Origin: Prevotella denticola
Lineage (GTDB): Bacteria; Bacteroidota; Bacteroidia; Bacteroidales; Bacteroidaceae
Reading direction: 5' to 3'
Length of the DNA stretch: 64,000 nt
Assembly: GCF_900454835.1 (NCBI RefSeq)
Contig: NZ_UGTM01000001.1
Location: 496,501-560,500, forward strand
The notes under the pieces were generated by a model. That model was not told the DNA's origin, searched no databases, and was given only the letters and a program-made list of their open reading frames with translations. This document shows, in pieces, positions 1 through 64,000 of this stretch (the stretch's first letter is position 1; every line of letters begins with the position of its first letter). The translations under genes were made by a program, and so were the position numbers.

Positions 1-143
1 CTTTCTACGCCGGCACTTGAAGCTATCAGCCCGTTTCCTCCGGCGAAAAACATCACTGTCAGGGCAATGATTACGAATATGTAGAGCCAGTTCATGTTGA
101 ACTTGGGCATATTCGGCTTGTTGTTTGGAATTGGTTTGTCCAT
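1..143 (-). CDS. ftsH: FtsH membrane protease, N-terminal end (partial)
   Basis: The first 47 codons of a minus-strand gene that runs off the left edge. The product begins MDKPIPNNKPNMPKF, followed by one hydrophobic segment (about residues 19-34, WLYIFVIIALTVMFF) and the start of a periplasmic part. This is the usual N-terminal anchor of Bacteroidota FtsH, the membrane-bound AAA+ zinc protease that degrades misfolded membrane and regulatory proteins. None of the ATPase or protease domains is inside the window, so the call rests on the anchor and on the neighbour: rsfS directly upstream of ftsH is a common order in this phylum. The ATG at 143 lies 50 bp after the rsfS stop, which suggests cotranscription. 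Confidence 0.75.
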   Translation of the reverse strand, partial: MDKPIPNNKPNMPKFNMNWLYIFVIIALTVMFFAGGNGLIASSAGVE

Positions 144-193
144 TTTGATGTCTGGTTTTGTGATATGAAAAGGTCGATTACCAGGTAACTGCG

Positions 194-553
194 TCAATCC
201 GCATCCGGCAGGCTGGTCAGTTTGGCATCTTCCCAGAGGTGTTCTATGTCGTAGAACGAGCGTGTCTCCGGGAGGAAGATGTGGACGATGACATCCACAT
301 AGTCAATTGCCACCCACTGGTTGTTGCCGAGTCCCGCACAGTTGACAGGTTTCTCGCCGATAGTCTCGCGGACATAATCGCTCACTGATTCTGCAATGGC
401 TTCTACCTGTTGTGTGGAGTTACCTTGGCAGATAACGAAATAGCGGCAGATGGTACCGTCGATCCCCGACAGGTCTGCAATAACTATGCCACGACCTTTT
501 TTATCTTGAATGCCTTTTGTTATCAGTGCTACTAAATTCTTTGTTTCTTCCAT
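194..553 (-). CDS. rsfS: Ribosomal silencing factor RsfS
   Basis: Encodes 119 aa, normal length for the RsfS/Iojap family. RsfS binds ribosomal protein L14 on the large subunit and blocks subunit joining in stationary phase or starvation. Visible family features are the GRGIVIADLSGIDGTICRYFVIC block near residue 20 (nucleotidyltransferase-like fold) and the GNNQWVAIDYVDVIVHIF segment near residues 76-93. It is the first gene of a probable rsfS-ftsH unit. A matching promoter lies at 656-686. The sequence just upstream contains two decayed copies of the gene's own start region (separate entry), so ATG-like codons upstream should not be taken as starts. Confidence 0.93.
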   Translation of the reverse strand: MEETKNLVALITKGIQDKKGRGIVIADLSGIDGTICRYFVICQGNSTQQVEAIAESVSDYVRETIGEKPVNCAGLGNNQWVAIDYVDVIVHIFLPETRSFYDIEHLWEDAKLTSLPDAD

Positions 554-655
554 TAAGTTACATTATAATCATAAAATTCCAGTTCCTTGCTTTAAGTCGC
601 ATGATAATGAATTTCCTTGTTCCTTCCATCAAGTTACATGATAATATAGGAATTG
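551..655 (-). repeat. Three tandem ~38-bp copies of the rsfS start region
   Basis: The motif AAGTYRCATKATAAT recurs at 555, 594 and 631 (steps of 39 and 37 bp). Read on the minus strand, each copy runs from an ATnATMATG block through AACTT(g/a)ATGGAAG-like sequence into AACAAGG or AACAAAG. The copy nearest the gene is the real rsfS start; the two upstream copies are imperfect, and one has lost the ATG. This looks like a tandem duplication of a translation start region within the leader. Confidence 0.7.
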
Positions 656-686
656 CAAAGGTAACGTAAAACAGATGAAGCACAAA
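656..686 (-). promoter_or_regulatory. Bacteroidota-type promoter for rsfS-ftsH
   Basis: On the minus strand, TTTG (complement of 683-686), a 19-bp spacer, then TACCTTTG (complement of 656-663). This matches the TTTG-N19-21-TAnnTTTG consensus of the Bacteroidota primary sigma factor exactly. Confidence 0.8.
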
Positions 687-809
687 ATAAATTTGTTTTT
701 ATTTTGCAGTTCGTTCTGACCGGCTGGGTCGGCAGATGGGCTTTCCCGGGTCTGCGGCATCCATTCAGACTATATTTTTGCAGTTTTTGTGAAAAAAGTC
801 AGTAGAAGT

Positions 810-840
810 TTTGGCGTTTCAAGAAAAAGCACTAACTTTG
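810..840 (+). promoter_or_regulatory. Promoter of tRNA-Gln
   Basis: TTTG at 810-813, a 19-bp spacer and TAACTTTG at 833-840, a perfect Bacteroidota promoter 33 bp before the tRNA. Confidence 0.8.
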
Positions 841-873
841 CACTCGCAATTCAGAGATGATTTGCAAGTCTAT

Positions 874-944
874 TGGGATATGGTGTAATGGTAACACTAC
901 AGATTCTGGTCCTGTCATTCCTGGTTCGAATCCGGGTATCCCAA
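874..944 (+). tRNA. tRNA-Gln (anticodon CTG)
   Basis: A 71-nt cloverleaf. The acceptor arms TGGGATA (874-880) and TATCCCA (937-943) pair, the discriminator is A944, and the T loop is GGTTCGAATCC. The anticodon loop is TTCTGGT with C906-T907-G908 as anticodon, so it reads CAG. The anticodon stem (ACAGA with CCTGT) has an A-C mismatch next to the loop (positions 31-39), where an A-T pair would be expected. CCA is not encoded. It is followed by a strong terminator. Confidence 0.95.
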
Positions 945-951
945 CAAGTGA

Positions 952-981
952 GGAGAGTTGATTTTTCAACTCTCTTTTTTT
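952..981 (+). terminator. Intrinsic terminator of tRNA-Gln
   Basis: GAGAGTTGA (953-961) pairs with TCAACTCTC (966-974), followed by seven T (975-981). Confidence 0.92.
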
Positions 982-1027
982 GTTCTATAAATTATTAAAT
1001 AAAGTGTGTAATATTGATTAAAGAAAT

Positions 1028-1414
1028 ATGAGAAAGACGCTTACAGCCATCTTGGCAGCTTTGGGATTCAGTCTTGGCACAACAGCCCAGAATATCTTTG
1101 AGAATGTGGATGTCAATCATTTTGAACAGTTTGTCAGGTCCGATTCTGTCCAGCTGGTGGATGTCCGTACCCCGAAAGAGTATGCAGAAGGCCATATTGT
1201 CGGAGCCGTAAATATCAACGTGAAGGATTCTGCCTTTCTGACAGCCGCCTTATCCCGGCTCGACAAGGAACGCCCCTGCGCTGTCTATTGCCGTTCGGGG
1301 AAGCGTTCTGCACTTGCCGCCTCGCTTCTTGCCAAGAGAGGCTTTGCTGTCACCAATCTTCTGGGTGGAATCGTTGCCTGGACAGAAGCGAGGAAGGAGA
1401 TTACAAAAGAATAA
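1028..1414 (+). CDS. Secreted rhodanese-like sulfurtransferase
   Basis: 128 aa with a signal peptide (residues 1-21, cleaved after the TTAQ region) and one rhodanese domain: the LVDVRTPKEYAEGHI block near residues 43-57 and the active-site loop YCRSGKRS with Cys88. Rhodaneses move sulfane sulfur, as persulfide, from thiosulfate or other donors to acceptors. A single-domain exported form acts in the periplasm, and its substrate is unknown. The gene stands alone, 47 bp after the tRNA-Gln terminator, and the next gene is on the other strand. The start is the ATG that begins the signal peptide. Confidence 0.9.
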   Translation: MRKTLTAILAALGFSLGTTAQNIFENVDVNHFEQFVRSDSVQLVDVRTPKEYAEGHIVGAVNINVKDSAFLTAALSRLDKERPCAVYCRSGKRSALAASLLAKRGFAVTNLLGGIVAWTEARKEITKE

Positions 1415-1428
1415 GCGAGAGACCATTC

Positions 1429-1536
1429 AGAGACCTCTGCAAAATCCCATTTTTCTCAAACAGTACAATTGATTATGGTGAACTACATCTCACTATTCGC
1501 TATAATGTCTCATATGAGAGCTTTGTAGAGGTCTCT
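1429..1536. mobile_element. Short non-coding element with 15-bp inverted ends (MITE-like remnant)
   Basis: The left end AGAGACCTCTGCAAA (1429-1443) and the right end TTTGTAGAGGTCTCT (1522-1536) are inverted repeats, 14 of 15 matching. The 108-bp interior is AT-rich and codes for nothing. TTC flanks both ends and could be a 3-bp target duplication, but that is weak. Ends starting GAGACC(T) are reminiscent of Bacteroidota insertion-sequence ends. It sits at the edge of an AT-rich stretch that includes the methyltransferase gene. The remaining bases between 1415 and 1748 hold nothing I recognise. Confidence 0.45.
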
Positions 1537-1748
1537 TTCTGTAAGAATCCGTGGGAATCTCTCATAGACAGACAGTTTTCATGCCGTCTTGACTGCATAG
1601 ACGGACGGAAGTGGCAGTATCAATTGACACACTTTCCCCTTTCACAGATATTATCTTACTACATTACTATAAAATAAGGGGAATATAGTGAAAGGGAAAG
1701 GTTGGGCGTTGTAGTCAGAAAGTAGAAATAGCAATTACTACGAACTGA

Positions 1749-2618
1749 CTACATATTACCATGTCTTTGCGGATTCTTCACGGCAACAACAGAAAACAGC
1801 ATCGGTATCTCTCCGCCCTTTCCTGCTATTTTGAATGTTCCATTCTTTCCTGCTGTCATATTTCCGAATAGGTTGAAAGGCGAGTAATCATACTCTCCAA
1901 AGGACTGTATCTGCAAGTTGTTACTGAGTAGGCCATTCAACACTACAGCCAGCCCATGATTCCATGTAACGGTCTTTTGACAATTATCTTTTTCTGAATC
2001 AGTATAGGTGGCTTCTTCCATAATATAAGGTTCTTTGCGTGAATAAGCATATTGGACTTGAGAAAAATCTTCATTGAACATCCATAATATGGGGTGAAAT
2101 TCCACAATAACGAACTTACCACCGTCTTTCAGCATTTGCGAAATCACATACCCCCATTGGGTTAAGTCGGGCAGCCAATTGACAACGCCGTAAGATGTAT
2201 ATACAATGTCAAACTCTTGCCCCTGCAGCACGGCAGGTGCATCGTAGATGTTGCAGCAGCAGAATTGTGCATTCAGTCCTAATTCCTCGTTCAACGACTT
2301 TGCCGTTTGTATGGCCTCTTCCGAGAAATCCACTCCCACGACATTAGCCCCCATCTTTGATAAAGACAGCGTATCCATGCCGAAATGGCATTGAAGATGC
2401 AGAATAGACTTTCCCTGGACATCTCCTAATAGCGACAAATCCAAGTTGGGAACAGACTTTACCTCTCTTTTGAACTTGTCCAAGTCGTAAAATGAAGAAC
2501 GCAAATGAATTTTTGTTCTTGCATTCCACGCTTCTCTGTTTGTATTATAATAATCTTCCGTCGTTTGTCTTCCCTTTAATGTTAGTATGTGTAATGTCCT
2601 AAAACGGGCTGTCAGCAC
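1749..2618 (-). CDS. Class I SAM-dependent methyltransferase
   Basis: 289 aa if the GTG at 2616-2618 is used. The Rossmann SAM-binding motif is ILHLQCHFGMDTLSLSKMGA (about residues 72-91), followed by the acidic loop VVGVDFSEEAI and the motif IV-like FDIVYTSYGVVNWL. Substrate unknown: this small-molecule methyltransferase type is common in Bacteroidota. The conserved part begins at DYYNTNREAW (near residue 23), and no ATG lies between the GTG and that point. Either a non-ATG start is used or the native start has been lost. The gene is clearly more AT-rich than rsfS or the DUF349 gene and lies beside a MITE-like element, which suggests transfer. Confidence 0.8.
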   Translation of the reverse strand: MLTARFRTLHILTLKGRQTTEDYYNTNREAWNARTKIHLRSSFYDLDKFKREVKSVPNLDLSLLGDVQGKSILHLQCHFGMDTLSLSKMGANVVGVDFSEEAIQTAKSLNEELGLNAQFCCCNIYDAPAVLQGQEFDIVYTSYGVVNWLPDLTQWGYVISQMLKDGGKFVIVEFHPILWMFNEDFSQVQYAYSRKEPYIMEEATYTDSEKDNCQKTVTWNHGLAVVLNGLLSNNLQIQSFGEYDYSPFNLFGNMTAGKNGTFKIAGKGGEIPMLFSVVAVKNPQRHGNM

Positions 2619-2739
2619 CGATTTCTGTTTTATTTAGAGAAACCTCAATAATAACGCCACAGCTTCTCCTGTCCGTTATATGCCCTTTCCTCTGACTGTC
2701 CACTGCTATTTCCGACTGGACCGGACAGGCGTGTGAGAC

Positions 2740-4710
2740 CTATTTGTTTTCGGCGTCGATGGCTTTGATTTTCTGCTTCACCTCTTCCATGTCATCCTTG
2801 AGTCTCTGTATGCGGCGGTTCATCTCATCGATGAGGCTGTTGCCTTTCTTGGAGCTGATATTGAGGAATCCGAGGTTGTTTTCATAGGTGTTTACCTCCT
2901 GCTTCAGCTGCTCGAAGCGGCGCATCAGTCTGCCACGTTCATTGTCGAGAGCGTCAGCTCCCCGGTCGGCCACCTTTCTGAGGTTGTTGCGGAAGTTGTC
3001 CACACGCTTGCGGGCAGCCGTTATGTGGAGGTCTTTGTACAGTCTGTCCAGCACCTCATGGTACTCCTTATAGAGCTTGTCTTTCTCTTTGTAGGGGACA
3101 TGACCGACTTTGTTGTACTGTTCTGTCAGTTGCTGCACCTTCTCCTGCAGGTCTTCGCCCGCATTTTCAAGCAGCTCTTTCAGTTGCGTAATGATGCCGC
3201 GTTTCTTTTCCAGGTTCTCATGTTCCTCGTTGCGTGTACCGGCGTGTACGGCGTTGCGTGCCTCGAAGAAATGGTTGCAGGCAGCCAGAAAGTCGTGCCA
3301 CAGCTGGTCACCCAGTTTTTTCGGCACCATGCCGATGGTCTTCCATTCTTTCTGCAGGGCGATGAGCTTGTCCGATGTCGCCTTCCAGTCTGTAGAGTCG
3401 GTCAGTGCCTGTGCTTTCTCGACAAGTACCTTCTTCTTCTCTGCATTTTCGGCGAACTGAGCCTTGAGCTGCTTGAAAAACTCGCCCTTCCGTCCGAAGA
3501 AGTCGTCGCAGGCAGCGCGGAAACGTTCGAATATCTTTACGTTCATCTTCTGCGGGGCGAATCCGATGGTCTTCCATTCCTGCTGGATGGCGATGATTTC
3601 CTTGGTACGTTTCTCCCAGTCGGCAGAGGTTTTGTTCTCCTGTCTGGCAATTTCCTCTACCTGTTCGCAGAGTGCGGTTTTCTTCTTCAGATTTTCTTCC
3701 TCACGGCTGCGGAGCTCCTCGAAGTGCTGTTGGTGGCGTTTGTTGATGACCGTACTGGCAGCCTTGAATCGTGTCCATATCTGTTCGCGCAGTTCCTTTG
3801 CGACGGGGCCGGTCTCCCTGTATTCCTGGTGCAGCTCTTGCAGTTGGTGGAAGGCACTGATGACATCCGGCTCACCGGCCAGTTTCTCCGCAGCTTCACA
3901 GAGCCGGGTTTTCTTCTCAAGGTTCTTCCTGAAGTCGTATTCGCGTGCCTCCCGATTGAGATTCAGCAGGTCGTAGAACTGTTCTACATAGAGCTGGTAG
4001 TTGCGCCACAGTTCGTTTGCTTTTTCTGCAGGCACCGTTTTTATCTCTTTCCATTCCTGCTGCAGTTTCTTCAGCCGATCGAAGTTCCTGTTGGCTTCCT
4101 CCGGAGTAGTCACCATTGCCTTGATCTGTTCAATGATGTCCTCTTTCCGCTTGAGGTTCTTCTGCTTCTCCTCTTCAAGGGCGAGGAATGCTTTCTGGCG
4201 TTTCTCTTTGATGATGGTCATCTCAGCCTTGAAGGTCTCTTCGTCCTCGTCGGGCAGCACCTGGTACTTCTCCGGGTCGCCCCCGTTGTCGAGATAAGCC
4301 TTCTGCTGTGCCTCCCGTTCGGCAAAGTGCAGCTTGTAGAAGACCGTCTTCAGATGGTCCACTTCGGCCTTCTCCGGTGTTTCGTCACTGTCGGCGATGG
4401 TCTTCAGGCGTTCTATGATTTCTTTCTTTGAACTGTATGCCTTCGCTGCGGGATTTTCCTCCACGTCTCTGGTCTGTGTTTCAGCTGGCTGATCCGGGCT
4501 TCCTGCTGCCGTATCGGCTTGTACGTTCTGTTCTCCGGTATTTTCCGCTACGTCATTGACAGCAGCTTCTTCCGGCAGCTTTACTTCTTCTGTACCCTGG
4601 TTCAGGGCATTTTCTTGAGAGTCCATCATTTCACTTTTTGTTTGTGATTCGGGTTTTTCCACATTTAAGGTTTCCGACGGTTGCGTCCGTGCGCAGCAAT
4701 CGTCCACCAT
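2740..4710 (-). CDS. DUF349 repeat protein, coiled coil
   Basis: 656 aa of mostly charged helix. The DUF349 unit, with a W+EI/TIG core, recurs: QQEWKEIKTVP, HQEYRETGPVA, QQEWKTIGFAP, QKEWKTIGMVP and EQYNKVGHVP, each followed by an LW..F..A.. segment and spaced about 70-75 residues. The first ~100 residues are acidic and low-complexity; the last ~60 look like a coiled coil (LKDDMEEVKQKIKAID). DUF349 proteins are widespread in Bacteroidota and their role is unknown. A start at 4728 would be a TTG inside the -7 box (TAAGTTTG, complement of 4726-4733), so I choose the ATG at 4710. An ATG pair at 4624-4629 is an alternative that removes 27 residues. Confidence 0.82.
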   Translation of the reverse strand: MVDDCCARTQPSETLNVEKPESQTKSEMMDSQENALNQGTEEVKLPEEAAVNDVAENTGEQNVQADTAAGSPDQPAETQTRDVEENPAAKAYSSKKEIIERLKTIADSDETPEKAEVDHLKTVFYKLHFAEREAQQKAYLDNGGDPEKYQVLPDEDEETFKAEMTIIKEKRQKAFLALEEEKQKNLKRKEDIIEQIKAMVTTPEEANRNFDRLKKLQQEWKEIKTVPAEKANELWRNYQLYVEQFYDLLNLNREAREYDFRKNLEKKTRLCEAAEKLAGEPDVISAFHQLQELHQEYRETGPVAKELREQIWTRFKAASTVINKRHQQHFEELRSREEENLKKKTALCEQVEEIARQENKTSADWEKRTKEIIAIQQEWKTIGFAPQKMNVKIFERFRAACDDFFGRKGEFFKQLKAQFAENAEKKKVLVEKAQALTDSTDWKATSDKLIALQKEWKTIGMVPKKLGDQLWHDFLAACNHFFEARNAVHAGTRNEEHENLEKKRGIITQLKELLENAGEDLQEKVQQLTEQYNKVGHVPYKEKDKLYKEYHEVLDRLYKDLHITAARKRVDNFRNNLRKVADRGADALDNERGRLMRRFEQLKQEVNTYENNLGFLNISSKKGNSLIDEMNRRIQRLKDDMEEVKQKIKAIDAENK

Positions 4711-4787
4711 AATATATATCAAGTGCAAACTTAGATAAAAAGTTTGAAAATACCTAATTTTACGTTGATTATTTTCGTTTCTTCATT

Positions 4788-5714
4788 CTAAAGCAGGCGT
4801 TTGCGGCGCAGAAGCCACCACGAGGCGGCTGAAACGACTACCGACAGGAACAGTGCGATGGGGAATCCCCATGAGTTGGTTTCCATGCCGTTGATGAGAT
4901 TCATTCCGAAAAGGGAGGAGATGAGTGTCGGCAACATCATCACGATGGATACCGACGTGAGCGTACGCATCACGGTGTTCATGTTGTTGTTGATGATGCT
5001 TGAGTAGGTGTCCATCGTCGACTCGAGGATGTCAGAATAGATGCTCGTTGTCTCCCGTGCCTGCGACATCTCGATGTTCACGTCTTCAATCAGGTCGGCA
5101 TCCAGCTCGTCTACCTGCAGCTTGAACTTCAGTTTTGCCAGCAGATTCTCGTTTCCACGGATGGATGTAATAAAATAGGTGAGCGAATCCTGCAGCCGGC
5201 TCAGTCCGATCAGGCTCTCGTTGTCCACCCCTTTGTCCAGGTTGCGCTTGGCTTTCTCTATCAGGGTGTTGATCTGCTTCAGCCGTTTCAGGTACCATAC
5301 GGCAGAAGAAAGGAAGAGGCGGAAGATAAGGTCTACGTAGTCAGTGAATCCCTCGCCCCGTTTCTGCTGGTAGCTGACGAAGTCGAGCATCATGTTCGTC
5401 TCGAAGTTGCAGACCGTGATGGTCACGTCTCTCTTATGGATGATGCCCAGCGGTACGGTGGTGTACGGAGTCCGCGACCGTATTTCCTTCACGTAGGGAA
5501 TACGGAGGATGATCAGCATCCATCCGTCGTCGTATTCATAGCGCGCACGCTCGTCGGTATCGCTGATATCCGAAAGGAAATAATCGGGGATATGGAAGGT
5601 GTCTTCAAGTTCCTGCTGGTCCTGCTCTGTCGGGCAGGTCACCTGAATCCAGCAATTCGGCTGCCATTCCTTAATGACATTCAGGTTTCCGTTGATGTTC
5701 CAGTATGTCTTCAT
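4788..5714 (-). CDS. corA: CorA family magnesium/divalent metal channel
   Basis: 308 aa, usual for CorA. The cytoplasmic N-terminal domain is followed by long helices and two C-terminal membrane segments. The signature GMN is at about residues 270-272 (SLFGMNLING), at the end of the first segment, and a basic tail (LLRRKRLL) ends the protein. CorA forms a pentameric channel for Mg2+, sometimes Co2+ or Ni2+. The gene has its own promoter (5844-5875) and a leader of about 130 nt whose last 40 nt can form a hairpin next to the ribosome-binding GGAG (separate entry). The DUF349 gene follows on the same strand. Confidence 0.93.
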   Translation of the reverse strand: MKTYWNINGNLNVIKEWQPNCWIQVTCPTEQDQQELEDTFHIPDYFLSDISDTDERARYEYDDGWMLIILRIPYVKEIRSRTPYTTVPLGIIHKRDVTITVCNFETNMMLDFVSYQQKRGEGFTDYVDLIFRLFLSSAVWYLKRLKQINTLIEKAKRNLDKGVDNESLIGLSRLQDSLTYFITSIRGNENLLAKLKFKLQVDELDADLIEDVNIEMSQARETTSIYSDILESTMDTYSSIINNNMNTVMRTLTSVSIVMMLPTLISSLFGMNLINGMETNSWGFPIALFLSVVVSAASWWLLRRKRLL

Positions 5715-5716
5715 TT

Positions 5717-5754
5717 GCTAATCTCCAAAGTGTTAAGGTGGTGTGGGGATTAGC
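5717..5754 (-). promoter_or_regulatory. Leader hairpin next to the corA ribosome-binding site
   Basis: On the minus strand GCTAATC (complement of 5748-5754) and GATTAGC (complement of 5717-5723) are perfect 7-bp inverted arms ending two bases before the ATG. The only Shine-Dalgarno-like GGAG (complement of 5723-5726) touches the inner edge of the stem. Pairing could limit ribosome access. A link to magnesium is only inferred from the gene. Confidence 0.4.
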
Positions 5755-5843
5755 AGCTCTCGGTTGCAATCCTCACGCCTGCAGATTGAAATTTTCCGCG
5801 TGATAATCGTCCATTTAATAATGATGTATTGGTTTTGTGACTG

Positions 5844-5875
5844 CAAAATTATACAAAAAAAACGGTTTCAGCAAG
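5844..5875 (-). promoter_or_regulatory. Promoter of corA
   Basis: On the minus strand CTTG (complement of 5872-5875), 20 bp, then TAATTTTG (complement of 5844-5851). One mismatch to the -33 consensus and none to TAnnTTTG. Confidence 0.6.
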
Positions 5876-5964
5876 CAAACGCATAAGTTTTTCGTTGCCG
5901 TAAGGGGGCTTTCCGGGGCGTATTCGGTGTATGTTACACCGGATTCACATCACAGGCGGTATTG

Positions 5965-6049
5965 TTCCCAACCGGCAGGGACTTCTGTTCCCAACATCTG
6001 GGAACAGGAGTACCAGGCACTGGGAAGAGAAGTCCCTGCCGGTTGGGAA
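5965..6049. repeat. Four-unit ~22-bp palindromic array, copy A (TTCCC/GGGAA type)
   Basis: Units begin near 5965, 5988, 6011 and 6032 (steps 23, 23, 21) and carry TTCCC...GGGAA-like arms. The outer arms of the whole array are a perfect 22-bp inverted repeat (5965-5986 with 6028-6049), and the second unit is itself a palindrome (TTCCCAACATCTGGGAA). It lies between the corA promoter and the end of menE, both on the minus strand. The rest of 5715-6200, apart from the corA leader and promoter, shows no gene. Confidence 0.8.
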
Positions 6050-6200
6050 TTGCGGACTGTGTAGCAAAGACATTGTCTTTTCCTGGTTCTTTTGACACTT
6101 TCCTGCTTTGTTGTCTGAACCTGTAGACCGTCTTTCTGCAAGTCTGCCGGATGGTCAGATACAAGTGGAATTTCATACCGTCCGGCTAATCTGTGTCCGT

Positions 6201-7250
6201 TTATAGGCCTGCGGCTTCGGCCGCTGTGTTTTTATACAGTCGGAGGGAGACTGCCTTTATCTCGGCTCTCGCCGGCTTTCCGGTATCTGTCTGTGGAATG
6301 GTAGCGGTGTGGAAGATGTGCCGGGGTTGCCAGTATTTGGGCAGACACTGTCGGCAGAGAGCCTTGACGGCGCAGGTGTCGGTCTGTGTGGTGAGCAGGA
6401 CGACTGCTTCTCCGAACTGTTCGTCCGGGCAGCTTGTGATGGCGAATCCGCCTGTAAGGATGGGTCGCAGCCGGTTTTCCACTTCCTCGATCTGAATCTT
6501 GATGCCGCCGGAATCAATCACATTGTCTTTCCGTCCGAGTATGCGGAAGCAGGAGGCTGTTGCATTGTCCTGCCGGCCGTAGGACCGAAGCTCGGCTCTG
6601 TCGTTGGTTACCAGAGTGCCGGGGCATACTGCCGGAGCATCGATGACAAGGCATCCGTCGCTGTTGAGTCGTGTTTTCACTCCGTCGAAAGGCCGGTACC
6701 AGTCGCTGGCATCAGGACCGTTCAGCCGTCTGAGGGCGATGTGTGAGAGCGTCTCTGTCATGCCGTAGGTGCTCCATACGGCGTGGGGGAAGTCGTGTAG
6801 GGCTTCCGCCAGCCTCTCGTCTATTGCCCCGCCGCCTATGATCAGATGGCGGATGCGGCGCAGCCGTTCGTGTTCTTCGGGTACTTGCAGGGAATTGTAA
6901 ACCTGCAGCGGCACCATGGCGGCAAAGGTGATTTCTTCATCGGGGACTGCCAGTTGGGACAGTGATGCGTCGGAAAGCGGATGTCCGGAGGGCGTTACGC
7001 TAAGCAGATGCATCCTGCGTTCGAGGCTTCTTACCACAACCATCTTTCCTGCAATATAGTCGAGCGGCATGCAGAGCAGTGCGGTGTCGTCAGGCTGCAG
7101 GCCGAGGAAGTCACAGGTTATCCGGGCGGAATTGAGCATACGTTCTTTCTCCACCCAAAGCTGTTTCGGCTTTCCTGTTGATCCGCTGGTGTGGACGAGA
7201 AGGTGAGGATTGTCATTCTGCCATTCTGAAAGGAAGTCCTGTAGTGTCAT
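6201..7250 (-). CDS. menE: o-Succinylbenzoate-CoA ligase
   Basis: 349 aa, an ANL-superfamily adenylating enzyme of the short Bacteroidota form. MenE activates o-succinylbenzoate with ATP and CoA to OSB-CoA in menaquinone synthesis. Visible motifs: the phosphate loop HTSGSTGKPK (about residues 20-29), the STYGMTETL adenylate motif, GRKDNVIDSGG at the hinge, and a C-terminal TGKPARAEIK carrying the usual catalytic lysine. It lies 31 bp downstream of menC on the same strand, so the two are probably cotranscribed. The other men genes are on the far side of mfd. Confidence 0.9.
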   Translation of the reverse strand: MTLQDFLSEWQNDNPHLLVHTSGSTGKPKQLWVEKERMLNSARITCDFLGLQPDDTALLCMPLDYIAGKMVVVRSLERRMHLLSVTPSGHPLSDASLSQLAVPDEEITFAAMVPLQVYNSLQVPEEHERLRRIRHLIIGGGAIDERLAEALHDFPHAVWSTYGMTETLSHIALRRLNGPDASDWYRPFDGVKTRLNSDGCLVIDAPAVCPGTLVTNDRAELRSYGRQDNATASCFRILGRKDNVIDSGGIKIQIEEVENRLRPILTGGFAITSCPDEQFGEAVVLLTTQTDTCAVKALCRQCLPKYWQPRHIFHTATIPQTDTGKPARAEIKAVSLRLYKNTAAEAAGL

Positions 7251-7281
7251 TGTCGTTTGATTTTATCGGGGGTACGTCAGC

Positions 7282-8334
7282 CTAACAGCCTTTTGCCTGA
7301 TGGCTTATCCATAACTGGTCGCCCCTTGTTTCCAGGGGCATGGGAATGTTGTCCGCAAAGAGCTGCCCTGTTCCCAGCCCCTGCGGCAGACTGATATGCG
7401 GCCCGTAGACATCGGCCGTGAGCTGGGCAATGGCGTTCAGTCCGATGTTGCTTTCCAGTGCGGAGGTGATCCATGAACCGATATTGCGCTCCCGGGCAAG
7501 CCTTATCCATTCTCTCGTGCCCGCCATGCCGCCGTGGAGGCTCGGCTTCAGGACGATGTACTGTGGACGGATGGTGTCGAGCAGTCTTGTCTTTTCCATG
7601 GGATTGTTTACCCCGATGAGTTCCTCGTCGAGGGCTATCGGAAGTGGGCTGCCGGCACACAGGCGTGCCATCTCCGTCCACTGGTGCTGTCGGATGGGCT
7701 GTTCGATGGAGTGGATGCCGTATTGTGCCAGTTGTTCCAGCCGCTGCAGTGCTTCCTCCGGGGTGAAGCCGCCGTTGGCATCCACACGCAGTTCCACCTG
7801 CTTGCGGGTGAAGGACTGGCGGATGTGACGGATGAGGTCGAGCTCTTTTTCAAAGTCGATGGCTCCGATTTTCAGTTTCACACAGCGGAATCCCGCCCTG
7901 AGTTTCTCCTCCAGCCGTCGGTACATCTCGTCGAAAGTCCCCATCCAGACCAGTCCGTTGATGGTGATGCCTTCCTCGCCACGTCCGAACGGCGTATTGA
8001 AGAAATTGATGCTTCCCTTGGCTTCCAGCTGTGCTTTTGCCGTCTCCAGTCCGAAGAGCATGGAGGGATAGGGACGCATTGCATCGGTGTCGATGCGTCC
8101 CGTCCGGCAGAAGCCGTCGCAGAAAGTGCGCAGTTTCTGTTCATATTGCCTGTCGGGCATGGCATCGCATGACAGGTCGGGCAGTGTGGCGCATTCTCCT
8201 GTGCCTGTCGTTCCGGGCCGTTCGCTGTCGGAGAGGGTGAGATAAAAGCTCTTCCTTGTCGTATAGACACCACGTGATGTTCCTGCCGGATGGAGGAAGT
8301 GAAGCGTTCTGGAGGATATTTCTATGTTGTACAT
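7282..8334 (-). CDS. menC: o-Succinylbenzoate synthase
   Basis: 350 aa, enolase superfamily. MenC dehydrates SHCHC to o-succinylbenzoate. The barrel motifs are in order: the KLKIG lysine pair, the metal ligands in RVDANGG, SIEQPI and ALDEEL, and the second catalytic lysine in IVLKPSLHGG. It is the first gene of a menC-menE pair. A -7 box TACCTTTG lies about 30 bp upstream of the ATG on the minus strand; no good -33 box was found. It is divergent from mfd. Confidence 0.92.
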   Translation of the reverse strand: MYNIEISSRTLHFLHPAGTSRGVYTTRKSFYLTLSDSERPGTTGTGECATLPDLSCDAMPDRQYEQKLRTFCDGFCRTGRIDTDAMRPYPSMLFGLETAKAQLEAKGSINFFNTPFGRGEEGITINGLVWMGTFDEMYRRLEEKLRAGFRCVKLKIGAIDFEKELDLIRHIRQSFTRKQVELRVDANGGFTPEEALQRLEQLAQYGIHSIEQPIRQHQWTEMARLCAGSPLPIALDEELIGVNNPMEKTRLLDTIRPQYIVLKPSLHGGMAGTREWIRLARERNIGSWITSALESNIGLNAIAQLTADVYGPHISLPQGLGTGQLFADNIPMPLETRGDQLWISHQAKGC

Positions 8335-8531
8335 TCCTTATGCTTTTAAGACTGCAAAGGTAAGAAATGAAAGGCACAATCATGTCTGTATCCTGTTAAA
8401 ATAGATGTGGCAGGAGGCTGGGACCTGTTCTCTCCTCAGCTTTGTTTTTCGCTTTCTATCTGTAAAGCTGTCCCTGTTTTGTTCTCTCTGTCTGAATTTT
8501 GTTGTAACTTTGCAGGCACAACGCATCTGCG

Positions 8532-11500
8532 ATGAAGATACAGGATATACGGAAACTATACGCTATGCTGCCGCAGGCAGGAGCGATACAGAAGATACAG
8601 GAAGACGTGTCGGTGAAGACGGTTTTCCTGCAGGGACTCGTGGCATCGGCTGCCCCGGTGTTCTTTGCATCGATAGCTGAACGGTGGAAGACGACGACCG
8701 TCTTCGTGCTGAACGACAATGACGAGGCCGGCTATTTCTACAACGATCTCAAGACGGTCGCCATGCCTCAAGAGGGTGGGGACAGGGTGGCAGATGTGCT
8801 GTTCTTCCCCTCGTCCTATCGCCGTGCCGTAAAGTACGGCCAGCGGGATGCCGGTAACGAAATCCTGCGTACGGAGGTGCTGACCCGTCTCTCTGCGCTT
8901 GCTTCGGAGAAAGACGGCACACGGCCGCTCTATATCGTGACCGATCCTTCTGCTCTTTCTGAACTCGTCGTCTCGAAAAAGCAGCTGGACGAACGGCGGC
9001 TGACGCTGTCGGTCGGACAGCACATCGACATCATCGAGGTGGAAAAGACCCTGCGGTCGTTCGGGTTCACCGAGACCGACTACGTCTACGAACCGGGACA
9101 GTTTGCCGTGCGCGGCAGCATCGTAGATGTCTATTCCTACTCGAATGAGCTGCCGTTCCGTATCGACTTCTTCGGCGACGACATCGAGACTATCCGCACG
9201 TTTGAGGTGGAGACACAGCTTTCGGATGAGAAGCTGAAACGGGTGGAGATCGTTCCGGAACTGATGATACTGTCGGAAGAGAAAGTTCCTTTCCTGCATT
9301 TCCTGCCGAAAGATGCCGTGCTGGCCTTCAAGGATTTTCTCTATGTGCGTGATGCCATAGACCGGATTTATCAGGAAGGATTCACCTCGCAGGCAATGAC
9401 TGAAAAGCTGGAAGGAAAGACGGAGATGGAACAGCAGGAGGTGGAACAGGCTTTCCGCAAGGAGGGGCAGCTCATCCCGGTGTCACGCTGGATGGACGAT
9501 GCCCTGGACTTCCGTCGTGTGGAGTTCGGTGTCAGCCATTCTGCCTCAGAACAGACAGGGAAGAACGATGGCACCCGGGCGACGGTCAGCTTCAATATCT
9601 CCCCGCAGCCGCTTTTCCACAAGAACTTTGAACTCCTGTCCAGGACCCTCCGCGACTATCTTCTCCAAGGTTACAAGCTCTATATCTTTGCTGACAGCGA
9701 GAAGCAGACGGCACGTTTGAGAGATATTTTCGATTCCCTGTCCAATGGCAATCTGGGCGCAGACTCCGAGAATCTGTCCATAGCAGACGGAACTGCTTCC
9801 CCTTCCGGTGAGGATGGAAAAAGGGCTTCTATCCCTTTCACTCCGGTCAACCGGACACTGCATGAAGGCTTTGTTGACAGTACGCTGAAAGTCTGCTTCT
9901 TCACCGACCATCAGATCTTCGACCGTTTCCATAAGTACAACCTCAAGTCGGACAAGGCCCGGCAGGGCAAGATGGCATTGACAATGAAAGAGCTGCAGGA
10001 GATGGAACCTGGCGACTTCCTTGTTCATGTTGACTTCGGTATCGGCAAGTTCGCCGGGCTTGTCCGGGTCCCTGCCGGCGACTCCTATCAGGAGATGATA
10101 CGCCTCGTCTATCAGCACAACGACATTGTGGACGTGTCTATCCATTCGCTTTACAAAATCAGCAAGTATCGCCGGAGTGATACCGGCGAGCCTCCCCGGC
10201 TGTCTGTTCTCGGTTCTGGTGCATGGGACAGACTGAAGGAAAAGGCAAAGAAGCGCATCAAGGACATTGCACGCGACCTCATCAAGCTCTATGCCAAGCG
10301 GCGGCGGGAGAAAGGATTCGCCTTTTCGCCCGACTCATTCATGCAGCACGAACTGGAGGCTTCGTTCCTTTATGAAGATACCCCCGACCAGTTGAAAGCC
10401 ACGCAGGAGTTGAAGCAGGATATGGAAAGCGCACGCCCGATGGACCGGCTGGTCTGTGGTGACGTGGGCTTCGGTAAGACGGAGGTCGCTATCCGTGCCG
10501 CTTTCAAGGCTGCTGTCGACAACAAGCAAGTGGCTGTACTGGTGCCGACGACTGTGCTGGCCTTCCAGCATTACCAGACGTTCAAGAAGCGATTGAAGGA
10601 TATGCCTGTGCGTGTCGACTATCTGTCGCGTGCCCGCAGTGCCAGGCAGACCAGGCAGGTGCTGGCCGACCTGGCGGAGGGGAAGATAAACATTCTTGTC
10701 GGTACGCACAAGCTGATAGGCAAGTCGGTGAAGTGGAACGACCTCGGACTGCTCATCATCGATGAAGAACAGAAGTTCGGCGTATCGACAAAGGAGAAAC
10801 TCCGGCAGCTGAAGACGAACGTTGACACGCTCACCATGTCAGCTACCCCGATTCCACGGACGCTCCAGTTCTCGCTGATGGGCGCACGCGACATGAGTAT
10901 CATGCGCACACCGCCTCCCAACCGTTATCCCATCCAGACCGAGATCGCCACCTTCTCGCATGAAGTGATTGCCGATGCCATCAACTTCGAAATGAGCCGC
11001 AACGGGCAGGTCTACTTTGTCAACGACCGTATCAGCAACTTGCAGGAAATCGCAAACCTCATCAGGAAGTACGTTCCCGACTGCCGTGTCGCCATCGGAC
11101 ATGGACAGATGAAACCCGAGGAACTGGAGAAAATCGTGATGGGATTCATGAACTATGATTACGATGTACTGCTTTCGACGACGATAGTTGAGAACGGAAT
11201 AGACATCTCCAACGCCAATACCATCATCATCAACGATGCCCACCGTTTCGGACTCTCCGACCTGCATCAGATGCGCGGACGTGTGGGACGTTCCAACAAG
11301 AAGGCCTTCTGCTATCTCCTTGCGCCGCCCCTGGCTGCACTGAACACCGAGGCACGCCGCCGGCTGGAAGCACTGGAGACCTTCTCCGACCTTGGCAGTG
11401 GCTTCAATCTCGCCATGCAGGACCTTGACATCCGTGGTGCAGGCAACCTCTTAGGTTCTGAGCAGAGCGGCTTTATGGAGGACTTGGGCTATGAGACCTA

Positions 11501-12092
11501 TCAGAAAATCCTCAACCAGGCAGTGATGGAACTGAAGAACGATGAGTTTCAGGATCTTTATGCAGAAGAGATGAGCGAGGGAAAACAGATAACGGGCGAT
11601 GACTTCATCGACGACTGTGCCGTAGAGAGCGACCTTGAAATGTACTTCCCGGACAATTATGTGCCCGGCAGTTCAGAACGTATGCTGCTCTATCGTGAGC
11701 TGGACAATATTGAAACCGACCGCGACCTCGAGGCTTACCGGCAGCGGCTGCAGGACCGCTTCGGTCCTGTTCCCCGCCAGGGTGAGGAACTGATGCAGGT
11801 TGTTGCACTCCGTCGTGTAGGCAAACGGCTGGGCTGCGAGAAGATTATCCTCAAGCAGGGACGTATGCAGATGCAGTTCGTTTCCAACCCCAACAGCATG
11901 TATTATCAGAGTGCAGCCTTCGATAAGGTGCTCAATTACATTGGCTTTCATCCACGCTGTTGCAATCTGAAAGAGAAGAACGGGAAGCGATCGATGGTGG
12001 TCGACGACGTGAAGAGCGTGGAGGAAGGTGTAACTGTGCTTCGGGCTATTGAGAAAGAGCCTTGCCCCACGGCCACGGCGGATAAACAGTAA
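8532..12092 (+). CDS. mfd: Transcription-repair coupling factor Mfd
   Basis: 1186 aa, full length. Mfd removes RNA polymerase stalled at DNA damage and recruits UvrA. In order: a UvrB-like N-terminal module, a RID-type RNA-polymerase-binding segment (HVDFGIGKFAGL near residue 500), then RecG-like translocase motifs with Walker A GDVGFGKT (about 644-651) and the DEEQ box (about 744-747), SATPIPRTL, and the helicase C lobe with MRGRVGRS. The C-terminal TRCF domain follows. A -7 box TAACTTTG lies at 8505-8512; its -33 spacing is poor. The gene sits on the opposite strand in the middle of the men genes. Confidence 0.97.
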   Translation: MKIQDIRKLYAMLPQAGAIQKIQEDVSVKTVFLQGLVASAAPVFFASIAERWKTTTVFVLNDNDEAGYFYNDLKTVAMPQEGGDRVADVLFFPSSYRRAVKYGQRDAGNEILRTEVLTRLSALASEKDGTRPLYIVTDPSALSELVVSKKQLDERRLTLSVGQHIDIIEVEKTLRSFGFTETDYVYEPGQFAVRGSIVDVYSYSNELPFRIDFFGDDIETIRTFEVETQLSDEKLKRVEIVPELMILSEEKVPFLHFLPKDAVLAFKDFLYVRDAIDRIYQEGFTSQAMTEKLEGKTEMEQQEVEQAFRKEGQLIPVSRWMDDALDFRRVEFGVSHSASEQTGKNDGTRATVSFNISPQPLFHKNFELLSRTLRDYLLQGYKLYIFADSEKQTARLRDIFDSLSNGNLGADSENLSIADGTASPSGEDGKRASIPFTPVNRTLHEGFVDSTLKVCFFTDHQIFDRFHKYNLKSDKARQGKMALTMKELQEMEPGDFLVHVDFGIGKFAGLVRVPAGDSYQEMIRLVYQHNDIVDVSIHSLYKISKYRRSDTGEPPRLSVLGSGAWDRLKEKAKKRIKDIARDLIKLYAKRRREKGFAFSPDSFMQHELEASFLYEDTPDQLKATQELKQDMESARPMDRLVCGDVGFGKTEVAIRAAFKAAVDNKQVAVLVPTTVLAFQHYQTFKKRLKDMPVRVDYLSRARSARQTRQVLADLAEGKINILVGTHKLIGKSVKWNDLGLLIIDEEQKFGVSTKEKLRQLKTNVDTLTMSATPIPRTLQFSLMGARDMSIMRTPPPNRYPIQTEIATFSHEVIADAINFEMSRNGQVYFVNDRISNLQEIANLIRKYVPDCRVAIGHGQMKPEELEKIVMGFMNYDYDVLLSTTIVENGIDISNANTIIINDAHRFGLSDLHQMRGRVGRSNKKAFCYLLAPPLAALNTEARRRLEALETFSDLGSGFNLAMQDLDIRGAGNLLGSEQSGFMEDLGYETYQKILNQAVMELKNDEFQDLYAEEMSEGKQITGDDFIDDCAVESDLEMYFPDNYVPGSSERMLLYRELDNIETDRDLEAYRQRLQDRFGPVPRQGEELMQVVALRRVGKRLGCEKIILKQGRMQMQFVSNPNSMYYQSAAFDKVLNYIGFHPRCCNLKEKNGKRSMVVDDVKSVEEGVTVLRAIEKEPCPTATADKQ

Positions 12093-12174
12093 AGCATTTT
12101 ACTTTTTCCATTTGGGAAAGAGGCAATTGCCGTATGAACTATGTGTGTATGGATTCCATAGGGATTCCTGTTGC

Positions 12175-12230
12175 ACAAAAAGAAAGGGATGACTTGCGAC
12201 GGAAGTTGCAGGTCATCCCTTTCTTTTTGT
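12175..12230. terminator. Bidirectional terminator between mfd and menB
   Basis: A perfect 19-bp stem (12175-12193 with 12212-12230) rich in A on the left and T on the right, so it can end transcription on both strands. It separates the convergent mfd and menB. Confidence 0.9.
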
Positions 12231-12241
12231 CCCGTAAGCAG

Positions 12242-13069
12242 TTAGGGGAACTGCGGATACTTGTCGAAGTCGGGCTTGCGTTTCTCGAGGAAAGCCCTGC
12301 CGCCTTCCTGTGCTTCATCGAGTGTGTAATAGAGCATGGTGGCATCTCCTGCAAGCTCCTGGATGCCAGCCTGCCCGTCGAGTTCGGCATTGAAGCCGGC
12401 TTTCATCATGCGGAGAGCGAGCGGGGAACGTTCCATCATCGTCTCTGCCCAGTCTACGCATTCGTCTTCAAGGCGGTCGAAGGGAACAACCTTGTTGACA
12501 AGTCCCATGCGTTCCGCCTCGACGGCAGAGTACTGCCGGCACAGGAACCATATCTCACGCGCCTTCTTCTGTCCGACAATGCGGGCCAGATAAGAAGCCC
12601 CGAAACCGGCGTCAAAGGAACCGACCTTCGGCCCGGTCTGTCCGAAGATGGCATTGTCCGAAGCGACAGTGAGGTCGCATACCACGTGAAGCACGTGTCC
12701 GCCGCCGATGGCATAGCCGTTCACCATGGCGATGACAGGCTTCGGAAGCCGGCGGATCTGCATCTGCAAGTCCAGGACATTGAGGCGTGGAACGCCGTCG
12801 CCGCCGACGTATCCACCGCGTCCTTTCACGTGCATATCGCCGCCCGAGCAGAATGCCTTGTCGCCCGCACCTGTCAGAATGACGACCCGTATGTCGAGTG
12901 CTTCCCGGCAGTAGCTGAATGCCTGCGACATCTCCCACACGGTACGGGGTGTGAAGGCATTGCGGTAACGGGGCCGGTTGATGGTTACTTTTGCGATGTG
13001 ATTGTACTCTTCAAAGAGGATTTCCTCGAAGTTGAAGCCTGCTATGGGCTTCCATTCTCTTTTCTCCAT
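12242..13069 (-). CDS. menB: 1,4-Dihydroxy-2-naphthoyl-CoA synthase
   Basis: 275 aa, crotonase fold. MenB closes the ring of OSB-CoA to DHNA-CoA. Family markers are the [10 protein letters not shown] oxyanion-hole segment, [19 protein letters not shown], the [13 protein letters not shown] block and the C-terminal [12 protein letters not shown]. The ATG is preceded by an 85-bp GTGATAA-like low-complexity spacer after menD, and no menH-like gene fits there. It is the last gene of the upstream men group, since the mfd/menB terminator follows. Confidence 0.95.
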
Positions 13070-13154
13070 AGGGTTTTATTGAAAATGATGATAGACGATG
13101 ATAAACGGTGACAAGCGGAAGGGGTGGTGGCAATAGGGGGACTGGCAGTGACGG

Positions 13155-14816
13155 TTAAAAGGCCAGGTAGTAATCCTTCAGGGCCTGTGCGTCGTCCTCT
13201 GAATGGGTGAATACTTCCAGAAGAACCGGGCCTTCCTCTGCATTGAAGAACCGGTCAAGGTTCTTGGCAAGTTCTTTCTCGTTATGTGCAGAGAGATAGA
13301 CGAGGTCGTGTGCCAGACAGATTCCCTTGGCAGAAACCGTATGCCGGCCCGCTATGGCACTGTCCCTGTAAGGTGAATGCTCCAGTCCCGGCAGCTGGTG
13401 GAAGATGCCGCCGCCGCCGTTGTTGAGCAGCAGGATGGAGAGGTTGGGCGGCAGCTTCTCGTTCCACAGTGCATTCTGGTCGTAGAAGAAGCTCAGGTCG
13501 CCGATGACACAGTAGACATCCTCCTCGTCCTGGTGGGCGAGGGCATAGCCGACTGCCGTTGACAACGACCCTTCGATTCCGTTTACCCCACGGTTGACAT
13601 AGATGTACTGGTCGGAGAAGATGTTGCCGAGCCGCACGGCCGAGCTGTTCCCATAGAACAGTTCGCCGTCAATGTCATGCTCCCGCATCTTCTCGTGGAA
13701 AGCCTTGACGACAGACAGCTGGGAATAACGTGGCCTTGCCTTCCGCCGGATGGCTTTGGCTTCGCCGAAAACCTTGTTCCATTTCTCTACAAAATCTTTC
13801 TCTCCTACGTTTTCCGTTTCATTGGCAAGGATGCCGAGGACATCCTCCGGTGTCCCCTGGATAATATCAGTCGTGTGCATGAACGTGTCGCAGCAGTCGC
13901 CACGCTCGTTCACAACGACAGAAATCTTGCACGGACATTGGCGCAGGAATTGCCGGAGCTGTTTGCTCACCACGGTCCCTCCCATATATATAAGGTGGTC
14001 GGGACGGTAGGACACATCGTCGCCTATTCTCTTCAGGACCTCATCAATAGGTTGCGAAGGGCAGATGTCATCATCAGCCAGTTTCTCCTGAATGACGACA
14101 GTGACGCGTTTCAAAGCCTCGATAGCTTCCAGCGAATTGCCCACAACCTCGGGGAGCATCTGCCCAAGCACAATCATCGGTTTCTCTCCGCAGAAGAAAT
14201 CAGCAGCTACTTCGCAGACCCTTGCAACGTCGGTTACTGCACGATGCAGGATGGTGCGGCGTTCGTCGGGAAGTTGCAGAACCCTGTAGTCGAACAGGGG
14301 CTCGCCGATGGCTACATTGATGTGTACCGGACCGCCGCCGTCTATCGTACTGGCGTTCAGAGCCTCGTTGACCAGTCGGTTGCAGTACCAGCGTTCCTCG
14401 TCGTCATGTGGCTCCGGCAGTGTGACACTCTTGCGGACGTTGGGGGCCAAGGCATTCTGCTGGTGGATAGTCTGCCCGTCCTGCTGGTCAATCCACTGCA
14501 CCGGTCTGTCGGCTGAAATGATAATCAGCGGACGGTTCTGGTAATAGGCTTCGGCAGCAGCTGGAGCGATGTTGAGCAGTGCTGACCCGGAGGTGACACA
14601 GACGGCGACAGGCTCATTGTCGGCCAGCGTCATCCCCAGAGCCACGAAGCCGGCCGATCGCTCGTCGGTCACGGGATAGCACGTAATATCCGGGCAGGCG
14701 CATAGGTTGTGTACGATGGGCGAGTTGCGGGATCCGGGGCAGACTATGGCTTTCGTAATACCTTCCTTTACGAGCAGGGCGGTGAGGATGTTTACGTTTT
14801 CTTTGGAACTGTACAT
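13155..14816 (-). CDS. menD: SEPHCHC synthase
   Basis: 553 aa, thiamine-diphosphate enzyme. MenD joins isochorismate and 2-oxoglutarate to SEPHCHC. The N-terminal block has CPGSRNSPIV (about residues 23-32) and ADRPVQWIDQQDGQTI. The cofactor-binding motif GDLSFFYDQNALWN, with the downstream NN of LLLNNGGGGIF, lies near residues 433-462. It sits between menF (78-bp spacer) and menB (85-bp spacer) on the same strand. Both spacers are GTGATRA-type simple sequence. Confidence 0.95.
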   Translation of the reverse strand: MYSSKENVNILTALLVKEGITKAIVCPGSRNSPIVHNLCACPDITCYPVTDERSAGFVALGMTLADNEPVAVCVTSGSALLNIAPAAAEAYYQNRPLIIISADRPVQWIDQQDGQTIHQQNALAPNVRKSVTLPEPHDDEERWYCNRLVNEALNASTIDGGGPVHINVAIGEPLFDYRVLQLPDERRTILHRAVTDVARVCEVAADFFCGEKPMIVLGQMLPEVVGNSLEAIEALKRVTVVIQEKLADDDICPSQPIDEVLKRIGDDVSYRPDHLIYMGGTVVSKQLRQFLRQCPCKISVVVNERGDCCDTFMHTTDIIQGTPEDVLGILANETENVGEKDFVEKWNKVFGEAKAIRRKARPRYSQLSVVKAFHEKMREHDIDGELFYGNSSAVRLGNIFSDQYIYVNRGVNGIEGSLSTAVGYALAHQDEEDVYCVIGDLSFFYDQNALWNEKLPPNLSILLLNNGGGGIFHQLPGLEHSPYRDSAIAGRHTVSAKGICLAHDLVYLSAHNEKELAKNLDRFFNAEEGPVLLEVFTHSEDDAQALKDYYLAF

Positions 14817-14894
14817 AGGCGGGGATAGACGATGATGATAGGCAGTGATAATGGGCGGTGATAAGTGGTGATGGGAGGATGATGGGGGATGAGG

Positions 14895-15941
14895 CTAATC
14901 GGAACGGAGCAGCTGGCGCATCGTGTCGAGTTTGGCTTCTGTTTCCTGCCATTCGTTCTCTTCGTTGCTCTCCTTCAGAATCCCGCCGCCGGCATACAGC
15001 CGGCATACGGTGCGTGAGAGCTGCATACAGCGGAGGGTTACGTAGAGCCTGGCTTGGCCGCTGCGGCCGATCAGGCCGCTGAAACCGCTGTAATAACTGC
15101 GCTGCAGATGCTCGTTCCGGAGGATGAACTGCCGCGCTGCTTCCTTGGGCATACCGCACACGGCAGGGGTGGGATGGAACACCGACAGGAAACTTCCCAG
15201 TCGCTTCCTGTCCCTGAGATGGAAAGTGAAATCGGTACGGAGGTGCGCCAGATGGGCTGCACGGGCTGTATAAGGTGTGCTCTCTGCAATCTCAGCGGCG
15301 AAAGGCTGCAGACCGGTACGGATGTATTCGGCAACGAGCTGTTGCTCCTCCCGGTTCTTGGCAGACCACTCCATGTCTTCTCCCTCGTACTTCATCGTGC
15401 CCGCCAGTGCCATTGTCTGATAGCCGTCGGCACTGCCACGGAGCAGGATTTCAGGGCTTGCAATGAGCCACATTCCTGTCTCCTCGGTATAGAAAAGGGC
15501 AATGTACGACCGTGGATAGCTTTTGCAGGCCTTTATGAAAATGCTGCGGGGTGTCAGTTTCTCGTCTTTGTACTCCACGGCAGACCTTGCCAGCACGAGT
15601 TTGCGGAACATTCCGTCTTCCAGTTCTCCGTGGAAGCGGATGAAGTCGGCGTGATAGTCCGCCCGGGTATGGCCCGGGAGATGTACCGTCATGCTGCCGG
15701 TCTGCCAGTCGGGAACCGCTTCAAAGCTGTCTTCACGGTCTAAAGGCAGGTCACGGGTGCATCCGCTCTCTCCGTTCAGAAGACAGATAGGGTGCTCTGC
15801 ATCACAGCTGAAAGGTGCAATGACGAATCCTTCGTGTCCGTCAAGTTCTGGAAGCGAACGGAACAGTACCGGCCTTTCCTGTTGTGTATAGCAGTGGAAT
15901 GTCCTGTCGAACGGCTCCCGGTAGATGAAGAACGGCTCCAT
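14895..15941 (-). CDS. menF: Isochorismate synthase
   Basis: 348 aa, a chorismate-binding enzyme of the short type used for menaquinone. It converts chorismate to isochorismate. The C-terminal catalytic half shows KLVLARSAV, LIASPEILL, the ALAGTMKYEGEDMEW block and GLIGRSG, followed by the Mg-binding region with GGGILKESNEENEW. The ATG follows directly on the stop codon of the thioesterase gene (TAA-ATG), a sign of translational coupling. Confidence 0.9.
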   Translation of the reverse strand: MEPFFIYREPFDRTFHCYTQQERPVLFRSLPELDGHEGFVIAPFSCDAEHPICLLNGESGCTRDLPLDREDSFEAVPDWQTGSMTVHLPGHTRADYHADFIRFHGELEDGMFRKLVLARSAVEYKDEKLTPRSIFIKACKSYPRSYIALFYTEETGMWLIASPEILLRGSADGYQTMALAGTMKYEGEDMEWSAKNREEQQLVAEYIRTGLQPFAAEIAESTPYTARAAHLAHLRTDFTFHLRDRKRLGSFLSVFHPTPAVCGMPKEAARQFILRNEHLQRSYYSGFSGLIGRSGQARLYVTLRCMQLSRTVCRLYAGGGILKESNEENEWQETEAKLDTMRQLLRSD

Positions 15942-16358
15942 TTATTTCTGCTGGGGGGCTATGACGTAGTTGGTGACCTGGACACTGGAGATGAGTTCGC
16001 CCTCGTCGTTTTTGATGTCGATGTTCCACACGTGCAGCGTATGCCCCTTGTGAATCAGCCTTCCATAAGCCGTAACGGTACCGCCGTAGGGCATTGCCTT
16101 CACGTGGTTGCCGTGGACGTTGATGCCCAGAGCCATCTTCCCGGGACATAACGCCATGGAACCGACGCCGGCAAGGTTCTCGGCAAGTGCCAGCGAGGCT
16201 CCGCCGGAGAGGAAACCGAACGGCTGTTTGTTGCGGTCGTCGACGGCCATCCGTGCCTTCAGCGTGTCGTCTTCGGGCGTGGAAATGAACTCCATGCCGA
16301 GTGTGCGGCTCAGTCCGTCTTCCTGGTGGATACTGTTCCAGAGATTGTCTATGTTCAT
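15942..16358 (-). CDS. menI: Hotdog thioesterase, probable DHNA-CoA hydrolase
   Basis: 138 aa, PaaI/EntH-type hotdog fold. The catalytic-helix region is PFGFLSGGASLALAENLAG (about residues 47-65), where the family normally has HGG-x-LAE. As the first gene of the men operon, its likely substrate is DHNA-CoA, giving the free acid for MenA. The fold is clear; the substrate is inferred from position. A perfect promoter lies upstream at 16382-16412. The stop abuts the menF start. Confidence 0.8.
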   Translation of the reverse strand: MNIDNLWNSIHQEDGLSRTLGMEFISTPEDDTLKARMAVDDRNKQPFGFLSGGASLALAENLAGVGSMALCPGKMALGINVHGNHVKAMPYGGTVTAYGRLIHKGHTLHVWNIDIKNDEGELISSVQVTNYVIAPQQK

Positions 16359-16381
16359 AATCAGATCAGCTTAATGCTATG

Positions 16382-16412
16382 CAAAGGTAGTAAAAGTTGG
16401 TCAGATGGCAAA
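16382..16412 (-). promoter_or_regulatory. Promoter of the menI-menF-menD-menB group
   Basis: On the minus strand TTTG (complement of 16409-16412), 19 bp, TACCTTTG (complement of 16382-16389). Perfect match to the Bacteroidota consensus, about 25 bp before the ATG. Confidence 0.8.
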
Positions 16413-16433
16413 ATCAAAAGCATTTCCCTGTTA

Positions 16434-16519
16434 TTCCCAACCGGACGGGAACAGCATTCCCGGGCGTTGGGAACAATATTCCCGACCAATGGGGAACTGT
16501 ATTCCCTGTCGGTCGGGAA
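16434..16519. repeat. Four-unit ~22-bp palindromic array, copy B (TTCCC/GGGAA type)
   Basis: TTCCC starts units at 16434, 16457, 16479 and 16502 (steps 23, 22, 23), and each unit has GGGAA 12-13 bp later. Sequence between the arms differs among units while the arms are kept. It lies between the divergent men and lysS promoters, just upstream of the men -33 box. Confidence 0.85.
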
Positions 16520-16638
16520 CATTCCTTTGTCGTGTGCCCAAAGGCTTTTCTCTGCCATAAAAAACGCAAAAGCAGCTCTGGTTTGCGAATAATTTAGTAA
16601 ATTTGCAAACAGTAAGAATATTCGGTTTAATTGTAAAT

Positions 16639-18375
16639 ATGAACGTTTTAGAATTATCTGAGCAGGAAATCGGCCGTCGCCAGAGCCTGCAGGAATTGCG
16701 TGCGATGGGCATCAATCCCTATCCGGCAGCAGAGTTCCCCACCAATGCTTACTCTACTGACATCAAGGCGCAGTTCAAGGAGGGCGAGCAGCGTGAGGTC
16801 GTCATTGCCGGCCGTATGATGGGGCGCCGTGTCATGGGCAAGGCCTCCTTCGCAGAGATACAGGACAGCAAGGGCAGAATCCAGGTTTACATCACCCGTG
16901 ACGACATCTGTCCGGGTGAGGATAAAGACTTATACAACAAGGTATTCAAGAAGCTGCTCGACATCGGCGACTTCATCGGTATCAAGGGTTTCGTCTTCAA
17001 GACGCAGATGGGCGAGATTTCTGTTCATGCCAAGGAAATCACGCTGCTGTCGAAGAGTCTGAAGCCGCTGCCGGTCGTCAAGTACAAGGACGGCGAGGCA
17101 TACGACAAGTTTGAAGATCCCGAGCAGCGTTACCGCCAGCGTTATGTCGACCTGGTTGTAAACGACGGCGTGAAGGATACTTTCCTCAAGCGTGCAACGG
17201 TCCTGCGCACGATGCGCCGCTTCTTCGACGAGGCGGGATATACGGAGGTGGAGACACCGACGTTGCAGAGCATTCCCGGCGGTGCGAGCGCGCGTCCGTT
17301 CATCACCCATTTCAATGCGCTCAACATCGATATGTATATGCGTATCGCCACGGAGCTTTACCTGAAGCGGCTGATTGTCGGAGGATTTGAAGGTGTCTAT
17401 GAAATCGGAAAGAACTTCCGCAACGAGGGTATGGACCGCTTCCACAACCCGGAGTTCACCTGCATGGAACTTTATGTGCAGTACAAGGACTACAACTGGA
17501 TGATGTCGTTCACCGAGCGGCTGCTGGAGAAGATCTGCACGGAAGTGAACGGAAAACCGGAGGTGCAGATGGGTGACAAGACCATCAGTTTCAAGGCTCC
17601 TTTCCGCCGGCTGCCTATCCTTGACGCCATCAAGGAGAAGACGGGCTTCGATCTTGCCGGCAAGTCGGAAGAGGAAATCCGCCACATCGCCGTAGACGAA
17701 CTGAAGCTGGAAGGTATTGACGAGAGTTTCGGCAAGGGGAAACTGATTGACGAAATCTTCGGCGAGTTCTGTGAGGGGACGTTCATCCAGCCGACCTTCA
17801 TCACCGATTATCCTGTCGAGATGTCGCCGCTGACGAAGATGCACCGCTCCAAGCCGGGGCTGACAGAGCGTTTCGAGCTGATGGTAAATGGCAAGGAACT
17901 GGCGAATGCTTATTCCGAGCTGAACGACCCGATCGATCAGGAGGAGCGTTTCCTCGATCAGATGCACCTGGCCGACAAGGGAGACGACGAGGCGATGATC
18001 ATCGACCAGGATTTCCTCCGTGCGCTGCAGTACGGCATGCCGCCGACCTCCGGTATCGGCATCGGTATCGACCGTCTGGTTATGCTGATGACCGGTAAGG
18101 AGTACATCCAGGAGGTATTGCTCTTCCCGCAGATGAAGCCGGAACCGAAGATTCCGCAGTCATCTGTCAAGGAATGGGCAGAGCTTGGCGTGGCAGAACC
18201 ATGGGTGTATGTGCTGCGCAAGGCCGGCTTCAACCTCATCTCCGACATCAAGGACGAGAAGGCACAGGGCCTGCAGCAGAAACTCGGTGAAATCAACAAG
18301 AAGTACAAGCTCGGGTACGAGAAGCCTTCTGTCAACGAGATTCAGCAGTGGATTGAAAGAGCAAAAGAAAAGTAA
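16639..18375 (+). CDS. lysS: Lysyl-tRNA synthetase, class II
   Basis: 578 aa from the ATG at 16639, which begins [15 protein letters not shown] as in relatives. An upstream in-frame ATG at 16603 overlaps a -7-like TAAATTTG (16598-16605), so it is unlikely. The OB-fold anticodon-binding domain comes first ([19 protein letters not shown]). Class II motifs follow: motif 1 around [18 protein letters not shown], motif 2 [15 protein letters not shown], motif 3 [12 protein letters not shown]. The C-terminal ~75 residues extend past the usual end, as in other Bacteroidota. It charges the two tRNA-Lys encoded at 44.4 kb among others. Confidence 0.95.
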
Positions 18376-18620
18376 AAGGGTAAAAAGTAAAAAAGTAAAA
18401 AGTAAAAAGGGTGAAAAGTAAGAAAGTGAAAAGGTGAAAAAGTGAAAGTAAAAGAAAGGATGGAAAGATGATGAAGGGGGAAAGAATAAGCTAAGAGGTA
18501 ACAGGGAAGGCAGAAAGCAGGACTTTGTGAAAATGTCAGGTCATGATATATTGCCCGCTTACTTCACTTTCTTACTTTTCACCCTTTCACCCTTTTACCT
18601 TTTCACCTTTTTACTTTTGA
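18376..18620. repeat. GTAAAAAG-type simple-sequence spacer with inverted copy
   Basis: From the last codons of lysS to about 18460 the sequence is a run of GTAAAAAG / GTGAAAAG variants. At 18558-18618 the reverse complement occurs (CTTTTTAC / CTTTTCAC variants). The transcript of the spacer could fold into one long imperfect hairpin. The right arm is open in frame with gpsA and falsely lengthens it. Confidence 0.7.
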
Positions 18621-18625
18621 AAGTT

Positions 18626-19621
18626 ATGTTCGACCTCGGTAAAATAGCAATCATTGGAAGCGGTAGCTGGGCAACGGCTATCGCCAAGATTGTCGTGGAA
18701 CATACGCACCATATCGGTTGGTATTTCCGACGTGACGACAGGATAGAGGAGTTCCGCCGGAGAGGTCATAACCCGGCTTACCTTACTGCGGTGCGGTTCA
18801 ATTTGGACGAGATTGTCTTCTCTTCGGACATCAACTGGATTGCGCAGGAATACGACACGCTGGTGTTCGTCACGCCTTCTCCCTATCTGAAAGCATTGCT
18901 GAAGAAACTGAAGACAAAGCTAAATACAAAACTGGTCGTGACGGCTATCAAGGGAATCGTACCTGACGAAAACCTCGTCTGCTCTGAGTATTTCCACGAG
19001 GCTTACGGTGTTCCGTATGACAATCTCGCTGTCATCGGAGGTCCTTCGCACGCCGAGGAGGTGGCGATGGAACGGCTCACGTATCTTACCGTGGGCTGTG
19101 CAGACCTCGACAAGGCACGTGCTTTCACGGAGGTGCTGGCTTCCGCCTATGTCAAGACCAAGACCTCGCCGGATGTCCTGGGCATAGAATATGCTTCCGT
19201 CCTGAAGAACGTTTATGCCATAGCGGCCGGTATCTGTTCGGGTTTGAAGTATGGTGACAACTTCCAGGCGGTACTCATGTCGAACGCCATGCAGGAAATG
19301 GACCGTTTCCTCAACACGATCAATCCCATCCGGCGGTCCATCATCGACAGTGTATATCTCGGTGACCAGCTGGTGACGGGATATAGTAAGTTTTCGCGCA
19401 ACCATACTTTCGGTACGATGATCGGCAAGGGATACAGCGTCAAGTCGGCGCAGATTGAGATGGAGATGATCGCCGAAGGGTACTTCGGGACGAAGTGCAT
19501 GAAGGAAATCAACCGGCGGCTGCACGTCAATATGCCCATTCTCGATGCCGTCTACAATATCCTCTACGAGCGTATCAGCCCGCAGATTGAAATAAAATTA
19601 TTAACAGACTCATTTAGATAA
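18626..19621 (+). CDS. gpsA: Glycerol-3-phosphate dehydrogenase [NAD(P)+]
   Basis: 331 aa from the ATG at 18626. GpsA reduces dihydroxyacetone phosphate to sn-glycerol 3-phosphate for phospholipids. The N-terminal dinucleotide fold shows IAIIGSGSWATAIAKI (about residues 6-21). The catalytic-domain markers VTAIKGIV, IGGPSHAEEV and the EYASVLKNVYAIAAGI block follow. An in-frame extension of 33 codons upstream comes from the CTTTTTAC simple-sequence spacer and is rejected as protein. The stop lies 6 bp before pgi, so the two are cotranscribed. Confidence 0.92.
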   Translation: MFDLGKIAIIGSGSWATAIAKIVVEHTHHIGWYFRRDDRIEEFRRRGHNPAYLTAVRFNLDEIVFSSDINWIAQEYDTLVFVTPSPYLKALLKKLKTKLNTKLVVTAIKGIVPDENLVCSEYFHEAYGVPYDNLAVIGGPSHAEEVAMERLTYLTVGCADLDKARAFTEVLASAYVKTKTSPDVLGIEYASVLKNVYAIAAGICSGLKYGDNFQAVLMSNAMQEMDRFLNTINPIRRSIIDSVYLGDQLVTGYSKFSRNHTFGTMIGKGYSVKSAQIEMEMIAEGYFGTKCMKEINRRLHVNMPILDAVYNILYERISPQIEIKLLTDSFR

Positions 19622-19627
19622 ACGCAA

Positions 19628-20986
19628 ATGGAAAGTATTAAGTTAGACATTTCAAAAGCCGCCCAGTTCTTGAATCCGGGCGCAGTAGAGGCTTATGCTC
19701 CTCATGTAGCTGCCGCACAGGAAGCGCTGGAGAAGGCTACTTGCCCTGGCAATGACTTCCTCGGATGGCTGCATCTGCCGTCGAGCATCACGCCGGAGTT
19801 CCTCGGTCAGATTCAGGCAGTAGCCGATACACTTCGTGAGAAGTGTGAGGTGGTTGTCGTTGCAGGTATCGGCGGTTCTTACCTCGGTGCCCGTGCCGTC
19901 ATCGAGGCCTTGGGAAACAGCTTCGCATGGCTTGTCAACGACAAGAAGAATCCTACTATCCTCTTTGCAGGAAACAATATCGGTGAGGATTATCTTGCTG
20001 AGCTGACAGCTTACCTGAAAGGAAAGAAGTTCGGTGTCATCAATATCTCCAAGTCGGGAACGACGACAGAGACCGCCCTTGCTTTCCGTCTCTTGAAGAA
20101 ACAGTGTGAGGACCAGCTGGGCAAGGAAGCTGCCCGGGAGGTCATCGTGGCCATCACCGACGAGCACAAAGGGGCTGCGCGTGCTGCTGCAACCAAGGAA
20201 GGTTACAAGACCTTCATTATTCCTGACAATGTCGGCGGCCGCTTCTCCGTCCTCACTCCGGTAGGTCTGCTGCCGATTGCCGTAGCCGGTTTCGATGTGA
20301 AGAAACTCGTTGAAGGTGCGCAGCAGATGGAGAAAGAGACTGCAAACGACGTTCCTTTTGCAAGCAATATCGCTGCCCGATACGCTGCAGTCCGTCAGGG
20401 TCTCTATTCTCAGGCAGGCAAGAAGATTGAGATTGTTGCCAACTTCCAGCCGAAGCTCCACTTCTTTGCAGAGTGGTGGAAGCAGCTCTACGGCGAGAGC
20501 GAGGGCAAGGACCACAAGGGCATCTTCCCTGCAGCCTGCGACTTCACGACCGACCTGCACTCGATGGGTCAGTGGATTCAGCAGGGCGAACGTTCCATCT
20601 TCGAGACGGTAATCTCCGTGGAGCAGCCTAATGCCAAGCTCCTCTTCCCGCATGATGATGAGAATCTTGACGGATTGAACTTCCTTGAAGGGAAGCGTGT
20701 TGACGAGGTGAACAAAATGGCGGAACTGGGTACCCGTCTGGCACACGTTGACGGTGGCGTACCGAATATCCGTATCAGTGTTCCGGCATTGAACGAGTAT
20801 TATCTCGGTCAGCTTATCTACTTCTTCGAGAAGGCCTGCGGTATCAGCGGTCTTGTCCAGGAGGTGAATCCTTTCAACCAGCCGGGTGTTGAGGCTTACA
20901 AGAAGAATATGTTCGCTCTTCTCAACAAGCCTGGCTATGAGGCTGAAAGCAAGGCTATTCAAGAAAGACTGACCAAAGAGAAGTAG
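19628..20986 (+). CDS. pgi: Glucose-6-phosphate isomerase
   Basis: 452 aa, the shorter bacterial PGI form. It interconverts glucose 6-phosphate and fructose 6-phosphate. Sugar-phosphate-binding SIS-type motifs are visible: [11 protein letters not shown] (about residues 80-90), [11 protein letters not shown] (about 138-148), [12 protein letters not shown] and [25 protein letters not shown] carries the catalytic glutamate region. It follows gpsA by 6 bp. A long open frame on the opposite strand is a codon-bias shadow. A CCCCTCC REP-like hairpin lies directly after the stop. Confidence 0.96.
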
Positions 20987-20989
20987 ATG

Positions 20990-21163
20990 TCTCCCCCAAC
21001 CCCTCCGAAGGAGGGGATGGGGGTGATGAAAGGTAAGAAAACCTTCCCCAACCCTTCTGAATGAGGGAATATATTGGGTGATGATAGATAATGATATAAA
21101 AGGAGTAATGATGTTATCCCACAGGCAGCAAGATACCCCCTCCATCGGAGGGGTTCGGGGAGG
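20990..21163. repeat. Cluster of three CCCCTCC REP-like elements
   Basis: Copy 1 (20990-21024) folds as CCCCC..CCCCTCC-GAA-GGAGGGG..GGGGG. Copy 2 (about 21040-21080) is a diverged version (CCTTCCCCAACCCTTCTGA). Copy 3 (about 21134-21163) is inverted (CCATCGGAGGGGTTCGGGGA). Copy 3 lies inside the open frame of the HAD gene. Confidence 0.7.
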
Positions 21164-21845
21164 TTTCAAGGTCGTTCTCTTTGACATGGACGGCGTTCTT
21201 TATGACTCAATGCCCAACCACGGCGTTGCATGGCAGCGTGCCATGAAGGAGTTCGGTATCCATTTCACGCTTGAAGACGCTTATGCAACGGAAGGGGCAC
21301 GTGGGGTTGATACCATCCGCAGGTATGCCAAAGTGCAGCTCGGCAAGGGACTGACTGAGGCAGAAGCGCAGCGGATGTACGATGTAAAGGCACGTTATTT
21401 CCACGAGATGCCGGAAGCAAAGATCTTCGACGGCGTGACAGACCTTATGCAGAAGATAAGGCGTAGCGGATTGAAGATAGGTATCGTGACCGGAAGTGCG
21501 CAGCGTCCGCTCATTGAACGTTTGAGCCGTGATTTCGGAGAATTCGTTTCGCATGATCAGATTACAACTGCCTTTGACGTAAAGCGTGGCAAGCCCGCCC
21601 CCGATCCTTACCTGATGGGACTGCAGAAAGCCGGTGATTATGCGCCTGCAGAAGGTATTGTCGTCGAGAATGCGCCACTGGGTGTACGTGCCGGAGTGGC
21701 AGCAGGTTGCTATACGGTGGCTGTCAACAGTGGCCCGCTGGCTGATTCCGTACTTTTGGATGAAGGCGCTGATATCCTTTTTCCCAACATCCGCAGGTTT
21801 GCTGATAACTGGGAGCGTATCTTGAATGGTTTTTCAAAGTGCTGA
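21111..21845 (+). CDS. HAD-family phosphatase/phosphomutase with repeat-derived N-terminus
   Basis: 244 aa from the ATG at 21111, which has AAAAGGAG 7 bp upstream; an ATG at 21108 is equally possible. HAD motif I is VLFDMDGVLYDSM (near residue 25), motif II IGIVTGSAQ, motif III with the lysine in KRGKPAPDPY, motif IV VVENAPLGVRAG. The cap is of the beta-phosphoglucomutase type, so the substrate is probably a sugar phosphate. Residues before FKVVLFDMDG are encoded by an inverted copy of the REP-like element (DTPSIGGVRGG), which relatives lack as far as I know. Confidence 0.85.
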   Translation: MLSHRQQDTPSIGGVRGGFKVVLFDMDGVLYDSMPNHGVAWQRAMKEFGIHFTLEDAYATEGARGVDTIRRYAKVQLGKGLTEAEAQRMYDVKARYFHEMPEAKIFDGVTDLMQKIRRSGLKIGIVTGSAQRPLIERLSRDFGEFVSHDQITTAFDVKRGKPAPDPYLMGLQKAGDYAPAEGIVVENAPLGVRAGVAAGCYTVAVNSGPLADSVLLDEGADILFPNIRRFADNWERILNGFSKC

Positions 21846-21940
21846 TCAGCATCTTTTCCGGCTTTACCCTGATGGTCTTCTATATATCCGTTTTAATGAG
21901 ATAGAGACACAAGGAAAGGCTTCTTTCTGATTTATTTACG

Positions 21941-22028
21941 TGAAGAGAAGTATTTATCTTCATGAAAAAAAATATTTCTCCGCTCGTAAATAATTCTTTC
22001 TTCTCATGTAAATAATTCGATAAAAACA
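21941..22028. repeat. Four-unit 22-bp array, copy G (TCATGTAAATAATTC type)
   Basis: Units start at 21941, 21963, 21985 and 22007, exactly 22 bp apart. Aligned, they share a TCATG(A/T)AAAtAATTC-like core; the clearest is TCATGTAAATAATTC (22004-22018). The outer parts form an inverted pair (TTATTTACGTGAAGAG with CTTCTCATGTAAATAA). It lies between the convergent HAD and rsgA genes. Confidence 0.65.
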
Positions 22029-22041
22029 AAACATCGTAAAG

Positions 22042-22986
22042 CTAAAAAGCCTCACGATATTTGTTCTCTTCTTTGTCTTCAAGCATTGAGAGGTAACTGT
22101 TATATCGGCTTTCGGCGATGTAATGTTCTTCCACAGCCTTGCGGACGGCACAGCCGGGTTCATGTGTATGTGTGCAGTTGGAGAAGCGGCAGTTCTTGGA
22201 GAACTTGAATATTTCGCGGAAGTAGCTTGTCAGTTCTTCCCGTTCGATGTCAAAAGTGCCGAAACCTTTGATACCCGGCGTATCAATGATATATCCCTCT
22301 ATTGGCAGTTCCAGCATCTCGCTGAACGTCGTTGTGTGCATACCTGTGTTATGCGCATCGGAGATGTCTGCCGTGCGAAGGTTTGCATGAGGCAGGAGAG
22401 CATTGATGATCGTCGATTTCCCCACACCGCTGTTTCCGCTCAACAGCGTTATTTTTCCGGCCAGCAGCGGTTTCAGTATCTCCACACTGAACTCATCGGT
22501 AGGTTCTGCACTTGCCTGTATCTCTACGCACTGATATCCGATTGTTTCGTAGAGATTCATCACGGCATGCTGATAACGCAGCTCATCATCGGAAAGCAGG
22601 TCGCGCTTGTTGAACACCAATGTCACTGGAATGCGATAGGCCTCTGCACCGGCGAGGAAACGGTCGATGAAGGTGGTGGATGTCTCGGGATAGTTCACGG
22701 TGACAATAAGGAACGCCTGGTCGATGTTGGCTGCGATGATATGGCTCTGCTTTGAGAGGTTGGGCGATTTCCGGATAATGTAGTTCCGACGGTCTTCTAT
22801 CTCTGTAATGAAAGCCGTTCCCTCCTGGTTGGGCGTGATGACGACGTAGTCGCCGACAGCCACAGGATTGGTAGAGCGAATCCCTTTCAGTCGGAAATTG
22901 CCTTTTATCTTGCTGTCTATCGTTTTGCCGTCTTCTGTCTTTACCGTGTACCAGCTACCTGTGTTCTTTATTACTAAGCCGCGCAC
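22042..22986 (-). CDS. rsgA: Ribosome small-subunit-dependent GTPase RsgA
   Basis: 314 aa from the GTG at 22984-22986 ([15 protein letters not shown]). RsgA is a circularly permuted GTPase that checks 30S maturation. An N-terminal OB fold comes first, then G4 (VFNKRDLL), G1 (GNSGVGKST), G3 (DTPGIKGFG) and the C-terminal zinc knuckle [14 protein letters not shown]. An open-frame extension of 43 codons upstream is hydrophobic sequence encoded by the GTAAAAAG spacer and is rejected as protein. The gene ends 14 bp from array G. Confidence 0.92.
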
Positions 22987-23200
22987 TATTGAAAAGTAAA
23001 AAGGTAAGAAGCTAAGTGAGTAAATGATGAAAAGTAAAAAAGTAAGAGTGTAAAAAAGTAAAAAGATAATCGGGTAGAAGGGAGCGGGAAGAGGTCTGAC
23101 AGACAGTTTTGACATGAAGTACCCTTCATTTTCAAACGCTTATTCTTCCTTTCTTTCTTCCTTCCTTTTTCCCTTTCCTTCCTTTTTTCCTTTTTTACCG
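22987..23200. repeat. GTAAAAAG spacer and polypyrimidine tract between frr and rsgA
   Basis: 22990-23070 is a run of GTAAAAAG / GTAAGAAG variants, the same class as beside gpsA. 23140-23200 is almost pure pyrimidine (TTCCTTTCTTTC variants). No gene is present. Confidence 0.65.
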
Positions 23201-23204
23201 TTGT

Positions 23205-23765
23205 CTAAACGGTCATGATCTCTTTCTGTTTCTCCTCCAGTAAAGCATCCACCTGTTTGATATACTTGTCGTGGAGCTTCTGCAGGTCGTTTTCTGCATC
23301 TTTCTCATTGTCTTCTGAAAGCCCGTCCTTGATGGCCTTCTTCAGTTTGTCCTTGATGTCTGAACGCACATTACGGATTTCCACCTTTGTGCGCTCGCCG
23401 ATTTTGTTGCACTGCTTTACCAGTTCCCGGCGGCGTTCCTCTGTCGGTTGGGGAAGGTTCAGGCGGATCATCTCGCCGTTGTTTTCCGGTGTGATGCCCA
23501 CATCTGAATCCATGATGGCCTTTTCAATGTCCTTGATGGCTTTCCTGTCCCAAGGCTTGATGGCAATGGTGCGTGCATCGGGTACCATGACCGTAGCTAC
23601 CTGGTTCAAAGGTACCTTTGAACCGTAAGAATCAACTCGTACACCATCGAGAATGGCTACGTTTGCCCTGCCGGCACGGATGCGCTGCAACTCGTCACCG
23701 AGATACATTGCTGCCATTTCCATGCGTTCGCTGGCATCATTTAATGTCTGCTTTACGTCTAACAT
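23205..23765 (-). CDS. frr: Ribosome recycling factor
   Basis: 186 aa, full length. RRF splits post-termination ribosomes together with EF-G. Family blocks: LQRIRAGRANVAILDGVRVD (about residues 26-45), VPLNQVATVMVPDARTI, the IKPWDRKAIKDIEKAI helix start, LPQPTEERR and the C-terminal three-helix-bundle segment. It is upstream of rsgA on the same strand, with a simple-sequence spacer of 218 bp between them. Confidence 0.96.
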   Translation of the reverse strand: MLDVKQTLNDASERMEMAAMYLGDELQRIRAGRANVAILDGVRVDSYGSKVPLNQVATVMVPDARTIAIKPWDRKAIKDIEKAIMDSDVGITPENNGEMIRLNLPQPTEERRRELVKQCNKIGERTKVEIRNVRSDIKDKLKKAIKDGLSEDNEKDAENDLQKLHDKYIKQVDALLEEKQKEIMTV

Positions 23766-23833
23766 ATAATTGATGTATTATTATTCTATGTTACAAAAAT
23801 AGGAATTAATTCGGATATGTACAAGATTTTGCT

Positions 23834-24319
23834 TTATTTTTCCACAAAGAGGCCTTCTGTTTCCTCCATCAGCAGGGCAGCAATGCGCTCCAATCCTTGC
23901 TTGTCATCGTTGTTGAAGTCGTCGGGACGAGTGCTGTCGATGTCGAGAACGCCGCGGAAGGTGTGTGAGGAATCGTACATCGGTGCGACAATCTCACTAC
24001 GTGAAAGACTGCTGCAGGCGATGTGTCCGGGGAAACTTTCTACGTCCGGGACGATGAGCGTTCGCCCTTCTTCCCATGCCTTGCCGCAGACACCCTTTCC
24101 GTATGGGATGGCATAGCAGGCGACGGAGCCCTGGAAGGGACCCAGCCGGAGATGTCTTTCATCCTGGCGAAGATAGAACCCGACCCAGAAGAACCGTTCC
24201 GGGAAGGTGTCGTGCAGGGCTGCTGACACGTTGGCCAATATGCCCACGAGGTTTTTCTCGCCCTTGATAAGTGCGGCAATCTGCGGTAGCAGCTGCTCGT
24301 ATTGTTCTTTTCTGGTCAT
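23834..24319 (-). CDS. msrC: Free methionine-(R)-sulfoxide reductase (GAF domain)
   Basis: 161 aa, one GAF domain covering nearly the whole protein, as in fRMsr. The enzyme reduces free methionine R-sulfoxide. The three cysteines used by the family are in place: SVACYAIP, GKGVCGKAW and GHIACSSLS, along with the PFQG and VLDIDS blocks. It lies between frr and rsmA on the minus strand, with a GTTAAAGG-type spacer upstream. Confidence 0.9.
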   Translation of the reverse strand: MTRKEQYEQLLPQIAALIKGEKNLVGILANVSAALHDTFPERFFWVGFYLRQDERHLRLGPFQGSVACYAIPYGKGVCGKAWEEGRTLIVPDVESFPGHIACSSLSRSEIVAPMYDSSHTFRGVLDIDSTRPDDFNNDDKQGLERIAALLMEETEGLFVEK

Positions 24320-24480
24320 GTTTTGGAGGTTAAAGAGCTAAAGCGATTAGGGGGAATTGAAGAAGTTTAGGGGAGTTAAAGGTGTTAAGAGTGTCAGGGA
24401 GTTAAAGGAGTCGAACCGACAGTTCTGAAGGTATTGTTCCACGAGGTATTTGGCCTAAATCCCTGAAGTTTCCTTAACTC
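24320..24480. repeat. GTTAAAGG-type simple-sequence spacer
   Basis: About 90 bp of GTTAAAGG / GTTTAGGGG / GTTAAGAG variants, then a stretch (about 24400-24480) ending TTCCTTAACTCC, which is the inverted version. A similar GGAGTTAAG / TTAAGGGAG run occurs after queF start at about 63797-63840. No gene seen. Confidence 0.5.
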
Positions 24481-24488
24481 CTCACATC

Positions 24489-25313
24489 CTACCTCTCTCT
24501 TCCTCCATTCGCAAAAGAAGCGAGTTCCAGTTGTTCGGCAACCATGTTCGTCAGTCCGACAAGCTGCGGTATGGACAGCTGCTCCGGACGCTTGGTCATG
24601 ATGTCCTGCTCATAGAAGCCGTCGGCTGGCTTGCCTGTGTTGAACAGCTGGCGCAGACTGACGCGCAGCATCTTGCGGCGCTGGTTGAATACGGCTTTTA
24701 CCAGCCGTTTGAACAGTCGTTCGTCACAGCCTAAGTCTGTCACGTCGTTCCGTGTCATGCGGATAACGGCACTCTTCACCTTTGGCGGCGGGTTGAATAC
24801 GTTTTCATCCACTGTGAAGAGATACTCCACGTCATACCACGCCTGCATCAGGACAGACAGTATTCCGTATGCTTTCGAACCTGGTGCGGCAGCCATCCGC
24901 AGGGCCACTTCCCGCTGAATCATCCCTGTACAGCAGGGGATAAGATCCTTGTAGTCGAGCATCTTGAAGAAGATCTGCGAAGAAATATCGTAGGGATAAT
25001 TGCCTGTAAGAACGAACTGCCTGCCATCGAAAATCTGTGAGAGATCCATACGAAGGAAGTCTTCACCGATAATGTTCTCACGCAGCCTGGGGAAATTCTC
25101 ATAGAGATAAGCAACGCTTTCCGCATCTATCTCCACCGCTTTCACTTCACGGGGCTTCTCGACGAGATACTGTGTGAGGACTCCCATGCCCGGTCCGATT
25201 TCCAGTACAGGTGTGTCGGGACAGGCATCAACGGTGTCGGCAATCCGGTGTGCAATGCTTAAATCGGTAAGGAAGTGCTGACCCAGATTCTTCTTTGGTT
25301 TGACAGATTTCAT
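24489..25313 (-). CDS. rsmA: 16S rRNA (A1518/A1519) dimethyltransferase
   Basis: 274 aa. RsmA/KsgA dimethylates two adenines in the 3'-terminal helix of 16S rRNA. N-terminal KKNLGQHFLTD, SAM motif I VLEIGPGMGVLTQYL, the acidic EIDAESV, motif IV LTGNYPYDISS and the C-terminal helical domain are all seen. The start is the ATG at 25313 and it is divergent from the YbhN-like gene. GC and codon use match the neighbours. Confidence 0.96.
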   Translation of the reverse strand: MKSVKPKKNLGQHFLTDLSIAHRIADTVDACPDTPVLEIGPGMGVLTQYLVEKPREVKAVEIDAESVAYLYENFPRLRENIIGEDFLRMDLSQIFDGRQFVLTGNYPYDISSQIFFKMLDYKDLIPCCTGMIQREVALRMAAAPGSKAYGILSVLMQAWYDVEYLFTVDENVFNPPPKVKSAVIRMTRNDVTDLGCDERLFKRLVKAVFNQRRKMLRVSLRQLFNTGKPADGFYEQDIMTKRPEQLSIPQLVGLTNMVAEQLELASFANGGRER

Positions 25314-25351
25314 AATTTTTCTTTATTCGTCTACAAAGATATACATTTTAT

Positions 25352-25382
25352 TTTGCATTTAAAAGCATTTTCCTTATCTTTG
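25352..25382 (+). promoter_or_regulatory. Promoter of the YbhN-like gene
   Basis: TTTG 25352-25355, 19 bp, TATCTTTG 25375-25382, about 10 bp before the ATG. Perfect consensus. Confidence 0.78.
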
Positions 25383-25391
25383 CTCCATTAT

Positions 25392-26423
25392 ATGAAGACG
25401 AAGAGACTGTTCAACAATACTGTGAAGATTGCATTGCCGTTACTGCTTGGAAGTGCAATCCTTTATTGGATGTATAGGGGTTTCGACTTCTTCAGCATCC
25501 GTCATGTTCTCTTTCATGAGATGGACTGGACGTGGATGCTTCTTTCTCTCCCTTTCGGCGTTCTGGCACAGGCTTTCCGTGGATGGAGATGGAAACAGAG
25601 CCTCGAACCCATCGGCGAGCACCCCCGTACGTCGGTCTGCGTCAATGCGGTTTTCCTGTCCTACGCCGTCAGCCTGCTGATTCCCCGTATCGGCGAGTTT
25701 GCTCGTTGCGGTGTTTTGAACCGGTACGACAAGGTGCCTTTTCCGAAAGCAATCGGTACGGTGGTAACGGAGCGGGCTGTCGATACGCTCATTGTTCTGC
25801 TCATCACTGCCATCGCTTTCTTCATGCAGCTGGCAGTGTTTTCCAGTTTCTTCTCAAGGACCGGCACGCGCATCGACGACGTCTTCGGGATGTTCTCGGC
25901 AACAGGCTGGCTGGTGACGGCTGTCTGCGGTATAGCCTCTGTCATCCTCTTCTATTATGTGCTGCGTCGTCTGGCTTTATATAATAAGGTGAAGGAGATG
26001 CTGGCCGGTATATGGCAAGGCATCGGTTCGCTGCGGAAAGTAAGGAACATCCCCCTGTTCCTTTTCTACAGTCTTGCGATATGGGGGAGCTATTTCCTGC
26101 ATTATTACCTGACTTTCTTCTGCTTCGATGCGACGGCACATCTCGGCCTTTCCTGTGCGCTGGTCAGCTTTGTGGTAGGTTCTATTGCCGTCATCGTGCC
26201 GACACCGAACGGAGCAGGACCGTGGCATTTCGCCGTCAAGACGATGCTCATCCTCTATGGCGTGGCGGACAACCAGGCATTGTATTTTGTCCTGATCGTG
26301 CATACTCTCCAGACGTTGCTGGTTGTCCTTCTGGGCGTATATGCGTGGATTGCATTGAGCTTTACCCATACGCCCGTCTCACTGGTGAGCCCGACAGAGC
26401 TTACCCGGCCGGTAGAAGAATAA
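25392..26423 (+). CDS. YbhN/UPF0104 family flippase-like membrane protein
   Basis: 343 aa from the ATG at 25392; a longer frame upstream crosses the promoter and is rejected. Polytopic, about 8 membrane segments. The family (LPG synthase transmembrane region, UPF0104) is recognised from AQAFRGWRW near the second segment, SYAVSLLIPRIGEFARCGVL, VVTERAVDTL and the C-terminal PTPNGAGPWHF. Members move or modify lipids; the substrate here is unknown. Divergent from rsmA; pepD follows 68 bp later on the same strand. Confidence 0.85.
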   Translation: MKTKRLFNNTVKIALPLLLGSAILYWMYRGFDFFSIRHVLFHEMDWTWMLLSLPFGVLAQAFRGWRWKQSLEPIGEHPRTSVCVNAVFLSYAVSLLIPRIGEFARCGVLNRYDKVPFPKAIGTVVTERAVDTLIVLLITAIAFFMQLAVFSSFFSRTGTRIDDVFGMFSATGWLVTAVCGIASVILFYYVLRRLALYNKVKEMLAGIWQGIGSLRKVRNIPLFLFYSLAIWGSYFLHYYLTFFCFDATAHLGLSCALVSFVVGSIAVIVPTPNGAGPWHFAVKTMLILYGVADNQALYFVLIVHTLQTLLVVLLGVYAWIALSFTHTPVSLVSPTELTRPVEE

Positions 26424-26491
26424 AATATCAGAACAATGAAAGAAAGACAGATAAACAATCCATAACTTAATAACCTTTTAAAATCAACATT

Positions 26492-27946
26492 ATGAGTGAA
26501 ATCAGAAATCTTAAGCCGGAAGGTGTTTGGAGAAACTTTGATGATCTGACACAGGTTCCGCGTCCGTCAGGACATCCAGAGAAGGTGCAGAAGTTCTTGC
26601 TGGACTTTGCTGCAAGAGTCGGTGTCGAGGCATACGTGGATGCCGGCGGCAATGTCGTCATGCGCAAGCCTGCCACACCGGGATATGAGAACCGTAAGAC
26701 TGTTCTGTTGCAGGCGCACATGGACATGGTGCCGCAGAAAGCTCCCGACAGCAATCATAACTTCGAGACCGACCCGATCACGACCCATATCGTGGACGGA
26801 TGGGTATATGCCGACAATACGACGCTTGGTGCTGACGACGGTGTAGGCGTTGCGGCCATCATGGCGGTCATGGAGGACAAGAGCCTGAAGCATGGAGCTG
26901 TAGAGGCACTGATTACACGTGACGAGGAGACGGGTATGTTCGGTGTCAACGAAATGCCCGGAGGCGAGCTGCACAGCGACATCCTCATGAATCTCGATTC
27001 GGAAACATGGGGAAAGTTCGTTATCGGTTCTGCCGGCGGTGTCGACATTACATCGACCTTGGAGTACAAGGAGGTTGTCAACGACCAGGAGGCAGCTGTC
27101 AGGGTTACCCTGAAAGGGCTGCGCGGCGGACACTCGGGCCTTGAAATCAACGAGGGACGTGCTAATGCCAACAAGGAAATGGTACGCCTGGTACGCAAGG
27201 CTGTCACCGAACTGGATGCCCGGCTGGCACGCTGGGAAGGAGGCAATATGCGCAATGCCATTCCGTTCAAGGCAGAGGTCGTTCTTGCCTTGCCGCAGAC
27301 CAATGTCGCGGCTCTGAAAGAAATGGTCGCCTGCCAGAAGGCACTCGTCGAGGACGAGTTCAAGGGTATCGAGCCGAACGTGGAATTTTTTGTCGAGGAG
27401 ACAGAAAAGCCCGGAAGCCTTCTTCCAGTGGAAATCCAGGACAACCTCATCGATGCCATCTATGCCTGTCACAATGGAGTATTGCGTATGATCCCGTCTT
27501 ATCCGAATGTGGTAGAGACCTCCTCGAACCTCGCCATCATCGCCATCGACCCGGCCAAGGCCGCCATCAAGATCCTGGCCCGCTCGAGCCGGGAGGATAT
27601 GCGCGACTATATCTCTGCCCAGCTGGAGAGCTGTTTCAACATGGCAGGTATGAAGACGGTCTTCAGCGGACAGTACGGCGGCTGGGACCCGAACCCGGAG
27701 AGCGAGATACTCAACCTTCTGAAGAAAGTCTACAAAGAGCAGAACGGTGAAGAGGGTATTGTGCAGGTAGACCACGCTGGTCTTGAATGTTCAGTTATCC
27801 TTGGCAAGTATCCAGGTATGGATGTTGTTAGTCTTGGTCCAACTCTCCGCAGTCCACATACAGCGAAGGAGCGTCTTGAGATAGCAACTGTTGAGCCATT
27901 CTGGAAACTTCTCGTTCAGACTTTGGAGGAGATTCCTGTAAAGTAA
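26492..27946 (+). CDS. pepD: Aminoacyl-histidine dipeptidase (PepD, M20)
   Basis: 484 aa, M20C metallopeptidase that cleaves dipeptides in the cytosol. Zinc-ligand motifs: LLQAHMDMVPQK (about residues 71-82), TLGADDGVGVA (about 111-121), TRDEETGMFG with the catalytic Glu, MNLDSE, and a late histidine in LRSPHTAKERLE. The last ~170 bp differ in codon use from the rest: before about 27770 most codons end in C or G, after it GTT, CCA, ACT and CTT dominate. I read this as a recombination junction inside the gene that keeps the frame. Confidence 0.93.
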   Translation: MSEIRNLKPEGVWRNFDDLTQVPRPSGHPEKVQKFLLDFAARVGVEAYVDAGGNVVMRKPATPGYENRKTVLLQAHMDMVPQKAPDSNHNFETDPITTHIVDGWVYADNTTLGADDGVGVAAIMAVMEDKSLKHGAVEALITRDEETGMFGVNEMPGGELHSDILMNLDSETWGKFVIGSAGGVDITSTLEYKEVVNDQEAAVRVTLKGLRGGHSGLEINEGRANANKEMVRLVRKAVTELDARLARWEGGNMRNAIPFKAEVVLALPQTNVAALKEMVACQKALVEDEFKGIEPNVEFFVEETEKPGSLLPVEIQDNLIDAIYACHNGVLRMIPSYPNVVETSSNLAIIAIDPAKAAIKILARSSREDMRDYISAQLESCFNMAGMKTVFSGQYGGWDPNPESEILNLLKKVYKEQNGEEGIVQVDHAGLECSVILGKYPGMDVVSLGPTLRSPHTAKERLEIATVEPFWKLLVQTLEEIPVK

Positions 27947-28012
27947 GCTACTGAGGCTGTGATAGAACAGCTGGATAAAGGTAAAATAAAAGAATAGATA
28001 ATAGAACTGCTT

Positions 28013-28052
28013 TCCGTCTTTCTATATGAAGATGGGAAGTAGTTCTTTTTTT
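28013..28052 (+). terminator. Terminator of pepD
   Basis: AGAACTGCTTTCC pairs with GGGAAGTAGTTCT (one mismatch, internal loop extended by TCTT/GAAGA) and is followed by a T run. Confidence 0.85.
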
Positions 28053-28075
28053 ATTTATATTTTTTAAGGCATAAA

Positions 28076-28106
28076 CTTGCAAATTTAAACTTTTTGTTTA
28101 CTTTTG
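28076..28106 (+). promoter_or_regulatory. Promoter of the lipoprotein gene
   Basis: CTTG 28076-28079, 19 bp, TACTTTTG 28099-28106. Confidence 0.65.
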
Positions 28107-28153
28107 TGCAACGAATTATATATCGGTTTTATTACTAATTATATACAAGGAAA

Positions 28154-29032
28154 ATGATGAGAAAATATAGAAAGCTAAGGATTTTTACAGCCTTATTATT
28201 CACCTTTGTGGGTATAGGTATTCTTACCGCTTGTTCAGCTTCGGGAGTTCGGAAAGCTCCTACCGATGCTCAAGTTGAGGGTACATTTGCTGTCCAAGAG
28301 GATAAAACAATGAAGACAGAAGATTACGCTAACGAGAGTGTGATGATGGATACAGTCTATGGAGACTGGCGTGTTCGGATTGATATTATTGATAGTAAGA
28401 CTAAGGTGAAGAATTCTGATGAGTTTGTAAAGAAGATGGTTGTGACGATTTCAAAAGGTGGTAAAGTCTTGTTTGATAGGAAAGTGTTTACACGAGAAGA
28501 CATTTGGAAAGGTGCGGATGAGGAATTTCAGGTTTATACTGCTTTAGTTTCCGACATAACTAACACTTCTGTTTATTTGCCAGTTTCTATCTGTTATCCA
28601 GAAACGGATGATGGTTTTACCTTCTTGTTGGCGTTGTCTAAAGATGGAAGTAGTAAGGTTTATCCTGTTCCTATGGCGTGGGACGAATCAGATATGGTAA
28701 CAGATTTTTACGTAAGATACACCCACGAGTGTCAGCAGAAACCTGTAGATAAGGCTTCACTATTGAAACTTGCCCGAGACTATGGCTCTCCTGCGTTTGT
28801 GGAACAGCTGACAAAGGGAGGGACACAGATTGTCTTTCCTGCAAAGGTGCTTGCTCGAAAGAATATGAAAGTAGTTCCAGAAGCTGAACTTGTGAAGGGT
28901 GGATGTCTGGTAAGATTCTCTACTTCATACGATAATACCCAGCCTTTTGATTCAATACGTGTTGAGTTGAAGAAGCGTTCGGTGAAGAAAGATTACGATT
29001 ATGAGTATATGATAGATAAGGTGATTCACTAA
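28154..29032 (+). CDS. Putative lipoprotein of unknown function
   Basis: 292 aa. The N-terminus has a basic start, a hydrophobic stretch and the lipobox LTAC (Cys at about 27), so the product is a lipoprotein. I recognise no domain. The body is beta-rich and charged, with a YGDWRVRIDI start near residue 69 and a KKDYDYEYMIDKV end. The first two codons are both ATG. GC is clearly lower than in the flanking housekeeping genes and A- and T-ending codons dominate. It belongs to the low-GC tract that begins inside pepD. Confidence 0.75.
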   Translation: MMRKYRKLRIFTALLFTFVGIGILTACSASGVRKAPTDAQVEGTFAVQEDKTMKTEDYANESVMMDTVYGDWRVRIDIIDSKTKVKNSDEFVKKMVVTISKGGKVLFDRKVFTREDIWKGADEEFQVYTALVSDITNTSVYLPVSICYPETDDGFTFLLALSKDGSSKVYPVPMAWDESDMVTDFYVRYTHECQQKPVDKASLLKLARDYGSPAFVEQLTKGGTQIVFPAKVLARKNMKVVPEAELVKGGCLVRFSTSYDNTQPFDSIRVELKKRSVKKDYDYEYMIDKVIH

Positions 29033-29053
29033 TTTCTCAGTGTTTGTAAACAC

Positions 29054-29092
29054 AAAGCAGGGGCGCACGATACGTACGTCCCTGCTTTTGTT
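29054..29092. terminator. Bidirectional terminator between convergent lipoprotein and barrel genes
   Basis: AAAGCAGGG and CCCTGCTTT arms with A-rich and T-rich outer flanks; works in both directions. Confidence 0.8.
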
Positions 29093-29108
29093 ATTATCTG
29101 TTTCTTAA

Positions 29109-29738
29109 TTAAAATGCCCAACCGAAGCCGAGGTATGGATAGAAGAACGCTTTCTTAACTGCATTCTTCTCCCCAATAGTAAAAGAAGGACTGAAACCTG
29201 CACGGAACAGGAAACCCTTGTTAGATACGTGACGATAGCCGATGTTTCCAAAGATATAGTAGCCGAATTTGTTACGACTCTCATTGTAAGCCAGCCAGGT
29301 CTTTGTTCCTTCTGGAGTGTTATACTCTCCCACAGCATGCTTCTGTTGGTCAGCTGACAACGAAGACTTCGGACCATCTACAGACTCCACAAAGATACCG
29401 TGTATATTGTATATACCCACACTTGTACCTACACCAACCTCAAGGTTGTTCTTTTGGCTACCCAAGAGATAGTTAACTTCCAATGGTACAGCATAGCCAC
29501 GTACGTCTGAACCTTCCCAGAATATGCTGGAATTATGACCATAACCGAAGCTCAATCCGGCTCTCCATCCAAAGCGTGTGTGGTCGTTGAAACGTGCATC
29601 ATAGTTGATACCTGCAAGGTTTGATGCGCCCAATAGCTCCAAGTAAACGGCTTTGTCCTTTTCTAATCCGCTAGATTCCTGTGCCATAGCCACAGTTTGT
29701 AAGCCGAGGAATAGTGCAAAAATTAGTAATTTCTTCAT
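29109..29738 (-). CDS. Small outer-membrane beta-barrel protein
   Basis: 209 aa with a signal peptide (MKKLLIFALFLGLQTVAMAQ). The body has alternating aromatic/polar strands (AVYLELLGASNLAGINYDAR, GWRAGLSFGYG) and ends in GFGWAF, the usual terminal aromatic of barrels. Function unknown. Convergent with the lipoprotein and in the same low-GC tract, so the two probably arrived together. Confidence 0.75.
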   Translation of the reverse strand: MKKLLIFALFLGLQTVAMAQESSGLEKDKAVYLELLGASNLAGINYDARFNDHTRFGWRAGLSFGYGHNSSIFWEGSDVRGYAVPLEVNYLLGSQKNNLEVGVGTSVGIYNIHGIFVESVDGPKSSLSADQQKHAVGEYNTPEGTKTWLAYNESRNKFGYYIFGNIGYRHVSNKGFLFRAGFSPSFTIGEKNAVKKAFFYPYLGFGWAF

Positions 29739-29948
29739 TCTTTTATTTATATATGATTATTTGTTACAAAGGTATAAAAAAACTAACAGCAACAAAGAAT
29801 TTGTTAAGGTTTTATAGAAATGGGATAAGTATATTGTCGTTGTGTGATTTTTTATAGATGTAGAGGGAGTTGGTAAGGATGTTTATCATTGTATATTTTG
29901 TAATAATATTTCACATCCTCTGTTTTTGTTGATGCTCAATTGGCTTCT

Positions 29949-30029
29949 AAAAGACGCTCTTTTAGCTTGCAAAAGGTGCCCTTTTGAGGTCTTACTAACG
30001 CCCTTTTGAAGTCCAATTAGGCACCTTTT
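29949..30029. repeat. Four-unit 22-bp array, copy E (AAAAG/CTTTT type)
   Basis: Units at 29949, 29971, 29993 and 30015, exactly 22 bp apart. Units 1 and 2 are palindromes AAAAGACGCTCTTTT and AAAAGGTGCCCTTTT; units 3 and 4 keep the right arm (CGCCCTTTT, GGCACCTTTT). The second half is roughly the reverse complement of the first. It lies in the low-GC tract. The rest of 29739-30196 is AT-rich with no gene seen. Confidence 0.8.
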
Positions 30030-30196
30030 ACATTGGTGTTTTGTAATCGATTGATTTGTTGATAGTTATAGATGTGTTTGAAAAAGGGTGTTTCTGCCCT
30101 TTTTAGACAACGTAACATGAGCTTTTTGTAATAATATTTCGCAGGCTTTGTGCGAATGACCGATTTGGATTTAAGTCAAGATAATGAGCTGTTTTT

Positions 30197-30268
30197 ATAT
30201 AAGAATGCACGACTCTTACATCCGTTTATAATTATTATTAGCGGAGTAGGAGTCGTGCATTCCTATAT
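30197..30268. other. Long near-perfect hairpin
   Basis: GAATGCACGACTC (30203-30215) pairs perfectly with GAGTCGTGCATTC (30250-30262); pairing continues inward (TACATCCG with CGGAGTA, imperfect) and outward (TATA). The central TTATAATTATTATTA is itself nearly symmetric. A short open frame across it (30150-30338) is not convincing as a gene. Could be a terminator, a transposon remnant or an RNA. Confidence 0.55.
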
Positions 30269-30356
30269 TTTTACAATAACCTTTGTTGCAATGTCAGTGG
30301 GATATAGCCTTTGTTATGCTGTCTATCAGTTTGTTTAAACCTATCAGACAACGATT

Positions 30357-30779
30357 TTAGAATGTTTCATCCTCATCATCGTCCTCATCAAAACCGAATA
30401 GGGCAGGGTCGACGAAGGCATCCATCTGACGGCGGTCCTTCTTAGTTGGGCGTCCTGTTCCACGTGCTCTGTCGACGAAGCCGCTGATACGGCTCATCTC
30501 CAGCAGCTCGTACTGCTTGGCCTCGGTTACGTTCTCATAGACTTCCGGGATGAATTTGGCACCCACCCTTTGCTCGATTGTCTTCAGCACTTTAAAGGAA
30601 TAGGTAACGGGCGGTTTCTTTACATTCACCACTTCGCCCGCCTTTATCGTGTGAGAAGGCTTTACATTCACGCCTTTTATGGTGACCCGTCCGTTCTTAC
30701 AGGCATCCGCTGCGATGGAGCGTGTCTTGAAGATGCGGGCTGCCCACAGCCATTTGTCTATTCTTGCAATGTCATTCAT
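30357..30779 (-). CDS. S4-domain RNA-binding protein (Hsp15-like)
   Basis: 140 aa. The S4 fold covers residues 1-60 (RIDKWLWAARIFKTRSIAADA, RVTIKGVNVKPSHTIKAGEVV), as in Hsp15/YrfH heat-shock proteins that bind free 50S subunits with stuck nascent chains. A basic middle and an acidic tail (FDEDDDEDETF) follow. The stop is 33 bp before the pth stop region boundary on the same strand, in an rplY-pth-S4 order. The 3' end, about the last 40-60 bp, is where the low-GC tract seems to stop. Confidence 0.88.
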   Translation of the reverse strand: MNDIARIDKWLWAARIFKTRSIAADACKNGRVTIKGVNVKPSHTIKAGEVVNVKKPPVTYSFKVLKTIEQRVGAKFIPEVYENVTEAKQYELLEMSRISGFVDRARGTGRPTKKDRRQMDAFVDPALFGFDEDDDEDETF

Positions 30780-30812
30780 CGTTCCGTCCTGTTTTTGTAA
30801 GAATGCCGGGTG

Positions 30813-31385
30813 TTATTTCTTTCCGAGTTTGTTAAACTGGTTCATCGTGATGTCGATGCCGGCAAGCACAAAGCTCTTGATGATGTCTATGCTCAGGTCG
30901 ATGGACGGCTGGAGTACTTTCATTTCCTCGTCAGAGTAATGCCCCAATACCCAGTCGACCTGTCCGCCCCGTGGATAGTCGTTGCCGACTCCCATCCGCA
31001 GGCGGGCATAGTCCTGTCCGATGAGCTGCTGGATGTGCCCGAGGCCGTTGTGTCCGCCGTTTGAACCGCTTCCCTTCAGGCGGAAAGCACCCAGCGGAAG
31101 TGCCACGTCGTCCGATACGACCAGCAGCCGGCTCTGGTCGATATGTTCCTTGTTGAGCCAGTAGCGCACGGCATTCCCCGAAAGATTCATGAAGGTGGTG
31201 GGCTTCAGGAGAATGACCTTTCGCCCCTTTACGGTTGTCTCGGCTACGAATCCGTATCGTTTGTCCTCAAAAACAATATTGGACGCTTTCGCAAAAGCGT
31301 CCAATACCATATATCCTGTGTTGTGCCGGGTTCCCTCGTACGTTTGTCCGGGGTTGCCCAGTCCACAGATCAGATACTTGTCCAA
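30813..31385 (-). CDS. pth: Peptidyl-tRNA hydrolase
   Basis: 190 aa. Pth frees tRNA from peptidyl-tRNA that dropped off ribosomes. CGLGNPGQTYEGTRHNTGYMVLD holds the catalytic His (about residue 22); KPTTFMNLSGNAV, VVSDDVALPLG and GSNGGHNGLGHI follow, all standard. It lies 30 bp downstream of rplY, in the usual rplY-pth pairing. Confidence 0.95.
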   Translation of the reverse strand: MDKYLICGLGNPGQTYEGTRHNTGYMVLDAFAKASNIVFEDKRYGFVAETTVKGRKVILLKPTTFMNLSGNAVRYWLNKEHIDQSRLLVVSDDVALPLGAFRLKGSGSNGGHNGLGHIQQLIGQDYARLRMGVGNDYPRGGQVDWVLGHYSDEEMKVLQPSIDLSIDIIKSFVLAGIDITMNQFNKLGKK

Positions 31386-31415
31386 TGTTCTGTTGTTATG
31401 GGTTTGCCAGACTGA

Positions 31416-32030
31416 TTACTCGGCTGCAGCTGCAGGTTCTTCCTCAGCGGCTGCAGCAGCCTGGATGGAGTTACGTGTTGCCTTGATAGAGCATACGACA
31501 ACCTCTTTCGGGGTAACCAGCTCGAGACCCTCGAAGCTCAGTTCGCCCACCTTGATGCTCTTGCCGAGGCGGAGATCCGTCACGTTGATGTCGAGGTGCT
31601 CCGGAATCTGCTGGTAAGGAGCCTTGACATTGATCTTGCGGATGGACATATTCATGCGGCCACCGTCGCGGACACCCTGTGCCAGGCCGACGAGCTTCAC
31701 GGGAACGCCGATGGTGATAGGCTTCTGGTCGTTGACCTCGTAGAAGTCTACGTGGAGCAGTGCGTCTGTTACCGGATGGAACTGAAGCTCCTTGAGGACA
31801 GCCGTGTGGGATTCGCCGTCGATGACCAGCTCTACGACGTAGATGTGCGGTGTGTAAACCAGTTTGCGCAGTTCTGCCATGGAAGCAGTGAATGACAATG
31901 CTACCGGCTTGCCGTCCTTGCGTGCCTCGCCATAGAGGTTACAGGGAACAAGACCCTCTTTGCGGACCAGCTTTGAAGCTTTCTTTCCAAGGTCTGTACG
32001 CTTCTGACCTGTTACTTTAATTTCCTTCAT
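31416..32030 (-). CDS. rplY: Ribosomal protein L25/general stress protein Ctc
   Basis: 204 aa, the long two-domain (TL5/Ctc) form: N-terminal 5S-rRNA-binding domain (KASKLVRKEGLVPCNLYG, HPVTDALLHVDFYEV) and a C-terminal domain (VPVKLVGLAQGVRDGG). The C-terminal tail is Ala/Glu repeat (AAAAEEEPAAAAE). It has its own promoter at 32152-32183 and leads the rplY-pth-S4 group. Confidence 0.93.
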   Translation of the reverse strand: MKEIKVTGQKRTDLGKKASKLVRKEGLVPCNLYGEARKDGKPVALSFTASMAELRKLVYTPHIYVVELVIDGESHTAVLKELQFHPVTDALLHVDFYEVNDQKPITIGVPVKLVGLAQGVRDGGRMNMSIRKINVKAPYQQIPEHLDINVTDLRLGKSIKVGELSFEGLELVTPKEVVVCSIKATRNSIQAAAAAEEEPAAAAE

Positions 32031-32151
32031 AATTTTGTGTTACTCTAAATTAATATGAACTTTAATTCGCCATCACACACTGAGAGATCAAGGAATTGGA
32101 AATCCGGCGGAGTGTTCACAATTTTCAATCCTCAATTTGCAAAAAGCGCTG

Positions 32152-32183
32152 CAAAGTTACCTCTTTTCGCTGGATTGACCAAG
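32152..32183 (-). promoter_or_regulatory. Promoter of rplY
   Basis: Minus strand CTTG (complement of 32180-32183), 20 bp, TAACTTTG (complement of 32152-32159). Confidence 0.65.
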
Positions 32184-32218
32184 TATTGTCTTAAAAAACA
32201 TAGAAAAAGACGGTATTG

Positions 32219-32250
32219 TTTGCACGTACGGAGGAAAATTCATACATTTG
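32219..32250 (+). promoter_or_regulatory. Promoter of the nusB-yajC-ybbR-coaE group
   Basis: TTTG 32219-32222, 20 bp, TACATTTG 32243-32250, 44 bp before the nusB ATG. Confidence 0.75.
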
Positions 32251-32294
32251 CAAAGTAAAGTATTCAATACGAAACACAATCTTTAGAACAGACA

Positions 32295-33374
32295 ATGATC
32301 AATAGGGAATTAATAAGAATCAAGATTGTCCAGTTAACCTACGCATACTATCAGAACGGTAACAGGAATATGGACAATGCTGAGAAGGAGCTTCTTTTCA
32401 GCTTGGCGAAAGCGTACGACCTTTATAATTACCTTCTGGCTTTAATCGTATCTGTCACACAGGAAGAACGCCATCGTGTGGAGATTGCCGCCAGTCGTGC
32501 TGTACGTGAAGGAACGGAGGCTCCTTCATCACGCTTCGCCAACAACAGGTTCGCCGTACAGCTGGAAGAGAATAAACAGCTCAACCTCTTCATGGAGACC
32601 CAGAAGCGTCGCTGGGAAGATGATATGGAGGCTGTACGTAAACTCTGCGATCAGGTCGAGCAGAGCACCATTTACCAGGAGTATATGGGCAGCGAAGAAG
32701 ATTCCTACGAAGCGGATCGTGAAGTGTGGCGCAAGATCTACCGTACGCTGATTCAGGAGAATCCAGATCTGGATGCCGTTCTGGAAGAGAAGAGTCTCTA
32801 TTGGAATGACGACAAGGAGGTGGTTGACACTTTCGTCATCAAGACCATCAAACGTTTCGATCCAGCCAACAAGGAAGACCAGGAACTGCTGCCGGAATAC
32901 CGTGACGAGGAAGACCGTGATTTTGCCGTCAAGCTCTTCCGGGCTACGATTCTCAATGCTGACGACTATCAGCACTATATGAGCGAGTCGAGCCGTAACT
33001 GGGATTTCTCCCGTCTGGCCTATATGGATGTCATCATCATGCAGATTGCCATTGCCGAGATGCTCACGTTCCCTAACATCCCGGTGACAGTTACCATCAA
33101 CGAGTATGTCGACCTCGCCAAACTGTACAGTACGCCGCGCAGCGGCGGATATATCAACGGTATGCTCGATACCATCGCCCGTCATCTTATCCAGACCGGT
33201 AAGATGATGAAGACCATGCCGGAGCCTCGTCCACGCCGTCCGTATAACGACCGACAGGCCGACAGGACTCCGCGTCGTGAGGGGCGCCGCCCTACGATTG
33301 CGCAGACTTCTGCCCAGCGTGTCGCCGCCCGTGAGCAGACAGAGGATGCCGGCAATAATGATCAGGTGGAATAG
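32295..33374 (+). CDS. nusB: NusB transcription antitermination factor, long Bacteroidota form
   Basis: 359 aa, against about 140 for classical NusB. NusB with S10 binds boxA RNA and supports rRNA antitermination. The recognisable NusB half is C-terminal (FAVKLFRATILN, WDFSRLAYMDVIIMQIAIAEMLTFPNIPVTVTINEYVDLAKLYSTPRSGGYINGMLD compressed here as family blocks). The N-terminal ~200 residues begin NRELIRIKIVQLTYAYYQNG, and the last ~45 residues are a basic Arg/Pro tail. First gene of a run typical for Bacteroidales. Confidence 0.9.
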   Translation: MINRELIRIKIVQLTYAYYQNGNRNMDNAEKELLFSLAKAYDLYNYLLALIVSVTQEERHRVEIAASRAVREGTEAPSSRFANNRFAVQLEENKQLNLFMETQKRRWEDDMEAVRKLCDQVEQSTIYQEYMGSEEDSYEADREVWRKIYRTLIQENPDLDAVLEEKSLYWNDDKEVVDTFVIKTIKRFDPANKEDQELLPEYRDEEDRDFAVKLFRATILNADDYQHYMSESSRNWDFSRLAYMDVIIMQIAIAEMLTFPNIPVTVTINEYVDLAKLYSTPRSGGYINGMLDTIARHLIQTGKMMKTMPEPRPRRPYNDRQADRTPRREGRRPTIAQTSAQRVAAREQTEDAGNNDQVE

Positions 33375-33468
33375 AGTGTGATGATCTTTCGCTTATAATC
33401 GCTTATAGTCACATATAGCCTCTCGTCACCGCCCCTCACCGAAAAGAAAACATAATAACTGATAAACA

Positions 33469-33798
33469 ATGAATACAGCTCTTATCCTCGCAGCCCAGGC
33501 TGCAGGTCAAGGCAGCCCGATGCCTATGATTATCATGATGGTTGCAATCTTCGCCATCATGTGGTTTCTCATGATCCGTCCGCAACAGAAGAAGCAGAAG
33601 GAAATCCGTGCATTCCAGAATGCCCTTTCTGCCGGCGACACTGTCGTGACCGGAGGCGGTATCTATGGAACGGTAAAGCACATCGATATGACTACCAACA
33701 AGGTAGATGTTGAGATTGCACGGGGTGTTGTCATCACTGTTGACAAGAGTTACGTCTTTGCAAGTGTGCAGGCTTCTCAGCAGAACCAGAGTAAGTAA
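33469..33798 (+). CDS. yajC: Preprotein translocase accessory subunit YajC
   Basis: 109 aa. YajC sits with SecDF at the Sec translocon. One N-terminal membrane segment (IIMMVAIFAIMWFLMI, about residues 21-36), then RPQQKKQKE and the small domain AGDTVVTGGGIYGTVKHID. Start chosen at the ATG at 33469. Between nusB and ybbR, 94 bp after nusB. Confidence 0.94.
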   Translation: MNTALILAAQAAGQGSPMPMIIMMVAIFAIMWFLMIRPQQKKQKEIRAFQNALSAGDTVVTGGGIYGTVKHIDMTTNKVDVEIARGVVITVDKSYVFASVQASQQNQSK

Positions 33799-33831
33799 GC
33801 CTTATAGACAAGTAAAGGAGCAAGGCATTTG

Positions 33832-34842
33832 ATGAGAAAAGGAAGGCCGTTTCATACATTCAGCATCTTCAGAAACTTCTTGTCGAGAATAATCAGCAAG
33901 GAGTTTCTGATTTTTTTGTTCTTCCTGGTGTTGAGCGGTGCGTTCTGGCTGGTTATGACACTGAACGAGACGTATGAGCGGGAATTCAGCATCCCACTCC
34001 GTATGGCCGATGTGCCTCGTAATGTGGTCATTACCAGCAGTCCGGACTCTGTTGTCCGCTTTACCGTCCGTGACAAAGGGTATCTGATTGCCGCTTATGG
34101 GCTTGAAGATGCTTTCCGACCTGTCTTCGCTGATTACCGGATCTATACTGACGGACGAGGAAGAGGAGAAATTTCTCCGGCCGACATACAGCGGCAGATT
34201 TATCTCCAGCTGTCTAAAAGTTCGAAGATCACTTCGGTCAAGAACGGCAAGTTCTCTTTCTCTTTCAATTTCGGCCGACACAAGAAAGTGCCTGTCCGAC
34301 TGTTGGGGACCGTCACGCCAGGAAACAACTATTATCTTGCTCATGTCGAGTTTATCCCCGACAGCGTGCAGGTATATGCCGCGCGTGGTGTGCTGGACAG
34401 TATCCAGACGGTTTATACAGAGCGGCAGCACGTCAGCAATTTCACTGACATCAAGGAACTGACGGTGAACCTCCGTAAGTTCGCCGATGCCAAGTGCATT
34501 CCTGCCAGGGTGAAGATGAGGCTCTATCCCGATGTGCTCACTGAAGAGAGCGTCGAAGTGCCTATTGAGGCTATCAATATGCCGGCGGACAAGGTCCTGC
34601 GAACCTTTCCGGGAAAGGTACGTGTGAATTTCGTCGTCGGTGCCTACCGGCTGCGTACAATGCCGAAGAATGCCGAGACAAGGGAACTGCTGCCGACGGG
34701 CTTCCGGGTCGTCGTCAACTATAAGGAGGTCGAAGAACATCCTGCAGACAAGTGTCATGTCTATGTCCTTGTTTCCCCCAACGGTGTGCGCAATGTACGT
34801 CCGGCACTCACCACGGTTGATTATCTCATAGAACAGCGATGA
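33832..34842 (+). CDS. YbbR/CdaR-like domain protein
   Basis: 336 aa from the ATG at 33832; AAAGGAG lies 12-16 bp upstream, and a TTG three bases earlier is less likely. One N-terminal membrane anchor (FLIFLFFLVLSGAFWLVM) and extracytoplasmic YbbR-like repeats (about residues 40-310). In Firmicutes such proteins (CdaR) regulate the diadenylate cyclase CdaA; in Bacteroidota the role is not established. It overlaps coaE by 4 bp (ATGA). Confidence 0.78.
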   Translation: MRKGRPFHTFSIFRNFLSRIISKEFLIFLFFLVLSGAFWLVMTLNETYEREFSIPLRMADVPRNVVITSSPDSVVRFTVRDKGYLIAAYGLEDAFRPVFADYRIYTDGRGRGEISPADIQRQIYLQLSKSSKITSVKNGKFSFSFNFGRHKKVPVRLLGTVTPGNNYYLAHVEFIPDSVQVYAARGVLDSIQTVYTERQHVSNFTDIKELTVNLRKFADAKCIPARVKMRLYPDVLTEESVEVPIEAINMPADKVLRTFPGKVRVNFVVGAYRLRTMPKNAETRELLPTGFRVVVNYKEVEEHPADKCHVYVLVSPNGVRNVRPALTTVDYLIEQR

Positions 34843-35402
34843 TTGTTGCATTGACAGGAGGAATAGGCAGCGGGAAATCCTATGTCTGTCGGCTTCTGGC
34901 CGAACGTGGCATTGCGGTCTACGACTGTGATGCCCATGCCAAGGAACTGATGCGCACGTCTCCTCCGCTTCGGCAGCAGCTGAAAGAACTTGTCGGTGAC
35001 AGCGTGTTCCGTAACGGTATTCTACAGAAATCGGTTCTTGCCGAGTTTCTCCTCCGCAGCGACCGCCATGTGCAGGCTGTCAATGCCGTGATACATCCAG
35101 CCGTGGCCTGCGACTTCGAGCAGTCCGGACTGTCATGGCTTGAGAGTGCCATTCTCTTTGACAGCGGTTTCGACCGCCGTACGCATATAGACAAGGTGGT
35201 ATGCGTGACGGCTCCTGCTGAGGTTCGCATCCGAAGGGTGATGGAGCGCGACGGAATCAGCAGGGAGAAAGCCCTCGAGTGGATGGCACGGCAGCTTCCG
35301 CAGGAGGATGTTCTCCGCCGCAGCGATTACGAAATCGTCAACGACGGCGTGTGTCTCCTTGCTCCGCAGGTAGACCGGCTGCTGTCTTTCATTTCAGAAT
35401 AA
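34839..35402 (+). CDS. coaE: Dephospho-CoA kinase
   Basis: 187 aa. CoaE phosphorylates dephospho-CoA to CoA in the last step of CoA synthesis. P-loop ALTGGIGSGKSYV (about residues 4-16), YDCDAHAKELM, the NAVIHPAV block and the LID arginines RIRRVMERDG are seen. Start overlaps the ybbR-like stop, so translational coupling is likely. Confidence 0.95.
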   Translation: MIVALTGGIGSGKSYVCRLLAERGIAVYDCDAHAKELMRTSPPLRQQLKELVGDSVFRNGILQKSVLAEFLLRSDRHVQAVNAVIHPAVACDFEQSGLSWLESAILFDSGFDRRTHIDKVVCVTAPAEVRIRRVMERDGISREKALEWMARQLPQEDVLRRSDYEIVNDGVCLLAPQVDRLLSFISE

Positions 35403-35429
35403 GTAAATCACAAACAAGATTATATCAAA

Positions 35430-35867
35430 ATGTTACAGACAATTCTTTCAATTGCAGGGCGTCCAGGTCTTTACAAGCTGGTAAGCCGTGGTAAAATGAA
35501 TCTTATCGTTGAGGCTCTTGATGAAACCCACAAGCGCCAGCCAGCCTTCGCCACTGACCGTGTGACGAGCCTGGCAGATATTGCCATGTTCACTGATAGC
35601 GAGGACATTCCTCTGGGCGATGTGCTGGCAAAGGTACGTGACAAGGAAGGGGGCAAGGTCGCTTCGCTCAACTGGCGCAAGGCTTCTGCCAAGGAGTTGC
35701 AGGACTACTTTACTGAGGTTCTGCCCGACTTCGATCGTGACCGTGTACATTCCAGTGACATCAAGAAACTCCTTCAATGGTATGAGATTCTCGTCAAAGC
35801 AGGCATCACCAACTTCGAGGAAGAGATGAAACCGACAGAAGGGGATAACGTCGACGACAGGAAGTAA
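35430..35867 (+). CDS. DUF5606 protein
   Basis: 145 aa, a small conserved Bacteroidota family (DUF5606). Starts MLQTILSIAGRPGLYKLVSRG, with GKMNLIVEALDE and the helical end DIKKLLQWYEILVKAGI. The function is unknown. It regularly follows coaE in Bacteroidales and here closes the group, 27 bp after coaE and before a strong terminator. Confidence 0.88.
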   Translation: MLQTILSIAGRPGLYKLVSRGKMNLIVEALDETHKRQPAFATDRVTSLADIAMFTDSEDIPLGDVLAKVRDKEGGKVASLNWRKASAKELQDYFTEVLPDFDRDRVHSSDIKKLLQWYEILVKAGITNFEEEMKPTEGDNVDDRK

Positions 35868-35900
35868 AAACGCTTTCAGAGCGGAAAATTAAGACCATAA

Positions 35901-35934
35901 AAGCACCGTGAACCCGTTCACGGTGCTTTTTTTC
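35901..35934 (+). terminator. Terminator of the nusB-DUF5606 group
   Basis: Perfect 13-bp stem AAGCACCGTGAAC / GTTCACGGTGCTT with a CC loop and T tail. Confidence 0.95.
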
Positions 35935-35968
35935 TTGCCTGCTGTTTTCCCATGAGGCACCCGAATGG

Positions 35969-36049
35969 CCTGGACTCGGGATAAGTGGTATAGAGTTCTT
36001 CTGTTTTAATTACCAGCTTATTACAGACTTTTCTTATCCCGAGTTCAGG
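35969..36049. repeat. 17-bp inverted repeat pair in the intergenic region
   Basis: CCTGGACTCGGGATAAG (35969-35985) and CTTATCCCGAGTTCAGG (36033-36049) are inverted repeats with one mismatch, 47 bp apart. They lie between the nusB-group terminator and the DUF4846 stop. Could be the terminator of the minus-strand gene or a small element remnant. Confidence 0.5.
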
Positions 36050-36092
36050 TGAATAGGGTTCTTGAAACAAATCTTGCAGATACCTCTTATGC

Positions 36093-36923
36093 TTACCGGA
36101 AGCGTTTCGCATAGTTTCCACGGAAATACCAGCCAGGAGTCTCAAGGTATTTCACCTGCGGATTGATGCAGAACCACTGGTTGAAAATCTCAATTTCCTG
36201 TGCTGGGGTATATCCTTGTGCAAGCAGGTAGACGGCTTCTCCTGCCTTGTTGACGGCCTTGTCTACGACGATGACCGTATGTCCGGGATGACCGCCATTG
36301 ATGATCACATCGCCAACCTGCAGCTCCTTGCCGGTGACGGCGGACAGCTCCTTTTCCAGTGATGCCGTTCCGGCATAGGTGAAGACGATATTCAGATACT
36401 TGCGGAACGTCTTGTAGGAATAATCTGTTCCAGTGTCTTTGCTGTACCGACACTTCCACGTATGCTTGTCAATGTGGATTCGTTCGCCTTTTGCCCAACG
36501 GACATAGTCTGCCCGGAATCCGTTGGTGAAGTTGAAGTGTATCTTGTCATACTGCTTTGTCCGCCAGAGCCATACGGCTCTCAGATAGATGACCGCATCT
36601 GCACACTGGTCTGCAGCCCCATGGCCAAAGTCGACATCAACTACCGCTCCGTCATAGCTGTGCTGCTTGACGCTGCCATTATAATAATGCAGGTCGCTTC
36701 CGGCTTTCTTTAAGGGAAGATGGCGCAGGAATGAGGCGAAGGAACCCTCCGGAAGTTTCACCTTTTTGTAACCATGGGGTGGTGCCAGTCGTTGCGGTTT
36801 TTCTTTTCGAGACTGTTCGTCCAAGGTTTCCGGACTGTTCTGTCGTGGCTGTCCGTTGGTCTGTCCTGTGCAGGAGAGCAGGAATGCGGTCAGTATTACG
36901 GAGATTGTAAGTATCGTTCTCAT
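36093..36923 (-). CDS. DUF4846 lipoprotein
   Basis: 276 aa from the ATG at 36923. An upstream ATG at 36962 overlaps the -7 box TATATTTG (complement of 36960-36967), so it cannot be the start. Lipobox FLLSC (about residues 14-18). DUF4846 blocks: RLAPPHGYKKVKLPEGSFAS, VDVDFGHGAADQCADAVIYL, FTNGFRADYVRWAKG, GHTVIVVDKAVN and the end TPGWYFRGNYAKRF. Members are Bacteroidota surface or periplasmic proteins of unknown activity; the conserved Cys and His pattern hints at an enzyme. Confidence 0.85.
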   Translation of the reverse strand: MRTILTISVILTAFLLSCTGQTNGQPRQNSPETLDEQSRKEKPQRLAPPHGYKKVKLPEGSFASFLRHLPLKKAGSDLHYYNGSVKQHSYDGAVVDVDFGHGAADQCADAVIYLRAVWLWRTKQYDKIHFNFTNGFRADYVRWAKGERIHIDKHTWKCRYSKDTGTDYSYKTFRKYLNIVFTYAGTASLEKELSAVTGKELQVGDVIINGGHPGHTVIVVDKAVNKAGEAVYLLAQGYTPAQEIEIFNQWFCINPQVKYLETPGWYFRGNYAKRFR

Positions 36924-37126
36924 CGTTCTTTGTATGCTGAGTGTTATGGTCTTCATCTGCAAATATACGCAAAATCTCCTGACCAGTCAAGCTGACGTTG
37001 TTGAAAATCTCCGTCAAAGGTAGTCTTTGGGATCTTCCTGAAACGGATTGCAGACAGCTCTGCAAAGACTGGCGGATAACCCTCATAGACGCTCTGCGGC
37101 AACTTTGCACAGGATTCCGCATACAC

Positions 37127-37158
37127 AAAAGCCCCCGGACGCGGACACGTCCGGGGGC
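37127..37158 (-). terminator. Terminator of hsp20
   Basis: GC-rich 11-bp stem (37131-37141 with 37148-37158); on the minus strand it is followed by TTTTGTG. About 90 bp after the hsp20 stop. Confidence 0.7.
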
Positions 37159-37249
37159 AAATTCATTTCTAACGGAATCATCTCAATTCCTGCCTCCTCG
37201 TTTCTCACATTGAGGCCGGTGTCCCTCCATCAGAGAGCGGCATACGGCT

Positions 37250-37657
37250 TTAGTCTACTGTAATCTGACGTGCGACTTTCTGTTCCTGGACCTTGATCTT
37301 AGGCAGGACAACGGTCAGCACACCATTTGCGACACGGGCGGCAATCCCCTCTTTTTGGACATCATCCGGCAGAATCAGGGTCTGCTCGTACTTGCTGTAA
37401 GCGAACTCACGCCGCAGGTAGTGTCCCTTTTCTTCTTTCTCTTCGGCTTTCTTTTCCATTTTGATGGTCAGATCACCGTCGCTGTTGATGTTCACATCGA
37501 AATCGTCCTTGCTCAACCCCGGTGCTGCAAGCTCTACGGTGTAATCCTTGTCAGACTCCTGTACGTTGATGGCCGGTGCTGTCGCATTTGCCTTAGGCAT
37601 ATTAGCCGTGTTCAAAAAGTCATTGAAAACTTCTGGTAACCATGAATTTCTATACAT
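37250..37657 (-). CDS. hsp20: Small heat-shock protein Hsp20
   Basis: 135 aa. Short N-terminal region (NSWLPEVFNDFLNTAN), then the alpha-crystallin domain from INVQESDKDYTVELAAPGL to the ANGVLTVVLPKI end motif (about residues 30-125). Hsp20 oligomers hold unfolding proteins under stress. The C-terminal IxI-type tail is reduced. The upstream region has two GACA-N3-TGTC palindromes 21 bp apart, candidate heat-shock operator sites. Confidence 0.94.
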   Translation of the reverse strand: MYRNSWLPEVFNDFLNTANMPKANATAPAINVQESDKDYTVELAAPGLSKDDFDVNINSDGDLTIKMEKKAEEKEEKGHYLRREFAYSKYEQTLILPDDVQKEGIAARVANGVLTVVLPKIKVQEQKVARQITVD

Positions 37658-37738
37658 ATCTTAATCTCCTTTACTTTAGTTGTTTGTTAATGTTTTGTAC
37701 TGACTGTTCTGCAAGGAGCGTACCAGCGGGTTGCCTCT

Positions 37739-37770
37739 GACATTCTGTCTGCTTTGTGTGACAATTTGTC
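37739..37770 (-). promoter_or_regulatory. Twin GACA-N3-TGTC palindromes upstream of hsp20
   Basis: GACATTCTGTC (37739-37749) and GACAATTTGTC (37760-37770) are 11-bp palindromes whose starts are 21 bp apart, two helix turns. They are 82-113 bp upstream of the hsp20 ATG and just before the DUF488 stop. The spacing suggests one protein binding the same DNA face twice. Confidence 0.45.
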
Positions 37771-37790
37771 TTTTTCCTGTTCTTGAACCC

Positions 37791-38129
37791 TTATTCAGCC
37801 AATAATTCTTTCAGTACGACGGCATTGTTGCGTTCTTCGTCGTGAGCGGCAAAGAGCAGGGTAGCGTCGGGATGTTCCCTGAGAACAGCCCGGAGCTCGT
37901 CTAAGGCTCCGCTCCCGGCCAGCTCTGCACGATACCGTTGCTCGAACTCGGGGAATTTCTCCGGGTCGTGTCCGAACCACTTGCGCAGTTCATTGCTCGG
38001 CGCAACCGACTTCAGCCAGAGGTCGATCTGCGCTTTTTCTTTACTGATGCCCCGCGGCCACAACCGGTCGACGAGGATACGATAACCGTCGGATTCTTCC
38101 GCCGGTGCGTAGGCACGTTTGATTTTCAT
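37791..38129 (-). CDS. DUF488 family protein
   Basis: 112 aa, the short DUF488 (YeaO-like) form. Starts MKIKRAYAPAEESDGYRILVDRLWPRGI with the family signature DRLWPRG (about residues 22-28), then LWLKSVAPSNELRKWFGHDPEKF and a DATLLFAAHDEERN end. No established function. It is 4 bp downstream of the hemerythrin-like gene and is probably cotranscribed with it. Confidence 0.9.
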   Translation of the reverse strand: MKIKRAYAPAEESDGYRILVDRLWPRGISKEKAQIDLWLKSVAPSNELRKWFGHDPEKFPEFEQRYRAELAGSGALDELRAVLREHPDATLLFAAHDEERNNAVVLKELLAE

Positions 38130-38133
38130 TGTC

Positions 38134-38658
38134 TTATTCCAGTTTTAGTGCTCTTGGAAAGATGATCATGTTCTCCACATAGACGTGTTCGAGAAGATAG
38201 TCACGGAACCGGCGCAGGTCGGCAAGAACCTTCCCGTATTCCGGCTCGGCATCCGCAGGCGCAGTGTAGTTGTTTGTGAGTACGGCAATCCGCCCGTGGC
38301 GTTCAATCTCGTCGCTATGGTCTGCCATCATCGCATCGATGGGGTACTGGATCGTGCCGCAATGGAACGGCATGTGCTCCTGTCCCAGCTCCGAAGCGTG
38401 GAAGAGGTCGATGATGAAAGGGAAGAGTACGTTCTCTTCTTTCTGACAGTGTACGTCGAGGTCGGCAACGCTGTTGCGGAAGTGGTCTGCCACACGGTCC
38501 AGTTCCGGGTGTGTGGCAGCAAGTTCGTCCAGTCTGCCCAGCAGCTCGTTCCCATACTTGCGTGTGTTCCGGTGATGGAACTTCAGAACATAGTCGACAA
38601 GCAGGTCGAGGTCCCATGTCTCAAAGGGAATTGCAGGTTTAAATGATGTTTCTGACAT
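38134..38658 (-). CDS. Hemerythrin-like di-iron protein
   Basis: 174 aa from the ATG at 38658; a longer frame upstream crosses the TACCTTTG -7 box (complement of 38676-38683) and is rejected. A four-helix HHE domain with the iron ligands: FHHRNTRKYG, HFRNSVADLDVHCQKEENVLFPF, MMADHSDEIERHG and EHVYVENMIIFPRAL. The family resembles the C-terminal part of Ric/ScdA, which repairs iron-sulfur clusters after nitric-oxide or oxidative stress. Divergent from a Crp/Fnr regulator, which probably controls it. Confidence 0.85.
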   Translation of the reverse strand: MSETSFKPAIPFETWDLDLLVDYVLKFHHRNTRKYGNELLGRLDELAATHPELDRVADHFRNSVADLDVHCQKEENVLFPFIIDLFHASELGQEHMPFHCGTIQYPIDAMMADHSDEIERHGRIAVLTNNYTAPADAEPEYGKVLADLRRFRDYLLEHVYVENMIIFPRALKLE

Positions 38659-38782
38659 ATTGTTTGATTTTTCGACAAAGGTATATGGATTATCTGTATT
38701 ATGAGGTAACATTTGTGTCCGTGAGAGATTAAAGTTGGTTAAAACATGAGTATTACGGGGAAAAATGCTAACTTTGCACACC

Positions 38783-39454
38783 ATGGAAGATAAAGTTATG
38801 AAGTCGCTCCGGACCTGTCCGCTCTTTGCCGGGATGAGCGATGTTGAGATAGAACTGACCCTGGACAATGTGCCCCACCAGCTGGTCTCGCTGCCTGCCC
38901 ATGAGGTCTATGCACTGGCAGGCATGCCCTGCCGCCATGTTGATATTGTGGTAAGTGGCTTCCTGATCTGCCGTATGGCGGCCCTTTCGGGGAAGCAGGT
39001 TGAGGTGAGCCGTCTGCGCAGCGGCAATCTTGTTGCGCCGGCCTTCGTGTTCTCAAAGGACCGCAGTCTGCCGGTGAGTGTGGAGACAGACGGGAAGGTC
39101 GACCTGTTCCGTATGCAGCCTGAGGCACTGAAGACGCTGATGGACACGGATGAGACCATCCGTATGAATTTTATCCGTATCCTGTCGAATATCGATGTCT
39201 TCCTGACGCGTAAGATGAAGATACTCAGTCTTTTCACGGTACGGGAGAAAGTAGCCTACCTCCTTCTTGAAAGAGCAGGGGAACAAGGCAGCGACGAGAT
39301 CCATCTTGAACGGTCCCGGCAGGAGATAGCCGACTCGTTCGGCATTCAGAAGTTCTCCCTTCTCAGAGTCCTGTCCGATCTGGAGAAAGAGGGCGTCATA
39401 GAAATCAAGGGGAAGAACATCAAGATTCTCGACCGCCATAAGCTGTCCCGGTAG
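38783..39454 (+). CDS. Crp/Fnr family transcription regulator
   Basis: 223 aa. N-terminal cyclic-nucleotide-binding-like beta barrel (CPLFAGMSDVEIELTL, GFLICRM), a long dimer helix (IRMNFIRILSNIDVFL) and a C-terminal winged helix (SRQEIADSFGIQKFSLLRVLSDLEKEGVIEIKGKNIKILD). No Fnr-type cysteine cluster. The -7 box TAACTTTG (38769-38776) ends 6 bp before the ATG at 38783; initiation at the ATG at 38798 would leave a more normal leader. Divergent from the hemerythrin-like gene, so a nitrosative or oxygen-stress regulator is likely. Confidence 0.87.
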   Translation: MEDKVMKSLRTCPLFAGMSDVEIELTLDNVPHQLVSLPAHEVYALAGMPCRHVDIVVSGFLICRMAALSGKQVEVSRLRSGNLVAPAFVFSKDRSLPVSVETDGKVDLFRMQPEALKTLMDTDETIRMNFIRILSNIDVFLTRKMKILSLFTVREKVAYLLLERAGEQGSDEIHLERSRQEIADSFGIQKFSLLRVLSDLEKEGVIEIKGKNIKILDRHKLSR

Positions 39455-39600
39455 ATGCATGGTCCGCTGTCCGCTTTCAGGAAGGAGAAAGGACTGGCTT
39501 GTCTGAAAGGCGGAAATCCAATAGAAGTGATTTATGGAATCGGTTTGTATTTGAACGGCCATGACGGTCGTATCAGGAGACGTTTTACTGTTCGGGAAAG

Positions 39601-40527
39601 ATGACACTGAATGTTTTATGGATTCTTGTGGGTATAGCCCTTGTGTTATGGGGAGCTGACCGCCTGACGGACGGTGCGGTGGCTGTGGCAGAGCAGATGC
39701 GGGTGCCGCAGATTGTCATCGGGCTGACCGTCGTGGCGATGGGGACGAGTATGCCCGAGTTCTGTGTGAGCCTTGTTTCGGCATTGAAAGGGACTCCCGA
39801 TCTGGCGGTGGGTAACATCGTCGGGTCCGACATCTTCAACACTTTACTCATCGTAGGTGTGTCGGCACTGACAGCACCGATGGCCATCCTGAAGAATACT
39901 GTCAGGAAGGACATTCCCTTTTCCCTTGTTGCATCAGCCGTATTGCTGATCATGTGTCTTGACGGAGAAATCGGCAGGGGGGATGCCGCTGTTCTGTTTG
40001 TGCTCTTTCTCACCTTTATGTACATGACGATCAAGGAAGCCGGAACGGAGGAGGAGGCCGGGGGTGACAGCGACAGGAAGAAGCCGCAGGCAGCATGGCT
40101 TTCGGCAGTGTGGATTGTCGTCGGCCTGGCGTGCCTGATAGGCGGCAGCAATCTTTTTGTTGAAGGAGCGACGGGAGTGGCTGCAAGTCTAGGTGTTTCG
40201 GAGGCCGTTATCGGTCTGACAATCGTTGCCGGTGGTACGTCTCTTCCGGAACTGGCGACGAGTGTCGTCTCGGCCCGCAAGGGAAACAGCGGCATAGCTG
40301 TCGGAAATGTCCTCGGATCCAATGTGTTCAATATCCTTGCCATCCTCGGTGTTACCGGAATGATAACCCCTATGAAGCTCCGGGGGATTACCATGACCGA
40401 CCTGTCCATGCTGGTGGTCTCTGTGATACTTCTGTGGCTCTTCTCTTTTACCAGGTACAGGATTGAGAGATGGGAAGGTGCCGTGCTGACGGCAGTGTTC
40501 GTGGGGTATATGTGTTATTTGGTGTGA
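39601..40527 (+). CDS. Sodium/calcium exchanger family protein (YrbG-like)
   Basis: 308 aa, CaCA family. Ten membrane segments in two inverted halves, each with an alpha repeat: GTSMPEFCVSLVSALKG with GNIVGSDIFNTL (about residues 50-80), and GGTSLPELATSVVSARKG with GNVLGSNVFNIL (about 205-245). The glutamates and the GS(D/N)xFN motifs line the ion path. A charged loop (EEEAGGDSDRKKPQ) separates the halves. Convergent with the exonuclease gene; array C lies between. Confidence 0.9.
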   Translation: MTLNVLWILVGIALVLWGADRLTDGAVAVAEQMRVPQIVIGLTVVAMGTSMPEFCVSLVSALKGTPDLAVGNIVGSDIFNTLLIVGVSALTAPMAILKNTVRKDIPFSLVASAVLLIMCLDGEIGRGDAAVLFVLFLTFMYMTIKEAGTEEEAGGDSDRKKPQAAWLSAVWIVVGLACLIGGSNLFVEGATGVAASLGVSEAVIGLTIVAGGTSLPELATSVVSARKGNSGIAVGNVLGSNVFNILAILGVTGMITPMKLRGITMTDLSMLVVSVILLWLFSFTRYRIERWEGAVLTAVFVGYMCYLV

Positions 40528-40558
40528 AAGCCCTCTGGGCCGGCTTGCGCATGAAGAA

Positions 40559-40641
40559 TTCCCGGCCGCTGGGAACACGGTTCCCAGCAGCCGGGAATGT
40601 CGTTCCCAACGGTCGGGAACTGTGTTCCAGACGGCTGGGAA
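40559..40641. repeat. Four-unit 22-bp palindromic array, copy C (TTCCC/GGGAA type)
   Basis: Units at 40559, 40581, 40603 and 40625, exactly 22 bp apart. Cores are TTCCCGGCCGCTGGGAA, TTCCCAGCAGCCGGGAA, TTCCCAACGGTCGGGAA and TTCCAGACGGCTGGGAA. Consensus TTCCCRRCNGYYGGGAA. Between convergent genes. Confidence 0.88.
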
Positions 40642-40704
40642 TACCGTTGATTACCGATACTGCCGGAGAAGACAGACTGGAATCCCGGTCTTCCAGTCAG
40701 CATA

Positions 40705-41196
40705 CTATAGAATCTCTCTTGCTATCCATGCGCAGGCTTCGGCATCGGCGAGAGCATGGTGGTGCCGGGAGAGATCGTAGCCGCAGGCTGCTGAGACAGT
40801 GTGCAGCTGGTGGTTGGAAAGGTGAGGAAAGACACGCCGTGCTGCCCTTAGCGTGTCAAGGAACTCATAGTCAGGATAGTCCATCCGGTAGGTTTGAAAG
40901 CATGCCTGCAGGCATCCCTTGTCGAACGGAGCATTGTGTGCCACAAGCGGAAGTCCCTCGATGAGCGGTTCTATCCTTGCCCATACCTTGCTGAAGACCG
41001 GAGCACCGTCGGTATCTTCGCGTGTCAGCCCGTGAACCTGTGTACACCGCCATTGGTAGTAGTTCGGTTCAGGATGGACGAGAGAATAGAACGTGTCTGC
41101 AACCTCTCCGCCCCTTACGATTACGACTCCCACCGAGCAGACACTGCTGCGCTCGAAATTGGCCGTCTCGAAATCAATTGCTGCAAAGTTCTGCAT
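40705..41196 (-). CDS. DnaQ-like DEDDh 3'-5' exonuclease
   Basis: 163 aa from the ATG at 41196; an upstream ATG at 41241 overlaps the -7 box TATATTTG (complement of 41239-41246). Exo I FAAIDFETANF (Asp and Glu), Exo II PLVAHNAPFDKGCL, Exo III with HHALADAEACA (His and Asp). Stand-alone exonucleases of this type may proofread for Pol III or trim RNA or DNA; which one here is not known. No BRCT or polymerase domain attached. Confidence 0.88.
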   Translation of the reverse strand: MQNFAAIDFETANFERSSVCSVGVVIVRGGEVADTFYSLVHPEPNYYQWRCTQVHGLTREDTDGAPVFSKVWARIEPLIEGLPLVAHNAPFDKGCLQACFQTYRMDYPDYEFLDTLRAARRVFPHLSNHQLHTVSAACGYDLSRHHHALADAEACAWIAREIL

Positions 41197-41316
41197 AATC
41201 TCCTGTAAAGCGTTTGAGGTCTCTGTTTGTTTTTTCTGCAAATATACGTCTTTTCAAAGTAAAACTAAGAGCTTTACCCAAGATTCTTCCTGCTTTTCGG
41301 TAAAAAAGACTGAGCA

Positions 41317-42330
41317 TTATCTCAAAAAGGGAACACGCCGGATAACTGCCTGGGCAAGACGGCTGATCGGAAGGGATACGCCATAACTGATCGCAATCAG
41401 GATGACATAAATCACCAGCGGATATCTGAAACCATAGATGAAGTCGTGGAACAGATGATAGCAGAAATAGGAATGGGTGAGCCACATGACCATGGAATGT
41501 CTGCCCATTGTTATAAGGAATCGTCTGGTCATGCCGTTGATGTTTATGTGTGATAAAAGGTATATGTAGGAGAATTCAAACAGATAAGAGGTTGCTGCGC
41601 TTGAAATAAGACAGTTTACGATGAATAGAGAAAACAGCAGAATGGAGGTAACTGTCCTGTGTGAATGCAGGAAAGGAGAAGAGGCCCTTCCTTTCTCTGT
41701 CTGACGATGGAACGCTGCGCCGATTGCAAAAGGGAACAGCACGTCGAAGTAGGTCAATACATAGCTGTACCATTCTGTATATGCCTTGGCAGGTGCAACA
41801 TACCGGCTGATGACATAGCAGCTCACCATATACAATCCCCATGAAATGATGAGACTTCTGGCAATTCCTATCCTGTCCATGCATCTGAAGATCTGCATGG
41901 ATGTCAGTGAGAGCAGCATATAGGGAAAAAGAAACCATGTCTCGGAATTATAACTGCTGCTTAGGCTCGTTACGTTCATGAGGACATCTGTGGGACTTCC
42001 GGGATAACGTTCAGGTCTTACGAAACACCCGACGCTGACGAAGACCAGCAGAGTAATCCAGTAATGGATGTACAGTTTCAAAAGCCTTTTAAACTGGTTT
42101 TTGAGGGAAAGAGTGCCATGGAAATTAATGTAGCTTAGTCCATAGCCGCTCAGCATCAGGAAAATACCGACAGGGCTACATGCACGGCTGACGATGTAGA
42201 CAAGTGGTTTCCCATCGAGATAAACCATTGGTCTACAGTAGTCCCCCAGGCTGGGATTATTGAACAGATGTAGAAACAGCATCATCAGGATTGCCACGCC
42301 TTTCAGCAGGGCCGTCTGTTCTTTTGTCAT
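41317..42330 (-). CDS. Acyltransferase family 3 membrane protein
   Basis: 337 aa from the ATG at 42330. A longer frame upstream continues into the IS end and is rejected. About ten membrane segments; N-terminal KGVAILMMLFLHLFN with the family's conserved His, then SRACSPVGIFLMLSGYGLSY. Such enzymes O-acetylate surface polysaccharide or peptidoglycan. The IS is inserted 67 bp upstream of the ATG, so native expression is probably changed. Confidence 0.82.
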   Translation of the reverse strand: MTKEQTALLKGVAILMMLFLHLFNNPSLGDYCRPMVYLDGKPLVYIVSRACSPVGIFLMLSGYGLSYINFHGTLSLKNQFKRLLKLYIHYWITLLVFVSVGCFVRPERYPGSPTDVLMNVTSLSSSYNSETWFLFPYMLLSLTSMQIFRCMDRIGIARSLIISWGLYMVSCYVISRYVAPAKAYTEWYSYVLTYFDVLFPFAIGAAFHRQTEKGRASSPFLHSHRTVTSILLFSLFIVNCLISSAATSYLFEFSYIYLLSHININGMTRRFLITMGRHSMVMWLTHSYFCYHLFHDFIYGFRYPLVIYVILIAISYGVSLPISRLAQAVIRRVPFLR

Positions 42331-42434
42331 TGCATTAAACCGTTTAATGCGATGCCTTGTACCCAAATCGCGAAGGTCACAGCCAAGTACCTGTATGGGG
42401 TCAGTCCTAAAACCCAGTTGCAAACCTACTTCTC

Positions 42435-43427
42435 TTAAGCACACAATTTCATAAGCCTATATAAAAAGAAAGGAATATCTGTGACTCCTCTGAACTGTGC
42501 CCTGAATGCCTTAACCTTGGCATTGAATGACTCAGCATTTGCATTTGTTGCTCTGTTTACAAAGAAATTGAGTATGGTTTGATAATGATTTTCAAACGTG
42601 TCAATCACCGTGTAGAAATTGTCCACTCCCAGCTCTTCAACCTCATTGAACCATTTAGCCAGCTTCAGTCTTGCAGCATCCTTGATGCTCTTGATGTTAT
42701 AAATATCGGTAAGTTTCATAGCCAGATCATATGCCTTTTTCAGTGTAGGATAATGTTCAAAGATGATTTCCGCCCTGGCTTTCTGTGCTTCAGTCCACTT
42801 GGTCCTGTGCTTGGTCAATATGAACTTTGCCCTGGCGAGCAACTGCTTACGCGTGTCACCATTGCTGTATCTAAATGGTATATATTCCTTTCCCTCACTT
42901 TTAGCTTCTTTTATCTCCTCATTCTCTTTATCCCTTGCCATCCACCGGTAAGCGATACGCATGTCATCCAGAGCATCATAATACAGTTTCTGCACATGAA
43001 ACCTGTCATTGGTAATGAGTGCTTTGGGAAAAACGGCACGGGCTATGCGCATCATCGAAGATGACAAATCAAGTGTTATCTCTTTGACAGTCTTTCGTTT
43101 GGACAGGTCTATCTTCTTGACAACCTGAATAACGTCCTCTGCCTTGGTCCCTTTAACCACAGCCACTAAAGTTCCATTTCTGCCCTTTCCCGCCTTGTTG
43201 GTCAGAAAAGTATAGACCTCGCCACTGCTTAGACAGGTCTCATCAATACTTAGACTCTCACCTATGTTATTTTCAAACAATAGCCAGTCTTGAGCATGAT
43301 CCAACTGATCCCAGCTGCGGTAGTCACTGAAATGTTCCTTGTACTGTGTGGATAACTGCTTGCCATTTACGCCATAGTGCGCACCGATGCTTGCGATGCT
43401 CTCTGCAGTGGACTCAATTCTATTCTT
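42435..43427 (-). CDS. ISAon1-like transposase, catalytic part
   Basis: Open frame of about 330 codons, DDE transposase of the ISL3-like group: SIDETCLSSGEVYTFLTNKAG (first Asp), SSMMRIARAVFPKALITNDRFH (second Asp) and the late NANAESFNAKVKAFRAQFRG with the Glu. No ATG at the beginning: conserved sequence (ESTAESIAS) starts immediately after an in-frame TAA at 43428-43430. The frame is +1 to the upstream frame, which ends at a T6A4 run, so it is probably translated by frameshifting, or from a non-ATG codon. Confidence 0.88.
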   Translation of the reverse strand, partial: KNRIESTAESIASIGAHYGVNGKQLSTQYKEHFSDYRSWDQLDHAQDWLLFENNIGESLSIDETCLSSGEVYTFLTNKAGKGRNGTLVAVVKGTKAEDVIQVVKKIDLSKRKTVKEITLDLSSSMMRIARAVFPKALITNDRFHVQKLYYDALDDMRIAYRWMARDKENEEIKEAKSEGKEYIPFRYSNGDTRKQLLARAKFILTKHRTKWTEAQKARAEIIFEHYPTLKKAYDLAMKLTDIYNIKSIKDAARLKLAKWFNEVEELGVDNFYTVIDTFENHYQTILNFFVNRATNANAESFNAKVKAFRAQFRGVTDIPFFLYRLMKLCA

Positions 43428-43764
43428 TTAAAAAAGAAACGAACTCGGGGGATAGTTTACTGCCCTCAGCCGTCAAGTCATCATATGAATAAGTAAATAT
43501 CTCTCCGTTGGAACTGTCACGCCACTTGCGTCGGCGAACATGGAGGTAGACGGCTTTGCCACGAAGAGGAAAGTCCTGAATTACACGCTCGCTGGTAAAA
43601 CCATAACTGCTTACAGTGCCTAACTTATGGTCTGACTTTTCCATAAAGTTACGCTCGTCAAGCCAAAAGTCAAACTGGGAAACACCCTCTTGAATATCGA
43701 CAACATCAAAGTAGTCGGCAAGTACATCTGGAAAGATGCAACGTAATAGTTGGTCACTCTTCAT
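43420..43764 (-). CDS. ISAon1-like transposase, N-terminal region protein
   Basis: 114 aa beginning MKSDQLLRCIFPDVLADYFDV. Corresponds to the small first frame of ISAon1-like elements, which carries a zinc-finger/DNA-binding part (VYLHVRRRKWRD near the end). Overlaps the catalytic frame by a few bases. Terminates at TAG 43420-43422, right after the T6A4 run. Confidence 0.82.
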   Translation of the reverse strand: MKSDQLLRCIFPDVLADYFDVVDIQEGVSQFDFWLDERNFMEKSDHKLGTVSSYGFTSERVIQDFPLRGKAVYLHVRRRKWRDSSNGEIFTYSYDDLTAEGSKLSPEFVSFLKE

Positions 43765-43871
43765 GATGCAAAGGTAATAAATACTTATGAAATTATGCGC
43801 TTAAGAGAAGTAGGTTTGCAACTGGGGTTTAGGACTGACCCCCTGTATGTGAAGCGTGGACATTGTCATCC

Positions 43872-43990
43872 ACGTTCAGAGGTACTTGGCGGAAACCTAC
43901 AACAGGAGATGAGAAACGCCCACACTATCGCGGACGTTCACTGATTCATCCATTCCTGTTGTTCATTCTACCGCCAAGTTTCCTGAACGT
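43872..43990. repeat. 119-bp interrupted inverted repeat next to the IS
   Basis: Three ordered arm pairs: ACGTTCAG with CTGAACGT (43872-43879, 43983-43990), CTTGGCGG with CCGCCAAG (43885-43892, 43971-43978), AACAGGA with TCCTGTT (43901-43907, 43954-43960). Non-coding; MITE-like or a decayed hairpin. The rest of 43850-44280 has no gene. Confidence 0.5.
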
Positions 43991-44283
43991 TATTGAATAA
44001 ATAGCAAACGCTGAATTGTTAACCCACAAAATGGGACCGGACACACTCCTGTGTCTCAAGTCCAGGTGCAAATATAGACAAAATTCTCCAATTAGAGGTC
44101 AGTTGGGGCTGAAAAACGGGAAAATGTTCTTCCAGAGGCTGCCGACATTCCTGAAAGCAGCTGGGAGAAAATGCCGGGAAGTTCTGGCCATCGTCTCCCG
44201 GATGTTCTGAAGTCCAGGTTCAAATCTTTCGTTCTGTCTTGAAAACATCCTGGTTGCCTTTTTAGGTGCATAGACACGTTGGC

Positions 44284-44313
44284 AGTACTCGGAGTAGTAC
44301 TGGGGGGAGTACT
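44284..44313. repeat. Three AGTACT palindromes at 12-bp steps
   Basis: AGTACT at 44284, 44296 and 44308, 34 bp upstream of the tRNA-Lys -33 box; spacers are G-rich. Confidence 0.5.
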
Positions 44314-44346
44314 GAAACCTGGAAATTACAAAAAAACACAGAAAAG

Positions 44347-44378
44347 TTTGGTCGGTTCGCAGGAAAATCGTACCTTTG
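44347..44378 (+). promoter_or_regulatory. Promoter of the tRNA-Lys pair
   Basis: TTTG 44347-44350, 20 bp, TACCTTTG 44371-44378. Confidence 0.8.
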
Positions 44379-44398
44379 CACTCGCAAAAACGAAATGA

Positions 44399-44471
44399 GC
44401 GCCCTTAGCTCAGCTGGTAGAGCAACTGACTCTTAATCAGTGGGTCTAGGGTTCGAGTCCCTAAGGGCGCA
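44399..44471 (+). tRNA. tRNA-Lys (anticodon CTT), copy 1
   Basis: 73 nt. Acceptor GCGCCCT / AGGGCGC, discriminator A. Anticodon loop CTCTTAA with CTT at 44432-44434. T loop GGTTCGAGTCC. No encoded CCA. Confidence 0.97.
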
Positions 44472-44509
44472 CACAGACAGGCTTCTGACCCGGGCCTTTT
44501 CGTTTAGCA

Positions 44510-44582
44510 GCGCCCTTAGCTCAGCTGGTAGAGCAACTGACTCTTAATCAGTGGGTCTAGGGTTCGAGTCCCTAAGGGCGCA
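44510..44582 (+). tRNA. tRNA-Lys (anticodon CTT), copy 2
   Basis: Identical to copy 1, exactly 111 bp further on, anticodon at 44543-44545. The 38-bp spacer contains no promoter, so both copies are one transcript. Confidence 0.97.
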
Positions 44583-44586
44583 CATA

Positions 44587-44625
44587 AAGAGGATTTCCGT
44601 TCATTGGGAATCCCTTTTTGTTTTT
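44587..44625 (+). terminator. Terminator of the tRNA-Lys pair
   Basis: AAAGAGGATTTCC and GGGAATCCCTTT arms followed by a T-rich run. Confidence 0.8.
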
Positions 44626-44675
44626 CTGTTCTTTCCGCTGTATAATCCGATTAATTTTGTGTAAATTTGCAGCTT

Positions 44676-46100
44676 ATGAAGCAAAACCGCCTCAAGATAT
44701 ATACTACACTTCTGCTCTTCCTCATCATGTCAGGTGCATGGGCGGGCAGTGGAGGTGATGGACTTATCGGTTATCCCGGAGGAAAGTGTTATATGTTCCG
44801 TGTCACGTTGGTGGACAAAGCCGGTACGCCCTACTCCCTGGACAGGCCGGAGCAGTTTCTGTCGAAAGCGTCGGTTCTCCGGCGGCAACGGCAGGGGCTG
44901 CAGCTTGACTCTACCGATCTCCCTGTGTCGCCGGCCTATATCCAGCGAATCAGGAAGGAGGGAGGAAGGATTGTGGCAGTGAGCAAGTGGAACAATTCGG
45001 TTCTCGTCCGGGGCGACAACCGGCAGACACTGGAAGACCTGAAAGTGCTGCCGTTCGTGAAGGACAGCAGGCTGGTATTCGTCTCTCCGGACTCTGTCCG
45101 TCCTCTGTCCCAGCGCGTTCGTTACCGTACAGATCTGCAGGTCCTTGACTCAACGGTCCACGACTATTACGGGATGGGGAAGGCGCAGCTGGAGAATCTG
45201 GATGGCAGGAGACTGCATAATCTGGGCTTTATGGGGCAAGGGATGACGATCGCCGTGCTGGATGCAGGTTTCATGAATGTGGACAGGATTCCTGCCTTCA
45301 GGAATGTGAACATCCGTGGTACGCGTAATTTCGTCGCAGGATATGACGACGATGTCTTCAAGGAGATGGATCATGGGACCAAGACGCTGTCGACGATAGC
45401 CATGAACCAGCCTGCCGTCTTTGTGGGTACGGCCCCCAAGGCCGCTTTCTGGCTTCTTCGCACGGAGGATTATCTTACGGAAAGCCCGGCGGAGGAAGAC
45501 TTCTGGATAGCCGCTGCGGAGTTCTCCGATTCTGTAGGAGTGGATGTCATCAGTTCCTCTTTGGGCTATCATGGCTTTGATGACAAGTCGGCGAATTATC
45601 ATTATTCCGATCTGGACGGCCGTACGGCTCCCATATCGCAAGTGGCCTCCCGCCTGGCAGGAAAGGGGATGGTCCTCGTCAACAGTGCCGGCAACGACGG
45701 CATGGGATCGTGGAAAAAGATCAATGTTCCGGCGGATGCTTTCGACATTCTCACGGTGGGGGCAATATCTCCTGACGGTGTGAATGCTGCATTTTCGTCG
45801 GTCGGTCCTACGGCAGACGGTCGTGTCAAACCTGATGTGATGGCGTATGGCTGTCCGACGAATGTGGTGTCGGGGAGGGGGTATATCACTCCTGATACCG
45901 GTACGTCGTTTGCCTGTCCGCTCATTGCCGGAATGGTAGCTTGTCTGTGGCAGGCGTTGCCTCATAAGTCTGCAACGGAGATTATCGAACTCGTCCGCAG
46001 GGTGGGAAGCAACTGCCGCAGGCCTGACAATATCATGGGGTATGGTGTTCCGGACTTCTGGTCGGCCTACCAGTCGGCTACCCGTTGTACGGAGGGATGA
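44676..46100 (+). CDS. Secreted subtilisin-like serine protease (S8)
   Basis: 474 aa from the ATG at 44676; an ATG at 44667 lies inside the -7 box TAAATTTG (44662-44669). Signal peptide (about residues 1-25), a propeptide-like region to about 170, then the catalytic domain with Asp196 (IAVLDAGFMN), His233 (MDHGTKTLS) and Ser411 (GTSFACPLIAG). VDVISSSLGYHG and NSAGNDG are the substrate-cleft strand and oxyanion Asn. There is no C-terminal secretion domain. Single gene followed by xseA. Confidence 0.93.
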   Translation: MKQNRLKIYTTLLLFLIMSGAWAGSGGDGLIGYPGGKCYMFRVTLVDKAGTPYSLDRPEQFLSKASVLRRQRQGLQLDSTDLPVSPAYIQRIRKEGGRIVAVSKWNNSVLVRGDNRQTLEDLKVLPFVKDSRLVFVSPDSVRPLSQRVRYRTDLQVLDSTVHDYYGMGKAQLENLDGRRLHNLGFMGQGMTIAVLDAGFMNVDRIPAFRNVNIRGTRNFVAGYDDDVFKEMDHGTKTLSTIAMNQPAVFVGTAPKAAFWLLRTEDYLTESPAEEDFWIAAAEFSDSVGVDVISSSLGYHGFDDKSANYHYSDLDGRTAPISQVASRLAGKGMVLVNSAGNDGMGSWKKINVPADAFDILTVGAISPDGVNAAFSSVGPTADGRVKPDVMAYGCPTNVVSGRGYITPDTGTSFACPLIAGMVACLWQALPHKSATEIIELVRRVGSNCRRPDNIMGYGVPDFWSAYQSATRCTEG

Positions 46101-46183
46101 TGAGGGGGCTGAATGTGCCTTGATGGAGGCAAGAGGAATCAGAGGAAGATACACCTTATTATATAGGGGGGGATTTGAATAAA

Positions 46184-47488
46184 ATGGAGAAAGCACTCAC
46201 GCTCTATGAACTGAACTGTATGGTGGCAGACACAATCGACGCCACTCTGGCACGCTCCTACTGGGTAGAAGCCGAACTCTCCGAGGTCCGTGAGAACCGC
46301 GGACACTGTTACATGGAACTGATAGAGAAGGACGGGAATGGAAATGTCCCGGTAGCCCGGGCGTCGGCCAAGTGCTGGCGCAACGTATGGTCGGTCATCA
46401 TGCCCTACTTTGTCCGCATTACCGGTCAGCAGGTGCATTCGGGAATGAAGCTGATGTTGCAGGTGCATGCCCAGTTCCATCCCCAGTACGGCTTCTCGTG
46501 GATTGTTGATGACATCAATCCTGAATTTACTATGGGTGACATGATGCGGAAGCGGCAGGAGATCGTCCGCCGGCTGAAGGAAGAGGAGGTGTTCGACCTG
46601 CAGAAGGAGCTTCGTCTTCCTATGTTCGCCAGTCGTATTGCCGTTATCTCCTCCGAGACTGCGGCAGGCTATGGGGATTTCTGCAACCAGTTGGAAACGA
46701 ACGAATATGGTTTCAAGTTCCATATAGAACTGTTCCAGACCGTCATGCAGGGCGGACAGGTGGAGCCGGGTATCATATCGGCTCTTGACAGAATCAACGG
46801 GCGTGAGGATGAGTTCGATGCTGTTGTCATTATCCGGGGCGGTGGCGCAACGGCCGACCTCAGCGGCTTTGATACATTGGAGCTTGCAGAGAATGTGGCG
46901 AACTTCCCCCTGCCGGTCATAACGGGTATCGGGCACGAGCGTGATGAGAGTGTGCTGGACATGGTGGCGTTCCTGCGTGTGAAGACACCGACAGCTGCTG
47001 CGTCTTTTCTCATTGACCAGCTGGCGGCAACGCTTGCGAGGGTAGAGAATGCACAGAGAACGCTCGCCGAAGGTGTCAGGAGGAAACTAGAGACGGAAAA
47101 GATGCGTCTCCGGCATTTCGGGTCGCATATTCCGGTGCTCTTCTCCCTTGTCCGTACGAAACAGGAGGCACGGCTTGACGCACTTTTCCATAGGCTTGCA
47201 GAACGGATGGGCGAATCCCTGCACCGGTCGGCTTTCCATCTCGATGCACTGATGCAGCAGGCATTGCCCCCTCTGCATCTCGGTCTTTCCGAAGCGTCTC
47301 ACCGGCTTGAAATGCTCGATCAGCGTGTGCGCCTGCTCGACCCCTCTCTGCTGTTGAAACGGGGTTACAGCATTACGCTGCACAACGGCCGGGCTGTCCG
47401 CAGTGCGGGAGAGCTGAAGGCCGGAGATGTGATCACGACAAGATTTGCTGAAGGAGAGATTGAGAGCAAGGTGGACAGTCTGAGATAG
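46184..47488 (+). CDS. xseA: Exodeoxyribonuclease VII large subunit
   Basis: 434 aa from the ATG at 46184 (GGGGGG-type ribosome site 12 bp upstream; a TTG at 46175 is less likely). OB fold first (SYWVEAELSEVRENRGHCYMELIE), then the catalytic region VISSETAAGYGDF, VVIIRGGGATADLSGFD, FPLPVITGIGHERDESVLDMVA and the coiled-coil C-terminal part, ending KRGYSITLHNGRAV. With XseB it degrades single-stranded DNA to acid-soluble oligonucleotides. Confidence 0.95.
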   Translation: MEKALTLYELNCMVADTIDATLARSYWVEAELSEVRENRGHCYMELIEKDGNGNVPVARASAKCWRNVWSVIMPYFVRITGQQVHSGMKLMLQVHAQFHPQYGFSWIVDDINPEFTMGDMMRKRQEIVRRLKEEEVFDLQKELRLPMFASRIAVISSETAAGYGDFCNQLETNEYGFKFHIELFQTVMQGGQVEPGIISALDRINGREDEFDAVVIIRGGGATADLSGFDTLELAENVANFPLPVITGIGHERDESVLDMVAFLRVKTPTAAASFLIDQLAATLARVENAQRTLAEGVRRKLETEKMRLRHFGSHIPVLFSLVRTKQEARLDALFHRLAERMGESLHRSAFHLDALMQQALPPLHLGLSEASHRLEMLDQRVRLLDPSLLLKRGYSITLHNGRAVRSAGELKAGDVITTRFAEGEIESKVDSLR

Positions 47489-47675
47489 CTTTTCCCCGGC
47501 AATTGTGGAACTGGCGTTTTCAGCTTTTCTGCTTTCCTGATATTCCATTCTCTCTGGTCTTTTCAGGCTCTCTGGTCTTACAGGCTTCCCCAGTACTGGA
47601 TAGAATCGCCGGAATCTCATAGACCAGTTTCCTCTCTATGGCTGCCAGGATTAATAATGACAAAAAACAATCACA

Positions 47676-47864
47676 ATGAAAGAAGTAAATTACGAAGAGG
47701 CTGTTCATCAGCTGGAGAACATTGTCGAGAAGATGGAGCGCGGCGAACTGGATGTTGATTCCATGGTCTCACAGCTGAAGCGGGCACAGGAACTTGTAAA
47801 GCTCTGCAAGAAGAAATTGAAGCATACTGATGATGAGATTCAGAAGCTGCTTTCTGACCAGTAG
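47676..47864 (+). CDS. xseB: Exodeoxyribonuclease VII small subunit
   Basis: 62 aa; usual small two-helix protein: YEEAVHQLENIVEKMERGEL, DSMVSQLKRAQELVKLCKKKL. Pairs with the XseA coiled coil. 187 bp after xseA; the spacer contains a tandem CTCTCTGGTCTT repeat. Confidence 0.93.
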   Translation: MKEVNYEEAVHQLENIVEKMERGELDVDSMVSQLKRAQELVKLCKKKLKHTDDEIQKLLSDQ

Positions 47865-47995
47865 ACTGTGTCCCGTGCGGGAAGGGAATGCCAGAGAGGG
47901 CATTAACAAACCCGGTATTTGGTTTGCATGGTAAAAGAATTTTGCGTACTTTTGTATTTTAGTGTCACAGAATGTTAGATTAAATACATATTAAT

Positions 47996-49012
47996 ATGAA
48001 AAATCTGGATTGGTCAAACTTGACATTTGGCTATCAGCCAACTGATTACAACGTGCGCTGTTATTACCGTAACGGGAAGTGGGGAGAAGTGGAAGTCTGT
48101 TCGGATGAATACCTGAAACTCCATATGGCTGCAACCTGCCTTCACTACGGACAGGAGGCTTTTGAGGGCTTGAAAGCTTACCGGTGTCCCGACGGAAAGG
48201 TACGTGTCTTCCGTATGGAGGAGAATGCCGCCCGCCTGCAGAATACCTGCCGTGGCATTGTCATGCCGGAAGTTCCCACGGAGTTGTTCGTCGAGATGGT
48301 CAAGAAAGTGGTCCGTCTCAACCAGGCGTATATCCCGCCCTATGAGAGTGGAGCAACGCTGTACATCCGCCCGTTGCTGATCGGCACTTCTGCTCAGGTA
48401 GGTGTCCGTCCGTCCGAGGAATATTGTTTCCTGATATTCGTCAGTCCTGTCGGGCCTTATTTCAAAGGTGGATTCTCGGCCAATCCATATGTCATCGTAC
48501 GTGATGCTGACCGTGCTGCACCGCTGGGAACGGGAATGTACAAGGTGGGCGGAAATTACGCTGCATCCCTGAGAGCCAACCGACGGGCACACGAGAAAGG
48601 CTATGCTTCTGAATTCTACCTTGATGCAAAGGAGAAGAGGTATGTCGATGAATGTGGAGCGGCCAACTTCTTCGGCATCAAGAACAACACCTATATAACT
48701 CCGGAGTCTACCTCCATCCTCCCCTCCATCACCAACAAGAGCCTGATGCAGATTGCTGAAGACCTGGGCATGAAGGTGGAACGCCGCCCCGTCCCCGAGG
48801 AGGAACTCGACAGTTTTGAGGAAGCTGGTGCCTGTGGTACGGCGGCTGTCATCTCTCCCATATCTCATCTTGATGATATGGAGACAGGAAAGGTTTACAG
48901 TTTCGGCGACAGGCCCGGACCGTGGTCAACCAGGCTCTATGAGACCCTCCGCGGCATCCAGTATGGGACCATTGAAGACAGACACGGCTGGACGACGGTC
49001 GTGATTGAATAG
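47996..49012 (+). CDS. ilvE: Branched-chain amino-acid aminotransferase
   Basis: 338 aa, class IV PLP enzyme. Transfers the amino group of glutamate to the keto acids of Val, Leu and Ile, or back. LHYGQEAFEGLKAYRCPDG (about residues 46-64), the PLP lysine in GTGMYKVGGNYAAS (about 183), EFYLDAKEKRYVDECGAANFF and GACGTAAVISPI (phosphate cup). Single gene with a promoter-like TTTTG..TATTTTAG stretch just upstream, not a clean consensus. Confidence 0.94.
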   Translation: MKNLDWSNLTFGYQPTDYNVRCYYRNGKWGEVEVCSDEYLKLHMAATCLHYGQEAFEGLKAYRCPDGKVRVFRMEENAARLQNTCRGIVMPEVPTELFVEMVKKVVRLNQAYIPPYESGATLYIRPLLIGTSAQVGVRPSEEYCFLIFVSPVGPYFKGGFSANPYVIVRDADRAAPLGTGMYKVGGNYAASLRANRRAHEKGYASEFYLDAKEKRYVDECGAANFFGIKNNTYITPESTSILPSITNKSLMQIAEDLGMKVERRPVPEEELDSFEEAGACGTAAVISPISHLDDMETGKVYSFGDRPGPWSTRLYETLRGIQYGTIEDRHGWTTVVIE

Positions 49013-49162
49013 TTCCCGGGTGTCTTTCCGGGGCGGTTTTCATGTGACTTTATTTTTGGGCCATTGACGGTAAAAAGTGCCATTTTTGCAGCATGAATCA
49101 CCGTCAGTGACAGATACAGGATATTTTCATTAATCATATAAAAAAATCAGGAGAGTAAGAAA

Positions 49163-49648
49163 ATGAATATGACAAAGAAGATGCAGGATGCGTTCAACGC
49201 ACAGATTGTCGCAGAATTGTGGTCGTCAAACCTCTATCTGCAGATGGCATGCTGGTTCCGCAAGGAGGGCTGGAAAGGTTTTTCGAGCTGGATGTACAAG
49301 CAGGCAGAGGAGGAGAGACAGCACGCCATGGATATGGCGCAGTTTGTTCTCCACCGTGGCGGAGAAGTAGTCCTTACGGCGATTGATGCCGTCAAGACTG
49401 ACTGGGCGGATGCCAAGGAAGTTTTCGTAGATACGCTGGCGCATGAGCAGAACGTGACAGAGCTCATCAACCGGCTGGCAGACGTCGCCGATGAGGAGAG
49501 AGACCGTGCTTCACAGAACTTCATTGCAAAGTACATTGACGAGCAGGTGGAGGAGGAACGGAGCGTCCAGGACATTCTGGATTCCTTTGCACATCTGTCG
49601 AGCCATGCCGTTGCGCATATTGACAGTCAGCTCGCCAAGCGTCAGTAA
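49163..49648 (+). CDS. ftnA: Bacterial ferritin
   Basis: 161 aa. Four-helix bundle with ferroxidase ligands: helix A NAQIVAELWSSNLYLQMA (Glu), helix B EEERQHAMDMAQFV (Glu, His). Helix C holds HEQNVTELINRLADVADEERD and helix D EQVEEERSVQDIL. Stores iron as a 24-mer and oxidises Fe(II). Strong terminator 24 bp after the stop. Confidence 0.95.
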   Translation: MNMTKKMQDAFNAQIVAELWSSNLYLQMACWFRKEGWKGFSSWMYKQAEEERQHAMDMAQFVLHRGGEVVLTAIDAVKTDWADAKEVFVDTLAHEQNVTELINRLADVADEERDRASQNFIAKYIDEQVEEERSVQDILDSFAHLSSHAVAHIDSQLAKRQ

Positions 49649-49671
49649 TACGGACGTGGATACACGACGGA

Positions 49672-49712
49672 AGAGTGCCGGGGGCAGGCTTGTCTCCGGC
49701 ACTCTTTGTTTC
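49672..49712 (+). terminator. Terminator of ftnA
   Basis: AGAGTGCCGG / CCGGCACTCT, 10-bp stem, then TTGTTTC. Confidence 0.85.
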
Positions 49713-50262
49713 TGAGCCGTTGTATAAGAACCTCCGGATGTCTGTAGAGATGTGTCGTGGAACGGTGCTGTCCGATAGACATTCCCCGTGTAAGTCCGGC
49801 CATCAGTGCCTTACTGTATATGAAAACGGAAGGAATGAACGGGCCTTCCTTGCAGATGTGTTGATGCCCGGCACACATTGTGTTGACGGCAGGCTCCAGC
49901 CGTGTTGAGGGTTCACACCCTTACAATATATTGCCGGGACGGGAGCCGCTTGCGGCTGGAGAAGAGCTGTGCCGGCAGAACTTATTCGATCAGGGGGCTG
50001 CTTTATCCATGAACAATGTGGAATTATCTGTTCAAAAGAGATTACGCATGGGTGTCATGCTGTTGAAGCCTTGCCGGACAGCTTCCAAGGGATATAAGTG
50101 CAGAGAAGGGAATGCACGGACTCGTTAAACATTCGGTCCTGCACGCTAAAGCTATATGCTCTACAGGACAGCCATCTACGTATTTAGCGGGAGAACCTTA
50201 CTTTAGAGGGTAATATTTGTTGTTTATCCATCTGTTTCATTGTCTGTTCGAGTTATTTTTGC
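49713..50262. other. Gene-poor 550-bp region
   Basis: Contains only short frames without recognisable domains. Several strong local stems are present (AGCCGCTTGCGGCT, 14 bp with a TT-centred loop, at about 49950; GTCCTG..CAGGAC near 50132-50166). It may be decayed sequence or a structured RNA; I cannot assign it. A promoter-like ATTG-N20-TATCTTTG ends at 50270 and may serve the next gene. Confidence 0.4.
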
Positions 50263-50373
50263 TATCTTTGTCCTGCTAATGGCAGAAGGCTGCCTGAACA
50301 GGGCAGCAGATGGTGACATGACATGTATCAAGAATTCCCGTTTGATGCAGACGGTGAGTGAAATGTAAAAGCT

Positions 50374-51030
50374 ATGTTCAAATTTTTCAAGGAAATCATA
50401 GAAAGTTTTAAGGAAGGTGTAGAAGAGGGTAGAGCTGAACTTGAGAGCGAAAGGCAGTCCGAGTATAATGCTACCCATGGAGCAGTTTCCAAGGTGAAAG
50501 GGCAGGGCCTCCCAACTGTGGAGAATCTTGCTCTGGCGTTGAGCTGTCCTTTCCGTTCCGTCCTGACTTCAGGTTTCCCGATACGTCTGATGGAGTTCGG
50601 TCGGTTGGCAGATGATGAAATGAGAAGACTGAGGAAACTCCTGAAAAGAGATTTTGGAATAAGAGATGCCGCAGATGTTTCCAGCGTCTTGGAAGAGCTG
50701 GAGGAAGCGCATGACGAGGAGGACAATCTTCCCCGTTCTATATTTTTAGCAGGACTGAATCTTTATATTCTGACATCTGCTGTAGATGTCGGATATCTGC
50801 CTTTCTGTAAAGTTGAACCTCTTTGCCGTGAGAAAATAAACTTTATCAGTACGAACGTAGTTTCGTGGCAGCAGTTCGGACTGTTGTTCATGGAAGGCGA
50901 GTGTATCAACAATGCCATTGGAAGGCGGTTCTTGAAAAAGAGCATACGGTCATTGCTGGTGGAAGAATCCAGTCCATGGTGCATCTTCCCATGGGAGAGT
51001 ATTCCCAAGGCCCTTGATTCTGTAGAATGA
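50374..51030 (+). CDS. DUF1266-like protein
   Basis: 218 aa, no signal peptide. Acidic N-terminal helix (KFFKEIIESFKEGVEEGRAELE), then an alpha-helical domain. The C-terminal motif SSPWCIFPWESIPKAL with SWQQFGLLFMEGECIN resembles DUF1266 (W..FG...eg and SPW..PW). Function unknown; DUF1266 proteins occur in many Gram-negatives, sometimes near contact-dependent systems, but no such genes are seen here. A possible promoter lies at 50240-50270. Confidence 0.65.
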   Translation: MFKFFKEIIESFKEGVEEGRAELESERQSEYNATHGAVSKVKGQGLPTVENLALALSCPFRSVLTSGFPIRLMEFGRLADDEMRRLRKLLKRDFGIRDAADVSSVLEELEEAHDEEDNLPRSIFLAGLNLYILTSAVDVGYLPFCKVEPLCREKINFISTNVVSWQQFGLLFMEGECINNAIGRRFLKKSIRSLLVEESSPWCIFPWESIPKALDSVE

Positions 51031-51194
51031 CAATTGTGACGGGACTCTCTATTCAAGGTAAAATATTGTCTTTGCAGGGAAGAATTTTGGACATTGAGCC
51101 TTGAGCATCGAACTTTGTGATATGTGTCGAGGGAATCCTCCTTGATGATAATCAGACAGTTTGATTTTCAACAACCAGAAACAGAAAAAGGAAA

Positions 51195-53195
51195 ATGATT
51201 TCAATAGACGGACTGACAGTGGAATTCGGCGCGAAGCCATTGTTCAAGGATGTTTCATTCGTCATCAACGAGCGAGACAGGATAGCCCTGGTGGGGAAGA
51301 ACGGCGCCGGAAAATCAACGATGCTGAAGATTCTCTGCGGCCTGCAGAAACCTTCAGGCGGATCGGTATCTGTTCCCAATGAAACGACTGTGGGTTATCT
51401 CCCGCAGGTGATGAAGTTGTCCGATGACACGACTGTGAAAGAAGAGACGCGCAAGGCGTTTGCTGATACGACAAAGATGGAAACACGTCTCAGGAAAATG
51501 GAAGAGGAGATGGCCGAGCGTTCCGACTATGAGAGTGAAGGGTATGCGGAGCTCGTGGATCGGTTCACAACGGAACATGAACGGTATATGATGATGGGAG
51601 GAGAGAATTATGAAGCCGAGATTGAACGTACGCTGACGGGGCTCGGTTTTGCAAGGGAAGACTTTGACCGCCCTACACGTGAGTTCTCCGGCGGATGGCG
51701 TATGCGCATCGAACTTGCGAAGATTCTTCTCCGTCGTCCTGATGTGCTCCTGCTTGATGAGCCGACGAACCATCTTGACATAGAGTCTATCCGGTGGCTT
51801 GAGCAGTTTCTCTCACAGAGTGCCAAGGCGGTTGTGCTCGTGAGCCACGACCGTGCTTTCATCAATAATGTGACGGACCGTACGCTGGAGATTACCTGCG
51901 GACACGTTGAAGACTACCGTGTGAAGTATGACGAGTATCTCGTCCTGCGTCGTGAACGCCGTGAACAGCAGCTGCGTGCCTATGAGAACCAGCAGAAGGA
52001 GATAGCCGACATGAAGGCTTTCATTGAGCGTTTCCGTTATAAGCCCACAAAGGCCGTACAGGTACAGCAGCGCATACGTCAGCTGGAAAAGATTGTACCT
52101 ATAGAGGTGGATGAAGTGGACAGCTCTGCAATGCACCTGAAGTTCCCCCCATGTCTGCGGAGTGGAGATTATCCTGTCATCGCAGAGGAGCTCAAAAAAG
52201 TCTACCCAAGCAGATTGCACGGCGACGGACCGGGACAGACGGTGTTCGAGGGCGTCAATCTGACAATCAAACGAGGCGAGAAAGTTGCCTTTGTAGGTAA
52301 GAACGGTGAAGGAAAATCAACCTTTGTGAAGTGCATCATGGGAGAGATTCCTTTTGAGGGTACGCTGAAGATAGGGCATAATGTACAGATAGGGTATTTT
52401 GCACAGAACCAGGCACAGCTGCTGGATGAGAACCTTACAGTCTACGAGACGATAGACAGAGTTGCGACAGGTGATATGCGCCTGAAGATAAACGACCTTC
52501 TTGGTGCTTTCATGTTCGGCGGCGAGACATCCGACAAACGCGTCAAGGTGCTTTCGGGTGGTGAGCGTTCACGTCTGGCAATGATAAAGCTCCTGCTCGA
52601 ACCCGTCAACCTCCTCATTCTCGACGAGCCGACAAACCATCTTGATATTCCTTCAAAAGAAGTTCTGAAGGAAGCCATCAAAGCTTTTGACGGAACGGCT
52701 ATCATAGTGAGTCATGACCGTGAGTTCCTCGACGGGCTGGTTAGCAAGGTGTATGAGTTCGGTGGTGGGTGCGTGCGAGAGCATCTGGGAGGAATTTATG
52801 ATTATCTTGAAAGTCTCACCTCCCTTGATGCCTCTTCTGGAGAGAAAGGAAGTGTCAATCTGGATTTTCCGGTGCGTGGCGGCAACCAGCCGGCAGCTCC
52901 CTCTCTGAAGGAAGAGGGCGGAGATACCTCCGTGAGTTCCGGGTCTTCTGCCTATGCTGAACACAAGGCCCGGCAGAAGAAGATACGCAAGGCACAGCGT
53001 GCCGTGGAAGAGACGGAAGCGAAGATAGCTGAGCTGGAAGCACGGAAGCAGAAACTTGATGAACTCCTCATGATAGCAGAAAATGCTTCGGATATGGAAC
53101 TCGTGACGGAATACACAGATATTCAGCGGGAACTTGATGAAGAGAACGACAGATGGATGGTGTTGTCGGAGAATCTGGAGGCTCTCAGGAGCTAA
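51195..53195 (+). CDS. ABC-F family ATPase
   Basis: 666 aa with two ABC domains and no membrane part. Domain 1: Walker A GKNGAGKST (about residues 34-42), signature FSGGWRMR, Walker B LLLDEPTNHLD. A charged linker (about 235-315) follows. Domain 2: GKNGEGKST, LSGGERSR, LLILDEPTNHLD. The C-terminal ~80 residues are coiled coil (KARQKKIRKAQRAVEETEAKI). ABC-F proteins bind the ribosomal E site; this subtype (Uup/YdiF-like) is not a known resistance factor. Confidence 0.92.
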   Translation: MISIDGLTVEFGAKPLFKDVSFVINERDRIALVGKNGAGKSTMLKILCGLQKPSGGSVSVPNETTVGYLPQVMKLSDDTTVKEETRKAFADTTKMETRLRKMEEEMAERSDYESEGYAELVDRFTTEHERYMMMGGENYEAEIERTLTGLGFAREDFDRPTREFSGGWRMRIELAKILLRRPDVLLLDEPTNHLDIESIRWLEQFLSQSAKAVVLVSHDRAFINNVTDRTLEITCGHVEDYRVKYDEYLVLRRERREQQLRAYENQQKEIADMKAFIERFRYKPTKAVQVQQRIRQLEKIVPIEVDEVDSSAMHLKFPPCLRSGDYPVIAEELKKVYPSRLHGDGPGQTVFEGVNLTIKRGEKVAFVGKNGEGKSTFVKCIMGEIPFEGTLKIGHNVQIGYFAQNQAQLLDENLTVYETIDRVATGDMRLKINDLLGAFMFGGETSDKRVKVLSGGERSRLAMIKLLLEPVNLLILDEPTNHLDIPSKEVLKEAIKAFDGTAIIVSHDREFLDGLVSKVYEFGGGCVREHLGGIYDYLESLTSLDASSGEKGSVNLDFPVRGGNQPAAPSLKEEGGDTSVSSGSSAYAEHKARQKKIRKAQRAVEETEAKIAELEARKQKLDELLMIAENASDMELVTEYTDIQRELDEENDRWMVLSENLEALRS

Positions 53196-53277
53196 GCAGT
53201 TCTTTCCCTTTTCGGTATAGGGGTAAGGAGAGAAGAAGACGGTAGGAAAGAAGAATTTACTTTTAATTTATTATTAT

Positions 53278-55311
53278 ATGAAAATCAAGACACTTTTACC
53301 AACGATGCTCATCGCATCTGTCCCGATTACTGGTATGGCGCAGAGTCAGGCAGGTATCAAGGCCGAGAATTTTGACAAGTCGGTCCGACCGGCTGACGAC
53401 TTCTTCACTTTTGCGACCGGAGGATGGCAGAAGCGCAATCCGCTCCCTGCTGCATTCTCCCGTTTCGGCTCGTTCGATCAGTTGCAGGAGAATAACAACA
53501 AACGTATCAATACCATTCTTTCAGACTTGCTCAAAAAGCAGGGTAAGGAAGGGACAGTCGAGAAGAAACTGGGTGACTTCTATCGGCTTGCCATGGATTC
53601 TGTGCGCCGTAACAAAGAGGGTGTCAGTCCTGTCAGACCCTTGCTGGACGAGATGGAAGAGGCAAAGACATTGTCAGACCTCCGTGCGCTCCAGCTGAAG
53701 TATGCCGTCTTCGGTTACGGTGTGCCGTTCGACTATGGCTTTGATGCCGATGAGAAGAATGCGAAGATGAACATCCTGAACATCTCACAAGGCGGGCTGA
53801 CTCTCGGACAGAAGGAGTACTATCTTGACAATGACAGGGCGACGAGTGACATTCGGAATGCCTATCGAAAGTTCATTGTCAATATGTTCCGTCTCTATGG
53901 ATTCTCTGACGGTCAGGCACTGGCGAGGCGCGATGCCGTTATGCGTTACGAAACGATGCTGGCATTGCTTTCTAAAAGCCGTACGGAACTGCGCGACGTT
54001 GAAGCCAACTACAATAAGATGACACTCGATGAGTTCAAGGCGAAGTATCCTGAAATTCCTCTTGAAGAGCTGGCGAATGCGGAGGGGATAAGGAGCGAGT
54101 ATATCCAGTCGATGGTTGTAGGTCAGCCCGCATTCCTTGCAGGTGTTGACAGACTGGCCTCGACAGAGAGTGCTGATGAACTCCGTGCGCGTATGGAGTG
54201 GAGTGTTATCCTCTCTTCGGCTAACTATCTGAGCGATGACGTTCGTGCTGAATACTTCAGCTTCTTCAGCAAGACAATGCGCGGGACGAAGCAGGATTAT
54301 CCGCGTTGGAAACGTGCGACACAGCAGGTGGAGAGTCAGATGGGAGAGGCTCTCGGACGTATCTACTGCGAGCGTTACTTCCCTGCAACAAGCAAGAAGC
54401 GCATGGAAGATCTTATCAAGAACCTGCAGGCAAGTCTTGCCGAGCGCATCAAGGCGCAGGACTGGATGAGCGATCCGACAAAGCAGGCTGCCCTCGAAAA
54501 ACTATCCACTTTCTATGTCAAGGTGGGCTATCCCGACAAGTGGAAGAATCTGAGCCAGCTTGCAATCGATCCGTCAGCGTCTTATTACAAGAACGTACAG
54601 GCCTGCCGGAAGTTCTGGTCGGAAGACGCCATCAGGGAGAAAGCTGGAAAACCGGTCGACAAGGACCTGTGGCTGATGACTCCCCAGACCGTAAACGCAT
54701 ATTATAACCCGACGACAAATGAAATCTGCTTCCCGGCAGGTATTCTCCAATACCCGTTCTTTGATCCAAAGGCTGATGACGCTTTCAATTATGGTGCCAT
54801 TGGTGTGGTTATCGGACATGAGATGACCCACGGATTTGACGATCAGGGACGTCACTATGATAAGGATGGAAATATGACCGACTGGTGGACTGCAGAGGAC
54901 GGCAGGAACTTTGAAGCCCGTACCGGAAAGTATGCCGACTTTTTCAGTGCCATCAAGGTGTTGCCGGACCTCAATGCGAATGGCAAGCTCACTTTAGGTG
55001 AGAACCTTGCCGACCACGGTGGACTTGAGGTCGCATTCAACGCTTTCGAAAAGACACCTGAAGCAAGGAAGGGTAAGGTCATTATGGGCTTTACACCTGA
55101 GCAGCGTTTCTTCATAGCATACGCCGGTGTCTGGGCTAACAACATCACCGAGGCGGAGATACGTAGTCGTGTGAAGAGCGACCCCCATTCCCTGGGTGAG
55201 TGGCGCGTAAACGGTGCTCTTCCGCATATTGATGCATGGTATAAGGCCTTTGGTGTAAAGGAAAGCGACAAACTCTTCATCCCGGAATCTGAACGTCTGA
55301 AACTCTGGTAA
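53278..55311 (+). CDS. pepO: M13 (neprilysin/PepO) metallopeptidase
   Basis: 677 aa, signal peptide (MKIKTLLPTMLIASVPITGMAQ). Zinc motif HEMTH at residues 514-518 (VIGHEMTHGFDDQG), third ligand Glu at about 575 (LGENLADHGG), substrate-binding NAYYNPTTNEICFPAGIL, end motif WRVNGALPHIDAWYKAF. Cleaves oligopeptides in the periplasm or at the surface. Strong terminator after the stop. Confidence 0.95.
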   Translation: MKIKTLLPTMLIASVPITGMAQSQAGIKAENFDKSVRPADDFFTFATGGWQKRNPLPAAFSRFGSFDQLQENNNKRINTILSDLLKKQGKEGTVEKKLGDFYRLAMDSVRRNKEGVSPVRPLLDEMEEAKTLSDLRALQLKYAVFGYGVPFDYGFDADEKNAKMNILNISQGGLTLGQKEYYLDNDRATSDIRNAYRKFIVNMFRLYGFSDGQALARRDAVMRYETMLALLSKSRTELRDVEANYNKMTLDEFKAKYPEIPLEELANAEGIRSEYIQSMVVGQPAFLAGVDRLASTESADELRARMEWSVILSSANYLSDDVRAEYFSFFSKTMRGTKQDYPRWKRATQQVESQMGEALGRIYCERYFPATSKKRMEDLIKNLQASLAERIKAQDWMSDPTKQAALEKLSTFYVKVGYPDKWKNLSQLAIDPSASYYKNVQACRKFWSEDAIREKAGKPVDKDLWLMTPQTVNAYYNPTTNEICFPAGILQYPFFDPKADDAFNYGAIGVVIGHEMTHGFDDQGRHYDKDGNMTDWWTAEDGRNFEARTGKYADFFSAIKVLPDLNANGKLTLGENLADHGGLEVAFNAFEKTPEARKGKVIMGFTPEQRFFIAYAGVWANNITEAEIRSRVKSDPHSLGEWRVNGALPHIDAWYKAFGVKESDKLFIPESERLKLW

Positions 55312-55330
55312 TCATTATCGGAACGGATAA

Positions 55331-55380
55331 GGGCTGCATCAAAAGTGCCAACAGACTTTTGATGCAGCCCTCTTTGTTTC
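55331..55380 (+). terminator. Terminator of the M13 peptidase gene
   Basis: 16-bp perfect stem GGGCTGCATCAAAAGT / ACTTTTGATGCAGCCC, then TCTTTGTTTC. Confidence 0.93.
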
Positions 55381-55653
55381 CGTAAGATTTTTCCTGTCAA
55401 TTGACTCTTTGAGTATGGCCCGCCTTCTGTTGGTGACTTTTCTGTTTTGTGTCTGACGGATTTGCTGTTGAAGATAGTTTTTGTCCCGATATTTTACCTT
55501 TCCCGATAAGAGATTTACTCTGGACTCTTGTATTTTCTGTAATCCTTTGAAGAGGCTATGACGGATAAGGATAACACGATTCGTAACAGAAGTATAAGCT
55601 TTTGATTTTCAGAAAGATAAGTATATACATCGAGATGGTGCTTAGTTGTATGC

Positions 55654-55741
55654 CAAGTAGGCCTCGGTTGCGCTGCAAGTAGGCCTTGAAAGAACCGCAG
55701 GCAGGCGTTGATTGAGATGCAGGTTGTGGCTGATTGCAATA
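55654..55741. repeat. Four-unit 22-bp array, copy F (CAAGTAGGCCTTG type)
   Basis: Units at 55654, 55676, 55698 and 55720, exactly 22 bp apart. They begin CAAGTAGGCCTCG, CAAGTAGGCCTTG, CAGGCAGGCGTTG and CAGGTTGTGGCTG. The second half read on the other strand resembles the first. It lies in the ~720-bp space between the convergent M13 peptidase and HD genes, where no gene is seen. Confidence 0.72.
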
Positions 55742-56034
55742 CTAATGAATTTCGACGCATGTTCTGTTGACGTTCATACGCTGAAACGAGAATGCTTTGA
55801 AAGGAATGAATGTAAGGTTATTTCATCTTTGCAGGAGCGTCATCATGCACTTTAAAAAGAACCGGTATCAAAGATGCCAAACTTCAAGACAGGGTTCTAC
55901 ATGGGTCCGGTCATTATAAGCACCAGTAACCGTTTTGACCAGACAGAATCATGCTTTTGCGGAACAGATACTCCGCTTCAATCCATCCAAGGCAGTTACT
56001 TGTCCGGTGTGCCGCCAAAGGGATAATCCGTTTG

Positions 56035-56541
56035 TCATGTCTCCTTTTTGTCAAACATACTCCTCAGGATTCCGATTCCGGTATCTGTCTTGAAAATGTT
56101 TCTGCAGGCATTTTCAATCGCATGAGCCGAACAATTGTCCTCATGGAGGTTTACAAGGAAGTCTGCCTCCACGAGTATCTGATAATCAGGACCGTCAATA
56201 TGACTGTACGTGTGATGATGTCCGATGAGATAGCAGATACGGTTTATCTCTTCTTTCGTGAAGTCACCCAGCCCTTCCATCAGCCTCTGCGCCTCATCCG
56301 GTCCCTCTCTTTCCTGATATTTACCGTTGCAGGAACCGTATTTCTGTTCGCTAATGTGGATACCGATATCATGCAGGATGGCAGCGGACTCAAGAATATC
56401 CTGCGTCTTGGGGTCAAGCCCTTCAAGAATACCGATAGCAGCGGCATAGTCATGTACTTTCATGAAATGCTGGATACGCTTCGGGTCCCCTCTGTCGTAT
56501 TCCGTCATAGCGACAATGAGCTTAGCATGTTTAACATCCAT
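56035..56541 (-). CDS. HD-domain phosphohydrolase
   Basis: 168 aa. HD motif in AAILHDIGIHISE (His-Asp near residue 58), upstream His in HFMKVHDYAAAI, and HHHTYSHID. Such single HD domains hydrolyse nucleotides or phosphate esters; the substrate is unknown. It lies 95 bp downstream of nothing on its own strand: the AlbA_2 gene is also minus but upstream in sequence is its ATG, so they may share direction and perhaps a transcript. Confidence 0.82.
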   Translation of the reverse strand: MDVKHAKLIVAMTEYDRGDPKRIQHFMKVHDYAAAIGILEGLDPKTQDILESAAILHDIGIHISEQKYGSCNGKYQEREGPDEAQRLMEGLGDFTKEEINRICYLIGHHHTYSHIDGPDYQILVEADFLVNLHEDNCSAHAIENACRNIFKTDTGIGILRSMFDKKET

Positions 56542-56635
56542 AGTTGTGTATGTCTTTGTTCAGTTGCAAAAATAGTCTTTTAATTCTAAAGAAAAGAATC
56601 TGAAGGAATGAAATAACAGAAGATATGTCACAGCC

Positions 56636-58102
56636 TCAGTAGAGTGAGGTTGTGATATAAGTCTGTCTCGGACTGTTCGGACTCTTCTTGTCCGTCGGTT
56701 CCAGCAGATGTGCATCCAGCAGATGGGTGAGAATCCTGCGACGGAAGCTCGTCCGGCTTTTGTATCCTGTAGCATCCATCATGTTGAGAATCGACTTCGG
56801 AGTCACGCAGAGCCTGAGAATTTTTTCAGCACGTTCCGTCTCCTCTTTGGGAAGCGTAGGACAGTACCGTTCTATGCTGGGAGTGTGTCCTGATGGACGG
56901 CCATATTCCATTACCGGTTCAGACACCATGTTCGGCATTTCATAAGGGACAGGACGGTACAGCACGCACTTGAACTGATTGCCCGATTCATCATTGATGA
57001 AGTCAATCTTCGGATATTCGTTCATTGCACGGATGATGCCCGAACCCAGTCCACGGTAAAGCATTGTCTTCGCGCAGAAGCTCGCCATCAGACGGTTTCG
57101 GATGAAGCTGTTGCCGAGTTTTATATCGTCTACGTCCATGCCCCCAGGAAGTTTGCCTGGAGATATGATTTCCACCCGGTTGTCGAAGATGAGCAGACGT
57201 ACGGCAGCAGGCTTCAGGTAGTCACGGTGGACAAGTGCATTCTGCAGGACCTCTTCCAAGGCTATTTCGGAAATCTCCAGGTGTCCCACGGAATTGAAAT
57301 TCTGTCCGTCCTGTAGGGCATGCAGGTTGCTTCTGAGGAATGACATACCCTCGGAAAAGAGCCTTGGGATTGTTCCGTCGATGTCCCTACTGTCACGATA
57401 GTTGACGCTTCCTATGTTGTTGCCATAGAAAGAGACAGCCTTGACAACCATTTCCGGACAGAACATCTGCGGCATATTGCCGAAATAAAGAAGTCCGGCT
57501 AAAGTCAGCCTGCCGTCTAAAGTCGTGATCTGCATGTTGCGCATCAGAGCTTCGAAAGGAAGGCCGAAGTCCGAGGCCTTCTTGTGGAACACCTCCATGA
57601 GGTACTTGTCAACCAGCCATTTGTCGAGGTCTGCAATGCTTGTATTCTTCACCCCCTCTTCATCCGGATGATAAGTCCCCGACTCATAGAACAGCTCCAG
57701 GAGTTCGTTGTTCTCTGTAATGCGTCGTTTGTCTGCCCCCTGCTTGACGAAGATGTTCCCGCTGATGTCCTTGTAGGGTTTGCTTATACCTTCCTTGATA
57801 TGGATGACAAGTAGTTTCTTGCCCTCTATGGCCACGGTTTCGCTTTCAACGTAAAGAGTAGGACGGATGTTTTCGTTGGCAGTATTGCCCACCTGGCTGC
57901 TGATTTTCTGTATTTCTTCGTAGCTTAATCCTTTGACGTTGCCTGTTTTGTCTTCTATGCCGAAGATGAGGTAGCCGCCTTTGCTGTTTGCAAATGCGAC
58001 AATCTCGTCTGCAATGGCGATGTCCTTGCTGAAGTGTTCTTTGAACTCAACTCGACTGTTTTCTCCTAATGAGATGATTGTTTTCAGCTCTTTTGCATCC
58101 AT
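56636..58102 (-). CDS. AlbA_2/Schlafen-like ATP-binding transcription regulator
   Basis: 488 aa. N-terminal AlbA_2 domain (GENSRVEFKEHFSKD, IVAFANSKGGYLIFGIEDK, about residues 11-60). A GHKL-like ATP-binding domain follows (EEVLQNALVHRDY, VEIISPGKLPGGM, RGLGSGIIRAM, about 280-370), and then a C-terminal winged helix (KSILNMMDATGYKSRTSFRRRI). Bacteroidota use many such proteins as regulators. The 200 bp upstream carry five GGTTAAGTA-type sites, some over the promoter, which suggests autoregulation. Confidence 0.88.
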   Translation of the reverse strand: MDAKELKTIISLGENSRVEFKEHFSKDIAIADEIVAFANSKGGYLIFGIEDKTGNVKGLSYEEIQKISSQVGNTANENIRPTLYVESETVAIEGKKLLVIHIKEGISKPYKDISGNIFVKQGADKRRITENNELLELFYESGTYHPDEEGVKNTSIADLDKWLVDKYLMEVFHKKASDFGLPFEALMRNMQITTLDGRLTLAGLLYFGNMPQMFCPEMVVKAVSFYGNNIGSVNYRDSRDIDGTIPRLFSEGMSFLRSNLHALQDGQNFNSVGHLEISEIALEEVLQNALVHRDYLKPAAVRLLIFDNRVEIISPGKLPGGMDVDDIKLGNSFIRNRLMASFCAKTMLYRGLGSGIIRAMNEYPKIDFINDESGNQFKCVLYRPVPYEMPNMVSEPVMEYGRPSGHTPSIERYCPTLPKEETERAEKILRLCVTPKSILNMMDATGYKSRTSFRRRILTHLLDAHLLEPTDKKSPNSPRQTYITTSLY

Positions 58103-58136
58103 AGGGGGTGTTGTTGTCTTTTGTTGTTTTCTGTTT

Positions 58137-58303
58137 GGTTAAGTATTTGCTTTTACTTATCCACAAAGATATATATTATTATTCGTACTGGTTAAGTAAT
58201 TGTTTATTTTAACATATAATTAACAAATAAATAGAATTTTTCTCGCTACTTAACCGGAATTGTATTAATGGTTGGTTAAGTATGTTGTTTTGTTGGTCAA
58301 GTA
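58137..58303. promoter_or_regulatory. Five GGTTAAGTA-type sites upstream of the AlbA_2 regulator
   Basis: GGTTAAGTA at 58137, 58190 and 58274, its inverse TACTTAACC at 58247, and GGTCAAGTA at 58295. On the minus strand the -7 box TATCTTTG is the complement of 58164-58171; the site at 58190 falls where its -33 box should be and the one at 58137 in the leader. Region 58304-58395 is AT-rich with no gene. A -7 box TAACTTTG for the copper genes is at 58396-58403. Confidence 0.65.
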
Positions 58304-58468
58304 GATGTCTCATTTCGGATAGGTTGTTTAGGAGGATGGAGAAATCTTGTAATCTTTATCCATAATTCCATAACACATCCTTTATAATATATATGTAACT
58401 TTGCAAGCGACAGGAGGGAGGAACTTTATCGTAATAAATGACATTAGCAAAAGAAAGGAATAGTAATT

Positions 58469-58681
58469 ATGAAAAAGAGTGTTTTTGCAGTCAATGGTAT
58501 GAAGTGTGTACATTGCAAGGTTAATGTGGAGAATGCCTTAAAGGCTGTCACAGGTGTACAGGCGGCTGAGGCCAGTCTTGATGATGCGAATGTTACAGTG
58601 GAATATGATGAAAATGCGGTAACCCCTGAACGGCTCAAGGAAGCCGTTGAGGACAGTGGACGTTATGAAATGAGTTTGTGA
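58469..58681 (+). CDS. CopZ-like copper chaperone (HMA domain)
   Basis: 70 aa, a single heavy-metal-associated domain with the metal motif MKCVHC (residues 11-16). Delivers Cu(I) to the P-type ATPase. First gene of a copper pair; a -7 box lies at 58396-58403. Confidence 0.9.
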   Translation: MKKSVFAVNGMKCVHCKVNVENALKAVTGVQAAEASLDDANVTVEYDENAVTPERLKEAVEDSGRYEMSL

Positions 58682-58688
58682 AAGCCTG

Positions 58689-58837
58689 TGCTACATCCTG
58701 CCTGCGGGTTCACTGTATGAATGAGGTGGGTGGTCTAAGGAGTGTTGAAGATTTCTGGAAGACCGAAGAGGTATGGACTGTCAACGGGCGAGATTGTCTG
58801 TACGTGGTTGTTTACCCTTTTCTTTCTGGATGTAGCA
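58689..58837. repeat. 10-bp inverted repeat framing the copZ-copA spacer
   Basis: TGCTACATCC (58689-58698) and GGATGTAGCA (58828-58837) bound a 149-bp stretch that codes for nothing convincing. May be a small insertion between two genes that usually lie closer. Confidence 0.4.
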
Positions 58838-58914
58838 TGGACTTCTTTCCTTCGTATGGAAAGATGTGAATTATTATGGAGAGAAATGAATTATATGGTA
58901 AGGATTGAAAGATT

Positions 58915-60834
58915 ATGAAACAGACCATTCCTGTTATTGGCATGGCGTGTTCGGCATGCTCTGCCAATGTTGAAAAGAAGCTGAGCGAGCTTGATGGCAT
59001 CAATTCAGCCTCGGTATCGCTTCCTGGCCGTTCGGCTCTGATAGACTATGACCCTGATGTGATTTCACTTGAGAAGATGAAGACTGAAATCAATGAGATA
59101 GGTTATGATTTGGTCATTGACAAGAAAACATCCGTAGAGGAGATAGAAAAGCGTACGTACACATTGCTGAAGCGCAGGACTTTGCTGTCGTGGCTGTTTG
59201 CGATTGCCGTGATGTGTGTGTCGATGCGGTGGATAGACCTTGGCTCGCGTGACATTTCCAATCAGGTCTCATTACTGATAGCTCTGTCGAATATGCTTTG
59301 TTGCGGTCGTCAGTTCTATGTTTCTTCGTGGAAGCAGCTGCTCCATGGTACTGCCAACATGGATACTTTGGTGGCATTGTCTACAGGCATTGCATTCTTG
59401 TTCAGTTCCTTTAATACGTTTTGGGGTGATGCGGCATGGGCGAGTAGGGGTGTTGTGTGGCATACTTATTTCGATGCATCGGTAATGATCATCACATTTG
59501 TCTTGACTGGCCGCTTACTGGAAGAAAAGGCTAAAGACGGTACGGCATCGTCTATTCGCCAGATGATGGGCATGGCACCAAAGACCGCCCATGTCGTTGA
59601 GGGCGACAGGATCGAGGAAGTTCCTATCTCGACAATTGGGGTAGGGGATGTCCTGGAGGTGCGTCCCGGTGAGAAGGTACCTGTCGATGGCGAAGTTATA
59701 TCCGCAGAAAGCTTCATGACGGCAGACGCTGCGTACGTTGACGAGAGCATGATTACAGGAGAGCCGACGCCAGTTGAGAAAAAGAAAGGCGCAAAGGTAC
59801 TGGCAGGAACGATACCGAGTCAGGGTAAGTTCCGCATGCGTGCCCGCCAGGTCGGTGAAGACACAGCCCTGGCACATATCATCCGAATGGTGCAGGAGGC
59901 ACAGGGGTCAAAGGCTCCTGTGCAGCGGGTTGTCGATAGGGCAGCATTGATATTTGTCCCTGTTGTAGCCTGCATAGCCCTTGTCACGTTTCTGTCATGG
60001 TGGGTTATCGGAGGAAATACTTATCTCCCGCAGGCTATTATGTCGGCTGTTGCAGTGTTGGTCATCGCCTGTCCTTGTGCTATGGGACTGGCGACACCGA
60101 CAGCTCTCATGGTGGGTATCGGCAAAGCTGCCCAGAAACAGATTCTCATTAAGGATGCCACAGCCTTGGAAAGTCTGCGCAAGGTGACTGCCTTGATAAC
60201 GGACAAGACAGGCACGCTGACCATTCCTAACAGGAACATCGACTTTACAAAGGCTGACAACCTTCCGCTTGAAGTGCGTGAGACATTGAAGCCCAAGGCC
60301 CGTGAGGCGATGGAATCCCTGCAGCAGAGCGGAATAGAAGTCTATATGATGAGTGGAGACAAGGAGGAAGCAGCACGCTACTGGGCTGACAAGGCAGGCA
60401 TCAAGCATTATCATAGTGAAGCATTGCCACAAGACAAGGAAAATCTTGTCAGGCGGTTGCAGACAGAAGGAAAGTGTGTCGCCATGGTCGGAGACGGAAT
60501 CAATGATACCCAGGCTCTGGCACTGGCTGATGTAAGTATTGCCATCGGAAAAGGAACGGATGTCGCCATGGATGTCGCACAGGTGACGCTTATGGGGAAT
60601 GACCTTTCTGCAATTCCAGAGGCAATACGGTTGAGTCGTAATACCGTCCGCATGATATGGGAGAATCTCTTCTGGGCCTTTGTCTATAATATCATCTGTA
60701 TTCCGCTTGCAGCCGGTTTGCTTTATGCTTTCGGCATTGACTGGCAGATAACCCCTTCATGGGCAAGTGCCCTGATGGCTTTCTCCAGCGTCAGTGTGGT
60801 ACTTAACAGTCTCCGTCTGCGTTGGATGAAATAG
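58915..60834 (+). CDS. copA: Copper-translocating P1B-ATPase lacking a normal N domain
   Basis: 639 aa. N-terminal HMA domain (GMACSACSANV), membrane segments, actuator with ITGEPTP, Cys-Pro-Cys at 386-388, phosphorylation motif DKTGTLT with Asp430, and GDGINDTQALALAD at about 526-539. Only about 50 residues separate DKTGTLT from the MSGDK motif (Asp482), where CopA proteins normally have ~170-190 including the nucleotide-binding N domain with the SEHPL motif. That domain is absent. The frame is clean and the rest well kept, so this looks like a real compact form. The role in export of Cu(I) is inferred from motifs and copZ. Confidence 0.85.
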   Translation: MKQTIPVIGMACSACSANVEKKLSELDGINSASVSLPGRSALIDYDPDVISLEKMKTEINEIGYDLVIDKKTSVEEIEKRTYTLLKRRTLLSWLFAIAVMCVSMRWIDLGSRDISNQVSLLIALSNMLCCGRQFYVSSWKQLLHGTANMDTLVALSTGIAFLFSSFNTFWGDAAWASRGVVWHTYFDASVMIITFVLTGRLLEEKAKDGTASSIRQMMGMAPKTAHVVEGDRIEEVPISTIGVGDVLEVRPGEKVPVDGEVISAESFMTADAAYVDESMITGEPTPVEKKKGAKVLAGTIPSQGKFRMRARQVGEDTALAHIIRMVQEAQGSKAPVQRVVDRAALIFVPVVACIALVTFLSWWVIGGNTYLPQAIMSAVAVLVIACPCAMGLATPTALMVGIGKAAQKQILIKDATALESLRKVTALITDKTGTLTIPNRNIDFTKADNLPLEVRETLKPKAREAMESLQQSGIEVYMMSGDKEEAARYWADKAGIKHYHSEALPQDKENLVRRLQTEGKCVAMVGDGINDTQALALADVSIAIGKGTDVAMDVAQVTLMGNDLSAIPEAIRLSRNTVRMIWENLFWAFVYNIICIPLAAGLLYAFGIDWQITPSWASALMAFSSVSVVLNSLRLRWMK

Positions 60835-60865
60835 ATCCGTCTCAGTTTTCTTTGCAAAAAAAAAC

Positions 60866-60926
60866 AGAGTTTACCGATTACCAGTCCGGCTTGAGGTGCC
60901 GTGGTAATGGTAAACTCTTTGTTTTA
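60866..60926 (+). terminator. Terminator of the copper genes
   Basis: AGAGTTTACC..ATTACC and GGTAAT..GGTAAACTCT arms with one bulged base, then TTGTTTT. Confidence 0.85.
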
Positions 60927-61014
60927 TGTGGATTCTCTTCTGTGTGTTGGTAAAATCTCTCTGAAGTGTTCTCTCCAACAGCATAAAAGTCTCCCTGCCG
61001 TCTGTTCCTGTCGT

Positions 61015-61875
61015 CTATCTCACGGGATAGTCATACCGGCTGGTATTATAATATCCGTTACGTTGTGTGGGGACATGGTCGAATTCAACGTTGACGGAGA
61101 TGGAATTCTGGTTGTGGGACCCCCATTGATAGGTTACACCGCCCCCGATTCTGTCCATGAAACGGCTGGCGACAGCACCGTACCCCCATCCCATAGGAGC
61201 ATATTCGTATGCCATCGGTGCGAAGCCGTAACCTATCGGGGCATAGCCCCCGACACCGTAACCGTACCAATAAGGTGATCCATAGCCGAATGCCTGCCCG
61301 AAGTTGTCTGAAGTAAAGGCTTTCTGTACGAAAGCGTATGCGCTCCAATGTTCATTGAACTGATAGCCGAGGACGGCATTGACACCGCCTACAAAGTAGT
61401 TGCCACCGCGATAGGTAAGATGATTTACATATCCACCTACCGCCAATGTCGCTTTCTTTGACAGGTTAGTGACATACATCAACGAAACATCCTGAGAGAA
61501 GCCTGCACCGTGACTGTTTCCGTGTCCGAAGCCTGCAAAGGCCGATGCGCTGAGGTTCACATTCAGTCCCTCATGCAGTCGCCATGCCCCGAAGCCGTAT
61601 CCCCAGCCCGGATAATAGAAGTCACCGGGCGTGACGGTCTGTCCGTTCTCCGCAATGAGAGGCAGGTTGCTGTCAATCTGGGCCTGCTGCGCCCGGTCCT
61701 CTGCCAGCCTTCTTGCATACGCTTTCTCTGCTTCTGTGGCTTCACGTGGCCCTTGCAGGCGCACCGACTCTATAGGCTCCACGGCGGAAGTGTCGCCGCT
61801 GTAATTCCCTTTCGTGTTCTGTGCAGACAGCGGTGTACACAGAACGACAGCCATTATGAAAATGTATTTCCTCAT
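61015..61875 (-). CDS. Gly/Tyr-rich outer-membrane beta-barrel-like protein
   Basis: 286 aa from the ATG at 61875, which begins MRKYIFIMAVVLCTPLSAQ (signal peptide). An ATG at 61917 is upstream of the promoter (CTTG-N20-TATATTTG, complement of 61883-61914) and rejected. Central part has barrel-type strands (HEGLNVNLSASAFAGFG, KATLAVGGYVNHLTYRG, NAVLGYQFNEHWSAYAF). A Gly/Tyr/Pro/Met-rich insert follows, in which GYG, APMAYEY and APMGWGYG repeat. Function unknown. Confidence 0.72.
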   Translation of the reverse strand: MRKYIFIMAVVLCTPLSAQNTKGNYSGDTSAVEPIESVRLQGPREATEAEKAYARRLAEDRAQQAQIDSNLPLIAENGQTVTPGDFYYPGWGYGFGAWRLHEGLNVNLSASAFAGFGHGNSHGAGFSQDVSLMYVTNLSKKATLAVGGYVNHLTYRGGNYFVGGVNAVLGYQFNEHWSAYAFVQKAFTSDNFGQAFGYGSPYWYGYGVGGYAPIGYGFAPMAYEYAPMGWGYGAVASRFMDRIGGGVTYQWGSHNQNSISVNVEFDHVPTQRNGYYNTSRYDYPVR

Positions 61876-62069
61876 TTGCCTGCAAATATAAGTATTCGGT
61901 GGTCGTCTGCCAAGCATTTTAAAGATAATTAGAGCTTTTTCAAGTTGCAGTAACTATTCCTCGGGTCCAGCTGGTTTCAATGTAGAATGAGACATTTGTG
62001 TAATCCGGATAGATTCTGTTCCCCGACGGAGGCCGATTGTCATGAAGTGCTCTGCGGAAAGACGTGTTG

Positions 62070-63014
62070 TTATTTTGTCCGCATGATCAGCGGAGGGTCG
62101 GTAGTGAAGAAGAATACCGTAGCACCGTGGAAAACCTGCCCCGGAAGGAGTTCGTTGTTTATTTTTTCCATGCCGCTATTATATCCTGAGTGGAGAGGCT
62201 GCAGAGAGATGCCACAGCTTCCCTTGCCATAGGTGTTGATACAGAGAGTCGGCTCGCTTGAGTAGACGGTCATGGCGCGGCCGCTCTGTGCGTCGAAGAG
62301 AATGGCGGCCGGCTTCTGCATATTGTCAGGATGGCGCAGCTGGTAGGCATTGTCATATCCGTTGTTTGTACTCTTGATGCGTTCGCCGATCTCCCGTGGT
62401 TTGGTAAAGTCGAACGGTGTATTCCTTATGCGCTGCAGTACACCCGTCAGCTGCCTTTGTTTGTTATAGGCATTGGACAGGAAGGCATCGATCCACAGAT
62501 GCTGCTTGAGGATAGACCGGTGCATATCTCCCGACAGATTGAAGCAGATTCCATTTGTCACCTCCAGCTGTGTTCTGGCTGTTGTCGTTATCCGGTAGTC
62601 GATGTCGAGTGCGTTCTGGTCGGACAGGGTGTAGGTGACGGTAACGTTCAGCTTTCCGTCCAGTCCGTTTTCTCCTTCAGCAGTCACATATCGTAAAGAA
62701 ACGGACTGATTGTCAGAACTGACGAGCTCCCAGGTCTTCCCCGACAGCGTTTCCGCATTCTCCTTGCCGAAGCAGATGATCGTAGCACCCAGAGCCCTGT
62801 CTTTCAAATATCCTTCCTTGTCTGCATATCCCTTTATGACAGGCTCCAGCCTGCCGTTCCAGTTGTGTGCAGTGAGTGAGACAAGACGTGCTCCGTAGTC
62901 GCTGACAACCGCCTCCATGCCGTTCCCGTTGACCAGTCGGAACTGTTTCTGCGCATTTGAACAGAGGACAATGCCAAGCATTGCTGCTGTCAGTATGATG
63001 TGTAAATGCTTCAT
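62070..63014 (-). CDS. Secreted aldose-1-epimerase (GalM) homologue, degenerate active site
   Basis: 314 aa, signal peptide (MKHLHIILTAAMLGIVLCSNAQ). Fold follows GalM: VVSDYGARLVSLTAHNWNG, TYTLSDQNALDIDYRITT, GICFNLSGD, YGKGSCGISLQPLHSGYNSG, LLPGQVFHGATVFFF. The catalytic His of the usual NH-x-YFNL block is replaced (NGICFNL) and the LExQ glutamate reads LQPL. It is more likely a sugar-binding or altered enzyme than a working mutarotase. -7 box at complement of 63043-63050. Confidence 0.75.
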   Translation of the reverse strand: MKHLHIILTAAMLGIVLCSNAQKQFRLVNGNGMEAVVSDYGARLVSLTAHNWNGRLEPVIKGYADKEGYLKDRALGATIICFGKENAETLSGKTWELVSSDNQSVSLRYVTAEGENGLDGKLNVTVTYTLSDQNALDIDYRITTTARTQLEVTNGICFNLSGDMHRSILKQHLWIDAFLSNAYNKQRQLTGVLQRIRNTPFDFTKPREIGERIKSTNNGYDNAYQLRHPDNMQKPAAILFDAQSGRAMTVYSSEPTLCINTYGKGSCGISLQPLHSGYNSGMEKINNELLPGQVFHGATVFFFTTDPPLIMRTK

Positions 63015-63235
63015 AGCTTTATCTGTTTGATCCCTGACAATGCAAATATAGGAAAAAAAGTCGAGACGAGGATGGGAAGCTGCGTTTTTTATTGTTTGGA
63101 AGGCTCTGAAAAACTATCTCTGATGGATTTTCGCCTTTCAGGCGGTCTCACGTAGCTTTCCTAACCCCGTCAACCAAGTTTGAAAGTGAGACGGAGAGCA
63201 GTCAACCAAAAACATTAAACTGCATTCATGAAAAA

Positions 63236-63319
63236 TTCCCGGCTGCTGGGAATCGTGTCCCCAGCGTCCGGGAATGTCGTTCCCAGCGTCCGGGAATCCT
63301 GTTCCCAGACGGTCGGGAA
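63236..63319. repeat. Four-unit 22-bp palindromic array, copy D (TTCCC/GGGAA type)
   Basis: Units at 63236, 63258, 63280 and 63302, exactly 22 bp apart; cores TTCCCGGCTGCTGGGAA, TCCCCAGCGTCCGGGAA, TTCCCAGCGTCCGGGAA and TTCCCAGACGGTCGGGAA. It ends 16 bp before the queF stop. The rest of 63051-63235 has a GTCTCAC/GTGAGAC inverted pair and two GTCAACCAA copies but no gene. Confidence 0.87.
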
Positions 63320-63334
63320 TCCTACTCGTCGTAG

Positions 63335-63790
63335 TTACTCGTGATTCATGAAACGGTGCTCAGCCAGCTGTTCATACTTCGTTCCCTTTCTGCCGTAGTT
63401 GGCATAAGGATAGATGCTGATGCCGCCGCGCGGTGTGAAGATTCCTGTTACTTCTATATATTTCGGATCCATCAGGTGGATAAGGTCTTTCATGATGATG
63501 TTTACACAGTCTTCGTGAAAATCGCCATGGTTGCGAAAGCTGAAAAGGTAGAGCTTCAGGCTCTTGCTTTCCACCATGCGTATGTCCGGGATGTATGAGA
63601 TGCGGATTTCGGCAAAGTCGGGCTGCCCTGTAATCGGGCAGAGACTCGTGAACTCGGGGCAGTTGAACCGTACCCAGTAGTCGTTCCCGGGATGCTTGTT
63701 GACGAATGTTTCCAGTACTTCCGGGGCATAGTCCGTCTTGTATCGGGTCTTTGCACCTAATGATTTCAGGCCCTCTTCGTTTCTTTCCAT
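63335..63790 (-). CDS. queF: 7-Cyano-7-deazaguanine (preQ0) reductase
   Basis: 151 aa, single-domain QueF. Reduces preQ0 nitrile to preQ1 with NADPH in queuosine synthesis. [20 protein letters not shown] contains the nucleophilic Cys and the Asp; [20 protein letters not shown] is the QueF motif with the catalytic Glu and His. Followed upstream by a GGAGTTAAG simple-sequence stretch and the end of a likely transporter gene, a known queuosine pairing. Confidence 0.95.
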
Positions 63791-63910
63791 TTTCTTTTAA
63801 AGGATTTAAGGGAGTCAGAGTAGTCAGAAGGAGTTAAGCCCACTGTTCTGGCTGTCTTGGCGGACAATCAACAGTATGGAATTGGCCTCCCTCTGTCTCC
63901 TTTGCTCTTT

Positions 63911-64000
63911 TTAGTTTAATGCGAATATCTTCCAGATGCTGTAGTTCACGTCATTGTCGTAGACATCCTCACCCTCATGTGCCTTCATCGCTTTCACGAT
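63911..64000 (-). CDS. C-terminal end of a CDS, probably queuosine precursor transporter
   Basis: The last 29 codons and TAA (63911-63913) of a minus-strand gene cut by the right edge: ...KAMKAHEGEDVYDNDVNYSI. The EG(x)DVYD-type tail resembles the C-terminus of YhhQ-like queuosine-precursor transporters, and the gene next to queF fits. Too short to be sure. Confidence 0.5.
   Translation of the reverse strand: MVKAMKAHEGEDVYDNDVNYSIWKIFALN

Follow-up and report, generated by a model that had tools for sequence, protein, structure and literature searches.

A P1B-1 copper ATPase of Prevotella denticola that lacks the nucleotide-binding domain

A reading frame in a 64,000-nucleotide stretch of the Prevotella denticola genome (hereafter the window) encodes a CopA-like P1B-1 ATPase of 639 residues from which the whole nucleotide-binding (N) domain is missing (Table 1). 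Judged from its sequence and those of its relatives, this short pump probably still exports Cu(I) by way of the P-type phosphoenzyme cycle, with its phosphodonor held without an N domain.

Table 1 Features of the short copper pump and its chaperone gene, in window coordinates.
Feature	Positions	Strand	Basis
P1B-1 copper ATPase without N domain, 639 aa	58915–60834	+	TIGR01511, 510 bits vs cut-off 397
N-terminal HMA metal-binding domain, residues 4–65, GMACSAC	58924–59109	+	Pfam PF00403
A (actuator) domain, ~residues 213–335	59551–59919	+	PF00122 at 220–408; limits approximate, from alignment to solved pumps
TGE motif, 281–283, dephosphorylation	59755–59763	+	G282, E283 in 104/104; 281 is T in 86, S in 18
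CPC motif, 386–388, copper transport site	60070–60078	+	104/104
Predicted complete P domain without N insertion, 407–575	60133–60639	+	AlphaFold2; structural alignment to 4umw
DKTGT, 430–434, phosphorylation site D430	60202–60216	+	104/104
Short loop in place of N domain, 437–455	60223–60279	+	Sequence alignment
E456, D in N-bearing copper pumps (DxxK motif)	60280–60282	+	E in 104/104 short, D in 23/23 long
MSGD, 479–482	60349–60360	+	S480 in 103/104; G, D in 104/104
K508, P-domain lysine	60436–60438	+	104/104
GDGIND, 526–531	60490–60507	+	G, D, G, N, D in 104/104; 529 is I in 98, V in 6
Y591–N592	60685–60690	+	104/104
MAFSS, 621–625	60775–60789	+	M621, S624, S625 in 103/104, one gap
copZ-like copper chaperone, 70 aa, one HMA domain	58469–58681	+	Pfam HMA, E 6.6e-16

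Architecture and conservation of the short pump

The initial annotation had placed D430 only about 52 residues from the MSGD motif and concluded that the N domain was missing while the HMA, TGE, CPC and GDGIND motifs were intact. Both statements are borne out. DKTGT starts at residue 430 and MSGD at 479, with 52 residues from D430 to the aspartate of MSGD (D482), and MAFSS is present as well. Sequence alignments of the pump to Pfam, NCBIfam and PDB entries break at ~436–454 and resume past the N domain; those to solved copper pumps, CopA among them, stop near 436–440 and restart near 452–454. The regions bearing the N-domain motifs SEHP and GxGxxG are absent, and DKTGT and GDGxND are separated by 96 residues versus 195–219 in 23 long-form copper homologues. 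The Pfam match to PF00702 (residues 454–539) covers profile positions 93–191 only, which is the second part of the P domain, and the match to PF00122 spans the A domain together with some of the membrane region. No nucleotide-binding domain was found elsewhere in the protein, a possibility that the annotation had also raised: the 639 residues comprise the HMA domain, membrane helices, and the A and P domains. Since the N domain is lacking, we class the pump as a descendant and variant of P1B-1 and not as an ordinary member.

The predicted full-length structure is of moderate quality (mean pLDDT 75), and its best structural alignment is to the E1-state structure of HMA4 (8q74; Z 27.1, rmsd 4.8, 548 residues aligned). 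The P domain alone was modelled by AlphaFold2 with pLDDT 92.0 and pTM 0.87, as a core without a cap insertion. In this model 167 of 169 residues align to chain positions 413–676 of 4umw (Z 26.0, rmsd 2.7), and two short strands lie at the would-be N-domain exit. The 50 matches listed in a fold search with the P domain alone are P-type ATPases or their domains; in all fifty the matched chain span exceeds the number of aligned residues, because the N domain lies between in the solved chains. As modelled, the N domain is cleanly excised, leaving a P domain that is predicted to be a complete fold, with no leftover domain unaccounted for.

Conservation was counted in 104 non-redundant short copper sequences and compared with the 23 long ones. 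Residues D430, K431, T432, G433, T434, G282, E283, C386, P387, C388 and K459 are invariant (104/104), as are G481, D482, K508, G526, D527, G528, N530, D531, Y591 and N592. Among these, we take K508 to be the phosphate-binding lysine of the P domain; GDGIND is presumably the Mg2+ site, and Y591–N592 and MAFSS presumably supply membrane copper-site residues. Other positions have shifted within the short form: the threonine of TGD has become serine in 103/104 (position 480), and CPCAM replaces CPCAL in 98/104. The serine was rejected as a mark of N-domain loss because N-bearing Zn/Cd-type pumps have it too (8 of 37 long rows). Likewise, D456E is not needed for the loss, since it is confined to the short copper clade and the short Zn/Cd-type pumps described below keep D (10/10).

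In 96 of the 104 sequences DKTGT and GDGxND are 96 residues apart; the distance is 97 in three and 83–89 in five, in which the residual loop has eroded further. From the end of DKTGT to E456 the linker has 21 residues in 98/104, and DFT occurs in 98/104; of the seven rows that differ, five have 8–14 residues, one has 22, and one has 21 without DFT. The five short linkers and the one without DFT led us to reject the linker as an essential substitute domain. The short copper pump is under purifying selection: dN/dS between the query and its nearest relative (L036) is 0.065 overall, 0.081 over residues 456–575 and 0.015 over residues 580–636, and values of 0.05–0.16 were obtained for five other unsaturated pairs, the remaining query pairs being saturated (dS > 2.5 or not computable). 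In one Prevotella-group MAG the A-domain region of copA carries an in-frame insert (L109:4706–4833) that contains two 36-nt direct repeats and inverted-repeat arms of 32 nt, 97% complementary to each other; it looks like a small mobile repeat that would still be translated.

The short copA keeps ordinary copper-homeostasis company. The 70-residue protein encoded upstream has CopZ as its best NCBIfam match (72.8 bits, below the cut-off of 91), and a BLAST count puts a same-strand copZ relative upstream of copA in 61 of the 78 loci whose flank leaves space for one. Within flanks of up to 4 kb around 80 loci, copZ is the one same-strand neighbour common to many, others being in the minority. By a motif search, 25 of the 80 loci have, no more than 4 kb from copA, a gene for an AraC-type regulator whose N-terminal part contains CxxC. 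No such gene was noted next to the window's copA; in the example tested, Pfam detects the AraC helix-turn-helix only. This regulator (L088:3252–3878 and 24 other loci) is possibly a copper-sensing AraC fusion. Just upstream of copZ in the window, on the reverse strand (56636–58102), lies a gene for a Schlafen/AlbA_2 protein whose C-terminal ATPase domain is RecG-like, and for which no link to copper was seen.

Distribution and origin of N-less pumps

Species genomes were scanned with peptide patterns taken from the query, one of which (YMMSGDKE) spans its SGD, and the best 80 of 142 encoding stretches were kept; both the query-derived patterns and this selection bias the scan towards close relatives, which here comprised Prevotella, Segatella, Hallella, Hoylesella, Leyella, Xylanibacter and MAGs. 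All 80 kept loci (best 80 of 142) have the short form, with a DKTGT-to-SGD spacing of 50, or of 51 in L105, L106 and L108, and this shared spacing excludes chance and assembly error. The assembly deletion envisaged by the initial annotation is therefore ruled out by other genomes. More broadly, an assembly deletion, pseudogene or sequencing artefact has practically no chance of explaining the short form, given its presence in isolates as well as MAGs and the purifying selection on it, and nothing speaks for an artefact beyond surprise at the missing domain.

The family was sampled evenly with 149 genomes, each at least 95% complete; among the matches listed, 21 of the 30 genomes from the window's genus have the short form. 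None of these 21 has a long CopA at E 1e-50 among the matches listed, and the nine other listed genomes of the genus have no copper pump of either form. In G138 two match pieces belong to one 685-aa frame. Also among the listed matches, the short form occurs in two genomes of two other genera (G073 and G088); G115, G121 and G127 match via short Zn/Cd-type pumps, and most of the remaining matched genomes have a long pump, matched as two pieces in frames of ~715–950 aa.

Even samples of the phylum and of the order were searched with a 169-aa junction query, which is copper-specific and would miss short Zn/Cd-type pumps. Among the matches listed, the junction was spanned at E < 1e-40 in 2 of 392 phylum genomes (G000 and G042) and in 4 of 393 order genomes (the same two, G057 and G1017). 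The first three belong to the window's genus, and G1017 is coded as another family of the order. Horizontal transfer to that family was not accepted, as the contig shows synteny around copA with L053, a short-form locus of a Bacteroidales MAG (identity 89% for copA, 92% for the next large gene and 47–78% for other shared frames); the contig may be Prevotella-group DNA, and mis-binning or labelling is possible. As to how widespread the short form is in Bacteroidota, which the initial annotation had asked, it is common to many related species. In a database search only a Segatella record was matched in one piece among 15 of at least 5,000 records. One annotated short copy bears only the generic name 'heavy metal translocating P-type ATPase'. 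The short copA of Segatella hominis HDD12 is carried by a 317-kb replicon labelled as a plasmid, beside an Hsp20 gene (NZ_CP137560.1, 291587–293524).

For 77 short and 21 long copper rows, a quick tree without bootstrap was built from the alignment columns outside the linker and the N domain. The short rows form one side of one branch (SH-aLRT 100), on a long stem of 0.96 changes per column, and are nested among N-bearing CopA rows, inside P1B-1, in this quick tree; the sister group is made up of long CopA proteins that belong to other genera of this family (SH-aLRT 93, not starred). One stray long row of the tree, L027, has no CPC and is probably KdpB, and it was excluded from the residue counts of the 23 long sequences. 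This topology points to a single origin of the copper short form.

With the Zn/Cd-type protein L025 of G015 as the query, N-less Zn/Cd-type pumps were recovered from three genomes of genus g27 (L146–L148) and, in the window's genus, from at least 7 of 299 genomes, one of them G015 (L220–L226, E 1e-125 or better). The short L025, L146, L148 and L223 score above the cut-off of TIGR01512 (the cadmium family) and below that of TIGR01511 (copper), as do the N-bearing L002, L144 and L204, and in the short pumps the best-matching stretch of TIGR01525, the heavy-metal model, ends at the excision. Stops reported in L128, L147 and L225 sit at the C-terminal end. The catalytic residues tested are kept in 10/10 short Zn/Cd-type pumps, the K of DxxK being R in two. 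In a quick tree of 48 Zn/Cd rows, the starred branches, which were the ones used, force at least three changes: one for L146–L148; one for L025, L221 and L222, which are sister to the N-bearing L144, L145, L227 and L230; and one for L223–L226, which form two unresolved pairs. A tree uniting the four short Zn/Cd rows then known was rejected (p-AU 0.0002). As the short rows fall on separate branches, the N domain was lost separately, at least three times, in the Zn/Cd-type P1B pumps of this family; counting the copper clade, and taking the N-bearing form as ancestral, at least four losses have occurred within one bacterial family. By eye, two further Zn/Cd-type P1B pumps (L207 and L209) have repeat-like in-frame inserts in the region of the P or N domain.

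Probable energisation of the short pump

The residue set for phosphorylation, hydrolysis and copper movement is fully constrained, and for this reason we take the protein to be an energised exporter; we infer pumping, the direction of transport and the donor from sequence. CopZ or the HMA domain would pass Cu(I) to the membrane site formed by CPC, YN and MxxSS. Asp430 in the cap-less P domain would be phosphorylated by a donor recognised only via its phosphoryl group and Mg2+, there being no adenine-binding N domain, and the TGE loop of the A domain would then hydrolyse the aspartyl phosphate as the metal exits to the periplasm. The initial annotation had offered two readings, that ATP binding is done differently or that this is a non-pumping or sensor form. 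The former is the better supported, if widened to a phosphodonor held without an N domain, with the phosphorylation and dephosphorylation residues at 104/104. The latter fares less well, since some relaxation of catalytic or transport residues would be expected and those counted stand at 103–104/104.

With respect to the donor, acetyl phosphate or a like compound ranks above weakly bound ATP, and ATP above a partner protein. A small phosphodonor such as acetyl phosphate is the likeliest of these, a choice that we make tentatively. It is a rather doubtful extension that a non-nucleotide donor of this kind charges the cap-less P domain directly, which would explain the four or more N-domain losses, couple metal export to fermentation flux and make these pumps a class of P-type metal pumps that has dispensed with nucleotides. 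ATP, held weakly by its triphosphate, comes second and seems an unlikely donor. Acetyl phosphate is made and used by acetate kinase and phosphotransacetylase, and 17/17 genomes examined have both; as the N-bearing control G157 is one of them, these enzymes do not discriminate and are uninformative as a marker.

The alternative that best survives is that the protein is not energised and acts as a Cu(I) facilitator, a sensor or a chaperone-like membrane protein with a structural or regulatory P domain. In an ordinary copper pump, that of T. maritima, the N-domain change H479Q renders CopA defective in ATP use (available portion of PMC4179477), and for H1069Q of ATP7B a loss of phosphorylation is cited, the paper's own data giving ATP binding as unchanged (available portion of PMC3203118). 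Going by these portions, point changes in the N domain spoil ATP use or phosphorylation, such that loss of the whole domain might end ATP-driven pumping. The absence of the gene from nine listed genomes of the genus also fits a non-pump, as do the long stem and D456E, which could mark a change of function. Nevertheless, D430, K508, D527, N530, D531 and E283 are each found in 104/104 sequences, which would hardly be expected without a phosphoenzyme, and the same catalytic residues persist in the ten short Zn/Cd-type pumps, making a non-energised protein quite unlikely.

A separate protein might instead stand in for the missing part in trans, providing nucleotide binding or the cap, whether as a stand-alone P1B N domain or as an unrelated partner. 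This would be the simplest replacement, because in a CopA crystal structure the nucleotide sits between the N and P domains (available portion of PMC3203118). A profile built from 13 P1B N domains was searched in 34 genomes and matched in 29. In the P. denticola genome and in eight regions inspected, the match forms part of a P1B pump and directly follows DKTGT, and the remaining matches are in frames of 575–755 aa; the only match in G015 (E 0.1, 371-aa frame) was taken as none. Five of the 34 genomes (G100, G168, G115, G121 and G127) have no P1B N-domain match at E 1. Of these, G100 and G168 (99% complete) hold the short copper pump and one other P-type pump detected with PF00122 (889 and 914 aa), which by size alone is P2-type, and the P-type pumps of G115, G121 and G127 are one short Zn/Cd-type pump and one of 874–922 aa. 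On the strength of these five genomes, a stand-alone P1B N domain was rejected as a general answer. The P. denticola genome does retain one P1B N domain, and an unrelated partner would be invisible to a homology search. However, this single match lies inside a 633-aa Zn/Cd-type pump, and copZ alone is widely shared as a same-strand neighbour. We thus regard a partner in trans as very unlikely, and an exporter that holds its donor without an N domain as the preferred reading.

Implications and comparison with known systems

An A-P-N headpiece is generally regarded as central to a P-type ATPase. We found no report of a P-type pump without an N domain among the titles and abstract openings listed from the open-licence literature, a scope outside which most subscription papers and bioRxiv preprints fall, and the N-less Zn/Cd-type pumps, with their independent losses, are new here. 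In Prevotella-type bacteria of the gut and mouth, a part long thought essential to these pumps may thus be dispensable. A pump that is under selection and that has repeatedly evolved without its N domain amounts to a natural deletion experiment, asking whether this domain serves phosphorylation or just nucleotide affinity. If a small phosphodonor does drive the short pump, then a 'P-type ATPase' is not always an ATPase. Moreover, predictions of copper export for such bacteria rest on an assumption, because the short form is the only CopA found in the surveyed genomes of the genus and its annotation is generic.

The short pump shares with the P1B-1 CopA group (3rfu/4bbj, ATP7B 7si3 and HMA4 8q74) the HMA, A and P domains, CPC, YN and MxxSS, the DKTGT, TGE and GDGxND motifs, and a TIGR01511 score above the cut-off. 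It differs from them in lacking the N domain with its SEHP and GxGxxG, in having E in DxxK, and in mostly having CPCAM. Its nearest N-bearing relatives among the matches listed are long CopA proteins (L137, L139, L141 and L142), with 52–54% identity over approximately residues 2–438; unlike the short pump, these have a full N domain, in frames of 741–744 aa. The short Zn/Cd-type pumps (L025, L146–L148 and L221–L226) have the same excision and retained catalytic residues as the short copper pump, but match TIGR01512 rather than TIGR01511 (four scanned), fall on separate branches and keep the D of DxxK (10/10). By analogy, the cap-less P domain also resembles cap-less (C0) HAD phosphatases and response-regulator receivers, which have an Asp-phosphorylated Rossmann-like core that is open to small phosphodonors and which, unlike the short pump, are soluble and have no transport part.
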